Positions 1-64,000 of a DNA stretch of 64,000 bases are shown here, piece after piece. Source of the stretch: Buchnera aphidicola (Aphis fabae) (GTDB lineage Bacteria; Pseudomonadota; Gammaproteobacteria; Enterobacterales; Enterobacteriaceae); NCBI RefSeq assembly GCF_009069125.1, contig NZ_CP042427.1, positions 434,001 through 498,000 on the forward strand. The letters run 5' to 3'. The position numbers and the translations under genes are program-made. The notes under the pieces are model-generated. The model had not been told where the DNA came from and did not search any database. It saw only the letters and a list, made by a program, of their open reading frames with translations. The first letter of the stretch is position 1, and each line of letters begins with the position of its first letter.

Positions 1-996
1 TTCAGAAGCCACTTCTACATCACATGGAATATTAGCAAGTGATTCAAACCAATGCTTAGAGACCATTGCAGCATGATAAGAAGTTCCGCATGCAACTATT
101 TGAATATGTTCTAAATGTAAAAAAATATTTTTTTCTTTTAATCCTAACTCTGAAAAATAAATAGTTGTATTGTCTTTTAAACGATTTTTTAGAGTATTTC
201 GAATGGATTTTGGTTGTTCGTATATTTCTTTTTCCATATAATGTTTATATTTTCCTTTTTTTACACATTCATATTTGACATCAGACGTAATGATTTTTCT
301 TTGAATTATAGAATTATTTTTATTAAAAATTTTAGTTTTTTCTGGTTTTACAATAGCAATATCTCCTTTTTTTAAATATATAAAACGTTTTGTAATATTT
401 AATAATGCAATTTGGTCTGAAGCTATAAAATTTTCTCCTTTTCCTAAGCCAATAATCAATGGGCTTCCAGAACAAACGGCTATTAATTTTGATGGATTAT
501 GACTATCCATAATTACCATGCTATAATTTCCGTTTAATTTTATTAAACTATTATTTAGTACTTCTAGAAGAGATTTACCTGTTTTTTTTTGTTCCCAATG
601 TAATAAATGTACAATAACTTCGGTATCTGTATCAGAATTAAATATATAACCTTGTTTTTTTAATAATGATCTAAGTTGTAAGCTGTTTTCAATAATACCA
701 TTATGAACAATAGCAATATGAGAGGAAATATGTGGATGTGTATTTTTTTCTGAAACTTTTCCGTGAGTTGCCCATCGTGTATGCGCAAGACCAATAGTTC
801 CAAATAATTTTTTATTTTTTGTTTTTTCTATTAATTCATCTACTTTACCTACACATCTAACTCGATTAAAATCATTGTTTTTATTTACTATAGCCAAGCC
901 AGAAGAATCGTATCCTCGATATTCTAATCGTTTAATACTTTTAAGAAGAAAATTAATTATATTGCGTTGTGTTACTGCAGCAACAATACCACACAT
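1..996 (-). CDS. glmS: Glutamine-fructose-6-phosphate aminotransferase (N-terminal part, cut by window edge)
   Basis: Makes glucosamine-6-phosphate from fructose-6-phosphate and glutamine, the first step to UDP-GlcNAc and peptidoglycan. The visible 332 codons begin [10 protein letters not shown], so Cys2 becomes the N-terminal nucleophile of the glutaminase domain. The family motif [11 protein letters not shown] follows at about residues 22-32. The frame is open to the window edge and reads VEVASE there, at the start of the first sugar-isomerase (SIS) domain; roughly 275 residues lie outside. It lies 50 bp after glmU on the same strand, the glmUS order of E. coli. Identification is secure; the C-terminus cannot be judged. 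Confidence 0.97.
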
Positions 997-1046
997 ATAG
1001 ATTTACCCTTGTTTGATTATAAAATAATTTTTATTAATTTATGTGA

Positions 1047-2432
1047 TTAATTAGTATTTTTTTTGTCATTTTTTTTAGTATAAATCCAGTTTTCTTTATG
1101 TTTTTGTTTTTTCTTGTTATAAACTAAACATGGTTTATCTACATTTTTTGTCACTGTAGTTCCTGCTGCGATAGTTGTATTTTTTGAAATTTTAACAGGA
1201 GCAATTAATTCGGTATTAGATCCTATAAAAACATTATCACCAATAATAGTTTTTAATTTTTCAAAACCGTCATAATTACATGTAATACTACCTGCACCCA
1301 TATTTACTCGAGAACCAATCTCAGAATTTCCAACATAACTAAGATGTTTTATTTTTGATTTTTTGCCTATAATACTATCTTTAATTTCAACAAAGTTACC
1401 TATATGTGTTTCATTGTTTAATATAGTGTGGTTTCTTAAGTGAGAAAAAGGTCCTATTATGCAATTTTTTCCTATTTTAGCATTTTCTATAATTGTATAT
1501 TCTTTAATTTGAGATTGATTGTTAATAAAACTATTTTTAATTATAGAACCTGCTCCGATTTTAACATTGTTTCCTAAAATTATATTGCCCTCTAATATAA
1601 CATTTGTATCTATTTCTATATTTTTTCCATGTTTTAAAGTTCCTCTTAAGTTAAAATGATATGGATCTTTTAATTTTACACCAGCTATCATAAGATTATT
1701 GCTTATTTCTTGTTGAATGATTTTTTCTAAAATAGATAATTGTAATTGATTATTTATACCTAATATTTCTTTATAATGTACAGGTTCTACTGTTGAAATA
1801 GTTTTACCTTCTAAATAAGCTAAATAAACAATATCTGTAGCATAAAATTCTTGGTTAATGTTGTTTTGATTAATTTTTAATAACCATCTTTTTAAATCTT
1901 TTCCATTTGCTATAAATGTTCCCGAATATACTTCCTTAATCAATTTTTCTTCATTATTAGCGCATTTATCTTCTATAATGCTTATTACTTTTCCTTTTTT
2001 TCTAAAGACTCTTCCGTATCCTTCTGGTTTTTCTATGTTACTAGTTAATAAACTTAAATTTGATTTTTTTTTAGATTCTTGTAATTTTTTTATAGATTCT
2101 TTAGAAATAAATGGCATATCTCCATAAAGAACAATAATGTTTTCATTGTTTGAAAAATTTTTTGATGCTATAATTATAGCGTTCCCTGTTCCTTTTTGCT
2201 GTTTTTGAATTACCCATTCTACAGAAATATTTTGAGTTTTAGATAATATTTTTTTTATATTATCTGTGCAAACTAATATTATTTTTTTAGGTTTAATAGA
2301 TTTTGCTGTATTTAAAACATATTCTAATATTGTTTTTCCACCTAATTTATGTAATACCTTTGGGCAATTAGATTTCATTCTACTACCTTTTCCAGCTGCT
2401 AATATAATGATAATTGTCTCAGTTTTTAACAT
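1047..2432 (-). CDS. glmU: Bifunctional UDP-GlcNAc pyrophosphorylase / glucosamine-1-phosphate acetyltransferase
   Basis: Cytoplasmic enzyme that acetylates glucosamine-1-phosphate and couples it to UTP, giving UDP-GlcNAc for the cell wall. 461 residues, against about 456 in E. coli. The N-terminal nucleotidyltransferase domain carries LAAGKGSRM (residues 11-19) and YGDMPF with the metal-binding Asp at 105. The C-terminal half is a left-handed beta-helix of hexapeptide repeats, with the acetyltransferase region HLSYVGNSEIG. It is the first gene of a glmU-glmS pair. Nothing appears damaged. Confidence 0.98.
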   Translation of the reverse strand: MLKTETIIIILAAGKGSRMKSNCPKVLHKLGGKTILEYVLNTAKSIKPKKIILVCTDNIKKILSKTQNISVEWVIQKQQKGTGNAIIIASKNFSNNENIIVLYGDMPFISKESIKKLQESKKKSNLSLLTSNIEKPEGYGRVFRKKGKVISIIEDKCANNEEKLIKEVYSGTFIANGKDLKRWLLKINQNNINQEFYATDIVYLAYLEGKTISTVEPVHYKEILGINNQLQLSILEKIIQQEISNNLMIAGVKLKDPYHFNLRGTLKHGKNIEIDTNVILEGNIILGNNVKIGAGSIIKNSFINNQSQIKEYTIIENAKIGKNCIIGPFSHLRNHTILNNETHIGNFVEIKDSIIGKKSKIKHLSYVGNSEIGSRVNMGAGSITCNYDGFEKLKTIIGDNVFIGSNTELIAPVKISKNTTIAAGTTVTKNVDKPCLVYNKKKQKHKENWIYTKKNDKKNTN

Positions 2433-2598
2433 ATATATCCTTTTTTATATTTTGTATAAATACATGAACTTTTTAAATTATTTTATTTAAAATATTATTA
2501 AAGTTAAAAAATATAATAAGCAGTTAATAAATATAAATTGATTATTAAAGTATTTTTCAAGCATATTAAATATATTGTTTTATATATTAAGGTTTATT

Positions 2599-3399
2599 AT
2601 GTATCGAATTATTACAGTAGATTTAGATGGTACTTTATTATCTCCAGAAAATAAAATAACAAAATATACAGAAAAAATCATAAAATTATTAATCAATAAA
2701 GGTTTGTATATTGTTTTCGCATCAGGTCGTCATCATATTGATATGATGCATATTCGAGATAATTTAAATATTAGAATTTTTATGATTACTTCTAATGGAG
2801 CTAAAGTTTATAATTTAGATAATAAGTTAATATTTGAAAATAATTTAGATGTAGACATTGCTTTTAAACTGATTTGTTTAAAATATTTAGATTCAGATAT
2901 TATTACTCAAGTGTATCGAAATAATCAATGGTATATAAATAACAATAAAATTCAAAATAACTTTTGTCCAAGTTTATCATTACTTAAATACAAATATTTT
3001 CATCCAGATAAATTTAATTTTAAGAAAGTGAGTAAAGTTTTCTTTACAAGTAATAATTTTGAAAAATTATATAATCTTGAAAAATATATTATTACTTTGT
3101 TAGGCAATAAAGTGAATGTTAGTTTTTCGGTTCCAGGATGTTTAGAAGTTATATCTGGGAAAACATCGAAAGGTCATGGATTAAAATTAATATCTAATAT
3201 TTTAGGTATTTCTTTAAAAGAATGTATTACTTTTGGTGATGGCATGAATGATTACGATATGTTAAGTATTTCAGGGAAACCATGTATTATGAAAAATGCT
3301 GATTCTCGTTTAAAAAATATTTTACCATACGCTGAAGTTATTGGTAATAATAAAGATGATAGTGTAGCAGCTTTTTTGGATAAAATGTTTATTACATAA
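2599..3399 (+). CDS. yigL: HAD-superfamily (Cof-type) phosphatase YigL
   Basis: A haloacid dehalogenase-like sugar/pyridoxal-phosphate phosphatase. The catalytic motif DLDGTLLSP is at residues 7-15 of the chosen start, ATSGR-like SGRHH and TSNGA follow, and the metal motif FGDGMNDYDML lies near the C-terminus. It resembles E. coli YigL rather than YidA along its length. I start at the ATG at 2599 (MYRIITVDLDG), preceded by AAGG, and not at the in-frame ATG/TTG-type starts 24 bp upstream, because homologues begin here. Length is 266 aa, as in the family. It stands alone and converges on metR with 31 bp between. Confidence 0.93.
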   Translation: MYRIITVDLDGTLLSPENKITKYTEKIIKLLINKGLYIVFASGRHHIDMMHIRDNLNIRIFMITSNGAKVYNLDNKLIFENNLDVDIAFKLICLKYLDSDIITQVYRNNQWYINNNKIQNNFCPSLSLLKYKYFHPDKFNFKKVSKVFFTSNNFEKLYNLEKYIITLLGNKVNVSFSVPGCLEVISGKTSKGHGLKLISNILGISLKECITFGDGMNDYDMLSISGKPCIMKNADSRLKNILPYAEVIGNNKDDSVAAFLDKMFIT

Positions 3400-3430
3400 A
3401 ACTATTATTATATAAACGTTTTAATTTAAA

Positions 3431-4366
3431 TTAATATTTGAAATTTTTAAAAAATCCAGGTTGTAGTATGTGACGAATAAATTTTAAATGAGTATTAGCA
3501 TGTGAACATATAGAAAAAATAAAATTTTGTATAGCTAGTTCTTTTTGTTCGCCATTTCTTACAGCAGCATATAATCTTTTCCATACCCCTTGACCTAATT
3601 GTTTTGTCACAATTAAATTTTGTTTCTCAAAATTATCTACTACCCAATGTGGTAAAGCAGTAATACCCATTTTTGCTGATACCATTTGTATAAGAAGTGA
3701 GGTATTATTTACATTTTTAAATATTGGTATTATTCCTGCTGGTTTTAAAAAAAATTTCCATATGTCTAATCTATGACGTTCTATTGGATATGTCATTAAT
3801 GTTTCAGATACTAAATCTTCTGGAATAATTGTTTTTTCTTTATGTGCTAAAGGATGACTGGGAGATAGAATTAATCGAACTTCAAAATCAAACATTGGTA
3901 TATAAATTAAATCATTTTTAGGTAAAACTTCTGAAGTTAATACAATATCTAATTTTCCTTGTTGAAGGGATGGTTGCGGACTAAAAATCATATCAGAGTA
4001 AAAATCTATTTCTACTTTAGGCCAGTTTTTATGGAAAATTTTTAACGCTGGTGTTAACCAATGAATACAGCTATGACATTCGATGGCGAGCTTAATAACA
4101 GTATGATGAGTATATTTGCAGTTTTTTATTGCTTTATCTATCTTAGGTAACATCTCTTTAGATAGTTTTAGTAAAATTTTGCCTTGAATTGTAAATTTTA
4201 CAGGATTAGTTTTTCGAATGAATAATTTGAAACCTAATCTTTTTTCTAGTGTATTAAATTGATGAGAAATGGCTGATTGTGTTTGATGCAATTGAATTGC
4301 AGCAGAGCTTAATGAACCACTATTTTTTAAGGCTTGTAAGGTTCGTAGATGTTTTATTTCGATCAT
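3431..4366 (-). CDS. metR: LysR-family transcriptional activator MetR
   Basis: Homocysteine-responsive activator of methionine genes in enterics. 311 aa, against 317 in E. coli. An intact LysR winged helix-turn-helix lies at about residues 18-37 ([20 protein letters not shown]), followed by a complete effector-binding domain ending in the conserved [11 protein letters not shown] block. It is divergent from metE with 151 bp between start codons, as in E. coli, so it most likely controls metE and perhaps itself. A start SD, GAAGGA, lies just upstream. It is notable as the only dedicated transcription regulator in 64 kb. Confidence 0.95.
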
Positions 4367-4517
4367 GAGATTCCTTCATATCGAGAATTAAATATTTGCG
4401 CTTGCGTATTTTATTTAATACTAGAATTATAAGATATCTATTTTAAATAAATCAATTATTAAATTATTTTAAATAAATATTTATTAAATATTTATAAAAA
4501 AATTATAAGGGAAACAA

Positions 4518-6788
4518 ATGGTTATTTCGAGTCATATACTTGGTTTTCCAAGAATAGGTATAAATCGAGAACTTAAAAGAGCTCAAGAATCTTATTGGTC
4601 TGGTAATATTAAACAATCAGATTTATTACTTATAGGAAAAAATTTAAGAAAAGATAATTGGAAAAAACAAAAGGATACTGGAATTCAATATATATCAGTT
4701 GGAGATTTTGCTTGGTACGATCATGTTTTAAGTACTAGTATGATGTTAGGAAATATACCAGAAAGACATAATGATATTAATGCTTCTATTGATTTGGATT
4801 GTTTATTTCGCATAGCTAGAGGATCTTATCCAGATATTTCTGCATCAGAAATGACTAAGTGGTTTAATACTAATTATCATTATATAGTTCCAGAGTTTAG
4901 TAAAAATAGAACATTAAAATTTTCTTGGAATCAACTTTTAGAAGAAATAGATGAGGCTTTATTATTAGGTTATAAAGTTAAACCTATTATTTTAGGTCCT
5001 ATTACATACTTATGGTTAGGAAAAGTAAAAGAAAAATATTTCGATCGTTTAGACTTGCTTGATAGTATACTACCTATATATAAATATATTTTAAGTGAAT
5101 TATCTGCAAGAAATATTGATTTTGTTCAAATAGATGAACCTGCTTTAGTTTTAGAACTTCCAGAAAAATGGAAAAAAGCTTATTCTTATGCTTATAAATA
5201 TTTATATGGAAAAACTAAAATATTATTAACAACATATTTTGATAGTATTAATCATAATATAGAATTTATTCGTGATTTGCCTGTACATGGTATTCATATT
5301 GATTTAGTTTGTGGAAAATACAATATATTTGATTTTAATAATAAAATTCCTAAAGAATGGATGTTATCTTTAGGAGTTATTAATGGTCGAAATATTTGGA
5401 AGTCAGATCTTTTAAAATGGTTTAAAGTTCTTTCTAAAATTACTAAATTTCGTCAAAATTTATTAATTAGTTCATCTTGTTCATTATTACATTCTCCTAT
5501 TGATTTAAATATAGAAAAACATTTAGATCCAGAAATTAAAAAATGGTTTGCTTTTGCTGTACAGAAATGTAGTGAATTAACGTTATTATTAAAAGCATTA
5601 AAAGATAATAATACTACTTTTATTGAACAATGGTCTGATCCACTTTATAAACGTAGTTCCTCTAAAAAAGTTCAGAAATTTGAAGTTCAACAACGTGTTT
5701 CTAAAATTTTAAATAATAATTTTCATCGAATTAGCAATTACGCTATCCGTGCTGAAGAACAGAAAAATAAATTTAACTTACCTATTTTACCTACAACTAC
5801 TATTGGTTCTTTTCCTCAAACAATAGAAATAAGAAAGTTAAGAAGAGATTATAAAGCAAATTTAATAAATTTTGAAGAATATAAGAAAGGTATTAAACAA
5901 CATATTAAAGAAGTAGTAAAAGTACAAGAAGAATTAGATATTGATGTGCTTGTACATGGAGAAGCTGAAAGAAATGATATGGTGGAATATTTTGGTGAAT
6001 ATTTAGATGGTTTTGTATTTACAGATAATGGATGGGTTCAAAGTTATGGTTCACGTTGTGTAAAACCACCTATTATTATTGGTGATATTAGCCGTCCAAA
6101 ACCTATTACTATAGAATGGTTGAAATATGCTCAATCTTTAACAAAAAAACCAGTAAAAGGTATGTTAACAGGACCAGTTACGATTTTATTTTGGTCTTTT
6201 CCTAGAGAAGATATTTCATTGGAAATTATTTCTAAACAAATTGCACTAGCATTACAGGATGAAGTTTTAGACTTAGAAAAAGAAGGAATTGAAATTATTC
6301 AAATTGATGAGCCTGCATTACGAGAAGGTTTGCCTTTGAAAAAAAGTTTGTGGAATAATTATTTAACTTGGGCAGTGGACGCTTTTCGTTTAACTTGTTT
6401 TAATGTGAAAAATACTACACAAATTCATACACATATGTGTTATTGTGAATTTAATGATATTATGGATTCTATTGCTTTATTAGATGCTGATGTTATTACA
6501 ATTGAAACAGCGCGTTCTGACATGGAATTATTAGAGTCGTTTAAAAATTTTAAATATCCAAATGAAGTTGGTCCAGGTGTATATGATATTCATTCTTCGA
6601 ATATACCTAATATTAAAGCAATTGATATTTTATTAAAAAAAGCAATGAAGTATATACCATTAAATCGTATTTGGGTGAATCCAGATTGTGGTTTAAAAAC
6701 AAGAAATTGGAAAGAAACAGTATCTGCATTAAAAAATATGGTAGAAGCTTCGAAAAAAATAAGAAATAAAATTAAAAAAAATATCTAA
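4518..6788 (+). CDS. metE: Cobalamin-independent methionine synthase
   Basis: Transfers the methyl group of 5-methyltetrahydrofolate (polyglutamate form) to homocysteine, the last step of methionine synthesis, without B12. 756 aa, against 753 in E. coli, with both barrel domains complete. Zinc ligands are His639, Cys641, Glu663 and Cys724 (motifs [21 protein letters not shown]), the E. coli set shifted by two. A strong AAGGG ribosome site precedes the ATG. Its methyl donor is made by metF at 23 kb. Expression is probably driven by MetR from the shared intergenic region, though I could not place a convincing MetR site. Confidence 0.98.
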
Positions 6789-6830
6789 TATAATACTATA
6801 TTATTAAAAATATTTACTTAATAAAATATT

Positions 6831-6880
6831 AAATCATCTTTTAGATTATTTTATATAAATAAAAATCTAAATGATGATTT
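6831..6880. terminator. Bidirectional terminator-like inverted repeat between metE and purH
   Basis: Arms at 6831-6847 and 6864-6880 match in 16 of 17 positions (AAATCATCTTTTAGATT against its near-exact complement) around a 16-base loop. It lies 40-90 bp from the ends of two convergent genes, so it probably ends or protects both transcripts. The arms are AT-rich and there is no GC-rich stem, so the terminator call is inference; the inverted repeat is seen directly. Confidence 0.6.
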
Positions 6881-6952
6881 AAAAAATATAATAATTTTTT
6901 TGTTCATTTAAAATATTAAAGTTATATTTATATTGTTTTAATATCGTAAAAA

Positions 6953-8530
6953 TTAATGTTTAAAATGACGTTTTTGAGTAAAAATCATTGCTATATTATA
7001 TTGATTGGCACATTCTATTATTTCTTGATCACGAATTGAACCACCTGGTTGAATAATACAACTGATTCCAATAGAGGCGGCTGTTTCTATGCCATCTATA
7101 AAAGGAAAAAATGCATCAGATGCCATGGTGGCTCCTTTTGTATTAAATCCTCTATTTTTTGCCTTAAAATTTGCCAATTGAGTTGCATCTACTCTACTTG
7201 TTTGACCAGCTCCTATACTAATAGTTGTTTTTTTAAGACCATATAAAATTGCATTTGATTTAACATATTTTACTACTTTCCAACAAAATATAGCGTCTTT
7301 TAATTCTTCTTCATTAGGTAATCTTTTTGTAATAAAATTAAATTTTTTTATATTTATTTCATCATTATCATATTCTTGTAGCAGCAATCCGTTATTTATT
7401 CTTTTAAAATCTATTTTTTCATTATTTTTTTTAAATTTTCCAGTAATTAATATTCTTATGTTTTTTTTCTTTTTTAATATTTCTAAAGATGTATTGTTTA
7501 TTTCAGGAGCAATAATTACTTCAATAAACTGTGTTTGAATAATTTCTTCAGCTGTTTTTATATCTATTATACAATTAAATGCAACTATTCCTCCAAATGC
7601 AGAAATAGGATCTGCTTTATAAGCAGATATATATGCTTGTAATAGAGATTTATTTTCAGAAACCCCACAAGGGTTACCGTGTTTAACAATAACACAAGCC
7701 GGTTGAGAAAATTGTTTAACACATTCTAAGGCTATATCTGCATCAGATATATTGTTGTAAGATAATTGTTTCCCGTGTATTTGATATGACGAACTAATTG
7801 TACCAGGATCTAAAAAATTTTCTTTTATATATAAAGCAGATTTTTGGTGTTGGTTTTCTCCGTATCTTAAATTTTGTTTTTTAATAAATTTTAATTTAAC
7901 TTGATTTGGAAATAAATCATTTTTATATTTTGTGTTAAATTTATTTGCATTTATAAAATACTTTTCAATGTTTTGTTCATAACGTGAGGTGTATGAAAAA
8001 GCTTGACTTGCTAAATATAATCTTTTTTCTATACTGACATAGTTATTTTTTATTGAATTAAAAATTAATTTGAAATCAGAAAAATTTACTATAACTATAA
8101 CATCTTTGTAATTTTTAGCCGCAGATCTAACTAATGTAGGGCCTCCAATATCAATGTTTTTAATCATTTCTTCTATATTATGTTTTTTTTCAATATTTAT
8201 TTTATCAAATGGATAAAAATTAACAATAACTATATCAATTGGTAGTATATTGTGTAATTTCATAATTGTTTGGTCTTTTTTTCTTCTAGCTAAAATACCT
8301 GCTATTATTTTAGGATGCATAGTTTTCACACGACCATCCATTATTTCTGGAAAGTTGGTATATTCTGAAATTTCAACTACAGGTATATTATGATTTTTTA
8401 AATATTTTGCAGTTCCTCCTGTTGAAAATAAATTAATTTTTTTTTCTAATAAAACTTTTGATATCTCTAATAAATGTTCTTTATTAGATAAACTGACTAA
8501 AGCATTTTTTAATATATTATTTGATAACAT
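6953..8530 (-). CDS. purH: Bifunctional AICAR transformylase / IMP cyclohydrolase
   Basis: Catalyses the last two steps to IMP: formylation of AICAR, then ring closure. 525 aa, against 529 in E. coli. The N-terminal MGS-like cyclohydrolase domain (to about residue 200) carries FSTGGTAKYL and GRVKTMHPKI. The C-terminal transformylase domain has the catalytic VKHGNPCG motif and the late GATMASDAFFPF block. E. coli has purHD; no purD follows here. In Buchnera most of the de novo purine pathway is missing, so PurH probably recycles AICAR released by histidine synthesis. That role is inference from known Buchnera metabolism. Confidence 0.97.
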   Translation of the reverse strand: MLSNNILKNALVSLSNKEHLLEISKVLLEKKINLFSTGGTAKYLKNHNIPVVEISEYTNFPEIMDGRVKTMHPKIIAGILARRKKDQTIMKLHNILPIDIVIVNFYPFDKINIEKKHNIEEMIKNIDIGGPTLVRSAAKNYKDVIVIVNFSDFKLIFNSIKNNYVSIEKRLYLASQAFSYTSRYEQNIEKYFINANKFNTKYKNDLFPNQVKLKFIKKQNLRYGENQHQKSALYIKENFLDPGTISSSYQIHGKQLSYNNISDADIALECVKQFSQPACVIVKHGNPCGVSENKSLLQAYISAYKADPISAFGGIVAFNCIIDIKTAEEIIQTQFIEVIIAPEINNTSLEILKKKKNIRILITGKFKKNNEKIDFKRINNGLLLQEYDNDEINIKKFNFITKRLPNEEELKDAIFCWKVVKYVKSNAILYGLKKTTISIGAGQTSRVDATQLANFKAKNRGFNTKGATMASDAFFPFIDGIETAASIGISCIIQPGGSIRDQEIIECANQYNIAMIFTQKRHFKH

Positions 8531-8596
8531 AATTTTAGTTCTTTTGTATAAAAAAGTATTTTTAGTAAAATTTATTTAAAAATTTTTCAGATATTT

Positions 8597-8629
8597 AATT
8601 TCATAGGGGCATTTTGCCCCCTTGAAATT
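8597..8629 (-). terminator. GC-rich hairpin between hupA and purH
   Basis: Arms 8597-8610 and 8616-8629 around loop ATTTT, matching in 12 of 14 positions, with a GGGGC/GCCCC core that is striking in such AT-rich DNA. It lies 18 bp after the hupA stop and about 65 bp before the purH start, both on the minus strand. It is most likely the hupA terminator or a 3'-end stabiliser. No run of T follows directly on the minus strand, so it may be leaky and let purH be read. Confidence 0.7.
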
Positions 8630-8646
8630 TTTAATGTAATGATTTT

Positions 8647-8919
8647 TTATTTAATTGCATTTTTTAATGTTTTTCCAGATATAAAACTAGGGACCTTTGT
8701 TGCGGGAATAATAATTTCTTTTCCTGTTTGTGGGTTTCTTCCTGTTCGAGAAGCTCTTAAATTTACTTTAAATGTACCAAATCCGACTATTTGTACGGAT
8801 TCACCTTTTTTTAAAGAGTCGACAATAGTCGATAGTGTTGATTCTAAAGTAGATTTAACTTGTATTTTAGATAGATTAGATTTTTTAGAAATAATATTAA
8901 TTAATTGAGTTTTATTCAT
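8647..8919 (-). CDS. hupA: DNA-binding protein HU
   Basis: Small histone-like protein that bends and compacts DNA. 90 aa, exactly the family length. The beta-arm tip with the intercalating proline is present ([14 protein letters not shown], about residues 55-68), followed by [15 protein letters not shown]. The start has the SD AAGGGAAG. I name it hupA from the purH neighbourhood, since HU-alpha and HU-beta are hard to separate by sequence. It is probably one of very few nucleoid proteins left, so it may be homodimeric. It is followed by the GC-rich hairpin at 8597-8629. Confidence 0.95.
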
Positions 8920-9332
8920 TATCTTCCCTTTTTATTTAAAAAAATAATAATTAATTTAAATTATGTTGATGTGAATTTTAATAAAAGAACGTATTTTTTT
9001 TTTAATCAAAATAAATTATTTTTAATATAAATTTTATGTTTTTAAAAATTTTAAAAACATATTTAAGTTGATATTTTATATAATTTAAATTGAAATTTGA
9101 TTGATATTATATTCTTTAAAATTAATTTAAGATAAAAAAAGATTAATTAAATGAATTAAATAAAATTAAGATATATAATATATCTAAAAAAAAATAAAAA
9201 GATAGTATAAATAAAGTATATATTGTTATTGTAATAAAAATTTATTTTTAATATTTTTATAAATTATTTAGGCTGCTTTTATAGAGCAGCCATGTTTTAT
9301 TATATTTTACAAAAATTATATAGATATAGTTT
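8920..9332. other. Noncoding stretch between rpoC and hupA
   Basis: 413 bp of very AT-rich DNA without a credible gene on either strand. It must hold the hupA promoter near 8930-9000, but no good -35/-10 pair stands out. Two palindromes are visible: 13-bp arms at 9035-9047 and 9049-9061 around a single base, and a 17-bp one at 9169-9185. The rpoC terminator hairpin is at 9271-9291. In E. coli several genes separate rpoC from hupA, so this is probably a worn deletion scar. Confidence 0.7.
9271..9291 (-). terminator. rpoC terminator hairpin
   Basis: Perfect 7-bp stem GGCTGCT (9271-9277) with AGCAGCC (9285-9291) around loop TTTATAG, 41 bp beyond the rpoC stop. The GC-rich stem stands out from its surroundings and is placed to end the long ribosomal protein-RNA polymerase transcript. 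The following minus-strand sequence is AT-rich but has no long T run. Confidence 0.7.
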
Positions 9333-12300
9333 CTATGTAAGAGTAGAGTTTAATAACTCAGATAAACTTGCAGATGCTTCTTCTGCGCTAACTTGTGAAG
9401 ATGAATTATTATTGCTATTATTTAATGTATGATTATTATTTGTAGTTTTACGACGATTTAATCGTTCTTTATGATATGCATATCCAGTACCTGCTGGAAT
9501 TAAACGACCAACAATGACATTTTCTTTTAATCCTCGTAGTTCGTCTTTTTTTCCCGCTACTGCTGATTCTGTTAAGACTCTAGTTGTTTCTTGAAAAGAT
9601 GCAGCAGATATAAATGATTCAGTTGCTAACGATGCTTTAGTAATTCCTAATAAATCTCTTGAAAAAGTAGCTGGCATTTTATTTTTTTTATTTAATATAC
9701 GATTTGAAATTTTTATTCTTGAAAATTCAACTTGTTCTCCATCTAAAAAATCTGAATTTCCCGATTTAATTATTGTTGCTTTTCTAAGCATCTGTCTAAC
9801 GATAACTTCAATATGTTTATCATTAATTTTTACACCTTGTAAACGATATACTTCTTGTACTTCATTGACTATATATTTAGTTACAGCTTGTACACCTCGT
9901 AAACGAAGAATATCATGTGGTGATTCTGGACCATCAGAGATAACATCGCCTCGTTCGACTCGTTCACCTTCGAAGACATTTAACTGTCTCCATTTTGGAA
10001 TCATTTCTTCATATGAATCATTGCCATCTACTGGAGTAATAATTAATCTTCTTTTCCCTTTTGTTTCCTTTCCAAATGAAACAATCCCACTAATTTCAGC
10101 TAAAATAGCTAGTTCTTTTGGACGTCTTGCTTCAAATAAATCTGCGACTCTTGGCAATCCTCCAGTGATATCTTTAGTTCCTCCTGATTCTTGAGGTACT
10201 CTTGCTAAAGTATCACCTGAACTGATTTTAACACCATCATTTAATTGTACGATTGCTTTTCCAGGTAAAAAATATTGAGCAGGCATTTCTGTTCCTGAAA
10301 TAAGTACATCGTTTCCTTTTTCATCAATAATTTTTAATGAAGGTCTCAAATCTTTACCAATAGTCATTCTTTCAGCTGTGTCTAAAACTACTATTGAAGA
10401 TAATCCGGTTAACTCATCTGCTTGTCTTGTAATACTTTGACCATCTATCATATCTACAAAACGAACAAATCCATTTACTTCTGTAATTACTGGTATAGTA
10501 TGTGGATCCCATTTCGCTATAGTTTCTCCAGAAGTAACTTCTTCTCCATTTTTTTTAGCCATTATAGATCCGTAAGGTATTTTATAGCTTTCTTTTGTTC
10601 TTCCAAATTTATCAATAATATTTAATTCTACATTTCTTGATGTTATAACTATTTTCCCTGAAGAATTAGTTACAGACTTTGCATTATTAAGATTTATAAT
10701 GCCTTTATTTTTAATTTGTATACTAGATTCAGTTGCTGCTCTTGATGCAGCTCCTCCAATATGAAAAGTCCTCATAGTTAACTGAGTACCAGGTTCTCCT
10801 ATAGATTGAGCAGCAATTACTCCTATTGCCTCTCCTTTATTAACTAAATTACCTCTTGCTAAATCTCGACCATAACAGTATGCACATACACCAAAATCGG
10901 TATCACAATTAACTACTGATCTTACTTTGATAGTATCAATAGAATTTTTTTCTAATAGATCACACCATTTTTCGTTTAATAATGTATTTCGTTCAATTAG
11001 TATTTTTTTAGTATTAGGATGTAATATGTTTTCTGCAGTTACTCGACCCAAAACTCTTTCACGTAATGCTTCCTTAACATCTCCACCTTCGATTAATGGA
11101 GTCATTATAATTCCTTCATGTGTCCCACAATCTTTTTTTGTAACAACTAAATCTTGTGCTACATCTACAAGACGACGGGTTAAATAACCAGAATTAGCAG
11201 TTTTTAATGCTGTATCAGCTAATCCTTTTCGAGCTCCATGAGTGGAAATAAAATATTGTAATACATTCAAACCTTCTCTAAAGTTTGCTGTAATTGGAGT
11301 TTCAATAATAGAACCGTCAGGCTTAGCCATTAAACCACGCATTCCAGCTAATTGACGAATTTGAGCTGCAGATCCTCTTGCTCCTGAATCAGCCATCATA
11401 AATATACTGTTAAAAGAAATTTGTTTTTTTAATTTTCCTTTTTTATTTAAAACTAATTCTGTAGATAAATTTTCCATCATTGCTTTTGCTACTCTTTCAT
11501 TTGCTGCAGCCCAAATATCAATAACTTTATTATATCTTTCTCCTGCTGTAACTAAACCAGATTGAAATTGTTCTTGTATTTCAGCAACTTCAATTTCTGC
11601 TTCATAAATAATATTTGATTTTTTTTCTGGTATAACCATATCATTAATACCGACAGATGCTCCTGATCTTGCTGCATAAGCAAAACCAGTATACATAATT
11701 TGATCGGCAAAAGTAACAGTAGGTTTTAAGCCTAAAATTCGATAACATATATTTAACATTTTAGAAATATCTTTTTTGCCTAAAGTTTGATTAACCATAC
11801 TAAATGGTAAACCTTTAGGAACAATCATCCATAAAATTGCTCTTCCTATAGTAGTATTAACTATTTTTTTTACAGGGATTAACTCGTTATTTTCATTTTT
11901 TTGATATTCTATTATTCTTATTTTAATTAAAGAATGTAGTTCAGCAATACCTAAATGATATATTTTTTCTGCTTCATGAGAACCATTTAAAAACATACCT
12001 TCTCCTTTACCATTTATTTTTTCTCGAGTCATGTAATACAACCCTAAAACTACATCCTGAGAAGGTACGATAATTGGTTCTCCATTAGCTGGTGATAAAA
12101 TATTATTTGTAGACATCATTAACGCTCGAGCTTCTAATTGAGCTTCTAGTGTTAATGGAACGTGAACAGCCATTTGATCACCATCAAAATCAGCGTTATA
12201 AGCAGCACAAACCAATGGATGTAATTGAATTGCTTTTCCTTCTATTAAAACAGGTTCAAATGCTTGAATACCTAATCTATGTAACGTTGGTGCTCGATTT

Positions 12301-13568
12301 AATAATACTGGATGTTCTCGAATTACTTCATCCAATATATCCCAAACTACAGATTCTTCTCTTTCTACCATTTTTTTTGCAGCTTTTATGGTGGTTGCTA
12401 AACCTCGTACTTCTAATTTTCCGTATATAAATGGTTTAAAAAGTTCTAAAGCCATTTTTTTAGGCAAACCACATTGATGTAGTCGTAGATAAGGGCCAAC
12501 AGTAATAACTGACCTGCCTGAGTAATCTACACGTTTTCCAAGTAAATTTTGACGAAATCTACCTTGTTTGCCTTTGATCATATCAGCTAAAGATTTAAGA
12601 GGTCTTTTATTAGATCCTGTAATAGCTCTTCCTCTTCTTCCATTATCTAGGAGTGCATCTACTGCTTCTTGTAACATTCTTTTTTCATTTCGAACAATAA
12701 TATCAGGAGCAGCTAAATCTAATAGTCTTTTTAATCGATTATTTCTATTAATAACTCTTCGATATAAATCATTTAGATCAGATGTTGCAAATCTACCACC
12801 ATCTAACGGTACTAATGGTCTTAAATCAGGAGGTAGTACTGGTAAAACAGTAAGAATCATCCACTCTGGTTTATTATTAGATTGTAGAAATGATTCGATT
12901 AGTTTAATTCTTTTTGTTAATTTTTTTCGTTTTGTTTCAGAATTTGTTTCATTTAATTCTATTCTTAAGTTTTCACATTCTTTTATTAAATGCATATTTT
13001 TTAGTAATAATTGGATTGCTTCTGCACCCATTGTTGCATGAAATTCATCTCCAAATTCTTCTAATGCATCTAAATATTGTTCTTCTGTTAAAATTTGATT
13101 TTTTTCAAGATGAGTCATACCTGGATTAATAACAACATAGGATTCAAAATAGAGTACTCTTTCAATATCTCTTAATGGCATATCTAATAATAAACCTATA
13201 CGTGATGGTAATGACTTTAAAAACCAAATATGAGCTGTAGGAGATGAAAGTTCTATATGACCCATTCGTTCACGTCTTACTTTACTTTGTGTAACTTCAA
13301 CACCGCATTTTTCACAAATAACACCTCGATGTTTTAATCTTTTATACTTTCCGCATAGACATTCATAATCTTTAACTGGACCAAAAATACGTGCACAAAA
13401 CAATCCGTCTCTTTCTGGTTTAAATGTACGATAGTTAATCGTTTCTGGTTTTTTAACTTCACCGAATGACCAAGATCTAATTACATCTGGTGATGCTAAT
13501 GAAATTTTGATAGCATCAAAATCTTCGGTTTTAGTTTGGGCTTTTAAAAATTTTAGTAAATCTTTCAC
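9333..13568 (-). CDS. rpoC: RNA polymerase beta' subunit
   Basis: Largest core RNA polymerase subunit. 1411 aa, against 1407 in E. coli. The N-terminal zinc site CLCGKYKRL...CEKCG is at about residues 70-88, the catalytic NADFDGDQM with the three Mg-binding Asp at about 458-466, and the second zinc cluster [13 protein letters not shown] at about 890. The C-terminal tail is slightly longer and rich in Asn and Ser. It follows rpoB by 73 bp. Its fidelity on poly(A) templates matters for the frameshifted fliJ in this window. Confidence 0.99.
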
Positions 13569-13641
13569 GCATGAGCTCTCATTGGAGTGAAACTTTTGAA
13601 GGTTTTAAATCTATATATTGACTTAATATATTAAATATTTT

Positions 13642-16600
13642 TTATTCGTTTTCTAATTCAATATTAATTCCTAGTGAACGAATTTCTTTTAATAACACAT
13701 TAAATGACTCTGGCATTCCAGGTTCCATTTGATGATTACCATCTACAATATTTTTATACATTTTAGTTCTTCCGTTGACATCGTCAGATTTCACAGTTAA
13801 CATTTCTTGTAATGTATAAGAAGCTCCATACGCTTCCAATGCCCAAACTTCCATTTCACCAAATCTTTGTCCGCCAAACTGCGCTTTCCCTCCTAATGGT
13901 TGTTGAGTTACAAGACTATAAGAACCAGTTGAACGAGCATGCATTTTGTCATCTACTAGATGATTTAATTTTAACATATACATATAACCAACAGTAACTG
14001 GTCTTTCAAACCTTTCTCCTGTTCTTCCATCAAAAAGAAAAATTTGTCCAGATATAGGTAAATTTGCAAATTTCAACATTTGTTTTATTTCATTTTCTTT
14101 TGCACCATCAAATACTGGTGTTGCAATAGGCACACCTTTTCTTAAATTTTGTGCTAAATGCAATACTTCTTCATTTGAAAATTCTTCTAAATTTACTTTT
14201 TGTCTTAAGTTTTCTCCTAAATCAAAAGTTTTTTGAATAAATTTTCTTAAGTGAGATATTTTTTCTTGTTTTTTTAGCATGTTATTAATTTGATCTCCAA
14301 TTCCTTTTGCAGCCATTCCTAAATGTGTTTCTAAGATTTGTCCAATATTCATACGTGATGGTACGCCTAAAGGATTTAAAACAATGTCTACTGGTATTCC
14401 ATTTTCATCATACGGCATATCTTCAATAGGATTAATTTTAGAAATTACTCCTTTATTTCCATGTCTTCCAGCCATTTTATCGCCTGGTTGTATTTGACGT
14501 TTTACTGCTAGATATACTTTTACTATTTTTAATACTCCTGGTGCAAGATCATCACCTTGTGTGATTTTTCGACGTTTTATTTCTATTTTTTTTTCGAATT
14601 CTTTTTTTAATTCATTATGTTGTTGTACAAATTCTTCTATTTTTTGTTTTTGATCTTCTTTTTGCACATTAATTGAAAGCCATTTTTCAAAAGGTAATTG
14701 ATTTAAATGTTCTATTTCAATATTGAAAGATAAAAGAGTTTTTTTAATTTTGAGAAATAAGCTTAATTGAAATATTTTAAATTCTTCTGTAAGATCTTTT
14801 CTTGCTTTTTTAAGTTGCATATCTTCAATTTCTAAAGCTCTTTTATCTTTTTTTACACCATCTCGTGTAAAAATTTGAACATCAATTACAGTTCCAGATA
14901 CTCCATTAGGAACTCTTAATGATGAATCTTTTACATCAGATGCTTTTTCACCAAAAATAGCACGTAATAATTTTTCTTCTGGTGTTAATTGTGTTTCTCC
15001 TTTAGGCGTTACTTTTCCTACTAAAATATCTCCTCCTTTTATTTCAGCTCCAATATATACAATTCCTGATTCATCTAATTTACATAGAGCCGCTTCTCCT
15101 ACATTAGGTATGTCTGAACTAATTTCTTCAGGTCCTAATTTAGTATCTCTAGATATACAGGATAGTTCTTGAATATGGATTGTAGTAAATCGATCTTCTT
15201 GTACAACTTTTTCTGAAACTAATATAGAATCTTCAAAGTTATATCCATTCCAAGGCATAAAAGCTACTCGCATATTTTGTCCTAATGCCAATTCGCCTAA
15301 ATCAGTAGATGGTCCATCGGCTAATACATCTCCTTTATTTATTTTTTCATTTAATTGAACACATGGTTTTTGATTGATGCAAGTATTTTGATTTGAACGA
15401 GTATATTTAGTTAAATTATAAATATCTATACCAGCTTCTCCCAAGTATGTTTCATTTTCATGAACTTTGATTATAATTCGAGAAGCGTCTACATATTGAA
15501 CAATACCACTTCTTTTTGCTACAATTGTAACTCCTGAATCTACAGCTACAGCTCTTTCCATTCCTGTACCTACTAAAGGTTTATCAGTTTTTAGAGTAGG
15601 TACTGCTTGGCGTTGCATATTTGCTCCCATTAAAGCTCTATTTGCATCATCATGCTCAAGAAAAGGAATTAAAGATGCTCCAACAGATACAATTTGTTGA
15701 GTAGACACATCCATATAATCAACTTGATTACAATTAAATAAACTTGATTCTCCTTTATGTCTGCAAGTTACTAAATCATCAATAAAAAAATTGTTTTTAT
15801 CTATATTTGTATTAGCTTGTGCTATAATATAATTACCTTCTTCTATTGCAGATAAATAGTGAATTTCTTTTGTCACGAATCTATTTTTTACTTTTCTATA
15901 AGGTGTTTCTAAAAAACCATATGAATTAGTTCTTGCATATACTGATAAAGAATTAATTAATCCAATATTAGGCCCTTCTGGTGTTTCTATTGGACAAACT
16001 CGACCATAATGTGTTGGATGAACATCTCTTACTTCAAAACCAGCTCTTTCTCTAGTTAAACCGCCTAATCCTAAAGCTGAAATTCTTCGTTTATGTGTAA
16101 TTTCTGATAAAGGATTATTTTGATCCATAAATTGAGATAATTGACTGGAACCAAAAAACTCTTTTACAGCTGCAGATATTGGCTTGGCGTTGATCATATC
16201 TTGTGGTATTAAAGTTTCTAAATCTCCTACTGACAACCTTTCTTTTACAGCTCTTTCTACTCTGACTAAACCAAGTCTAAATTGATTTTCTGCCATTTCT
16301 CCTACTGATCTAATTCGTCTATTTCCTAAATGATCGATATCATCTACTTCTCCTTTTCCATTTCGGATGTCAATTAATTTTTTTATTACATCAATTATAT
16401 CTTCTTTATTTAATGTTCCTAGTCCTTCGATTTTTTTACGTGATAAAGATCTGTTAAATTTCATACGTCCAACAGATGAAAGATCATATCGATCTTCAGA
16501 AAAAAATAAGTTTTCAAATAAATTTTCTGTAGCTTCTTTGGTAAGGGGTTCTCCAGGTCTCATTACGCGATAAATTTCCATTAATGCACTTGTTCTATCG

Positions 16601-17670
16601 TATGACGAATCAATACGAAGTGTTTCAGAAATATATGGACCATGATCTAAATCATTAGTAAAAAGTGTCTCAATATATGAAAAATTTAATTTACGTAATT
16701 TTGTTAGTGTTTCTAAAGATAATTCTGTATTAGCTGAGATAATTATTTCTTTTGTTATTGGATTTAAGTAGTTTTTTGAGACTATTCTTCCTAGAATATA
16801 TTCTACTGGTACTATAATAGATTGAATTTTAGATCTATTTAATTCTTGAATATGTCGAGCAGTAATACGACGCCCTTTTTTAATATATATTTTCCCATTT
16901 TTTTGAATATCAAAAGAAGCAGTTTCACCTCGAAGTCTTTCTGAAACTAATTCTAATTCAATTTTATTATTATCTATTTTAAAAATATTTTTTTCAAAAA
17001 ATAAATTTAATATTTCTTCTGTGTCATATTCAAGAGCACGTAAAATAATAGTGACTGGTAATTTTCTGCGTCTATCAATTCTAACAAATAAATTATCTTT
17101 TGGATCAAATTCAAAATCTAACCATGATCCTCTGTAAGGAATAATACGAGCATTATATAAAACTTTTCCTGAAGAATGTGTTTTTCCTTTATCACTATCA
17201 AAAAATACACCAGGACTTCGGTGTAATTGAGATACAACAACTCTTTCTGTACCATTAATTATGAAAGTTCCATTATTTGTCATTAATGGTATTTCACCCA
17301 TATATACTTCTTGTTCTTTAATATCTTTAACTGTCGGTTCTAATATATCACGTTCATAAATAACTAATCTTAATTTGACTCTTAATGGAGCAGAATAAGT
17401 AGCACCTCGTATTTGACATTCTTTAACATCAAATGTTGCCTCTCCTAATCTATAACTTACATATTGTAATTCAGAATTTCCATTATAACCACGTATAGGA
17501 AATACTGATTGAAAAGCTGCTTCTAATCCATGTTGTCCTTCTGGGTCTATTTTGATAAATTTTTTATAAGAATTAAGTTGAATTGAAAGAAGATATGGTA
17601 TATCCAAAATTTGAGGACGTTTTCCAAAATCTTTACGAATACGTTTTTTTTCGGTATAAGAGTAAACCAT
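13642..17670 (-). CDS. rpoB: RNA polymerase beta subunit
   Basis: Core polymerase subunit forming one side of the active-site cleft. 1342 aa, the same length as E. coli. The rifampicin pocket is wild type: [16 protein letters not shown] followed by [10 protein letters not shown], so the drug-contacting Gln, Asp, His and Ser are all present. The C-terminal KPVTVG-like [19 protein letters not shown] block and [20 protein letters not shown] are intact. It lies between rplL (225 bp upstream, with a hairpin in the gap) and rpoC. Confidence 0.99.
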
Positions 17671-17833
17671 AGGGTTCCTAAGCTCGTTGACAGATAAATG
17701 CAGACTAATATTATTGCCTTTTAATCTGAAGAAGAGACATTTTTTATTTTAATTATTTGTTTTCAGTTGTTTAAATAATTTTTGTTTTAAAAGTATTTTT
17801 AAAATTTTTTAAATATTTTATATTATGTAAAAG

Positions 17834-17858
17834 GGCTGGTGAATTAAAAACACCAGCC
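17834..17858 (-). terminator. Hairpin in the rplL-rpoB gap (attenuator or processing site)
   Basis: Perfect 8-bp GC-rich stem GGCTGGTG (17834-17841) with CACCAGCC (17851-17858) around a 9-base loop, followed on the minus strand by CTTTTACAT. E. coli has an attenuator and an RNase III site in the same gap, which lowers rpoBC expression relative to the ribosomal proteins. The position and form fit a conserved attenuator; whether it is leaky cannot be told from sequence. Confidence 0.75.
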
Positions 17859-17895
17859 ATATGTGGAAGTTAATTAAATTAAAATATATAATATT

Positions 17896-18264
17896 TTACT
17901 TAATTTCGATTTCAGCACCAACATCTTCTAAAGTTTTTTTAAGTGATTCTGCATCTTTTTTATTCATGTTTTCTTTTATAACAGTTGGTGCAGACTCTAC
18001 TAAATCTTTAGCTTCTTTTAGTCCTAAACCAGTTGCACTACGAACACTCTTAATAACTGAAACTTTATTTGGACCAATAACTTTTAAAAAAAGATCAAAC
18101 TCTGTTTTTTCTTCAGCAGCTTTTTTTTCATTGTTGTTATTGGACTGCATAGACATATTTGCAGAAACTCCAAATTTTTTCTCCATTGCTGAAATAAGTT
18201 CTACAACATTCATAATAGACATTTCTGATACAGCTTCTAAAATTTGTTCTTTAGTAATAGACAT
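17896..18264 (-). CDS. rplL: Ribosomal protein L7/L12
   Basis: The flexible stalk protein that recruits translation GTPases, bound to the ribosome through L10. From the ATG at 18264 it is 122 aa ([16 protein letters not shown]), against 121 in E. coli. A longer frame beginning 21 bp upstream is rejected because homologues start at MSI. The N-terminal dimerisation domain, a hinge that here is Asn-rich (about residues 38-50) instead of Ala-rich, and the C-terminal factor-binding domain ([16 protein letters not shown]) are all seen. It follows rplJ by 69 bp. Confidence 0.97.
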
Positions 18265-18325
18265 AACAATAATTCCTAATAACAATTAGAATTATTTTAG
18301 ATGTTAATAATACATCAAAAATAAT

Positions 18326-18343
18326 AACCTCTTTTAAGAGGTT
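18326..18343 (-). terminator. Hairpin enclosing the rplJ stop codon
   Basis: An 18-bp perfect palindrome, AACCTCTTTTAAGAGGTT, whose loop holds the rplJ stop codon (18334-18336). On the minus strand it is followed by ATTATTTTTG, so it has the shape of a weak intrinsic terminator or a 3' protective hairpin between rplJ and rplL. Ribosomes terminating at rplJ would melt it, which would link it to translation; that is inference. Confidence 0.6.
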
Positions 18344-18831
18344 TCTTTTTTCTGTTTTATAGCAGATAATGTATAAATAAGTTTTCCAGCAGCTGATATT
18401 TTTAATATTAATAAAAGTTTTGCTATTGCTTCTTCATAAGTTGGCATATCTGCAAGTTGATTTATTTCTAAATTAGATAATAGTTTACCTTCAAATACTG
18501 CTCCTGTAATTTTAAATTGTTTATTTTTTTTTTCAAATTTTTTAAATAATCTAGCTCCGCTACCTGGATGATTTGTAGAATAAGCTATAAAAGTAGAACC
18601 TTTTATAATTTTTTTTAAACATTCAAAAGCTGTATTTTTAATTGCTAAAGATAATAGAGTATTACGTACAATACTCATTTTTACGCCTAATTTACGTCCT
18701 GACTGTCTTAATTGATTTATTTGATTTACAGAAATTCCTTGAGAGTTTGCAATTACAGCTGATAAAGCTGAATTAGAAATTTGATTTATTTTAGAAACAA
18801 TTGTTTTTTTTTTGTTAAGATTTAACGCCAT
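18334..18831 (-). CDS. rplJ: Ribosomal protein L10
   Basis: Base of the ribosomal stalk that binds 23S rRNA and the L7/L12 dimers, and in E. coli represses its own operon. 165 aa, the family length. MALNLNKKKTIVSKINQI and the RNTLL / GARLFKKFEKKN blocks are typical; the C-terminal helix carries the L7/L12 dimer sites. The SD is AGGAGAA. The 190-bp gap upstream (18832-19021) is where E. coli has a promoter and the L10 leader; I see no firm motif there. Confidence 0.96.
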   Translation of the reverse strand: MALNLNKKKTIVSKINQISNSALSAVIANSQGISVNQINQLRQSGRKLGVKMSIVRNTLLSLAIKNTAFECLKKIIKGSTFIAYSTNHPGSGARLFKKFEKKNKQFKITGAVFEGKLLSNLEINQLADMPTYEEAIAKLLLILKISAAGKLIYTLSAIKQKKETS

Positions 18832-19021
18832 TTTATCGTATTCTCCTATATTTTTATTTAGAGAAAAGATTTTTAATTAAGTATACTAAGTAATAATTGG
18901 GATTAGTATTATTGTTTCTTTATGATTATAAAAAATTTATTAAAATAAATTTTGAATTTTTTTTAAAAAGGGGATATCATTATAAATAATTTTTTTTCTA
19001 TCGTAAAGTAAAAACATCTTA

Positions 19022-19717
19022 TTATAAAGATAGATTCGATTGATCTAGAGTTAAACCGATTCCCATAGTACTAGATAAGACAATTTTTTTTATGTATATT
19101 CCTTTAGATTGTGGTGGTTTTGATTTTTTTATTGATTCTAAAAAAGTATTAAAATTGTCTTTAATCTGAATGTTTTCGAAGTTAATTTTTCCGATAGTAG
19201 CATGAATGATTCCGTTTTTATCATTTCGATAACAAATTTGTCCTGTTTTTGCATTTTTAATTGCTTCAGCAATATTTGTTGTCACTGTACCTAATTTAGG
19301 ATTAGGCATTAATCCACGAGGTCCTAATATATGACCTAATTGAGTTACAACTTTCATAGCGTCAGGTGATGCAATAACAGTATTAAACATAATACCTTCT
19401 TTTTTTATTTTTTCAGATAATTCTTCCATTCCAATATATTCTGCACCAGCTTTTTTGGCTATTTCAACATTTTCACCTTGAGTAAATACAGCCACTTTAA
19501 CAATACGACCAATACCATGTGGTAATATAGTTGTTCCTCGTATATTTTGATCTGATTTTTTTGGGTTTATTCCTAAATTAACAGCGATATCAATACTTTC
19601 AATAAAATTTACTTTTGATGAATTTTTTAGTAATGTAATTAATTCATCAATATGATATAATTTGTTAATTTCAACATTTTTTTTTATTTTTTTCATACGT
19701 TTAGCAATTTTAATCAT
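19022..19717 (-). CDS. rplA: Ribosomal protein L1
   Basis: Primary 23S rRNA-binding protein of the L1 stalk and, in E. coli, the translational repressor of rplKA. 231 aa, against 234. [16 protein letters not shown] at the start and the [15 protein letters not shown] signature at about residue 125-140 are present. Only 2 bp separate it from rplK, so the two are surely cotranslated or translationally coupled. Confidence 0.97.
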
Positions 19718-19719
19718 AA

Positions 19720-20148
19720 TTAATCCTCGATGATCAAACCCATAGATTTAGCTGTTCCTTTGATAGATTGAATCATATTTTGAATATTTGAACCAGTCAT
19801 GTCTTTTTTTTTGATATTAGCTATTTCTTCAATTTGTAATTTTGTTACTTTACCTTTCATTTCTGTTTTCGGTTTACTAGATCCCGATTTAATTCCAGCG
19901 GCTTTTTTTAATAAGATAGAAGCTGGAGGTGTTTTAGTTATAAATGTAAATGAACGGTCAGAATATACTGTTATAATTACTGGTATAGGTAATCCTTTTT
20001 CTATATTTTCTGTTTTTGCATTAAATAGTTTACAAAATTCCATAATATTTACTCCTTTTTGTCCCAATGCAGGACCTATTGGAGGACTTGGATTTGCCAT
20101 GCCAGCAGATACTTGAAGTTTTATGTAAGATTGTATTTTTTTTGCCAT
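19720..20148 (-). CDS. rplK: Ribosomal protein L11
   Basis: Binds the GTPase-associated region of 23S rRNA. 142 aa, the E. coli length. The N-terminal [20 protein letters not shown] segment is intact, and the C-terminal RNA-binding domain has [15 protein letters not shown]. First gene of the rplKA pair, 36 bp after nusG, with SD AAGAGAA. Confidence 0.97.
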
Positions 20149-20184
20149 TTCAAGATTCTCTTTAGTATTTATATAAAAATGTTT

Positions 20185-20730
20185 TTAATTTTTTTCAACT
20201 TGTCTAAAATCTAACTCTACAGGAGTAGATCTTCCAAAAATAGAGACAGATACTTTTAATCTACTTTTTTCATAATCTACTTCTTCTACCACTCCGTTAA
20301 AATCAGCAAAAGGACCATCGTTAACTCGAATCATTTCTCCTGGTTCAAATAAAGTTTTCGGTCTTGGTTTATCACCAATTTGACGCAGTCTATTAACAAT
20401 AGTTTCTACTTCTTTATTACTGATTGGTGATGGCTTATCTGATTTGCCTCCAATAAAACCTAATACTCTAGGAATATTTCTAATTAAATGCCATGTTGCA
20501 TCTGTCATAATCATTTGAATTAAAACATATCCTGGAAAAAATTTATATTCACTTTTTCTACGTTGTCCTCCTCTAATTTCTACTACTTCTTCAGATGGAA
20601 CCATTACTTCCCCAAAAAAATTTTGCATTTTATTTAATTTAACATGTTCTCGTATTGATTGAGCAACACGACTTTCAAAACCAGAAAAAGCTTGTAATAC
20701 ATACCATTTTTTTTTTGAGCTTTCGTGCAT
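20185..20730 (-). CDS. nusG: Transcription elongation/antitermination factor NusG
   Basis: Binds the RNA polymerase clamp, promotes elongation, and in E. coli links polymerase to Rho or to ribosomal S10. 181 aa, as in E. coli. The N-terminal NGN domain ([19 protein letters not shown] to about residue 110) and the C-terminal KOW domain ([20 protein letters not shown]) are complete. It starts 3 bp after secE, so the two are cotranslated. Confidence 0.97.
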
Positions 20731-20733
20731 TTT

Positions 20734-21117
20734 TTATAACCTTAAATTAATAATAAATGCTATTAAACGAAATATAATATTATCTAGACCCCACAAAAGT
20801 AGCGACATAAATATTGTCACAAAAATAATTATAAGTGTAGTATATAAAGTTTCTTTATATTTAGGCCATATTATTTTTTTCATTTCACTTTTTGAGGCAT
20901 TTACATATAATAGAATAGATTTTCCTTTTTCTGTACTAATTAAGATACCGATTGTACAACTAATTAAAAAAAATATTAATGAAATTCGGATAAAAAAATT
21001 TATTTTACTAAAATAATAGTCAATTAAAATACATAAAATAAAATTTATACATATAAAAATCCACTTTATTTTTTCTATATTTTTAAATTTTTTCTGATTA
21101 GGCATTTGTATATTCAT
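20734..21117 (-). CDS. secE: Protein translocase subunit SecE
   Basis: Essential inner-membrane clamp of the SecYEG channel. 127 aa, like the three-helix E. coli form: hydrophobic segments at about residues 18-36, 39-57 and 95-120, with the conserved [19 protein letters not shown] amphipathic region before the last helix. A strong SD (AGGAGAA, 8 bases before the ATG) supports the first ATG over the in-frame Met5. First protein gene after the tRNA cluster; the 233-bp gap before it is where E. coli has tufB. Confidence 0.95.
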
Positions 21118-21350
21118 AGTTTCTCCTGCGCATTACAAAAAATAAAATAATTAAAAGAAAAAATATGTTAGAATTTTTTAATATTTAATTTTTTAAAATA
21201 TAAATTTTAAAAAATGTTTTGAAAAATTAAAATCTTTTTAAAGATATATTGATTTTAGGATTTAGAAAATTTTAATTATAGGTGAGATTGAGATGTTTGG
21301 ATTGAATATTATTTTTGAAATTTTATTAGTTTTTTAAATAAAAAAAATAA

Positions 21351-21423
21351 TGCTGATACCCAGAATTGAACTGGGGACCTCACCCTTACCAAGGGTGTGC
21401 TCTACCGACTGAGCCATATCAGC
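21351..21423 (-). tRNA. thrT: tRNA-Thr (GGT anticodon)
   Basis: 73 bases folding as a cloverleaf: acceptor GCTGATA/TATCAGC, T-stem CCCAG/CTGGG, and anticodon loop TTGGTAA reading ACC and ACU. The 3' CCA is not encoded: the discriminator A is followed by TTA. Last of four tRNAs in the order Thr-Tyr-Gly-Thr, matching E. coli thrU-tyrU-glyT-thrT. Confidence 0.97.
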
Positions 21424-21435
21424 AGTAATTTTTTG

Positions 21436-21507
<72 letters not shown>

Positions 21508-21512
21508 ATTTT

Positions 21513-21594
<82 letters not shown>

Positions 21595-21607
21595 TATAAA
21601 AATATTG

Positions 21608-21680
<73 letters not shown>

Positions 21681-21729
21681 TATATTAAAATTATTTTTTA
21701 AATTAATCAAATAAATTTGACTTTTTAAT

Positions 21730-21757
21730 ATTATATGTTTTTTCGTTGTTATTGCAA
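21730..21757 (-). promoter_or_regulatory. Sigma-70 promoter for the tRNA-Thr-Tyr-Gly-Thr (and secE) transcript
   Basis: On the minus strand, TTGCAA (21752-21757) is followed after 16 bases by a perfect TATAAT (21730-21735). It points into tRNA-Thr(TGT), which starts about 49 bp downstream. The nearby A/T tract and the position make it the best promoter candidate for the tRNA cluster. It may also feed secE-nusG and the ribosomal genes. Confidence 0.7.
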
Positions 21758-21853
21758 GGTTTTTTGAAAAATAATTTTTTTTTCAAATTATTAGTTAATA
21801 TAATAAATAAAATAATGTTTTAAGATAAAAAATTTGATTTATAAATATTTAAA

Positions 21854-22897
21854 TTAAATATTTTTCAATAATTTTATTTTCCCTGAAGAATTAATAAAAT
21901 CTATTTCAGGTTCTAACCATATTTTAAATTTTTTTAAAATAGATTCTTGTATTATTTTGGCTAGTTTTAAAATTTCTTTTGGTTTTGCTTCTTTCTGATT
22001 AATCAATATAAGCTTTTGTTTTTGATAAATAGCTGCGTCTCCAATTTTAATATTATTAAAATCATATTTTTCAATTAACCAAGCAGCTGAAATTTTTATA
22101 GATCCATCAATTTGGAAATAATATGGTATATTCATATATAAAGATAAAATTTTTTTTGCATTTTTTTTAGAAATAATAGGATTTTTAAAAAAACTACCTG
22201 CATTTCCTAGTTTATTAATATTAGGTAGTTTTTTTTTTCTTATTCTACATATACTATTATATATTTTATAAGGATTTATTTTTGTAATATTTATGTTTTT
22301 AAAAAATGACTTAAAAACAATAGGATTCCATTTTTTTAATATTTTTATACCAACAGCAAGTACTGCATATCCTTCTGTATACTTATGTTTAAAAATACTA
22401 TTTCGATAAGAGAATTTACATAAATCTTTTTCAATTCTTATTATTTTAGAATTTTTTAAAGAAATAATATCAACATATTGACATACATTTTTTAACTCTA
22501 AACCATATGCACCGATATTTTGAATTGCAGCAGATCCTAAACAACCAGGAATTAATGCTAAGTTTTCTAATCCAAAAAAACCCATTCTTAATGTATATTT
22601 AACTAAATCATTCCATTTTTCTCCTGAAAGAACATGTAATAACCAAAAATTTTTTTTTTCTTTAATTGTAATTCCTTTAATTCTATTAATAATAACTATT
22701 CCTTTGTAATTTTCTAAAAACAGTACATTACTACCCTCTCCTAAAATGATATAAGGAATATTAGATAAGTCACATTTTTTACAAATATCAATTAATGACT
22801 TAATGGTTCTAATAAAAATAATTTTTTTTGCTGTTACATTTATAGAAAATGTGTTTAAATCTTTTAAAGATTTTTGATAGATTTGATTTTTATGCAT
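21854..22897 (-). CDS. murB: UDP-N-acetylenolpyruvoylglucosamine reductase
   Basis: FAD-dependent enzyme that reduces enolpyruvyl-UDP-GlcNAc to UDP-MurNAc in peptidoglycan synthesis. 347 aa, against 342. FAD-binding segment ILGEGSNVLFLENY at about residue 50-64, SYRNSIFK with the substrate Arg, the catalytic serine in GNAGSFFKNP (about 232), and the C-terminal EPEID glutamate are present. It holds an A10 tract (22650-22659 on the minus strand) read in frame, and so is prone to slippage. In E. coli murB likewise lies beside the tRNA-secE region. Confidence 0.96.
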   Translation of the reverse strand: MHKNQIYQKSLKDLNTFSINVTAKKIIFIRTIKSLIDICKKCDLSNIPYIILGEGSNVLFLENYKGIVIINRIKGITIKEKKNFWLLHVLSGEKWNDLVKYTLRMGFFGLENLALIPGCLGSAAIQNIGAYGLELKNVCQYVDIISLKNSKIIRIEKDLCKFSYRNSIFKHKYTEGYAVLAVGIKILKKWNPIVFKSFFKNINITKINPYKIYNSICRIRKKKLPNINKLGNAGSFFKNPIISKKNAKKILSLYMNIPYYFQIDGSIKISAAWLIEKYDFNNIKIGDAAIYQKQKLILINQKEAKPKEILKLAKIIQESILKKFKIWLEPEIDFINSSGKIKLLKNI

Positions 22898-23004
22898 ATA
22901 AATTTTTAATATTGTTTAAAGATATACTATTTTAAGTATAAAAATCGTATGTTTACTTATAATATTATAGATGAAATTAAAATATTTTAGTGGAGTTTTT
23001 ATAA

Positions 23005-23886
23005 ATGAGTTTTTTAAAAAATAAATATCATAAAGATATAATTGATCAAAAATTGAATAACTTAAATAAAAAAATGAAATATTCTTTTGAATTTTTTCCA
23101 CCTAAAAATATAGATTCAGAAAATAAATTATTTAATTCTGTGATTAAATTAAATGAATTAAAACCATTTTTTTTTTCTGTCACCTATGGAGCAAATAGTG
23201 GTGAACGGGAAAAAACATATAAAATTGTAAAAAAAATACATGAAAAAACTGGTGTTATCACAGCCCCTCATTTAACTTGTGTTGATTCAACAACACTGGA
23301 GTTAGAAAAAATAGCAAAATTTTATTGGGAAAACGGTGTTCGAAGCATATTTGCTTTAAGAGGAGATTCTAATGATAAATATCATTTGCATGAAATGTAT
23401 GCTTGTGATTTAGTTATTTTATTAAAAAAAATAGCTGATTTTGATATTTCTGTAGCCGCTTATCCTGAAACACATCCAGAATCAACAAATTCAAAATCTG
23501 ATATTTTAAATTTAAAAAAGAAAATAGATGCAGGTGCTAATCGAGCTATTACTCAGTTTTTTTTTAATACTGAAAGTTATTTACGTTTTCGAGATAATTG
23601 TATTAAAAATAATATAAATGTTGAAATTATACCAGGTATACTACCTATTTATAATTTTGAACAGTTAAAACGATTTTCTAAAATGACTAATGTTAGTATT
23701 CCATATTGGATGTTTGAAATTTTTGATACATTAACTGATGATCTAGTTGCTCAAAAAGTTATAGGTGCAAGTATAGTAATAGATATTATAAAAAATTTAT
23801 CTGAAGAAGGTGTAAAAAATTTTCATTTTTATACTTTAAATCAATCAGATATAGTATATTCTATCTGTCGTTTATTTGGTTTGTAA
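23005..23886 (+). CDS. metF: 5,10-methylenetetrahydrofolate reductase
   Basis: Flavoenzyme that makes 5-methyltetrahydrofolate, the methyl donor for MetE. 293 aa, against 296. Catalytic Glu29 in SFEFFPPK, SVTYGANSGE, the LRGD flavin motif and DAGANRAITQFFF are all seen. A GGAG site precedes the ATG. It runs toward argE with only 27 bp between stops. No MetJ-type operator is visible upstream. Confidence 0.97.
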   Translation: MSFLKNKYHKDIIDQKLNNLNKKMKYSFEFFPPKNIDSENKLFNSVIKLNELKPFFFSVTYGANSGEREKTYKIVKKIHEKTGVITAPHLTCVDSTTLELEKIAKFYWENGVRSIFALRGDSNDKYHLHEMYACDLVILLKKIADFDISVAAYPETHPESTNSKSDILNLKKKIDAGANRAITQFFFNTESYLRFRDNCIKNNINVEIIPGILPIYNFEQLKRFSKMTNVSIPYWMFEIFDTLTDDLVAQKVIGASIVIDIIKNLSEEGVKNFHFYTLNQSDIVYSICRLFGL

Positions 23887-23915
23887 AATGTAGAAATTAT
23901 ATACATTATTTTTTT
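23887..23915 (+). terminator. Compact metF terminator
   Basis: A 6-bp stem, AATGTA (23887-23892) with TACATT (23902-23907), then A and seven T at 23909-23915. It begins on the base after the metF stop, and its T run enters the argE stop codon. Stem strength is low, so it may be weak, but its form and position fit an intrinsic terminator. Confidence 0.5.
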
Positions 23916-25059
23916 AATAGCAAAAATTCATTATTATTTTTTTTAAAATTTTTTTTGTAGGTTGAATAAAATCACAATGTAAATATTCATCTGGATAATG
24001 TGCTTGTTCAATTGAACCAGGACCTAAAATTAATGTAGGTGCAATATTTTTTAAAAATGGTGCTTCTGTACAATAATTTACACTTTTAGATTTAATTTTA
24101 CAGAAACTTTCTATTTTTTGAACTATGTGATGAGTTTTAGATATTTCATATGCAGGAACAGAAAAAAAAAGATTTTTTAAAAAAATTCGATTTGGCCATT
24201 TTTTTTTAATTTTTTTTAGTTTTTCTTTTAATAGTACTTCAAGTGTTTTAAGATTTAGTTGAGGTATAGGTCGTATTTCAAAAGTTATACTACACAATGA
24301 ACAAATTCGGTTAATTGAATTGCCACCTTTTATAGATCCAAAATTCATAGTTGGATGTGCAATAGAAAAATCTTTATGTGAGTATTTTTGTTGAAGATAT
24401 TTTTTTAAATTAATTAATTCTTTTATTACTTTATATGCAATTTCAATGCTATTAATACCATTATCAGGATTACTTGAATGCCCAGTATGACCAAAAATAT
24501 CAATTTTATATGACAAATGACCTTTATGAGCATTGACTAATTTTAAACATGTGGGTTCGCCAATAATAATACAATCTGGTTTAATACTTGTAGATTGAGC
24601 AAAATATCTTGCTCCAGACATATCTGTTTCTTCATTGGCTGTAGCAAGTATATAAATTGGTTTTTTAATTTTTTTTATGTTTATAGAAGATATAATATCT
24701 AATAAAAAAACAAAAAATCCTTTCATATCTACTACACCTAATCCATATAATTTATTATCTTTTTCAGTTAATTTAAAAGGATCTTTAGTCCATGTATTTT
24801 GATCGAAATCAACTGTATCTGTATGTCCAGAAAATAATAAACCTCCTTTTCCTGTTCCAAATGAGGATAACATATTAAATTTATTTGTATTAGGTATGTT
24901 TTTTATTTGTATTGAAAAATTTAATTCTGAAAAATAATTTGATAATAAATCAATAAAAATTTTATTACTTTGATCTATTGTTTTTTTTTCGCTACTAATT
25001 GTAGGTATTTTAATTAGTGATTTATATATTTCAATAAAAGAAGGTATTTTTCTATTCAT
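23914..25059 (-). CDS. argE: Acetylornithine deacetylase
   Basis: Zinc hydrolase that removes the acetyl group from N-acetylornithine in arginine synthesis. 381 aa, against 383. M20-family features: LLFSGHTDTVDFD (metal His and Asp), GVVDMKG, the catalytic glutamates in ANEETDMSG, and GEPT. It is divergent from argC with 160 bp between starts, as in the E. coli argECBH region. No ARG-box palindrome is recognisable there. Confidence 0.97.
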   Translation of the reverse strand: MNRKIPSFIEIYKSLIKIPTISSEKKTIDQSNKIFIDLLSNYFSELNFSIQIKNIPNTNKFNMLSSFGTGKGGLLFSGHTDTVDFDQNTWTKDPFKLTEKDNKLYGLGVVDMKGFFVFLLDIISSINIKKIKKPIYILATANEETDMSGARYFAQSTSIKPDCIIIGEPTCLKLVNAHKGHLSYKIDIFGHTGHSSNPDNGINSIEIAYKVIKELINLKKYLQQKYSHKDFSIAHPTMNFGSIKGGNSINRICSLCSITFEIRPIPQLNLKTLEVLLKEKLKKIKKKWPNRIFLKNLFFSVPAYEISKTHHIVQKIESFCKIKSKSVNYCTEAPFLKNIAPTLILGPGSIEQAHYPDEYLHCDFIQPTKKILKKIIMNFCY

Positions 25060-25219
25060 TTAATAAAACTTTTTGAGATTTTTTATATATTAAAACATAT
25101 CTTACTTGTAAAGTAAAAACATCAATGAGATTAATAAAAGTGTAATATTGTTTTATATTTAAATAATTTAATAAATTAATTTTTTATAATAGTTTTTTGT
25201 TTTTTAAGGTTTTTAATTT

Positions 25220-26224
25220 ATGTTAAATGTTGTAATTATTGGTGCCAGTGGATACTCTGGAGCAGAATTAGTTAATTATATTAATCGTCATAAATTTGCT
25301 AGAATAAAAAAAATTTTTGTTTCTAAAGATAGTATTAATATAGGAAAATCATTTTCTGATTTGTATCCAGAATATACAAATATTATAAATATTCCATTTG
25401 ATTCTATTGAAGATTTTACTTTAATCAAAGATAATATAGATGTTGTATTTTTAGCTACAGATCATAATGTTAGTCATACTTTGGTTCCTTTGTTTATGGA
25501 GTATAATTATATTGTAATAGATCTATCGGGCGCATATAGAATAAATAATATTGATATTTATTTAGAATATTATGGTTTTATTCATAATTATGAAAAAATT
25601 TTAAAAAAATCTATTTATGGACTAGCTGAATGGAATTATAAAAAAATTCAAAAAGCTAAATTAATTGCGGTTCCAGGTTGTTATGCTACTTGTATACAAT
25701 TAGCACTAAAACCTTTTGTAGAAGCTGATGTTTTATCTAAATCATATATTCCTATAGTTAATGCAATTAGTGGTGTTAGTGGTGCTGGTAGACAACCTAA
25801 TATTAATAATAGTTTTTGTGAAGTTAGTTTAGCTCCATATAATATTTTTACACATCGTCATACTCCAGAAATTATAGAGCATCTAGGTATTCCAGTAGTT
25901 TTTATTCCACACTTGGGTTCATTTTCAAGAGGTATCATTGCCACTATTGTATGTAAATTAAAAACAAATCTTAAGTTAACTAACATTTATGATATATATA
26001 ATACTTTTTATAAAGATAAATCATTAATTAGAATATATAAAAACACTTTTCCAAGTATTAAAGGAATAGCAAAATTACCATTTTGTGACATTGGATTTAC
26101 TATTAGAAATGAATATCTTGTTATTGTAACAGCTGAAGATAATTTATTAAAAGGTGCAGCTGCTCAAGCAGTACAATGTTTTAATATTCGTTTTGGATTT
26201 TCTGAAACAGAATCAATTATTTGA
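25220..26224 (+). CDS. argC: N-acetyl-gamma-glutamyl-phosphate reductase
   Basis: NADPH-dependent third step of arginine synthesis. 334 aa, the E. coli length. N-terminal nucleotide motif [10 protein letters not shown] (residues 8-17); catalytic Cys154 in [16 protein letters not shown] follows. Starts after an AAGG site. First gene of argCBGH; its stop is 11 bp before argB. Confidence 0.98.
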
Positions 26225-26235
26225 CGAGGTATTTA

Positions 26236-27012
26236 ATGATGACTCCTTTAGTTATTAAATTAGGTGGAGTTCTTTTAGAAAGTGATAATGCAATGATGGG
26301 TTTATTTAAAGCTATTTATGAGTATCAACAATCTAATAAACGCAGTATTGTAATAATTCATGGAGGTGGACGATTAATAGATAATTTAATGAATGAATTA
26401 TCTTTACCAGTAAAGAAAAAAAATGGATTACGAATTACTCCTTCTGAACATATAAATATTATTACGGGTGCTTTGGCTGGAACAGCTAATAAAATTCTTC
26501 TAGCATGGGCATTAAAAAATAAAATTAATGCTGTAGGATTATGTTTATCTGATGGAAAGAGTACAAATACAGAAATATTAGATAAAGATTTAGGACATGT
26601 TGGAAAAGTTACATCGGGATCTCCTGTTTTTTTATTAAATTTATGTAAACAAAGTATTTTGCCAATTATTAGTTCTATAGGTATTACTAATGATGGTCAA
26701 TTAATGAATGTAAATGCAGACTTAGCTGCAACAGCATTAGCAACGACATTGGAGGCTCATTTAATTTTATTATCAGATATCAGTTCAATATTAGATGGTA
26801 AAGGTCAAAGAATTAAAGAAATAAATAATATTCAAGCTAAAAAATTAATTTCTCAAGGAATTATTACGGATGGTATGATTGTTAAAGTAAATGCAGCACT
26901 AGACGCAGCTAAAATTTTGAATCGTTCAGTAGATATTGCAAGCTGGCAAAATATAGAAGATTTAAAATTATTATTTAATGGTATAAATATTGGAACACGA
27001 GTTTTATCATAG
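26236..27012 (+). CDS. argB: N-acetylglutamate kinase
   Basis: Phosphorylates N-acetylglutamate, the second step of arginine synthesis. 258 aa from the ATG at 26236 ([13 protein letters not shown]). An in-frame TTG at 26221 would overlap the argC stop and is rejected; a GAGG ribosome site at 26226-26229 fits 26236. Motifs: [21 protein letters not shown] and the C-terminal [18 protein letters not shown]. This is the short, typically feedback-insensitive enterobacterial form. Confidence 0.96.
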
Positions 27013-27038
27013 TTTGATTATATTAAAGGTATTTAAAT

Positions 27039-28247
27039 ATGAATAAGAATCTTGAAAAAGTTGTATTGGCATATTCAGGAGGATTAGATACTTCTGCAAT
27101 TATACCTTGGTTAAAAGAAACTTATAAAGTTGATGTTATTGCTTTTGTGGCAGATATCGGTCAATCAAAAGATGATTTAAATGATATTAATAAAAAAGCA
27201 TTGCAATCTGGCGCTTCTAGCTGCCATATTTTTGATTTAAAAGATGAGTTTATAGAAGATTATGTTTTTCCTATATTAAAAACAGGTGCTTTATATGAAG
27301 GTACTTATTTATTAGGAACTGCTTTAGCTAGACCTATTATAGCAAAAAAACAAGTAGAACTTGCTTTAAGTGTTGGAGCTAAATTTTTATGTCATGGTGC
27401 AACAGGAAAAGGTAATGATCAAGTTCGTTTTGAGATTACTTATGCAGCATTAGCTCCGCATCTTAAAGTCATTGCTCCTTGGAGACAATGGAATTTAAAT
27501 TCAAGAGAATCACTATTAAAGTATTTAAATAAAAAAAATATTTCTACTACAGCAACGTTAGAAAAAATTTATAGCAAAGACGAGAATGCTTTACATATTT
27601 CTACAGAAGGTGGTTTGCTGGAAAATCTTTGGAACAGAACAAATTCAGATTGTTGGAGTTGGACTATAGAACCAGAAAAAGCTCCAGAAAAACCAGAATA
27701 TATTTTGTTACATATTATTAAAGGATCTGTAGTATCTATTAATAATAAAGATGTAACTCCTTTACAATGTATTAGTAAATTAAATAAAATTGGATCTAAT
27801 CATGCTATAGGACGATTAGATATTGTTGAAAATAGAATTGTTGGAATTAAATCTAGGGGTTGTTATGAAACTCCAGGTGGTACAATTATTAATATTGCTT
27901 TAAGAGCAATTGAACAATTGGTTTTTGATCGGGAAAGTTTTCAATGGAGAGAAAAAATTGGTTTAGAAATGTCTTCAGTAGTTTATGATGGTCGATGGTT
28001 TACTCCAATTCGTGAATCTTTACAATGTGCTGCTGATTCATTAGCTGCTTCATTAAATGGAGAGGTAGTTTTAAAATTATATAAAGGTAGTGTAACTGCT
28101 GTTCAAAAAAAATCTTTAGATTCGCTATATTCTCAAGAATATGCAACTTTTAGTAAAGATGAAGTTTATAAACATTCAGATGCAGAAGGATTTATTCGTT
28201 TATTTTCTCTTTCTTCTAGAATACGTGCTTTAAATAAGTTAAAATAA
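27039..28247 (+). CDS. argG: Argininosuccinate synthase
   Basis: Joins citrulline and aspartate with ATP. 402 aa, with the ATP-binding AYSGGLDTS at residues 11-19 and [13 protein letters not shown]. This is the common ~400-aa bacterial type, not the distinct ~447-aa protein of E. coli. Its place between argB and argH (26 and 54 bp gaps) matches gamma-proteobacteria with an argCBGH operon, suggesting the ancestor had that arrangement. Confidence 0.97.
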
Positions 28248-28301
28248 TTTTTATAAAAAATAATTATTTATCGAGTTCATTACTTTTATTAGAGAAAATA
28301 T

Positions 28302-29681
28302 ATGTCGCTTTGGGGTGGAAGATTCCTTGATGAATCTAATAAATTATTTAAAAAATTTAATACTTCTTTATCATTTGATTATATTTTAGCTCAAGAGGAT
28401 ATATTTGCTTCAATTGCTTGGTCTTATGCACTTGTTGAAACAGGTGTTTTAACTAAAAAAGAGCAAGAAAAAATAGAATGCGCATTAATTTCTTTAAAAC
28501 AGGAAATTTATAAAAATCCAGAACAAATTCTTAAAAGTGATTGTGAGGATATTCATAGCTGGATAGAAGTTAATCTTATTAAAAAAATAGGAGAAGTAGG
28601 TAAGAAATTACATACAGGTCGAAGTCGTAATGATCAAATTACAACTGATTTAAAATTATGGTGTAAAAATAATATTCAGATTTTATTAGAAAGTATTTTA
28701 TATCTTCAAAAACAATTTATTTTAAGTGCTGAACTACATTGTGATGTTATAATTCCTGGATATACTCATTTACAACGTGCACAACCCATTACTTTTTCAT
28801 ATTGGTGTTTAGCTTATGTAGAAATGTTAAAGCGTGATTTTGGTCGTTTAAAAGATACTTTAAAAAGATTAGATATTAGCCCATTAGGATCAGGTGCATT
28901 ATCTGGTACGGCATGGAATATTGATCGTGAAAAATTAGCATTATCTATGGGTTTTAGTTCCGCAACTAATAATGCATTAGATAGTGTTTCAGATAGAGAT
29001 TATATTATAGAGCTATTAGCTTCAGCTTCAATTAGTATGATGCATTTATCTAGGTTTTCTGAAGATTTAATTTTTTTTAATTCTAGTGAAGCAAATTTTA
29101 TTGAATTATCTGATTCTATCACATCAGGTTCATCATTAATGCCTCAAAAAAAGAATCCAGATGCTTTAGAATTAATACGTGGAAAATGTAGTCGTGTATA
29201 TGGATCTTTATTTTCAATTTTAGTTGTTTTAAAAGCTTTACCATTGTCTTATAATAAAGATATGCAAGAAGATAAAGAAAGTCTTTTTGATGCAATTAAA
29301 ACTTGGAATAGTTCTTTGTCAATGGCTAGCTTAGTTTTAAAAAATATAAAATTAAATCGTTTATTGTGCTATCAAGCAGCAGAAAAAGGTTATTCTAATG
29401 CTACAGAAGTTGCAGATTATTTGGTGAAAAAAGGAATTTCTTTTCGAGAAGCGCATCATATATCTGGGAAAATAGTATTGCAAGCTATAAATGAAAATAA
29501 AGCGTTAAAAGATTTAGATTTATCTAAATTTCAAGAATATAGTCAGCTTATAGAAAATGATATATATGATCATATTACTTTAGAAGCATGTATTAAAAAA
29601 CGTGTATCCAAAGGTGGAGTGTCATTAAATCAAGTTCAAGAAACAATTAAAAACGAAAAAATACGATTAAATATCGTATAA
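28302..29681 (+). CDS. argH: Argininosuccinate lyase
   Basis: Splits argininosuccinate to arginine and fumarate, ending the pathway. 459 aa, against 457. MSLWGGRF start, HTGRSRNDQ at about residue 105-115, and the fumarase/aspartase signature [12 protein letters not shown] with the catalytic serine near 280. Last gene of argCBGH, followed by a perfect 10-bp hairpin. Confidence 0.98.
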
Positions 29682-29733
29682 TTTTTTTATTAAATATTAA
29701 AGTATAATTATCACTTTTAATTTTATATTTTCA

Positions 29734-29758
29734 GGCATTTAAAGTTTTTTTAAATGCC
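29734..29758 (+). terminator. argCBGH operon terminator hairpin
   Basis: Perfect 10-bp stem GGCATTTAAA (29734-29743) with TTTAAATGCC (29749-29758) around loop GTTTT. Flanking TTTTAATTTT upstream and AAAATTAAAA downstream can pair to lengthen it. It lies 53 bp after argH and separates it from yibN. There is no downstream T run on the plus strand, so it could also act by stabilising the mRNA end. Confidence 0.65.
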
Positions 29759-29819
29759 AAAATTAAAACTATTTAAATATACAATTATTATAATTTACAA
29801 AAAGTAGGATTTTTATTTC

Positions 29820-30248
29820 GTGAATAATATATTATTATTTATATCGAACAATTTAATACTTAGTACCCTATGGTTTTGTTTACTTAGTATTATCATTTTT
29901 TTAACTTTTAAACAATTTTATTTAAAAGCAAAATTAATTAATAGTTTTTATGCAATTAATTTAATTAATAAAAAAAATGCTAAAATAATTGATACACGGT
30001 CTTTAGAATTATATAATTCAGGTCATATTTTAAATGCTATTCATATTCCATTAAAAAAAATTTCTTTTAAAAAAATTCAAGAATTAAATTTATCTACTGT
30101 TATTCCTGTTATTCTTATAATACATTCATCATCAAATAATAATAAATATATTAAAAACTTTATGGATAATGGGATAAAAAATATTTATATTTTAAAAAAT
30201 GGAATGGATTCTTGGAATATGGAAAATCTACCTGTTATTAAAAATTAA
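29820..30248 (+). CDS. yibN: YibN-like membrane-anchored rhodanese-domain protein, catalytic Cys absent
   Basis: 142 aa starting at GTG with AGGA 10 bp upstream. One transmembrane helix (about residues 12-30) and then a rhodanese-like domain (about 48-138; AKIIDTRSLELYNSGHILNAIHI). In active rhodaneses a loop opens with the catalytic cysteine; here residues 102-108 read HSSSNNN, and the only Cys is in the membrane helix. It is therefore probably not a sulfurtransferase. E. coli YibN is a membrane protein linked to secretion. The order yibN-secB-cysE is that of E. coli with grxC and gpsA removed. Confidence 0.87.
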   Translation: MNNILLFISNNLILSTLWFCLLSIIIFLTFKQFYLKAKLINSFYAINLINKKNAKIIDTRSLELYNSGHILNAIHIPLKKISFKKIQELNLSTVIPVILIIHSSSNNNKYIKNFMDNGIKNIYILKNGMDSWNMENLPVIKN

Positions 30249-30311
30249 AATAATAATTGTTAACCATTATAAGATAAAATTTTAATTAAATATTAAGTAT
30301 TAGGATATTTC

Positions 30312-30749
30312 ATGCCAGAAAAAAAATTAAATCAAAAAGTTTTTTCAATTCATCGAATTTATATAAAAGATATTTCTTTTGAAGCACCTAATACACCAGA
30401 AATTTTTGAACAACAATGTATTCCAACTATGAAATTTAATATGAATACAAATGTTAAAAAATTAAAATTAAATATTTTTGAAATTATTTTACAAGTTAGA
30501 GTAATAGTACAAACTAAAAATAGTTTAGTTTTTTTATGTGATGTACATCAAGCAGGTATCTTTCTTATTGATAACTTTAACGAACAAGAATTAAAATATT
30601 ATATAGGTTCGTATTGTCCAAGCATTTTATTTCCATATGCTAGAACATGTATATCTAGTTTAGTATCCTATGGAAGTTTTCCTCAATTAAATCTTGCTCC
30701 TATTAATTTTGATGATATTTTAAAAAAAAATAATATTAATACAAACTAA
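30312..30749 (+). CDS. secB: Protein-export chaperone SecB
   Basis: Tetrameric cytosolic chaperone that keeps preproteins unfolded and hands them to SecA. 145 aa, against 155, losing part of the acidic tail. Conserved RIYIKDISFEAPN, LCDVHQAGIF and CPSILFPYARTCISSLV are present, and FPQLNLAPINFD near the end. Lies between yibN and cysE (63 and 37 bp gaps). Confidence 0.97.
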   Translation: MPEKKLNQKVFSIHRIYIKDISFEAPNTPEIFEQQCIPTMKFNMNTNVKKLKLNIFEIILQVRVIVQTKNSLVFLCDVHQAGIFLIDNFNEQELKYYIGSYCPSILFPYARTCISSLVSYGSFPQLNLAPINFDDILKKNNINTN

Positions 30750-30786
30750 TGTTTTAAATTTTTAATAATGTTTTTAAGGAAAAAAT

Positions 30787-31614
30787 ATGTGTTCTTCAGA
30801 AATTTTAGAACTATGGAATATAATATTATACGAAGCTAAAATTGCGTCGAAAAAAGAGCCAATTTTATCTGTTTTATATGAAGAAAATATATTAAAACAT
30901 GATAAATTAAGTAGTTCCTTAAGTTATATATTATCGACTAAGTTATCTTCTTTAACAATTTCTGAAAAGAATATTCAACATATTTTAAATAATATATATC
31001 TAAATGATTGTTTAATGTTAAATTTAGTAGCTAAGGATTTAAAAGCTATTTTACAAAGAGATCCAGTTGTCAATAACTATTTAACACCTTTTTTATATTT
31101 TAAAGGTTTTCATGCATTAGAATCCTATAGAATCAGTCATTATCTTTGGAATAAAAAAAAATATGCGTTATCAATGTATTTGCAAAGTAGAATTTCTACT
31201 GTTTTTTCAGTTGATATTCATCCAGCTGCATCTATTGGTTCTGGAATAATGCTTGATCATGCAACTGGTATTGTTATTGGAGAAGGGGTAATTATAGAAG
31301 ATGATGTTTCAATTTTACATTCTGTTACTTTAGGTGCAACAGGTAAAAACCATAGAAAAGATAGACACCCCATAATTCGGAGTAAAGTTAGTATAGGTGC
31401 AGGAGCTAAAATATTAGGGAATATTGAAATTGGTTCCGAAACAAAAATAGGTGCTGGTTCAGTAGTTTTAAAAAACATACCTCCATGTGTTACAGTTGCT
31501 GGAGTTCCGGCTAAGATTGTAAAGCAAATAAATAATTCAAGTTCTTTTTTTAAAGAAGATAAAAATACATTTTTAGATGGTATAGAACAATTTAAATATG
31601 GAGATGGTATTTAA
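30787..31614 (+). CDS. cysE: Serine O-acetyltransferase
   Basis: Acetylates serine with acetyl-CoA, the committing step of cysteine synthesis; CysK at 44 kb uses the product. 275 aa, against 273. N-terminal helical domain, then a left-handed beta-helix with catalytic-site motifs MLDHATGIVIGE and ILHSVTLGATGK, ending IPPCVTVAGVPAKIV. The C-terminal tail that docks into CysK in other bacteria is present in length but ends FKYGDGI, and E. coli also ends in Ile. Confidence 0.96.
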   Translation: MCSSEILELWNIILYEAKIASKKEPILSVLYEENILKHDKLSSSLSYILSTKLSSLTISEKNIQHILNNIYLNDCLMLNLVAKDLKAILQRDPVVNNYLTPFLYFKGFHALESYRISHYLWNKKKYALSMYLQSRISTVFSVDIHPAASIGSGIMLDHATGIVIGEGVIIEDDVSILHSVTLGATGKNHRKDRHPIIRSKVSIGAGAKILGNIEIGSETKIGAGSVVLKNIPPCVTVAGVPAKIVKQINNSSSFFKEDKNTFLDGIEQFKYGDGI

Positions 31615-31628
31615 TATTATTTAAAATT

Positions 31629-31691
31629 AAAACTCCTGTGTTTTATTAAAAACATAGTTTATATGTTATAATTATTTATTACAGAAGTTTT
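31629..31691. terminator. Nested inverted repeats between cysE and rpoD
   Basis: Outer arms AAAACTCCTGT (31629-31639) and ACAGAAGTTTT (31681-31691) match in 10 of 11; the odd pair is G-U on the minus-strand RNA, so the stem is better for the rpoD transcript. Inside lies a second stem AACATA (31651-31656) with TATGTT (31662-31667). It fits a shared terminator for two convergent genes. Confidence 0.55.
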
Positions 31692-31714
31692 ATTATTTTA
31701 ATTTGTTATATATA

Positions 31715-33601
31715 TTAATCATCTAAAAAACTACGCAATACTTCTGATCTACTTGGATGACGTAGTTTTCTTAATGCTTTTGCTTCTATTTGTCTTATTC
31801 TTTCTCGAGTAACGTCAAATTGTTTTCCCACTTCTTCTAAAGTATGATCAGTATTCATATCAATTCCAAAACGCATACGCAGAACTTTAGCTTCACGAGC
31901 TGTAAGTCCTGATAAAACATCATGTGTTGCTGATCTTAAACTTTCAGATGTAGCTGAATCTAGTGGAAGTTCTAATGTAGTGTCTTCTATAAAATCACCT
32001 AAATGAGAGTCATCATCATCTCCTATAGGGGTTTCCATAGATATAGGTTCTTTAGCTATTTTTAAAACTTTTCTAATCTTATCTTCAGGAATTAACATTT
32101 TTTCAGAAAGCTCTTCAGGAGTTGGTTCACGCCCTGTTTCTTGAAGTATTTGCCTAGAAATACGATTAAGTTTATTAATAGTTTCTATCATATGAACAGG
32201 TATACGAATAGTACGTGCTTGATCAGCAATCGAACGAGTAATTGCCTGTCGAATCCACCAAGTTGCATAAGTTGAAAATTTATATCCTCTACGATATTCA
32301 AATTTATCTACTGCTTTCATTAAACCAATATTACCTTCTTGAATTAAATCTAAAAATTGCAAGCCTCTATTAGTATATTTTTTAGCAATAGAAATAACTA
32401 GTCTTAAATTTGCTTCTACCATTTCTTTTTTTGCTCTTTTAGCTTTTGCTTCTCCAATAGACATTCTTTTATTAATATCTTTTACTTCTTGAATGGTCAA
32501 ACCTGTTTCTTTTTCTATATTACTTAATTTTTTTATACTTATAAAAATTCTTTCTTCAATTTCTTTTAATTTTTTAGACCAGGATTGATTTAAATTTTTT
32601 TCTTTTATGAACCAATCTATGTTTGTTTCATTTCCTGAAAAAATTTTTATAAAATTTTTTTTTGGCATTTGACATTCTTCAATGCATAATTTCATTATAA
32701 TTCTTTCTTGTGTTCTTACTCTTTCCATCATATCACGCATATTATTAACTAAATGCTCAAATTGTTTTGGAACTAATCTAAATTGCTTAAAAATTTCTGA
32801 AAGATTATAAATTTCTAACAATGAATCTTTATGATTTCTATTTTTGATTTTAATTGTATTGCTTGTGTTAGTGTATTGTTTCCGTAATGCAGAAAATTTT
32901 TCATTTGCTAATTCTGGATCAATACTATTTTCTTCATCTTCTTCATCTTCTTCATCTTCTTCATTTTCTTCATTTTCTTCATCTTCTTCATCTTCTTCAT
33001 GATGATCATGAACTTCATCATTAGAAACTTCATCTAAAAGTTCAGATCCTAGATGGATATTATTAGAAAGAGGTAGCATTTCTTCTGCATTAGGATCAAC
33101 AAAACCTATTATTATATCAGATAATCTTATTTGACCAGTTTTAATTCGATCATATTGATCTAAAAGATAAGTAATAGCTTCTGGATATTCTGATACTGAA
33201 GATTGAACTTGATTAATTCCTTCTTCAATTCGCTTAGCTATATCAATTTCACCTTCTCTTGTAAGTAATTCAACAGTACCCATTTCTCTCATATACATAC
33301 GAACAGGGTCAGTTGTTCTTCCTAATTCAGATTCAACACTTGATAAAACTTGTGTTGCTGCTTCTACTGCATCTTCATCTGTATCCGTATTTATTTCATT
33401 TAAAATTAGATCATCTGCATCAGGTGCTTCTTCGACGACTTGAATTCCCATATCATTAATCATCTGAATAATGTCATCGATTTGTTCGGAATCAATAATA
33501 TCTTCTGGAAGATGATCATTAACTTCTGCATAGGTTAAATACCCTTGCTCCTTACCATGTGTAACAAGCAGCTTAAGTTGTGACTTTGGGTTTTGCTCCA
33601 T
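31715..33601 (-). CDS. rpoD: Primary RNA polymerase sigma factor (sigma-70)
   Basis: Directs core polymerase to housekeeping promoters. 628 aa, against 613. Region 1.1 at the N-terminus, the non-conserved region from about 130 to 370, the 2.4 recognition helix in [19 protein letters not shown], and region 4.2 [18 protein letters not shown] at the end. The excess length is an acidic EED/EEN run at about residues 202-226 encoded by a 9-bp tandem repeat. Last gene of rpsU-dnaG-rpoD, 128 bp after dnaG. Probably the main sigma for everything in this window. Confidence 0.98.
32928..32999 (-). repeat. 9-bp coding tandem repeat in rpoD
   Basis: Eight head-to-tail copies of a 9-bp unit on the plus strand, TCTTCTTCA or TTTTCTTCA, encoding Glu-Glu-Asp or Glu-Glu-Asn on the minus strand. 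The order of the two variants is 1 Asn-type, 3 Asp-type, 2 Asn-type, 2 Asp-type. Copy number changes keep the reading frame, so length variation between strains is expected. Confidence 0.9.
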
Positions 33602-33729
33602 AAGAAAATATCCAAATTCTGTTAATATAATGAATATTAATTGACTATTTAGTCAATAATGAATATATAGAATTGTTTTAATTTTAAGATATACTATAAG
33701 GCAATTTCAATGAATAACACAAAAAATTA

Positions 33730-35466
33730 TTAACTATTTTTCAATTTTTTATTAATCGACCAAATTTCTTTTTTTTCGTGTATTGTAAGCCCGTTAGTTC
33801 TTTCTTTTGCAATTAGATGTTCTTGTCTTTGTTCCAAATCTTTTTTATATATACTTTTTAATAAATCCAAAAAAACATTCTGAATTTTGTCTTCAACTAT
33901 CATATGGTCAAATATTGATAGGGTTTTTAAAATATTTATTATTTTACTATTTCTATAAAATTCTAGTAATTGACCTGTATTAAAAGATATGTTTTCTGAA
34001 CATGTTTTTAAAATTTCTAAAAAGATAGGAATTCCTTTTATTTTTGAATTTTTTAATTGTTTTGTTGAAGTTACTAAATATGCTAAATTAGGGTTTTGGA
34101 CAAGTAAGCCTATAAGAGTTCGCATTGGAGTTTGTTTAATTTTATATTGTAAAATTTTATTTTTTTGTTTTTGTTGATACAAAAATTTTTCAAATTGGTA
34201 ATCATCTAAAATTCCTATTATTCGTGCTAATATTTGTCTTAAGTAAATTCGTATTGTATCACTAGATATACAATTTATTAAAGGTAAAGCACGTACACTT
34301 AAATAAAACTTATCATCATTAGATGACAAATTAATTCCTTTTAAAATATTTTTAAAAAAAAATTTAGACATTGTAAGCGCATTTTGAATACGTAGTTGAA
34401 AATTTTTAGCTCCTTCTTTTTTAATAATACTATCTGGATCTTCATTTTCAGGTAAAATTATAAATTTTATAGTTTTTTTATCAGAAATATATGGTAATGT
34501 AATTTTTAAAGCTCTCCAGGCAGCATTTCTTCCTGCATCATCACCATCATAACAATATATAACTGTATCAGTATTTCGAAAAAGTATTTTTACATGTTCT
34601 TTTGTAATTGATGTTCCTAAAGAAGAAACCACATAATTAATTTTATTTTGTGTTAACATAATAACATCAATATATCCTTCTACAACTAATAGATATTTTG
34701 GTTTTGAATTTTTCTTTTTTACTTGGTATAACCCATAAATTTGTTTACCTTTGTAAAATATATTTGTTTCAGTTGAATTTATATATTTTGGAAAAATATT
34801 TTGTATTGTTCTACCCCCAAATCCTATAGTTCTTCCATATTTATCATGTATTGGAAATATTATTCTTCCTTGAAACGGGTCATATATTTTATTGCTTTGA
34901 TTAATAGAAATCAGTTGATAGTTTAATAATTCAGTCTCAAATTCTTTTTTTATGTTTAATTTTTGATAAAATAAATCCCAAGTAAAACTTGCAAAACCAA
35001 TACAAAAAAATTGCATCATATTTCTACTAATTCCTCTATGAGTGAGATAATCATAAGCAGAACTAGTGAACATTATATTTTTTTGATATAATTCAGACAT
35101 TTTCTTTGTTAATAAATATAATTTTTGTTTTTTAAAATAATTATTTTTTTCAGATATTATATTTTTTTCAAATGGGATTGAAAGTCCATGTATTAAAGAT
35201 AGTTCTTCAATACTTTCTACAAAATTTAAATTTTCATAGTTTATTAAAAAATCAATTGCATTTCCATGTTTATTACATCCGAAACAATAATAAAATTGTT
35301 TTTCATAACTAACTGTAAATGATGGTGTTTTATCGTTATGAAACGGACAGTTAGTTTGATAATTTTTTCCGTTTTTTTTTAATTTTATTCGTGTATTAAT
35401 AAGATCAACAATATTAGTTCGAAATAATAAATCGTTAATAAAATATTTAGGTATTTTTCCAGACAT
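33730..35466 (-). CDS. dnaG: DNA primase
   Basis: Makes RNA primers at the replication fork with DnaB. 578 aa, against 581. Zinc site Cys40, His43, Cys61, Cys64 at the same positions as E. coli; TOPRIM domain with VEGYIDV and [11 protein letters not shown]-terminal helicase-binding domain is present but diverged. Middle gene of rpsU-dnaG-rpoD, 72 bp after rpsU. Confidence 0.97.
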
Positions 35467-35487
35467 AAATTTTTTTATAATATAATC

Positions 35488-35507
35488 CCGTTCTTTTAAA
35501 AGAACGG
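35488..35507. terminator. 20-bp palindrome between rpsU and dnaG
   Basis: Perfect palindrome CCGTTCTTTTAAAAGAACGG. E. coli has an intrinsic terminator (T1) here that holds down dnaG. On the minus strand, the gene direction, no T run follows; on the plus strand it is followed by TTTTTAATTTTTTTTG, so the only canonical terminator shape points against the operon. It may be a leaky or processing hairpin for the operon and a true terminator for antisense RNA. Confidence 0.7.
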
Positions 35508-35538
35508 TTTTTAATTTTTTTTGTACGTTGAAAATATT

Positions 35539-35754
35539 TTAGTACATTCGGATTCGTTTTGCATTTTCTCGTGTAAGTTTTTTTGCTAAACGTTTTATAG
35601 CAGAAGCTTTTGCACGTTTTCTTTCAGTAGTAGGTTTTTCATAAAATTCTCTTCTTCGTATTTCTGCTAAAATACCAGCTTTTTCACAAGATCTTTTAAA
35701 ACGACGTAGTGCAACATCAAATGGTTCATTTTCACGTACTTTTATTATTGGCAT
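35539..35754 (-). CDS. rpsU: Ribosomal protein S21
   Basis: Small-subunit protein that helps initiation. 71 aa, as in E. coli: [20 protein letters not shown] and the basic [11 protein letters not shown] segment are typical, and the protein ends KRIRMY. First gene of the rpsU-dnaG-rpoD operon and divergent from tsaD across 233 bp, again as in E. coli. Confidence 0.98.
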
Positions 35755-35987
35755 TCAATATTTACCTCAATTATTTAATTTATGTTGTATATCATAGTTA
35801 TAGCATTTAAATTTATTATTTAATTTTATCGATGTTATTTAGTAATATAAAATAAATCCTATCTTAATTAATATTATTTTGTAAAGTATCATCTTTTAAA
35901 TTTAATTATTTTTTATTGTAATAAAATTTAATTTTAATTATTTTAATATTAATTATATTGTTTTACTTTAAATGAATAGGTATCGAA

Positions 35988-37004
35988 ATGAAAGTATTAG
36001 GTATTGAAACATCTTGTGATGACACTTGTCTTGCTGTGTATGATAACGTTCAAGGTTTATTGATAAATGAATTATATAATCAAAAAAAAATACATGCTAA
36101 TTATGGTGGGATTGTTCCAGAATTAGCATCTCGTGCACATGCAAAAAAAATAATTTTTTTAATTGATAAAATTTTTAAAAAAATAAATATAAAGAAGGAT
36201 ATTGATCTTATTGCATACACTGCAGGGCCTGGTTTAGTTGGTTCTTTATTGGTAGGTGCTACATTTGCTTGTTCTTTAGGTTTTTCTTTAAATATTCCTG
36301 TATTACCAGTAAATCATATGGAAGCACATTTATTATCACCAATGTTAGAATGTAAGTCAATAAAATTTCCATTTATTGGATTATTAGTATCTGGTAAGCA
36401 TACTCAAATTATTGCAGCTTATAAATTAGGGAAATATGAAATTCTTGGAAATTCATTAGATGATGCTGCAGGTGAAGCTTTTGATAAAATAGCAAATTTA
36501 TTAGGTTTAAAATATCCTAATGGTCGAGAATTATCTAATTTGGCACTAAAAGGTGTAAAAAGCGACTTATATTTTCCTCGTCCTATGAAAAATCATTCTA
36601 ATTTAAATTTTAGTTTTTCAGGTTTAAAAACCTTTGCTACTAATATCATTAAAAGTAGTATTTTAAATATCCAACAAAAAGCAAACATTGCAAAAGCTTT
36701 TGAAGATGCAGTTATTGATATATTATTAATTAAAACTCAAAAAGCTTTATATCAAAAAGGATGGAATAATTTAGTGATAGCTGGAGGTGTAAGTGCAAAT
36801 AAATTATTACGTAAAAAATCAGAGATTATGATGAAAAAATTTTTTAATGGAAATGTATTTTATGCTGCATCAAAATTTTGTACAGACAATGCCGCAATGA
36901 TTGCTTATTTGGGATCGTTGTATTATAACAAATTAAATTTTTCTTCATTAGAAATTTTAATAAAACCAAAGTGGTCTTTAGATGATTTATCTTTATTATC
37001 ATAA
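35988..37004 (+). CDS. tsaD: tRNA t6A37 threonylcarbamoyltransferase subunit TsaD
   Basis: Transfers threonylcarbamoyl to A37 of tRNAs reading ANN codons, such as the tRNA-Thr and tRNA-Lys in this window; formerly gcp. 338 aa, against 337. Metal-binding His110 and His114 in VNHMEAH, ETSCDDTCLAVYD at the start and VAGGVSANKLLR near the end. Its stop codon abuts the ribB stop with no base between. Confidence 0.97.
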   Translation: MKVLGIETSCDDTCLAVYDNVQGLLINELYNQKKIHANYGGIVPELASRAHAKKIIFLIDKIFKKINIKKDIDLIAYTAGPGLVGSLLVGATFACSLGFSLNIPVLPVNHMEAHLLSPMLECKSIKFPFIGLLVSGKHTQIIAAYKLGKYEILGNSLDDAAGEAFDKIANLLGLKYPNGRELSNLALKGVKSDLYFPRPMKNHSNLNFSFSGLKTFATNIIKSSILNIQQKANIAKAFEDAVIDILLIKTQKALYQKGWNNLVIAGGVSANKLLRKKSEIMMKKFFNGNVFYAASKFCTDNAAMIAYLGSLYYNKLNFSSLEILIKPKWSLDDLSLLS

Positions 37005-37661
37005 TTATATTTTGTTTATACATCCATTTTTTTGAATATACAGAATTAAATCTTTTATAGTTAATATTGTCATTTTTTTTTCTATTGAAAATTTAATAAT
37101 TTCAGGCGTACGAGACATTGATCCATCTTTATTAGTTAGTTCACAGATTACTCCATAAGGTTTTAAACCAGCAAGAGATACTATCTCAATGGCTGCTTCT
37201 GTATGGCCAGCTCTTGCTAAAACTCCACCAGTATCACCTCGTAAAGGAAATACATGACCTGGTCGATTTAAATCACTGGGTTTAGCATTATCTGCTATAG
37301 CTGTTTTTATAGTTGTTAGTCTATCTCGAGCTGAAACACCAGTAGAAACACCTTTTGAAGCTTCTATTGTAACTGTAAATCCTGTTCGGTAAGTGCTTGT
37401 ATTATTTTTAACCATCATAGGTAAATTTAATTTTTTACGTTTAGATTCTGTTATACATAAACATACAATACCACTACCATACCTTATTGTTAGTGCCATT
37501 TGTTCTACTGTCATTTTTTCAGATGCAAAAACAAGATCGCCTTCATTTTCTCTGTTTTCATCATCTAATATTATAACACCTTTTCCAGATTTTAGAGCTA
37601 ATATTCCTTTTTCCACACGTTCTATAGGGTTTCCAAACTTATAAAGTAGTTTTTGATTCAT
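37005..37661 (-). CDS. ribB: 3,4-dihydroxy-2-butanone 4-phosphate synthase
   Basis: Converts ribulose-5-phosphate to the four-carbon precursor of riboflavin. 218 aa, against 217. Active-site acidic motif [10 protein letters not shown] at about residues 32-41, [20 protein letters not shown], and HTEAAIE are intact. E. coli ribB has an FMN riboswitch; the 245 bp upstream here show no such element. Convergent with tsaD. Confidence 0.97.
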
Positions 37662-37906
37662 TTTGAAAATCTTATTAAATTAAACTATTAAATAAATAAT
37701 TTTAAAATTTTTTACATATGTATAATAATATAAAAAATAAATAATTATTATATATTGTATCTTGAACAAAAATTAAGATCAATCTTAAAGTATATTATTT
37801 AAAAAATATATTTTTTATATCTAAGTATTACATGTAATATTTAGACATAAAATTTATTTTAGTTTTTTTGATAAATAATATAAATATTTATTTTAGATAT
37901 TATTGA

Positions 37907-38851
37907 TTACATATTTAAAACTGTGTTTAATTCATTAATATTTAAGGTTTCGGTTCCTATTTTTTGTATTACTATACTTGCTCCAACATTAGCGTAAAAA
38001 CACGATTCTTCTAAAGAATAACCTGTAGCTAAAGCAGAAGCGATAATAGAAATTACTGTATCACCTGCACCTGTTACATCTGATGCTATTTTAGATATTG
38101 CTGGAAAATGTATTGGTTTTTTTTCAGGTTGAAATAATGTCATACCATTTTTAGAACGAGTTACTAATAATGCTGATAAATTTAGTTCATATACTAATTT
38201 CATTCCTCTTGTTAATATTTGTTTTTCTTCATTACATTTGCCTACTATTTTTTCAAATTCAGAAAGATTAGGTGTTAATAAGCTAGCTCCAGAATATTTT
38301 TTAAAATCAACTCCTTTTGGGTCTATTAGTATATGAATAGACATTTTTTTTGCTAAATTAATAATTTGTTTAATATTAAAAAGTGTTCCTTTTGCATAAT
38401 CTGATAGAACTAAAACTTTATAATATTTTAATGAATTTATAATTTTTTCATATAATAAATTAAAATCATTAAAAATATATTTTTCTTGAAAATCTAGTCG
38501 AATTAATTGTTTTTTTTCTGATAAAATTCTAATTTTGGTAATTGTTTTGCTATTTTTAATACTTATTAAATCAGAATAAATTTTAATATGTTTAAGTAAT
38601 TTTTTTAATATTATACCTTCACTATCTTCTCCAATTAAACCAATAATTTTGCATTTTCCACCTATTTCTGCAATATTTTTAGCTACATTTCCTGCTCCAC
38701 CTGGTTGTTCTTTAATTTTTTTAATTAATGCAACAGGCATTGATTGTTCTGATAGCATATAATAATTTTTGCTATACCAATAACAATCTAATATTAAATC
38801 TCCGACTACAAGAACAAGTGCATTATTAAAATCAATGATTTCTTTTTTCAT
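37907..38851 (-). CDS. hldE: HldE reduced to its heptose-7-phosphate kinase domain
   Basis: 314 aa covering only the N-terminal PfkB-like kinase domain of the ~477-aa bifunctional HldE, which makes ADP-heptose for LPS inner core. [30 protein letters not shown] and the catalytic DVTGAGDTV are all there. The frame ends ELNTVLNM just where the linker to the adenylyltransferase domain would start. Nothing of that domain is seen in the next 245 bp. Kinase activity looks possible, but ADP-heptose would need another enzyme. Divergent from cca. Confidence 0.88.
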
Positions 38852-39017
38852 TGCGGACCCTTTTAGATGTTATTAAAATAATTATTGTGTTTTTATATAT
38901 TAATATTATGTATAAAATTATTATAATACTTAATTATTACAAATAATCTTTAAACATTTAAGTATTTTATATTTTTTATTTAAAATAATATTTTATTTTT
39001 AGTATGAGAAAATTTTT

Positions 39018-40253
39018 ATGAAAATATATTTAGTTGGTGGCGCTGTTCGTGATCAATTGTTAAAGTTGAAAATTAAAGATAGAGATTGGGTAGTAGTTGG
39101 GGCTACCAAAGAAGTGTTATTAAATAAAAATTTTCAACAAGTTGGTAAAGGTTTTCCAGTTTTTTTGCACCCAGATACACATGAAGAGTATGCTTTAGCA
39201 AGAAAAGAAAGAAAATTAGGACAAGGTTATACTGGTTTTCATACTAATTTTAATTCCAATATAACTTTAGAGGAAGATTTAGTTAGGCGCGATTTAACAA
39301 TTAATGCTATTGCTCAAGATGAATTTGGAAATTATATTGATCCATATCAAGGTATCAAAGATTTAGAAAATCGTTTATTGCGTCATATTTCGGAATCTTT
39401 TATTGAAGATCCATTGCGTGTTTTACGAACGGCTAGATTTGCAGCTAAATTAATGCATTTAGGATTTAGAGTTGCAAAAGAAACTATGATTTTAATGCGT
39501 AAAATAGTTAAAAATAAAGAACTATTGTATTTAACTATAAATAGAATTTGGAGTGAAACTGAAAAAGCATTTAAAACTAAAAATCCACATGTTTATTTTC
39601 AAGTATTATATGCTTGTGAGGCACTTAATTTAGTATTTCCAGAAATATATTTTTTATATCAAAAAGAATTATTTTTTACGAATATGTTTAATCATTTAAA
39701 TAATTTTTTTTTATCAATTGGTTTATCTAAAATATCTCTTTTAACTAAAGATATTTCAATACGTTTGTCTTATTTATTTCAATTTCTTTCTTTAAATATC
39801 AGTGATATTTCTAATAAAAAATTTTATGATACAGTGTCCGCATCTATTGTTAAAAATTTTTGTAATCGTCTTAATATTCCTGTACATATTAAAGAAATAG
39901 CTATATTAAGTGTTGGTTTTTATAATTTTTTAAATTTAATTAACCATCAATCTTCTGAAAATATCATAAATTTTTTTTGTAAGATAGATGCTTGGAGAAA
40001 ACCAGATCGTATTAAAAAATTTGCATTTTTAAGTAATTTTAATTTTTTAAATAATAAATTAAATAATATTTATAATGTTAATTTATTACCTGGTTTATTT
40101 TTAGAAAAATCTTTTTATATTTTACAAAATATATCTATTAAATCAATTTTAAATAAAGGTTTTAAAGGGAATCAAATCAAAAATGAATTAAATCGATTAA
40201 GAATTAAAAAGTTAGATCTATGGAGAATAAAAAATTTTAGTAAATCATTTTAG
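39018..40253 (+). CDS. cca: tRNA nucleotidyltransferase (CCA-adding enzyme) with degenerate HD domain
   Basis: Adds CCA to tRNA 3' ends, which is essential here since none of the seven tRNAs encodes CCA. 411 aa, against 412. The catalytic DRD (Asp21, Asp23) after GGAVRD, the RRDLTINAIA motif and EDPLRVLRTARFAAKL are intact. The C-terminal HD phosphohydrolase domain of E. coli (His255-Asp256) reads Gln255-Phe256, and the following His cluster is gone, so its phosphatase/phosphodiesterase activity should be lost. KIDAWRKPDRI near the end is kept. Confidence 0.96.
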   Translation: MKIYLVGGAVRDQLLKLKIKDRDWVVVGATKEVLLNKNFQQVGKGFPVFLHPDTHEEYALARKERKLGQGYTGFHTNFNSNITLEEDLVRRDLTINAIAQDEFGNYIDPYQGIKDLENRLLRHISESFIEDPLRVLRTARFAAKLMHLGFRVAKETMILMRKIVKNKELLYLTINRIWSETEKAFKTKNPHVYFQVLYACEALNLVFPEIYFLYQKELFFTNMFNHLNNFFLSIGLSKISLLTKDISIRLSYLFQFLSLNISDISNKKFYDTVSASIVKNFCNRLNIPVHIKEIAILSVGFYNFLNLINHQSSENIINFFCKIDAWRKPDRIKKFAFLSNFNFLNNKLNNIYNVNLLPGLFLEKSFYILQNISIKSILNKGFKGNQIKNELNRLRIKKLDLWRIKNFSKSF

Positions 40254-40272
40254 TTGTATAAAACATTAAATA

Positions 40273-41061
40273 TTAGTTTATCAAGTAAATTAAGCTAGCT
40301 AATATTAATCGATAAAATCCAAAAATATTTAATGAAACTTTATTAAGTATTTTGATTAGTTTTTTAATTGATAATAAAGAAATGACTAAGGATATAAAAA
40401 AACCACTTAAATAATATGGTATATAATTAATATTAATGTTATTTATGTTTTTTATTAAATCTAAAAAAGATGCTCCTATTGTTAATGGAATTGAAATAAT
40501 AAAAGAAAAATCTATTGCAACAGAGCGTTTTATACCTAATAATATCGAAGTGCCTATAGTAGCTCCTGATCTTGAAAAGCCTGGATATAAACAAAGTGCT
40601 TCAAAACACCCGATAATAAATGATTGTAATAAATTAATATCATTAATAGAATTTATTATTGGTTTTTTAGGTTTGAAAATTTCAGAAATAATAAGAAAAA
40701 TACCTCCACAAATTAATGCATACATAATATTTTTAGGATTAAATAATAATTTTATATCGCTATAAAATATAAAACCTAAAGATGCTGTGGGTATAAGAGA
40801 TGTTAAAATATGAATATTTTTTGTTTTTTTTTGTTTTGTAAAGTTTATTAAATTTATTATTTTTTTAAAAAAAAATATTAATATTGCTAATGTTGACCCT
40901 AATTGAATAAATATTTTTAATATATTCGTGTTTTTATTGAATACACCTAACCAATGACTAATAACGATTATATGACCTGTGGATGAAATAGGAAGGAATT
41001 CGGTTATTCCTTCTATTGTTCCAAGAATTATAGAAACAATTGTTTTATAGATATAAATCAT
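40273..41061 (-). CDS. uppP: Undecaprenyl-diphosphatase
   Basis: Inner-membrane enzyme (also BacA) that recycles undecaprenyl pyrophosphate to the lipid carrier for cell-wall synthesis. 262 aa, against 273, with about seven hydrophobic helices. Catalytic Glu17, Glu21 and His30 (EGITEFLPISSTGH) and the second motif PGFSRSGATI with its Arg are present. It starts 21 bp after the hairpin that ends the pts operon, with an AGGAAAA site, and converges on cca. Confidence 0.96.
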   Translation of the reverse strand: MIYIYKTIVSIILGTIEGITEFLPISSTGHIIVISHWLGVFNKNTNILKIFIQLGSTLAILIFFFKKIINLINFTKQKKTKNIHILTSLIPTASLGFIFYSDIKLLFNPKNIMYALICGGIFLIISEIFKPKKPIINSINDINLLQSFIIGCFEALCLYPGFSRSGATIGTSILLGIKRSVAIDFSFIISIPLTIGASFLDLIKNINNININYIPYYLSGFFISLVISLLSIKKLIKILNKVSLNIFGFYRLILASLIYLIN

Positions 41062-41081
41062 TTATTTTCCTTTTTTTAGGC

Positions 41082-41110
41082 AAAACGGTACTAAATAATA
41101 GCACCGTTTT
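41082..41110 (-). terminator. pts operon terminator
   Basis: Arms AAAACGGTACTA (41082-41093) and TAGCACCGTTTT (41099-41110), 11 of 12 matching around loop AATAA; the odd pair is G-U on the minus-strand RNA. It lies 14 bp beyond the crr stop and ends CCGTTTT on the minus strand: a good intrinsic-terminator shape just before uppP. Confidence 0.75.
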
Positions 41111-41124
41111 TATTTTTTTAGGAA

Positions 41125-41628
41125 TTAATTATATAAAGACATAATTATTGTTTCACCGGCAATAATAGAACCTGATGATTTTTCTATTTTTTTAAATTTT
41201 TCCATATTAGATATTACTACAGGTGTTAAAATAGAACGTGCTTTTTTTTCTAATATATTTAAATCAAATAATATAATAGTATCTCCTATTTTTACTTTTT
41301 GATTATCTTTTGCTATTTGTTTAAAACCTTCCCCTTTTAGTTTTATCGTATCAATTCCAAAATGTACAAATAATTCAACACCATCTTCTGAAAGAATTGA
41401 AAAAGCATGTTTGCTATCAAGTATTTTACCAATAGTTCCATTTATTGGTGATATCATTTTGTTGCCTGATGGTTTAATTGCAATTCCATCACCTACTATT
41501 TTTTTTGAAAAGACTACATCTGGAACATCTTCAATATTTATTATTTCACCTGATAAAGGCGCAAAAATTTCTATTTTTTTTAAAAAATTAGATTTTTTTC
41601 TATTAAAAAAATCTGATAAGAAACCCAT
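41125..41628 (-). CDS. crr: PTS glucose-specific EIIA component
   Basis: Cytosolic phosphocarrier that passes phosphate from HPr to a membrane EIIBC; in E. coli also a global regulator. 167 aa, against 169. The phosphorylated histidine is in [11 protein letters not shown] (about 88), with the partner His in DSKHAFSI. Last of ptsH-ptsI-crr, 56 bp after ptsI. With few PTS permeases known in Buchnera its role is probably limited to sugar uptake. Confidence 0.97.
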
Positions 41629-41684
41629 TTTATTCTCCTAAGTACTTCTATCATTAAATTTTTTTTAAAAAATCAAATGACTCC

Positions 41685-43394
41685 TTAATTAAATTTATTT
41701 AATAAATTAAAAATTTCATCTGTTGTAGGTAAAGTTAATATTTTTTTTGCTAAATTTTGAGCTTTTGAAAAAGATATTTTTCGAATTGTTTCTTTAATTT
41801 TAGGAATACTTGTTGAGCTCATACTAAATTCATCTAAACCCATGCCTAATAAAAGAGCAGTAATACGTTCGTCTCCTGCCAATTCTCCACACATACCAGT
41901 CCATTTCCCATTTTTATGCGAAACATCAATAACTTTTTTAATTAATTTTAATACAGATGGGCTTATAGGATTATATAAATGTGAAATTAAATCATTACCT
42001 CTATCAACAGCTAAAGTATACTGTGTTAAGTCATTAGTACCAATACTAAAAAAATCTACTTCTTTTATTAAATATTCTGCTATTATAGCTGATGCAGGAG
42101 TTTCAATCATAATGCCAATTTTAATATTTTTATCAAAAAGTATATTATTATTATTTAATTGATTTTTTAATTTCTTAATTTCTGTTTTTAATATTCTAAT
42201 TTCCTCTACGGATATAATCATAGGAAATAAAATATATATTTTACCAAAAGCGGAAGCTCTAAGTATAGCTTTTAATTGAGTATGCAAAATTTCTTTTCTA
42301 TCCATTAAAATACGTATAGCTCTCCATCCAAGAAATGGATTTTCTTCTTTTGGTAAGTTCATATATGGAAGATCTTTATCACCTCCAATGTCCATAGTTC
42401 TTATAATAACTGATTTATTTTCCATCGTTTCTGCAATTTCTTTATATGCTTGAAATTGTTCTTGTTCAGTTGGAAGTGTATTACGACCCATAAATAAAAA
42501 TTCTGTTCGATAAAGACCAATACATTCAGCACCATGTTTTTTTGCTGATTGTACATCTTGAATATTACCAATATTAGAACCAATTTTAATATTATGTCCA
42601 TCAGTTGTAGTTGCTGGTAAATCTTTTAATTTTTTAAAACTATTTTTTTTGAGAAAATATTTTTTTTCTACTTCTCGTTTTTTATCTATCAATTCAGAAG
42701 ATGGATTAATAAAAATTTGATTATTAATTGAATCTAAAATAATATAATCATTATGTTTTACTGTATTTGTAATATTTCCAGTCCCTACAATTGCAGGTAT
42801 TTCAAGTGATCTTGCCATAATTGAAGTATGCGATGTTGGACCACCTAAATCTGTAATAAATCCCAGTATATATTTTAAATTAATTTGAGCAGTTTCTGAA
42901 GGAGTAAGATCTTTTGAAATTAAGATTACTTTGTTTTTTATATTATTTAAATCAATAATATTAATATTAAGTATATTTTTTAATAAACGTAACCCAATAT
43001 CTCTTATATCAATTGCTCTATTTCTTAAGTATTCATCTTTTATTTTTTCTAGTGCTTTAGCTTGTTTATCAATTACAAATTCGGCGGCTTCTGCTGCTGA
43101 TATTTTTTTTTCTTTAATTAAATCTATTATTTCTTTTTCTAGTTCTTCATCTTCAAGAAGCATAATATGACCTTCAAAAATACCTTCTTGTTTTTTTCCA
43201 AATTTTTTTCCTATAGTTAATTTGATTTCTGTTAATTGGTTTACTGATTTTTGTCGTCCGTTAAAAAATTTGTTTATTTCTGTTTTAATATTTTCAGCAG
43301 AAATTATTTTCCGGTTAATGACAATATCTTCATTTTTTAATAAAAGCGCATTGCCAAAAGCTATACCCGGTGATGCTAAAATGCCTGAGATCAT
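41685..43394 (-). CDS. ptsI: PTS enzyme I
   Basis: Takes phosphate from phosphoenolpyruvate and gives it to HPr. 569 aa, against 575. Phospho-histidine in [13 protein letters not shown] (about 190), PEP-site motifs TEFLFMGR and [14 protein letters not shown], and the catalytic Cys in GMCGELAGD (about 500). Separated from ptsH by 149 bp, much more than in E. coli, with a stem-loop in the gap. Confidence 0.98.
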
Positions 43395-43483
43395 AACATT
43401 ACCTTTAACTATAAATTTTATATTTGTTGCAGAGAGGAAAACATTAAATGTCAGGCGAATATATTGTCTTTATAAGAGAAATC

Positions 43484-43505
43484 CGGAAGTAATATTAAAC
43501 CTCCG
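43484..43505 (-). terminator. Stem-loop in the ptsH-ptsI gap
   Basis: Arms CGGAAGT (43484-43490) and ACCTCCG (43499-43505) around an 8-base AT loop; 6 Watson-Crick pairs and one G-U on the minus-strand RNA. It sits 38 bp after ptsH, in an unusually GC-containing patch. It could reduce readthrough into ptsI or set an mRNA 3' end. Confidence 0.45.
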
Positions 43506-43543
43506 TATCTTTATAAAAATTCATAAATTATTTTTAATTATGA

Positions 43544-43801
43544 TTATTCTAATTCTGTCATTATTTTAGATAAATGTTCAATAGCTTCTTTTTCATCTTT
43601 TCCTTCCGCAGATAACGTAATTAAACTTCCATGAACTAAACCAAGTGTTTGAATTTTAAATAAACTTTTTGCATTAACAGATTTTCCATTATAGATAATG
43701 TGAATATCAGAAATAAATTTTTTTGCTTCTTTTACAAATTCAGCTGCAGGTCGAGTATGTAACCCATGTAACGCAGTAATTTTTATTTCATTTTGAAACA
43801 T
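43544..43801 (-). CDS. ptsH: PTS phosphocarrier protein HPr
   Basis: Small phosphocarrier between enzyme I and the EIIA proteins. 85 aa, the E. coli length. His15 in [14 protein letters not shown] is the phosphorylated residue, and [11 protein letters not shown] holds the regulatory-site serine of the family near 46. It follows cysK by 109 bp, beyond a strong hairpin, so it likely has its own promoter there. Confidence 0.98.
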
Positions 43802-43853
43802 GTTTTTTCCTTAGTAATATTAAATTTTAGAGAATATTTTTATTTTAAATATT

Positions 43854-43910
43854 AAAATACAACTTCTATAATAAAATTTTTATTATTTCTTATTAAAGAA
43901 GTTGTATTTT
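43854..43910 (-). terminator. cysK terminator, long inverted repeat
   Basis: A 14-bp perfect stem (43854-43867 with 43897-43910; core ATACAACTTCT), one A-A mismatch, then 6 more pairs (43869-43874 with 43890-43895) around a 15-base loop. It begins on the base after the cysK stop and ends in TTTTAATATTT on the minus strand. The longest stem in the window and a clear candidate terminator separating cysK from ptsH. Confidence 0.8.
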
Positions 43911-44882
43911 TTAATATTTATTTCTATTTTGAAATGATTTAGAAAACAATTCTGTACTTAAATAACGTTCTCCAGAAGAAGGAAGTATTACTACTATTTT
44001 TTTATTTAAAAATTTTTTTTGATTTTGTATTTTTAAAGCAGCTGCAATAGCAGCACCAGAAGAAATACCAGCTAATATTCCTTCTTTTTTCATTATATTT
44101 TGAGCATGTAATATTGATTCTTCACTTGATATTGTAATCACTTTATCAATCAAACTTAAATCTAAATTTTTAGGAATAAAACCAGCTCCGATACCTTGAA
44201 TTTTATGTAATCCAGGATTTATTTTTTTTCCTGATAAAAATTGTGTAATTACAGGTGACTCTAAAGGTTCTACAGCAATACTAATAAAATTTTTTTTTCC
44301 TTTAATGTTTTTTATATATCTTGTAATTCCTGTAATTGTTCCTCCTGTACCTACTCCTGAAATTAATATATCTATATTTCCATTTGTATCATTCCAAATT
44401 TCTGGTCCAGTAGTATTTTCATGTATTTCTGGATTAGCAGGATTTTCAAATTGTTTTAATAAAAAATATTTTTTTTCATGAGAAGAAGATGCAATTTCAT
44501 TCGCTTTAGAAATAGCTCCTTTCATTCCTTTATTGCTATCTGTTAGGATTAACTTTGCACCTAAAGATGTTAGTAGTGTTTTTCTTTCCATCGACATGGA
44601 TTCTGGCATGGTAAGAATTAACTTATAGTTTCTAGCAGCTGCAACATATGCTAAAGCTATACCTGTATTTCCGCTTGTAGCTTCAATTAAAGTAATATTT
44701 TCATTTAAATTTCCTTTTTTTTCTGCATCCCATATCATATTAGCACCAATTCTACATTTAACACTAAAACTTGGATTTCTGGATTCTATTTTTACTAAAA
44801 TATTTCCATTTCCTATTTTATTCAAACGAACAAGTGGTGTTTTTCCAATAGTCAATGAATTATCTTTATATATTTTATTCAT
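43911..44882 (-). CDS. cysK: Cysteine synthase A (O-acetylserine sulfhydrylase)
   Basis: PLP enzyme that makes cysteine from O-acetylserine and sulfide. 323 aa, the E. coli length. PLP lysine at Lys42 ([10 protein letters not shown]), the [11 protein letters not shown] substrate loop, the [10 protein letters not shown] phosphate cradle and the SSGERYLST end are intact. Works with CysE at 31 kb. Upstream of the pts genes as in E. coli. Confidence 0.98.
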
Positions 44883-47348
<2,466 letters not shown>

Positions 47349-47362
47349 AATTTTTTTATTTT

Positions 47363-47435
47363 TGGGTCGTGCAGGATTTGAACCTGCGACCAATTGATTA
47401 AAAGTCAACTGCTCTACCAACTGAGCTAACGACCC
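47363..47435 (-). tRNA. lysV: tRNA-Lys (TTT anticodon)
   Basis: 73 bases; acceptor GGGTCGT/ACGACCC, anticodon loop CTTTTAA reading AAA and AAG, the heaviest codon in this AT-rich gene set. No encoded CCA. Lies 12 bp after tRNA-Val on the same strand and 14 bp from the end of ligA. Confidence 0.97.
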
Positions 47436-47447
47436 AAATTATTTTTT

Positions 47448-47520
47448 TGGGTGATGACGGACTCGAACCGCCGACTTCCTCCGTGTAAAGGAGGAGCTCT
47501 ACCAACTGAGCTAATCACCC
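47448..47520 (-). tRNA. valU: tRNA-Val (TAC anticodon)
   Basis: 73 bases; acceptor GGGTGAT/ATCACCC, anticodon loop TTTACAC holding TAC. No encoded CCA. The Val-Lys pair beside gltX matches the E. coli valUXY-lysV cluster reduced to one valine copy. Confidence 0.97.
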
Positions 47521-47533
47521 TTTTATAATCTAT

Positions 47534-47561
47534 ATTGTAAAGATAAGAAAATTAGAGTCAA
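47534..47561 (-). promoter_or_regulatory. Sigma-70 promoter for tRNA-Val-tRNA-Lys
   Basis: On the minus strand TTGACT (47556-47561), 16 bases, then TACAAT (47534-47539), each one base from consensus. The -10 ends 13 bp before the tRNA-Val 5' end, so the expected start is a few bases upstream of the tRNA. The GC-containing -35 stands out in its AT-rich setting. Confidence 0.75.
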
Positions 47562-47692
47562 TCTTTTTTTTAAAAACATCATTTGTTTGTTGTAATTTTA
47601 ATCATTTCGATGAAATAATTATCTATATTTATTATATATAAAATTTATTTTAAAAACTTTATATAAATTTTTTAAAATATTTCAAGGAATAT

Positions 47693-49114
47693 ATGAAAGT
47701 TAAAACTCGTTTTGCACCTAGTCCCACTGGGAATTTACATATTGGTAGTATTCGTACAGCTTTATATTCTTGGTTATTCGCTCGTCGTCATAATGGAAAG
47801 TTTGTACTTCGAATAGAAGATACTGATTTCGAAAGATCCAAAGCATTATCAGTGCAATCTATTTTTCAAGGTTTAAAATGGTTAGGATTAAACTGGGATG
47901 AAGGTCCTTATTTTCAAACTGAAAGATTGGAACGTTATAAAGAAGTTATTGAAATTATGTTAAAAACAGGAAATGCATATAAATGTTATTGTTCTCCAAA
48001 CAAAATAGAAGAAGAACGTTTTAAACAACTTTCTGAAGGGAAAAAACCACGTTATACTGGAGTTTGTAGAAATTTACAGACTAAATATGGTATAAATAAA
48101 AAATACACAGTACGCTTTAAAAATCCTACTTTTGGAACAGTGACATTTGAAGACAAGATTAGAGGAAAAATTACTTTTAATAATATAGAGTTAGATGATC
48201 TTATAATTCAACGTTCAAATGGTATTCCAACTTATAACTTTTGTGTTGTAATTGATGATTTAGATATGAATATTACACATGTTATTCGTGGAGAAGACCA
48301 TATTAATAATACACCTCGTCAAATCAATATTTTAAAATCTTTAAAAGCAAATATACCTATTTATGCTCATGTTTCTATGATACTTAATGAAAATGGAAAA
48401 AAATTTTCTAAGAGAGATGATGCTGAAAATATTATGAATTACTATAAAAAAGGATTTTTACCGGAAGCATTAATTAATTATATAATACGATTAGGTTGGT
48501 CTTATGGGAATCAAGAAATTTTTACGCTTTCAGAACTAAAAAAGTTATTCAATTTAAATGCTATTAACAAATCTGCTAGTGCTTTTAGTATGAAAAAACT
48601 TTTATGGTTAAATAAATATTATATTAATAATTTACCATTAGATTATGTTGCTAAACTTTTAAAAGATTATATGGAAAATGAGACTATAAATATAGAAAAA
48701 GGACCTAATTTAGAATGTTTATTAAATTTATATAAAAACCGTTATCATACTTTAAAAGATATTTCATGTTCTTTAAGATTTTTTTATGAAGAATTTAAAT
48801 TTTTTGATATAAAATCTGATAATAAATACTTAATTTTAAAAAGTTTTTCTATTTTAAAAGAAATTTATAAAAAATTACAACAGTGCTCTTTTTGGACAAT
48901 TGAAATATTATCTAAAATTATTAATAATCAATCTATAAAATCAAATATTGAACTGAAAGAAATAAATATGTTATTAAGAGTTGTATTAACAGGAAACATG
49001 CATTCACCAAATATAAGCTCTATAATGTTTTTACTTGGTAAAGAAAAAACTTTATTTAGATTAAAAAAAGCAATGATTTTTATAGAAAAAAATCAAGTTA
49101 ATATGAAATGTTAA
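47693..49114 (+). CDS. gltX: Glutamyl-tRNA synthetase
   Basis: Charges tRNA-Glu. 473 aa, against 471. Class I signatures: HIGS at residues 16-19 ([11 protein letters not shown]) and the KMSKS equivalent GKKFSKRD near 237. The zinc-type Cys pair in YKCYCSP and the later Cys in GVCRNL are kept. The C-terminal anticodon-binding part is Lys/Asn/Ile-rich and diverged. Preceded by AAGGA. Confidence 0.98.
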
Positions 49115-49219
49115 CTTAAATGATTTTTTAAATATTTTTTATAATATTAAATTTAATTATTTTAACTTTTTTTAAATTGATTAGTGTTTAATATAAAAAT
49201 CATTTTATAGAAAAATAAA

Positions 49220-49248
49220 TTGACAGAATTCATGTGTTTTTATATTGT
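49220..49248 (+). promoter_or_regulatory. Sigma-70 promoter for tRNA-Ala
   Basis: Perfect -35 TTGACA at 49220-49225. The -10 is either TATATT at 49241-49246 (5 of 6, spacing 15) or TATTGT at 49243-49248 (4 of 6, spacing 17). The tRNA begins 10-12 bp downstream. The full-consensus -35 is rare in this sequence. Confidence 0.7.
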
Positions 49249-49257
49249 AATAATTTT

Positions 49258-49330
49258 GGGGCTATAGCTCAGTAGGTAGAGCATTTGCATGGCATGCAAA
49301 ATGTCAGCGGTTCGATTCCGCTTAGCTCCA
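49258..49330 (+). tRNA. alaW: tRNA-Ala (GGC anticodon)
   Basis: 73 bases; acceptor GGGGCTA/TAGCTCC with the G3-U70 wobble pair that AlaRS needs. Anticodon loop ATGGCAT holds GGC, reading GCC and GCU. No encoded CCA; the discriminator A is followed by AAA. It has a strong promoter and is followed by a terminator at 49406. Confidence 0.97.
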
Positions 49331-49405
49331 AAAATTTAAATCATCTTTACATGTTAAACGGTTTTTATTAAATAATTTTAATATTTTTTAAAAGCATCCT
49401 AAAAT

Positions 49406-49437
49406 GCTGTGCGAAAATAAATTTAGCACAGCTTTTT
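49406..49437. terminator. Terminator between tRNA-Ala and fliE
   Basis: Perfect 7-bp stem GCTGTGC (49406-49412) with GCACAGC (49426-49432) followed by TTTTT on the plus strand; on the minus strand it is followed by ATTTT. It can therefore end both the tRNA-Ala transcript and fliE, whose stop is 9 bp away. The nearest thing here to a textbook intrinsic terminator. Confidence 0.8.
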
Positions 49438-49440
49438 AAG

Positions 49441-49746
49441 TTAAATTTGTTGATTCATTATTTCTTTGTAAGCTGAAACAACTTTATTTCTAATTTGAAT
49501 AGCTAATTCTATAGAAATAAAAGATTTTTGCAAATTTATCATTACGTCATTTAAAGACATAGAAGATGGATTTAATTCAAACTTTTCAATATTTTTTTGT
49601 GCATTATTTTGAGTATTATTAATTTCTCCTAATGCTGTTTGAAAAAATTGAATAAAATTATTAGATTCTTTAATATTTTGTTTATTTTCATCTAAAAAAT
49701 TAATCTTGGTATAAACATTTTGATTATGAATGTTATCAATAAACAT
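49441..49746 (-). CDS. fliE: Flagellar hook-basal body protein FliE
   Basis: Joins the MS ring to the rod and is an early substrate of the flagellar export system. 101 aa, against 104. N-terminal Asn/Ile-rich export region, then the conserved [36 protein letters not shown]-like end. Divergent from fliF over 167 bp, the same arrangement as in E. coli. Confidence 0.93.
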   Translation of the reverse strand: [101 protein letters not shown]

Positions 49747-49913
49747 GTCTTCCTCTAAACTTTTTACTGTGACTTATTTAAATAATATCATATCTTTTAT
49801 AAAGATGAATATTTTATGTTATAGGTAATTTATCAGGAAATTTTTTTATTTCAAGTGAAATTTAATTGTTGTTCAATTATAGTTAAGATTATCTACTAGA
49901 TTAGGAAGCTGTT

Positions 49914-51581
49914 ATGAATTTTAGTGCTATAGAAGAATCAATTGCAGAAGAGAAAAAAAAATTTAGTAATTTTTTATCTTATTTTTTTAAAAATGCGCGT
50001 GTTTTAATAATTTTATTAGTACTTGCGGTAATTACTACTATTTCAATTTCTGTCTGGAGGAAATCTTCTGATTATCAAGTTTTATATAATCACTTGTCTA
50101 CTGAAGATGGAGAATTTATTATTGATTATTTAAATCAAATGAAAATTCCTTATCAGTTCTCTGAAAATTCTGGGAGATTATTAGTTCCAAAAAACCAGAT
50201 TTATGATTTACGTTTGCATTTGTCAGAAAAAAATTTACCTCGTAATGGAGTAGGTTTTGAAATTTTAGATAAAGAAAAATTTGGAATTAGTCAATTTAAT
50301 GAACAAGTTAACTATCAACGTGCTTTAGAGGGTGAGTTAGCTCGGACTATAGAAAGAATAAATATTGTAAAAAGTGCAAGAATACATATAGCAATTCCAA
50401 AAACTTCTTTGTTTTTGCAAGATAAAAAAAAACCATCAGCTTCAGTGATTTTAAGTTTAAAATCCGGAACTGCATTAAACTCAAGTCAAACAAATGCTAT
50501 ATTACATTTAATCTCTAATAGTATATCTGATTTATCTATAGATAATATAACCATAATTGATGAATTTGGTAAGTTATTAAACAATTCTTCATTCTCGTCA
50601 GATCAAATAAATGATGCGAAATTAAAATATTCTGAACAAGTTGAATTAAGATATGCTAATAAAATTCAAAGTATTTTAGAACCATTATTTGGAATTGGAA
50701 ATGTACACGCTCAAGTAACTGCACAAATTGATTTTAATTCTCAAGAAAAAACACGAGAACAATATGATCCTAATGCACATTATAAAGATCAGTCAATTCG
50801 TTCACATCAAACTAGTATCAACGATAAGATAAAAAGTAAAAAAGAAAATGATGAAAATGATTATTCTTTTCGAAATAATTTATCTAATAGTAACGATAAT
50901 AATAAAGCTAATAAGTCTGATTTGACACAAAATCATAAATTATTTAAAGATAGTTTTATACATTCTAATTCTGCTATTAATCATGATGATACAATTAATT
51001 ATGAGTTAAATCATACTTTATCGCACATAAAAATGAATATTGGAGAAGTTAAAAGATTATCTGCTGCAGTAGTTATAAATTTTATTAAAAATAAAACTGG
51101 ACAAGTAGTTCCTTTAAATTCAGAACAAATAAAAAATATTAAAAATTTAGTCTGTGAATCAATAGGTTATTCTAAAATTAGAGGTGATAGTGTACATATA
51201 ATTAATGAGTCTTTTTCTCAATATAATAAAAATACTTTTACTAAATTTAACCATTTTAATCAACCTAATATTTTTAATACTGTTTCAATTTTAATCCCTT
51301 GGTGTATTTCAGCTTTGTTTTTTTTGTGTTTTTTAAAAAAATATATTTGTTCTTTTGCAAAAATTATTTTTAAAGATAAAAAATTAGATAAAAAAAATAT
51401 AAAAAAAGAAATTATAAACTCTAATGAAAATGAATTATCTAGTAATATTGAAACAAAATTTTTAAAAAATTCCAATACAGAAAATACAGATAATCTAATT
51501 CATCAAATTTGCAATATATCTAATCAAAATCCACGTGTTATAGCGTCGATTATTCGTCAATGGATGAGTGATAAAAAATGA
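49914..51581 (+). CDS. fliF: Flagellar MS-ring protein FliF
   Basis: Forms the inner-membrane ring on which the basal body is built and which houses the export gate. 555 aa, against 552. Transmembrane helix at about residues 31-48, YscJ-like ring-building motifs (LARTIERINIVKSARIHIAIPK), a low-complexity stretch rich in Ser, Asn and Asp (about 295-350), a second helix at about 460-478, and the C-terminal FliG-binding tail (NPRVIASIIRQWM). Its TGA overlaps the fliG ATG. Confidence 0.96.
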   Translation: MNFSAIEESIAEEKKKFSNFLSYFFKNARVLIILLVLAVITTISISVWRKSSDYQVLYNHLSTEDGEFIIDYLNQMKIPYQFSENSGRLLVPKNQIYDLRLHLSEKNLPRNGVGFEILDKEKFGISQFNEQVNYQRALEGELARTIERINIVKSARIHIAIPKTSLFLQDKKKPSASVILSLKSGTALNSSQTNAILHLISNSISDLSIDNITIIDEFGKLLNNSSFSSDQINDAKLKYSEQVELRYANKIQSILEPLFGIGNVHAQVTAQIDFNSQEKTREQYDPNAHYKDQSIRSHQTSINDKIKSKKENDENDYSFRNNLSNSNDNNKANKSDLTQNHKLFKDSFIHSNSAINHDDTINYELNHTLSHIKMNIGEVKRLSAAVVINFIKNKTGQVVPLNSEQIKNIKNLVCESIGYSKIRGDSVHIINESFSQYNKNTFTKFNHFNQPNIFNTVSILIPWCISALFFLCFLKKYICSFAKIIFKDKKLDKKNIKKEIINSNENELSSNIETKFLKNSNTENTDNLIHQICNISNQNPRVIASIIRQWMSDKK

Positions 51582-52573
51582 CTTTAAATGGTACCGAGAA
51601 AAGTGCTCTTTTATTAATGTCAATAGGAGCTGATCAAGCATCAGAAGTATTAAAATATTTAACTCCTTTTGAAGTTCAAGAATTAGTTGCTTCCATGGTT
51701 AACATGAATCAGTTTTCTAATTCAACATTAAATCAAGTATTAACTGAATGTTATAATCTGTTTATGAAAAATAATAATTTAGTTTATAATAATAATGATG
51801 AATATATATCTGATATGTTGATCAAGGCGATAGGTGATAAAAAAGCAAATATTTTATTAAATGACGCATTAGAGACAAGAAACATTAAAATGTCTATTGA
51901 ATCTCTTAATTTAATGGATCCAGCGAAATTAGCTGATTTATTAGAAGAACAACATTCTCAAATTATCACAACAATACTTGTATATTTAAATAAAAATCAA
52001 GCAGCTCAAGTTTTATCTTATTTAAATAAAGAAAAAAGAATTGAAATTATAATAAAAATTTCTGAATTTAATGGACTTGAAGAAACAAAATTTATTGAAT
52101 TAAAGAATATTATTAATAATTTAATAAAAAAGAAAAAGTTTACTTTTTCAGATAAAGGAGGTATAAAAACTGTTTCTAAAATTTTATCTTCTATGAAAAT
52201 AGAACATGAAAAAGATTTACTTAAAAAAATTAAATTTTCTAATAAAAAATTATTTAATAAAATTGTTAAAGAACTATTTTATTTTGAAAATATATTAAAC
52301 ATTGATGATAGTGTTATTAAATGTGTAGTAAATTATTTAGAAGAAGAAAAATTACATATTGCACTTCAAGGAACTAGTAAAATTATAAGAAATAAATTTT
52401 TTAGTAATATGGATAAAGAAAAATTAACAAGATTATTACTTTGTTTAAAAGAAAAATCTTATGTTTCTAAAACAGCCATAGAAAATGAACAAAAATTAAT
52501 TTTAATGATGATTAAAAATATTTTAGATCATGGTATGTTTTCAATAGAAAATTTAGGAAAATATTATGTCTAA
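51578..52573 (+). CDS. fliG: Flagellar switch protein FliG with torque residues lost
   Basis: Sits on FliF and in motile bacteria is the rotor part that meets MotA. 331 aa, as in E. coli, and alignable without gaps over the C-terminal third. There the five classical torque charges are replaced: Lys264 to Gln, Arg281 to Glu, Asp288 to Leu, Asp289 to Cys, Arg297 to Ser. The N-terminal FliF-binding part (GTEKSALLLMSIGADQASEV) is well kept. So a structural role in the ring is likely and rotation is not. Overlaps fliF by 4 bp and fliH by 8 bp. Confidence 0.96.
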   Translation: MTLNGTEKSALLLMSIGADQASEVLKYLTPFEVQELVASMVNMNQFSNSTLNQVLTECYNLFMKNNNLVYNNNDEYISDMLIKAIGDKKANILLNDALETRNIKMSIESLNLMDPAKLADLLEEQHSQIITTILVYLNKNQAAQVLSYLNKEKRIEIIIKISEFNGLEETKFIELKNIINNLIKKKKFTFSDKGGIKTVSKILSSMKIEHEKDLLKKIKFSNKKLFNKIVKELFYFENILNIDDSVIKCVVNYLEEEKLHIALQGTSKIIRNKFFSNMDKEKLTRLLLCLKEKSYVSKTAIENEQKLILMMIKNILDHGMFSIENLGKYYV

Positions 52574-53234
52574 TCTAAATTTAAAAAAAGTATGGGAAAA
52601 ATGGTCGCCAGAAGAAATTTTTTTAAATAATTCAAAAAAAAATTATGATTTTTTTTCTGATACAAGGTTATTAAAAGAAACAGATTTTTCTGCTGTAAAA
52701 CAAAATAAATTAACTAATGAATTTAAACAATCAGATCAAATTAAAAGAAAAGTTTTTAAGAATGAAGAATCATATTATTTAAATATAAAAAAAAATCTTG
52801 AAGAGAAAGAAAAAGAATATATTTCATTAAATGAAAAATTAAAAAATTTATGTGTAAATTTTGAATCTACAATTTCTATATTTGAAAAAATGTTATTTTC
52901 ACGTTTATTAAAAACAATTTTAATAGTTTCTTCTTATATTGTTGGAGAAAAATTTTTAATTAATGAATCAATTTTATTAAAAAAAATAAATAAAATCATC
53001 AAAAATGATGATTTTTTTTTAAAAAAACCACAATTAATTATTCATCCTAATAATAAAAAAATATTAGAAAAAGTTTTAAAACAATCTAAAAACAATAAAT
53101 GGGAATTAGTTTGTAATAAAAGTATTGATATTAATAGTTTTAAAATTCACTCTGAACAGAGTGATATAGATGCTACTATTTATGCTAGATGGAAAGAAGT
53201 ATATCGTATCATTCTTGGAGAAGAGGAGCATTAA
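52566..53234 (+). CDS. fliH: Flagellar export regulator FliH
   Basis: Binds the export ATPase FliI and ties it to the C-ring. 222 aa, against about 228. Weakly conserved overall: N-terminal KKVWEKWSPEEIF is the family's Trp-containing docking segment, a coiled coil lies at about residues 70-100, and the C-terminal domain ends SEQSDIDATIYARWKEVYRIILG. Identified from the N-terminal Trp motif, the C-terminal block and its place between fliG and fliI. Its stop shares a base with the fliI start (TAATG). Confidence 0.92.
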   Translation: MSNLNLKKVWEKWSPEEIFLNNSKKNYDFFSDTRLLKETDFSAVKQNKLTNEFKQSDQIKRKVFKNEESYYLNIKKNLEEKEKEYISLNEKLKNLCVNFESTISIFEKMLFSRLLKTILIVSSYIVGEKFLINESILLKKINKIIKNDDFFLKKPQLIIHPNNKKILEKVLKQSKNNKWELVCNKSIDINSFKIHSEQSDIDATIYARWKEVYRIILGEEEH

Positions 53235-54592
53235 TGAAATTAAAATGTTCTAAATTATTTGATAAAATTACTTTTTTTGAAAATAAGATAAACAATCTTT
53301 CTGATATTATTATATATGGTCATGTAATTAGTATAAATGGTTTCGTATTAGAAGTAATAGGTTTAAAAGCTCCTATTGGAGCTGAGTGTATTATTGAAAG
53401 AATAATAGATGGTAAAGTATTAAATATTTCAGCTGAAGTAATAAAATTTAATAAAGAAAAAACGTTATTATTTTCTTTTCAAGAAACTTATGGTATTTTA
53501 CCTGGTGCCAAAGTTTTTTTAAAAACGCTTAAAAACTCAGATGTATTTATTAAAAAAGTTCCATTAGGAATGAGTTTGTTAGGTAGAGTATTAAATGCCA
53601 AAGGACGCGCATTAGATGGGCTGCCTGAATTAGATTCAAAGTCTTTTACTATGATTAAAACAAGGCATATTAACCCATTAAATAGAAAACCAATTACTGA
53701 AATATTAGATACAGGAATATGTGCTATAAACGGATTAATAACTATTGGAAGAGGACAAAGAATAGGAATTTTTTCAAGCTCAGGAATCGGAAAAAGTATT
53801 CTTCTTGGTATGATGGCGAAATATACAAAAGCAGATATAGTAGTGATAGGATTGATTGGAGAAAGAGGAAGGGAAGTAAAGTATTTTATCGAAAATATAT
53901 TAGGATCAGATGGATTATCAAAGTCTGTAGTGGTTGCTTCCCCAGCAGATGTTTCTCCTTTATTACAAATTGAAGCTGCATCATATGCTACAAGCATAGC
54001 TGAATATTTTCGAGATAAAGATAAAAATGTCTTATTAATTATGGACTCTTTAACTCGTTATGCAATGGCTCAAAGAGAAGTTTCATTATCTTTAGGTGAA
54101 TTACCAGTATCTAGAGGATATCCATCTTCTATTTTTTCAAAGATTCCTATTTTAGTAGAACGTTCAGGAAATATAGATAATAAAGGATCAATTACTTCGT
54201 TTTATACAGTTTTAACTGAAAATGATGAAGATCAGGATCCTATTTCTCAGATTTGCCGTTCTATCCTTGATGGTCATATTGTATTGTCTCGTTATTACGC
54301 AGATTTAGGACACTATCCTGCTATTGATATCGAATCTTCTATCAGTCGTGTAATGCCAGATATTATTACCAAAGAACAATATTCAAAAGCTTGCTATTTT
54401 AAAAAATTAGTAGCTTCTTACCAAAGAAATAGAGATTTAATTAATATTGGAGCTTACGTTAAAGGTAATGATTTAATTTTAGATGATGCTATTAAAAAAT
54501 GGACAGATTTAGAAAAGTTTTTGCAACAAAAACCATCAGAAAAAAGTAATTATTCAGTTTCTTGTGAAAAATTAAGTAAAATATTTACTTAA
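53234..54592 (+). CDS. fliI: Flagellum-specific export ATPase FliI
   Basis: Hexameric ATPase that unloads substrates at the flagellar export gate. 452 aa from the ATG at 53234, against 457; an upstream in-frame extension would lie inside fliH and is rejected. Walker A reads SSSGIGKS, with Ser in the first positions where E. coli has AG, while GKS is kept. VVGLIGERGREVK, Walker B VLLIMDSLTRYAMAQRE and the C-terminal GHYPAIDIE are strong. Translationally coupled to fliH by TAATG. Confidence 0.97.
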   Translation: MKLKCSKLFDKITFFENKINNLSDIIIYGHVISINGFVLEVIGLKAPIGAECIIERIIDGKVLNISAEVIKFNKEKTLLFSFQETYGILPGAKVFLKTLKNSDVFIKKVPLGMSLLGRVLNAKGRALDGLPELDSKSFTMIKTRHINPLNRKPITEILDTGICAINGLITIGRGQRIGIFSSSGIGKSILLGMMAKYTKADIVVIGLIGERGREVKYFIENILGSDGLSKSVVVASPADVSPLLQIEAASYATSIAEYFRDKDKNVLLIMDSLTRYAMAQREVSLSLGELPVSRGYPSSIFSKIPILVERSGNIDNKGSITSFYTVLTENDEDQDPISQICRSILDGHIVLSRYYADLGHYPAIDIESSISRVMPDIITKEQYSKACYFKKLVASYQRNRDLINIGAYVKGNDLILDDAIKKWTDLEKFLQQKPSEKSNYSVSCEKLSKIFT

Positions 54593-54649
54593 GATTTTTT
54601 CATTTTTATATTAATTCATCTTATTTTAAAATTTAATAGGATATATTTT

Positions 54650-55098
54650 ATGAAATATAAAAAAATTTTATTTTCTATTTTAGAAAATATAGAAAATAAA
54701 AAAATAGAACAACAAATAATTCATATTAAAAATTTATATATTCAAAAAAAAAACATATTAAACAACTAAAATTATTGATTAATTTTCAAAATGAATATAT
54801 TAAAAAATTAAATATTCAGCTCAAATTAGGAATATCCGTTTCTTCTTGGAAAATATATAATAATTTTATTTTTATGTTATATATTGCAGTTGAAGAAAAT
54901 AATAATATTATTAAAAAATATGAAAAAATAATTAAAAAAAATTTAGATGAATGGTTGGAAAATAATATTAAATTAAAAACTTGGAATTATTTAAATCAAA
55001 AACATAAAATAGCATTTAAAAAACGTCGAATTTTAGAAGAGAATATTATTAGCGATGAATTTTCTCAATTTAAATTTCTTAAAAAAGGAAGTTATTAA
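54650..55098 (+). pseudogene. fliJ: Flagellar export protein FliJ, frameshifted at an A10 tract
   Basis: Start at ATG 54650 with AGGA upstream. The first frame gives MKYKKILFSILENIENKK and stops at 54767-54769 after 39 codons. The rest of FliJ, starting QLKLLINFQNEYIKKLN and running to the TAA at 55096-55098, is in the frame one base away. The only repeat at the switch is ten A at 54744-54753; eleven A would give one frame of 149 aa, close to E. coli's 147. FliJ activates the FliI ATPase and carries chaperones. Either a young pseudogene or a gene rescued by polymerase slippage. Its stop overlaps the fliK ATG. Confidence 0.85.
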
Positions 55099-56219
55099 TG
55101 TTAAGTCATCTCAATAATATTTTATTAAAAAAAAATATTGTATTAAATTTAAATCATAATGTTTATTATGATATGAATAATTTTAATTTTTATCAATTTA
55201 TTTTAAATGAATGTAAAAAAAATTTATTAAACAAAGAAATTAAGTTTGATAATATTTCTACAAAACAAAAGAAAAAAAATAATGAAAATATTATATCTAC
55301 TAATTTTATAGTAAATAATTTATTAAATATTTTAAATGGAAAAAATATAAAAAATAGTTTGTATATTAAAAAAAATATTGATATAAAAAAACAAAAAAAA
55401 AAATTAGATGAAAATATTAAATTAAAATCTTATACGTCTTTAAGAAATAGATCAAAAATTAATGTAGAAACAAATGAAAAAGAATATAAAATATTTAAAA
55501 GTAATGAAATATTAAAAAATTTAACACATATTAAAAATAAATATTTTTTGTTTTATAATGATAAAATTATTAATTTATCGAAAAAACCCTACAATAAAAG
55601 TACTTTTAATGAAACCAGTAATTTAAATATTATAAAAAGTATAAAAAACTCTATTAAAGATAGTAAAAATTTTATATATTTTAAAAATCGTATAAATAAT
55701 ATATCTAATATTCTTGATTCTAAAAATACACATAAAAATCAAAATTCTATTTGCGAAATAAATTCTTTAAAAAAAACAGATGTAAATAATGTTTTTAAAC
55801 TAAACAAAAAATCAACACTGTTTTTAAGTAAAAAAGAAAATATGCAATGGAAGAAAGCAATTAGTCAACAAGTTTTATTATCTATTTCTAACAAAGAAAA
55901 CAAAGCCGAAATTCGTTTACAACCAGAATCTCTAGGTTCAATATATGTAAAAATTCAAATGAAAGATGATCAAGCAAAACTAAAATTTATTTCAGATCAT
56001 ACAGAAATTAAAAATTTTTTAAATAATTGCATTCCATTTTTACGAGATTCTTTAAATAAAAATGGTATTTTTTTAAAAAAAGTTAATATTTCTAGTTTTT
56101 TTAATTCAGAAAAAAATAAAAATTTATTGATTTCAAAATATAGACCAAGAATATCTAGTTCAATTAAAACATTTTATGAATATTTAACACAAAACAAAGT
56201 TTTTGATATGTATGTTTAA
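55098..56219 (+). CDS. fliK: Flagellar hook-length control protein FliK
   Basis: In motile bacteria a molecular ruler that stops hook growth. 373 aa, about the E. coli length (375). The first two thirds are Lys/Asn-rich and not recognisable; the C-terminal Flg_hook domain (about residues 255-350) is clear: AEIRLQPESLGSIYVKIQM and the KNGIFLKKVNIS end. Contains an A11 tract at 55393-55403 read in frame. Starts on the last base of fliJ. Buchnera makes hooks without filaments, which fits keeping this gene. Confidence 0.92.
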   Translation: MLSHLNNILLKKNIVLNLNHNVYYDMNNFNFYQFILNECKKNLLNKEIKFDNISTKQKKKNNENIISTNFIVNNLLNILNGKNIKNSLYIKKNIDIKKQKKKLDENIKLKSYTSLRNRSKINVETNEKEYKIFKSNEILKNLTHIKNKYFLFYNDKIINLSKKPYNKSTFNETSNLNIIKSIKNSIKDSKNFIYFKNRINNISNILDSKNTHKNQNSICEINSLKKTDVNNVFKLNKKSTLFLSKKENMQWKKAISQQVLLSISNKENKAEIRLQPESLGSIYVKIQMKDDQAKLKFISDHTEIKNFLNNCIPFLRDSLNKNGIFLKKVNISSFFNSEKNKNLLISKYRPRISSSIKTFYEYLTQNKVFDMYV

Positions 56220-56255
56220 TTTTTATAAAAAATATAGTTAAAATTTTAATTACAT

Positions 56256-56280
56256 TTAAAACTTAAAAAATAAGTTTTAA
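56256..56280 (+). terminator. Hairpin between fliK and fliM (lost fliL position)
   Basis: Perfect 10-bp stem TTAAAACTTA (56256-56265) with TAAGTTTTAA (56271-56280) around AAAAA, then TCTAATTTTTAACC. It splits the fli cluster where E. coli has fliL, so fliM probably has its own promoter or depends on readthrough. The stem is AT-only and may be weak. Confidence 0.5.
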
Positions 56281-56320
56281 TCTAATTTTTAACCATTTTT
56301 ACCTATAAGGTATATAATAA

Positions 56321-57259
56321 ATGGGCAAAAGTAATCCTTTGAATATTGAAAATGAAGTAACTAATAGAGAAAAAGAAATACATAATATTTTAAATATAAA
56401 TGAAATTAAAATATTAGAAAAAATAAATGAAAATTTTATAAAAAAAATAATAATATCTTTTTCAAATTTTATTCAAAATAATATAAAATTAAATTTTTTT
56501 TCTATTAAAATAAATTCTTATACAGATCATGATAAAGATATAAAATATTTATTTTCAAGTGAAGTAGAAATATTAAATTTAAACAAAAAATCTTATGTAT
56601 TTTTTTCAGATAATTTATTATCTATTTTTATAGATTTATTATTTGGAGGAAATGGTACTTATACAGATAAAATTAATAAGCAAAGAGATCTTACATATAC
56701 AGAAAAAATTATTTCTCAAAAAATTTTACAACTAATTTTTAATGCTTATTGTGAATCTTTTAAAAAAATTTTTTCTATTGATATAAAAAATTTTAATATA
56801 AAAATTTTCGATATTAAAAAAGATTGTTGCATAAAAGAAAATTATATAACTAATTATTTCAGTTTAAGTTTAAATAATGTAGAAATTTTTTTAAGTATTG
56901 TCTTTCCTCTTTCAATAGTTAAAAAGAATTTTCAGAAAATATCTTTTTCAGAAAGCAATAAAAAATCTTTCATAAAAAATATAAATGTTTCAAAAAATAT
57001 TCCTATTGTTAATTTATTCGATATTGAACTTAATTTAATCACAAAGTTAATAATATCTTCTAAAACAAAATGTAATAGTTTATCTGTAGGAGATATTTTA
57101 ATAGTTGAGAGTCCTGATAAAGTGATTGTTTCTATAGAAAAAATACCTATATTTTTAGGTTATTATAAAAATTTTAATAAAAAGTTAGTTGTTTTTTTAA
57201 AGAAAATAATAAATAAAAATTTAGATTTAAATAGATATAAGGAATTTTTTAATGAATAA
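56321..57259 (+). CDS. fliM: Flagellar switch protein FliM without CheY-binding N-terminus
   Basis: C-ring protein linking FliG to FliN. 312 aa, against 334. The family's N-terminal LSQAEIDALL segment that binds CheY-P is absent: the protein opens [19 protein letters not shown]. The FliG-contact motif GGNG is at 109-112 and the C-terminal SpoA domain ([16 protein letters not shown]) is kept. Consistent with no chemotaxis. Overlaps fliN by 8 bp. Confidence 0.93.
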
Positions 57260-57623
57260 GTTGAAAAAAAAAGATAATTCTGAAGATATGAGTAATTCTA
57301 TTAAAAATAATGAAAACATTAAAAATGAAAAAAATTTTGAAGAACAAAAATCTATTAGTGCTGAAGCAATAATAAATAAAAAAGAAATAATATTTGATAT
57401 ACCTATGAATATAACTATAGAATTAGGAAGATCAAAAATTAAAATAAAAGAATTATTAAATTTTTCAGAAGGAAGCATGTTTTTTTTAAACACAAAAAAA
57501 GAGGATCCTTTGAAAATTTTTGCAAATGGTAAATTAATTGCACTTGGTGAAATTGTTATGTCAGAGAATACATATGGTATACGTATCATCAGTATAAAAA
57601 ATTCTTTCAATACTATGAATTAA
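57252..57623 (+). CDS. fliN: Flagellar switch protein FliN
   Basis: C-ring base that docks FliH-FliI complexes to the export gate. 123 aa, against 137. N-terminal Asn/Lys/Glu-rich part, then a well-conserved SpoA domain from about residue 50: [32 protein letters not shown] and YGIRI. The start ATG overlaps the fliM stop. The strong conservation compared with FliM's tail fits an export role. Confidence 0.96.
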
Positions 57624-57637
57624 TCAATTTAAATTTT

Positions 57638-58774
57638 ATGAAAAATAATATTTCATCACAATTAACATTAAATAATCCCCAATCAGTACTTAATGGTATC
57701 AATTTTTTTCAAATAGCTAGTTCGTTAGGACAAATAATATTATTAATATTAGTTTTAAGTTGGATTATAAAAAAAATTTCATTAAAAAAAAATAAAAAAA
57801 ATTCTTACATAAATATTATAGAAAGAACATCAATAGGATCAAACGAATCTATTATCATGATAGAAGTAAAAAAGGTAAAATTAATATTAGGTGTTACAAA
57901 AACTAATATTACTCATCTGTATACATTAACATCTCAATTAAAAGACGAGTTGCCTAGTCAAGAAGAAAAAATTATGTTGCCAAAAAAAAATTATTATGAT
58001 TCTTTCAAAAATTTTACCAAAATATTTTTAAAAAAAATAATGTTTTATCGAACTGTTCCATTTTTATTTTTATTATTGTTTTGCCCTTTAGTTTATGCCG
58101 ATATACCTGGACCAACAATTCATAATTTAAATGATGGTACGCAAACTTGGTCGCTACCTATACAAACTTTAGTTTTTTTAACTGCACTTACTTTTCTTCC
58201 AGCTTTTCTTTTAATGATGACTAGTTTTACACGAATTATTATTGTTTTTGGATTATTAAGGAATGCTTTAGGAACTCCATATGCTCCACCGAATCAAATA
58301 TTGTTAGGCTTAGCACTTTTTTTAACTTTTTTTATTATGTCTCCCACTTTTGAAAAAGTTTATGAAGAAGCTTATCTTCCTTTTAGTAAAGAACAAATAA
58401 ATATGGATGAAGCTATTTTAAAAGGTTCAATTCCCTTAAAGAAATTTATGATTAATCAGACAAGAACTGCTGATTTAGAATTATTTTCGAAAATAGCACA
58501 TATTTCTTATTATAAAGATAAAAATGATATTCCTATGCGAATTTTATTACCTTCATTTATTACGAGTGAATTAAAAACAGCTTTTCAAATTGGTTTTACT
58601 ATTTTTATACCTTTTTTAATTATTGATTTAGTTGTAGCTAGTGTTTTAATGGCTCTTGGTATGATGATGGTTCCGCCTTCAACAATTTCTTTACCTTTTA
58701 AATTAATGTTATTTGTATTAGTAGATGGATGGCAATTATTAGTAACTTCTTTATCTCAAAGTTTTAACATGTAA
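57638..58774 (+). CDS. fliP: FliO-FliP fusion, flagellar export gate
   Basis: 378 aa in one frame. Residues 1-134 are FliO-like: a transmembrane helix at about 28-45 and [19 protein letters not shown]. Residues 135-378 are FliP: signal-like [20 protein letters not shown], then [32 protein letters not shown] and [16 protein letters not shown]. The join is precise: FLKK, then an A8 tract (58030-58037) and ATG at 58040. With one A fewer the text reads TAATG, a stop-start overlap like the others in this cluster. FliP may also be started at 58040. FliP is a core of the FliPQR export channel. Confidence 0.94.
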
Positions 58775-58793
58775 TTTTTTAATGGAATTTTTT

Positions 58794-59063
58794 ATGACTC
58801 CTGAATATATAATGGTTTTATTTAGTCAAGCTATGAAAGTTGCATTGATGATTGCGTCTCCACTATTATTATCTGCTTTAATAAGCGGATTAATTATTAG
58901 TATATTACAAGCTGCTATGCAAGTAAACGAACAAACTCTTTCGTTTATTCCTAAAATAATTTCTATTTTAGCTACAATTGCTATATTTGGTCCTTGGATG
59001 TTGGGTGTTATGTTGGATTATATGCATAACTTATTTAATAATATACCAGCAATTATAAAATAA
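58794..59063 (+). CDS. fliQ: Flagellar export gate protein FliQ
   Basis: Small two-helix component of the FliPQR channel. 89 aa from ATG 58794 (MTPEYIMVLFSQAMKVAL), the E. coli length; an in-frame ATG 12 bp upstream lies within the ATGGA that serves as ribosome site, so I choose the second. Helices at about residues 15-38 and 50-75; ILQAAMQVNEQTLSFIPKI is conserved. Its TAA shares a base with the fliR ATG. Confidence 0.96.
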   Translation: MTPEYIMVLFSQAMKVALMIASPLLLSALISGLIISILQAAMQVNEQTLSFIPKIISILATIAIFGPWMLGVMLDYMHNLFNNIPAIIK

Positions 59064-59839
59064 TGTTAATATTTAATAATTTACAGCTAATAACGATTAT
59101 AAGTAATTTTTTTTGGCCTTTAGTACGTATTTTAGCGTTTTTTTCAACTGTTCCAATTTTTAATGATCAACATATAAATAGAAAAACTAAAATAATTTTA
59201 TCTATATTAATCACTTGGATAGCATTCCCATTTTTACCAAAGGTAAATACAGAATTATTTTCTTTTATTGGTTTATTACTTTTACTAGAACAAATTTTGA
59301 TTGGTATCACTTTAGGATTTACTTGTCAGTTTTTGTTTGCTACAGTTAATTTTTCAGGAGAACTAATAGGATTGCAAATGGGTTTATCGTTTGCAACTTT
59401 TTTTAATTCAAATAATAATATTGGTGTTTCTATAATATCTCGTTTATTAAATGTTTTAATGCTATCTTTCTTTTTATCAATTAACGTACATCTATATTTA
59501 ATATCTATATTAATTAATAGTTTTTATAGTATTCCTATTGATATGATTTTTTTAAAAAGTAACGTGTTTTTTATTTTATTAAAATTTTCTAGTAATATTT
59601 TTTTGAATAGTATTATGCTTATTCTACCAATTATGATTTTTTTATTATTATCTAATTTAATAATGAGTATTTTAAATCGTTTATCTCCTCAAATATCTAT
59701 TTTTTCTATTGGTTTTCCATTAAATTTATTAATAGGAATAATAATGTTGTATTATTTAATATTTATTTCTTTTCCTATTTTTAATAAATTGTTAAATCAA
59801 TTAATTTTGTTTTTATCTGATACTTTTTTAAAACTATAG
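59063..59839 (+). CDS. fliR: Flagellar export gate protein FliR
   Basis: Membrane protein completing the FliPQR channel. 258 aa, against 261, with about six to seven hydrophobic helices. LVRILAFFSTVPIFNDQHI at the start and GELIGLQMGLSFATFFN in the middle are family blocks; the C-terminal part is diverged. Coupled to fliQ by TAATG. Last gene of the cluster; flhB and flhA are not in this window. Confidence 0.95.
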   Translation: MLIFNNLQLITIISNFFWPLVRILAFFSTVPIFNDQHINRKTKIILSILITWIAFPFLPKVNTELFSFIGLLLLLEQILIGITLGFTCQFLFATVNFSGELIGLQMGLSFATFFNSNNNIGVSIISRLLNVLMLSFFLSINVHLYLISILINSFYSIPIDMIFLKSNVFFILLKFSSNIFLNSIMLILPIMIFLLLSNLIMSILNRLSPQISIFSIGFPLNLLIGIIMLYYLIFISFPIFNKLLNQLILFLSDTFLKL

Positions 59840-59889
59840 TTATTGTTTTTATAATCTGTTAAATATTTTTAAGTATAATCAATTATTTA

Positions 59890-59920
59890 TAAAGTATAAT
59901 TTATATTAAATTATACTTTA
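59890..59920. terminator. Bidirectional terminator between fliR and rpmG
   Basis: Perfect 13-bp stem, arms 59890-59902 and 59908-59920 (AAAGTATAATTT with AAATTATACTTT plus one flanking pair), loop ATATT. It sits 50 bp after fliR and 39 bp after rpmG, so it can serve both convergent transcripts. The stem is almost pure A/T. Confidence 0.65.
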
Positions 59921-59959
59921 GTTTTAAAATAATGTTTTTAAATTTTATTTAAAATTTTT

Positions 59960-60127
59960 CTATTTAATTTTTCCTTCATTGTATAATACATGTTTTCGAA
60001 TAGTTGGATCATATTTTTTAAAAACTAGTTTATCAGGTGTATTTCTTTTATTTTTAGTAGTAGTATAATAATGTCCTGTTCCTGCAGAAGAAATCATTTT
60101 TATTTTTTCTCTATTTTTTTTAGCCAT
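59960..60127 (-). CDS. rpmG: Ribosomal protein L33
   Basis: Small 50S protein near the E site. 55 aa, the E. coli length: [16 protein letters not shown], then [17 protein letters not shown] and [19 protein letters not shown]. The zinc-free form, with no cysteines. 10 bp after rpmB, the rpmBG order. Confidence 0.97.
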
Positions 60128-60137
60128 ATTAAAACCT

Positions 60138-60365
60138 TTATTTTTTATTTTTTATTTTTTTTATAATTGATTCAATTCCATATTTATCAATACAACGCAT
60201 TCCATTAGCAGATATACGCAATTTAATAAATCTTTTTTGTTCTGGAATCCAAAAACGATGATTTTGAATGTTTGGTAAGAATTTTCTTTTTGTTGCATTT
60301 AAAGCATGTGATCTATTATTACCAATCATGCGTTTTTTACCTGTCACTTGACATATACGAGACAT
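60138..60365 (-). CDS. rpmB: Ribosomal protein L28
   Basis: 50S protein. 75 aa, against 78: [20 protein letters not shown] and [20 protein letters not shown] are family blocks. First of rpmBG. The 247 bp between it and tamB (60366-60612) are AT-rich and show no gene; they must hold two promoters that I cannot place. Confidence 0.97.
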
Positions 60366-60612
60366 ATAAAATTTTTCCTAGAATGAATTTTGTGCTATTT
60401 TTATTTAAAAAAACTAGTGAATAGTATAAAAACATACATATTAGTATATATTAATCTAAAATTCATGTATTTTTTAGATGATTTTACTATAAAAAAAAAA
60501 TAAAATTAAATAGTAGTTTATTTAAAGAGATAAAAATTTTTGTTTTAAATTAATATAATATATAGTTTGACATTTTCAAGTATTAATTAATATTTAATTC
60601 AGGATTATTTAT

Positions 60613-63297
60613 ATGAGTATATATCAGAGATATTTATCTAAATCTTTGATTTTTTTTTCTAGCTTAATTTTTTTAATAGTATTTTTCTTAGAAAGTAACT
60701 TGGGATTTAAATTGTTTTTTAATATTACTAATTATTTTTTTTTGGGGTTAAAAAAAGAATCAATATCAGGTAATTGGCGTGATTTTACATTAAAAAACAT
60801 TACTTATAATTTTTTTGGGACATCTATTAAAGCTACTAGTATTCATATATTAATTGATCCAACATCTTTATTTAAAGTACATAAAATTTTTAAAAAAATT
60901 GAAACAAAAAACTTAATTTTTTTATTTAATAAAAATAATTTATTTTCGTTAAAAAGAGAATCTTTTAAAAAAAATATATCAGAAAAATATATTTTTTTTA
61001 GTAATTATATTATTTTAAAAAACATTTATTCTGATAAAATTTTACTAAAGTCACATGATATTAATATACTTTTATCAAATGTTAATAGTGGAGTAAAATT
61101 AATTAATAATAATTTTACTATACTTAGTACTTATGTTGATTCTATTTCTTTAAACTTAAAAAAAAATAATCCAAAAGACTTTTTAAATAAAAAAAATATT
61201 TTTAATAAAAAAAAAATAAATAATTTTTTATCTTTTCTTTCATATCGTAAAAATTTTTCATTTCCAATAAATATAAATTTAACATCTATACAATGTAAAA
61301 AAATGAATTTTTTTCATTATCAATTTAAAAATATTTTATTTCGAGGAAGTGTTAATAGTCAATTTAAATTTAAATTAAAATTTAATGATTTTTTTAAATG
61401 TAATTTATATGGAAAAGTATTATTAAATAATTTAAATCATCCTATATATATTAATCTATATATTCATCGTTTATTATTTCCAATTAAGAAAAATTTAATA
61501 TTTGCTTCAAAAAATTTTAATATAACTTTAAAAGGTACCATTAATAATTATTACGTATCATTAAAAAATATTATTAATATACCAGGTATGCCATCAGTTA
61601 TTTTAAATATTTTCGGTGGTGGAAATTTAACAAATATTTATTTAAATCAAATTCATTGTACTCCATTTTTTAAAAAATATAAAAATAATAAATTAGTTGG
61701 TTTAAATAAAGAAAATAATGATCAATATATTTCTAAAATAAAAGGAAATATTAATATATTAAATAATTTTAAAAAAGGAATAAATAGTATTAATATTCCT
61801 AGTTTTAATGTAAAAGCTAATATAATAGATAAAAAATTATTAGTATTAGGTGCTTTATACTACAATCAAATTAATGGTATACAAATACCTAAAATAAGTT
61901 TTTTTTCAGGAAAAAATAAAGGCTTTTTAGCAGGATCAATATCAAATTTAATTAATATTAATTCGTCTATCAATGCTAACAATTTAGATTATTTTATACC
62001 TAATTTAAAAGGTGCAATTACATCTACATTCAATATATATGGTTTTTATTTTTCACCTATTGTTTCTGGTTTAGTTTTAGGAAATAAACTAAATTGGAAT
62101 AATATGATTTATTTAAATAGTTTTAAAATGCTCATTAATATAAATGCTAAAAAAAATATTTCTTTCACTATGAAAAAAATAAAGTTTTTGAAATTTTATT
62201 TAGATTTTTTAAATGTTAAGTTTCATTGGAATAAGATGAATCAAAATTTTTATTTTTATTTAAAAAATAAAAATTTCACTATAAATTTTATTGTAAATGG
62301 AAAATTTAATTATCAAAAAAGATTTTGGAAAGGTATTTTTAAAAAAATAAATATTTCAACTTTTAATAAGCAATGGATTATAAATAATCATCCAGTTGTA
62401 TTTTTATATAATTATAAAAATATAGAAATAAATAAAAAAAACGAAATAAAATATAAAAATTCTATTTCTTCTAAAATTCGTATAGTTAAAAAATTTTTAT
62501 ATTCGTCTATTTTAAACTCATCTATTAATTTTAAAACTAATTTATTTTTTCAAACAAAATTTATATCAACAACTAAAAAAAAGTTTTCTAATATAAAAAT
62601 ATTTTTACATGCTAATAATATAAAATTACAAAAAAAAATAAAAAATAAATCTTTTTTTAAAAAAATATCTTGTTTTAAATTATTTGTAAATTTTAAAAAA
62701 AATAATCTTATCACTCATTGGGCGATATATCCATTAAAAAATAAAAATAAAAGATTATTTGGATTTTTAAATGTATTTGATTTTTTTCATAAACAGAATA
62801 TACAAGGTAAATATTTTTTATTGAATTTTCCTTCTTCTATTTTAAATTTTTTTATTCCACATTCAACAATAATAGAAGGAACATGTATTGGTAATATAAA
62901 GTTTTTAGGCACTTTATATCAGCCTCATATATCGGCTGATATTCATTTAAAAAATTTTTATATTAAAAGTAATAAAATACTAAAATATATTGTTTTGTTT
63001 TTTTATCCTTCTTTAAATTTAATTAAATATGTTAAAATTAATCAATCAATTTTTATAAAGCAAGGAAATGTATTATTTAAATTATATTCAAATCCAAAAA
63101 ATAATCTTCTTCCTTCTTTAGAATGGAATATTTTTTTTAATAGTGATCATGTTCTTTTTTTTGTACTTCCAAAAATGAAATTAAATCTTTGTTCTCAATT
63201 GAATTTACATTATTTTTTATTAAAATATGATTTAATTGGATATTTAAAATCTCATTTATTTTATTTTAAAATTGATGAAAAAAATTTTATTTTTTGA
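60613..63297 (+). CDS. tamB: TamB-like translocation and assembly module / lipid-transfer protein
   Basis: In E. coli TamB (YtfN) is a long inner-membrane-anchored periplasmic beta-structure acting with TamA in envelope assembly and lipid transport to the outer membrane. Here 894 aa, against about 1259. N-terminal signal anchor at about residues 10-30, then the family's SGNWRDFTLKNITYNFFGTSIKA block; repeated beta-rich units and a C-terminal DUF490-like part (TIIEGTCIGNIKFLGTL, PHISADIHLKNF) follow. Extremely rich in Lys, Asn, Ile and Phe. tamA is not beside it. It carries an A10 tract at 61207-61216. Confidence 0.88.
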   Translation: MSIYQRYLSKSLIFFSSLIFLIVFFLESNLGFKLFFNITNYFFLGLKKESISGNWRDFTLKNITYNFFGTSIKATSIHILIDPTSLFKVHKIFKKIETKNLIFLFNKNNLFSLKRESFKKNISEKYIFFSNYIILKNIYSDKILLKSHDINILLSNVNSGVKLINNNFTILSTYVDSISLNLKKNNPKDFLNKKNIFNKKKINNFLSFLSYRKNFSFPININLTSIQCKKMNFFHYQFKNILFRGSVNSQFKFKLKFNDFFKCNLYGKVLLNNLNHPIYINLYIHRLLFPIKKNLIFASKNFNITLKGTINNYYVSLKNIINIPGMPSVILNIFGGGNLTNIYLNQIHCTPFFKKYKNNKLVGLNKENNDQYISKIKGNINILNNFKKGINSINIPSFNVKANIIDKKLLVLGALYYNQINGIQIPKISFFSGKNKGFLAGSISNLININSSINANNLDYFIPNLKGAITSTFNIYGFYFSPIVSGLVLGNKLNWNNMIYLNSFKMLININAKKNISFTMKKIKFLKFYLDFLNVKFHWNKMNQNFYFYLKNKNFTINFIVNGKFNYQKRFWKGIFKKINISTFNKQWIINNHPVVFLYNYKNIEINKKNEIKYKNSISSKIRIVKKFLYSSILNSSINFKTNLFFQTKFISTTKKKFSNIKIFLHANNIKLQKKIKNKSFFKKISCFKLFVNFKKNNLITHWAIYPLKNKNKRLFGFLNVFDFFHKQNIQGKYFLLNFPSSILNFFIPHSTIIEGTCIGNIKFLGTLYQPHISADIHLKNFYIKSNKILKYIVLFFYPSLNLIKYVKINQSIFIKQGNVLFKLYSNPKNNLLPSLEWNIFFNSDHVLFFVLPKMKLNLCSQLNLHYFLLKYDLIGYLKSHLFYFKIDEKNFIF

Positions 63298-63320
63298 AAA
63301 AATAAACTAAAAATAAATTT

Positions 63321-63860
63321 TTATATATTTTTTTTATTTTTAAATCGATCATATGAAGAACTAATTTCTAATTTTGCAGCTTGATGATTACCCCATCCTA
63401 TAATTTTTGTCCATTTTTCTGTTTCTATTTTTTTATAATATTTGAAAAAATGTTCTATTTGTTTTTTTAATAACTCTGATATATCTGAAATATCATTAAT
63501 ACATTCATATGTTGTACAAATTTTACTTGTTGGAACAGCTATGATTTTAGCATCATCTCCTGATTCGTCTTTCATCTGTAACATTCCAATAGGTTTACAG
63601 TGAATAATTGAATGAGATTGTATAGGATATGGAGATGGCACTAAAACATCTAACGGATCACCATCCATAGATAATGTTTGGTTAATATATCCATAATTAC
63701 AAGGATAAAACATTGGTGTAGATATAAAACGATCTACAAAAAGAAAGCCTGATTCTTTGTCTACTTCATATTTAATAGGAGATGAATTAGATGGTATTTC
63801 AATGATAACATATATATCATTTGGTATATTATCACCTGCAATGATTTTATTATAATTCAT
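63321..63860 (-). CDS. ppa: Inorganic pyrophosphatase
   Basis: Hydrolyses pyrophosphate and so pulls biosynthetic reactions forward. 179 aa, against 176. The metal-binding motif DGDPLDVLVPSPYP is at about residues 66-79, and DESGDDAKIIAVP follows. The order tamB-ppa follows E. coli with ytfP between them removed; only 23 bp separate the convergent stops. Confidence 0.97.
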   Translation of the reverse strand: MNYNKIIAGDNIPNDIYVIIEIPSNSSPIKYEVDKESGFLFVDRFISTPMFYPCNYGYINQTLSMDGDPLDVLVPSPYPIQSHSIIHCKPIGMLQMKDESGDDAKIIAVPTSKICTTYECINDISDISELLKKQIEHFFKYYKKIETEKWTKIIGWGNHQAAKLEISSSYDRFKNKKNI

Positions 63861-63956
63861 TGATATGTACCTTTTTATATTTTTTTATATAGTTATTTAT
63901 AAATTAATATTAATATATCTTACTTATATATTATATATATTATTTAGGAGTTACAA

Positions 63957-64000
63957 ATGAAATTAATTCATCAAATTAAAACTGAAGAAAATTTATTAAT
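63957..64000 (+). CDS. pmbA: Probable PmbA/TldE start, cut by window edge
   Basis: Fourteen complete codons, MKLIHQIKTEENLL, after a clean AGGAG site at 63946-63950. The opening resembles MKVISQVEAQRKIL of E. coli PmbA (TldE), part of the TldD/E metalloprotease involved in peptide maturation. Divergent from ppa over 96 bp. With so few residues the name is tentative; that a gene begins here is firmer. Confidence 0.55.
   Translation, partial: MKLIHQIKTEENLL

Follow-up and report, generated by a model that had tools for sequence, protein, structure and literature searches.

Frameshifts in poly(A) tracts of Buchnera and Blochmannia that are rescued by slippage are said to have been described by Tamas in 2008 and by Wernegreen in 2010. 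Passages of PMC5009743, PMC6260861, and PMC3017870 describe poly(A) frameshifts in both endosymbionts that are rescued by transcription slippage. According to the excerpted section of the review PMC5009743, Buchnera cell-wall genes with long poly(A) tracts give 12-50% corrected transcripts, a range that also includes a gene of an ant endosymbiont, and the genes involved are named in an excerpt of PMC6260861 as members of the mur family with an A10. In the excerpt of a study of Buchnera transcripts, 151 of 157 insertions fell in homopolymer runs; another passage of the study speaks against rescue by such errors, stating that no frame-restoring transcription error was detected (PMC5574713). A second parallel is spa13 of Shigella where, as quoted from PMC5009743, slippage after 58 codons gives 25-30% of the product an extension on which secretion depends, and the coding end of this extension overlaps the start of spa32. 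The spa13 tract is given as A10 in the cited part of PMC6260861, and the length differs between the quoted passages, with a 112-aa extension in one (PMC5009743) and a 112-residue Spa13 in the other (PMC5043178). Spa13 is described in the extracts as a FliJ homologue and stalk (PMC5043178, PMC7926512, PMC7762205) and Spa32 as the needle-length protein SctP (PMC7926512). FliJ itself acts in a FliI6FliJ complex with one FliJ per FliI hexamer, as stated in the passage from PMC4905995. In the quoted sections of PMC1899503 and PMC3246468, fliJ is reported lost in the Buchnera of Cinara cedri, which means that not every Buchnera depends on FliJ; loss of fliK in the same symbiont is reported in the former and retention of fliJ in the Buchnera of Cinara tujafilina in the latter.

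The fliJ gene considered here lies in a stretch of 64,000 nucleotides from Buchnera aphidicola (Aphis fabae), hereafter the window, which spans positions 434001-498000 in a genome of 634,831 bases. A one-base frameshift at a tract of ten A (A10) divides the gene into two halves, each of them otherwise intact (Table 1). A sequence-only reading of this DNA had described an ATG with a Shine-Dalgarno site, a short first frame of 39 aa, a frameshift at the ten-A run, and a second open frame up to the native stop, and each of these elements is present in the letters. It had also let the second frame open at QLKLL; the frame is indeed open, but it is so already from ~54730, from where it continues across the tract to the native stop. 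The first and second frames meet within the A10. The post-tract part matches the Pfam FliJ family PF02050 (E 7.4e-14, 52.5 bits with a cut-off of 28.4), and a Pfam search with the 39-aa first part alone gave no match. A scan of the post-tract FliJ protein against the genome contigs found nothing.

Table 1. Features of the fliJ region and of murB in the window (positions are those of the window).
Feature	Position	Strand	Remark
fliI, upstream neighbour	53234..54592	+	presumed from gene order and recognition
AGGA, Shine-Dalgarno-like site of fliJ	54638..54641	+	read from letters
fliJ first part, 39 aa	54650..54769	+	ATG 54650; out-of-phase stop TAA 54767-54769
A10 tract, frameshift site	54744..54753	+	identical A10+C in 5/36 genomes
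A_AAA_AAC in first-part phase, possible -1 ribosomal slip site	54748..54754	+	present in 5/5 A10 genomes
fliJ post-tract part, second frame	54754..55098	+	native stop TAA 55096-55098; PF02050 match, omega 0.18
fliK (PF02120)	55098..56219	+	start overlaps fliJ stop (TAATG)
murB, whole	21857-22915	-	PF02873

Like the endosymbiont genes described as rescued by slippage, this fliJ belongs to an AT-rich insect endosymbiont, has just one frameshift, which lies in a stretch of about ten A, is otherwise intact, and is conserved between species. Three features that mark the slippage-rescued class are found, namely one frameshift inside an uninterrupted A tract of about nine or more, purifying selection after the tract, and occurrence in separate lineages; the fourth, transcripts of mixed length with a corrected frame, would be expected. 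Unlike the Buchnera and Blochmannia cases, fliJ is a flagellar export gene that the cited passages do not name; moreover, the same fliJ tract is hit in five genomes, and other fliJ tracts are hit in three more. The likeness to spa13 extends to the kind of gene, as both are FliJ/SctO-family stalk genes with an A10, and to its surroundings, as fliJ in the window overlaps at its end with the beginning of fliK, a length-control gene. We take Spa32/SctP to be the counterpart of FliK. In addition, spa13 needs slippage for its long product, and we propose the same for fliJ. The two genes differ in that spa13 belongs to the injectisome and fliJ to the flagellum, and in that the slip would occur at about codon 32 in fliJ rather than after codon 58. 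The two slip sites are probably convergent.

The genus was searched with the post-tract FliJ protein in 36 genomes, the window's own included, and the loci and 11-kb stretches were read. A fliJ match was found in all 36 genomes, with the gene in one frame in 28 and split in eight. Five of the split genomes (G000, G033, G015, G031, and G016) share one and the same A10, in the same phase and with CATATT directly after it. In the other three the split is nearer to the gene start, at an A11 in G021 and G024 and at an A10 in G017. All eight splits fall within unbroken stretches of 10 or more A, and in each of them one added A restores the frame; this +1 sense fits slippage, but we give it little weight because a DNA deletion bias at A tracts would also make most splits of this kind. 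A further lesion is present in G024, which is without the normal C-terminal end, and no additional lesion was seen in the other seven split genes. At the window's site, fliJ is in frame in G028 and G025, which have an A11, and in G013, which has an A8 followed by GAA. Thus, seven uninterrupted tracts of at least 10 A occur at this site, five of them A10 and two A11, and the A10/A11 difference is seen between species, for example between the sisters G016 and G028; a phase-variable homopolymer locus would show it within one population. The distance from ATG to tract is 94 nt in the five A10 genomes as well as in G013, G028, and G025, and an AGG is located within 20 nt upstream of the fliJ ATG in 9/9 Aphis-group genomes examined. 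The first part of the split gene in G015 holds a second, in-frame A10.

A tree constructed from eight flagellar proteins (2371 columns) places nine genomes in one clade, with the topology G025, (G013, G015), (G021, ((G033, G000), (G031, (G028, G016)))). On this tree, parsimony explains the A10 with three changes if reversal is allowed and with four separate losses if it is not; under either scheme, the frame at this tract was broken or restored on more than one occasion. Shared descent and recurrence may both fit the A10 in separate lineages, so the state may have persisted or recurred. Public protein records list truncated FliJ in several of these Buchnera species. In the literature, a fliJ frameshift in Buchnera was not found among the listed titles and passages of open-licence full texts, and a prior mention is therefore possible. 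The TAATG overlap of the fliJ stop with the fliK start, which the sequence-only reading had noted, is real in the window. It is shared by three of nine Aphis-group genomes (the window, G033, and G013), and among the five genomes with the A10 it is missing from three; fliK in the window has its own GGA as well. Because the overlap is patchy and fliK has its own GGA, translational coupling of fliJ and fliK, as proposed in that reading, is possible but not general.

Selection on the post-tract part (114 codons) was estimated using the F3X4 codon model, in which base frequencies differ by codon position. For the five A10 genomes, omega was 0.18 and omega = 1 was rejected (2dlnL 53.6). The subset G000, G033, and G031 gave 0.169 (2dlnL 30.6), and the three genomes with intact fliJ at this site (G013, G028, and G025) gave 0.265 (2dlnL 10.8). 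In the same five A10 genomes, omega was 0.203 for fliH, 0.252 for fliK, 0.237 for fliM, and 0.069 for fliI. The post-tract part of fliJ is under purifying selection, much like intact fliJ, fliH, and fliK, and the relaxed downstream selection that the sequence-only reading had set against a working gene is absent. In neutral simulations with AT-biased substitution at the observed divergence, only 0.4-2.2% of the runs for a given pair left the post-tract part free of stops; the four pairs overlap in their genomes. In the separate pairs G000-G033 and G031-G016, 16 of 85 changes were at second positions (P 0.002). It should be noted that NG86 ratios over 15 pairs were noisy, ranging from 0.22 to 1.74 after the tract and from 0.24 to 2.33 before it, and the F3X4 codon model was preferred because we ascribe this noise to AT-saturated synonymous sites. 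If the A10 were recent in every species, the selection figures would partly mirror an earlier in-frame history. Such recency is less likely because five of the seven uninterrupted tracts are in the A10 state.

A scan for long A tracts took in 64 kb from each of nine genomes and, within these, 54 open frames. The scan yielded 89 A runs of at least 10, two of which are in fliJ (G028 and G025). Broken long tracts among those read were fliJ in six genomes and murB in G025, that is, 6/9 for fliJ, with the in-frame A10 of G015 counted among the nine, versus 1/88 elsewhere (Fisher P 6e-7, which is descriptive as the genomes are related). The two-frame flags read in detail were those of fliJ, murB in G025, and a 594-aa gene in G021, and the last was not a frameshift on reading. 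The other flags are short N-terminal matches that were assumed to be upstream extensions, for which reason the scan may overlook frameshifts near gene starts, and fliO/fliP of G025 was left out of the count. Across the 36 genomes, fliK matches lie in two frames in ten (regions L032-L066); in seven of these, adding one A at a tract of A10-A13 joins the frames, and those of G014 and G024 need the opposite shift sense. Within the Aphis-group clade, fliJ is split in 6/9 genomes and fliK in 0/9; outside it, the figures are 2/27 for fliJ and 10/27 for fliK (G007 included). The fliK of the window carries an in-frame A11 at 55393-55403.

Judging from this comparison of genomes, fliJ in the window is probably a working gene at reduced dose, mostly through insertional slippage of RNA polymerase. 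Most fliJ mRNAs would give the 39-aa dead-end peptide. In a minority, RNA polymerase would slip backwards on the A tract and insert one A, and the mRNAs with the added A would be translated into full-length FliJ. If FliJ is required at a low dose, the frameshift would be tolerated, would have persisted or recurred over several speciations, and would arise repeatedly; fliJ could tolerate slippage because a low dose may suffice. We infer both slippage as the source of the frame correction and the argument from low dose. As a whole, the interpretation of fliJ given in the sequence-only reading is partly supported; the identical site in four relatives, the separate fliJ and fliK splits elsewhere in Buchnera, and the likeness to spa13 go beyond it.

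Programmed -1 ribosomal frameshifting takes place at A_AAA_AAN sites in dnaX and IS elements, and fliJ shares with these systems a slippery heptamer in phase. It is conceivable that ribosomes rather than RNA polymerase correct the frame on the A_AAA_AAC at the tract end. This heptamer has the right phase in 5/5 A10 genomes, and the splits in G017, G021, and G024 offer A_AAA_AAA, which is likewise slip-prone. When the 80 nt from the tract were folded, only 7/200 shuffles folded as well as the window and 0/200 as well as G016; however, the five A10 genomes show no common structure (z-scores -2.0, 0.1, -0.9, -0.9, and -3.8), and the hairpin of G031 and G016 is also present in the in-frame G028 and is missing from the other three A10 genomes. 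Furthermore, the 40 nt upstream of the tract contain no GG in the five A10 genomes, so a Shine-Dalgarno-like stimulator is lacking there. Unlike dnaX and the IS elements, fliJ is thus without a stimulator common to the five genomes, and we regard ribosomal correction as unlikely. The absence of GG also bears on another possibility, the one assumed in public annotation: a shortened FliJ whose translation begins within the post-tract part. FliJ forms of 99-120 aa in public records (P0004, P0008, and P0009) and a TTG at 54775 in the window would suit such a protein. The first 26 post-tract codons, however, hold no ATG, GTG, or TTG common to the five genomes, and G033, G015, and G016 are without any, which makes an internal start decidedly unlikely; the first part of fliJ, moreover, retains its ATG, its AGG site, and its length.

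The frame could also be correct in the DNA of some cells. Buchnera is polyploid, and in-frame A11 copies might form a minority in a clonal population, hidden by an A10 consensus. The occurrence of A10 and A11 in the sister species G016 and G028 agrees with this, but none of 16 protein hits holds a full-length FliJ of the window's own type (clusters at 90% identity could hide alleles), and A10 need not be very labile, as a different gene carries two in-frame A10 tracts whose length is constant across 9/9 genomes. We give this explanation little probability. The chance that fliJ is instead a young pseudogene on its way to being lost appears slim. The reported loss of fliJ and fliK in the Buchnera of C. 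cedri, the splits in 8/36 (fliJ) and two-frame matches in 10/36 (fliK) genomes, and the additional C-terminal loss in G024 point in that direction, yet they stand against an omega of 0.18 after the tract, the confinement of all eight splits to long A runs, seven of them with no other lesion seen, and the match kept in every genome searched. Finally, some sequencing platforms are known to have trouble with homopolymers, and the sequence-only reading had allowed for a genomic A11 hidden by an assembly error. Because five genomes carry the same A10 state, such an error is very unlikely, to the point of being negligible. The two in-frame A10 tracts of constant length likewise argue against random miscalling of A10, and truncated FliJ forms also appear in further protein records.

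These considerations leave insertional slippage by RNA polymerase as our preferred explanation for fliJ. Far more tentatively, A-tract slippage could be a recurrent, selected low-dose setting for the export-ATPase stalk FliJ/SctO, and elsewhere also for FliK, with separate origins in the flagellar export system of Buchnera and the injectisome of Shigella; we consider this generalization possible but doubtful. If it were true, the tract would be an expression setting near the need for one stalk per hexamer and not damage awaiting loss. Because public annotation lists truncated FliJ, an export apparatus that possibly works may be misread as decaying. The presence of A10 in several species together with a selected distal frame provides a natural test of RNA-polymerase error replacing genetic information in reduced genomes, and if the parallel with spa13 holds, it suggests that export stalks have a dosage requirement in common.

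Several observations were made on neighboring and other genes. A murB match (PF02873) is present in 35/36 genomes, and in the distant genomes G025 and G012 (L102) the gene is split at the same place, one base short at or beside an A10. In G007 (L046 ~5960-8740), fliK seems to be interrupted by ~2.8 kb of unlike sequence, through an insertion or a misassembly; parts of this sequence are richer in G+C (0.40 at most), and no gene was recognised in it. In G029 (L049), the fliK open frame is 265 aa although the match stays in one frame, which suggests an in-frame stop or another start. Second-frame matches in fliM (five genomes) and fliN (one) were taken for spurious overlaps. In the window, fliO and fliP form a single open frame of 378 aa (57638-58774) in which both Pfam domains match, and the fliO/fliP match spans two frames in G025 and G010.
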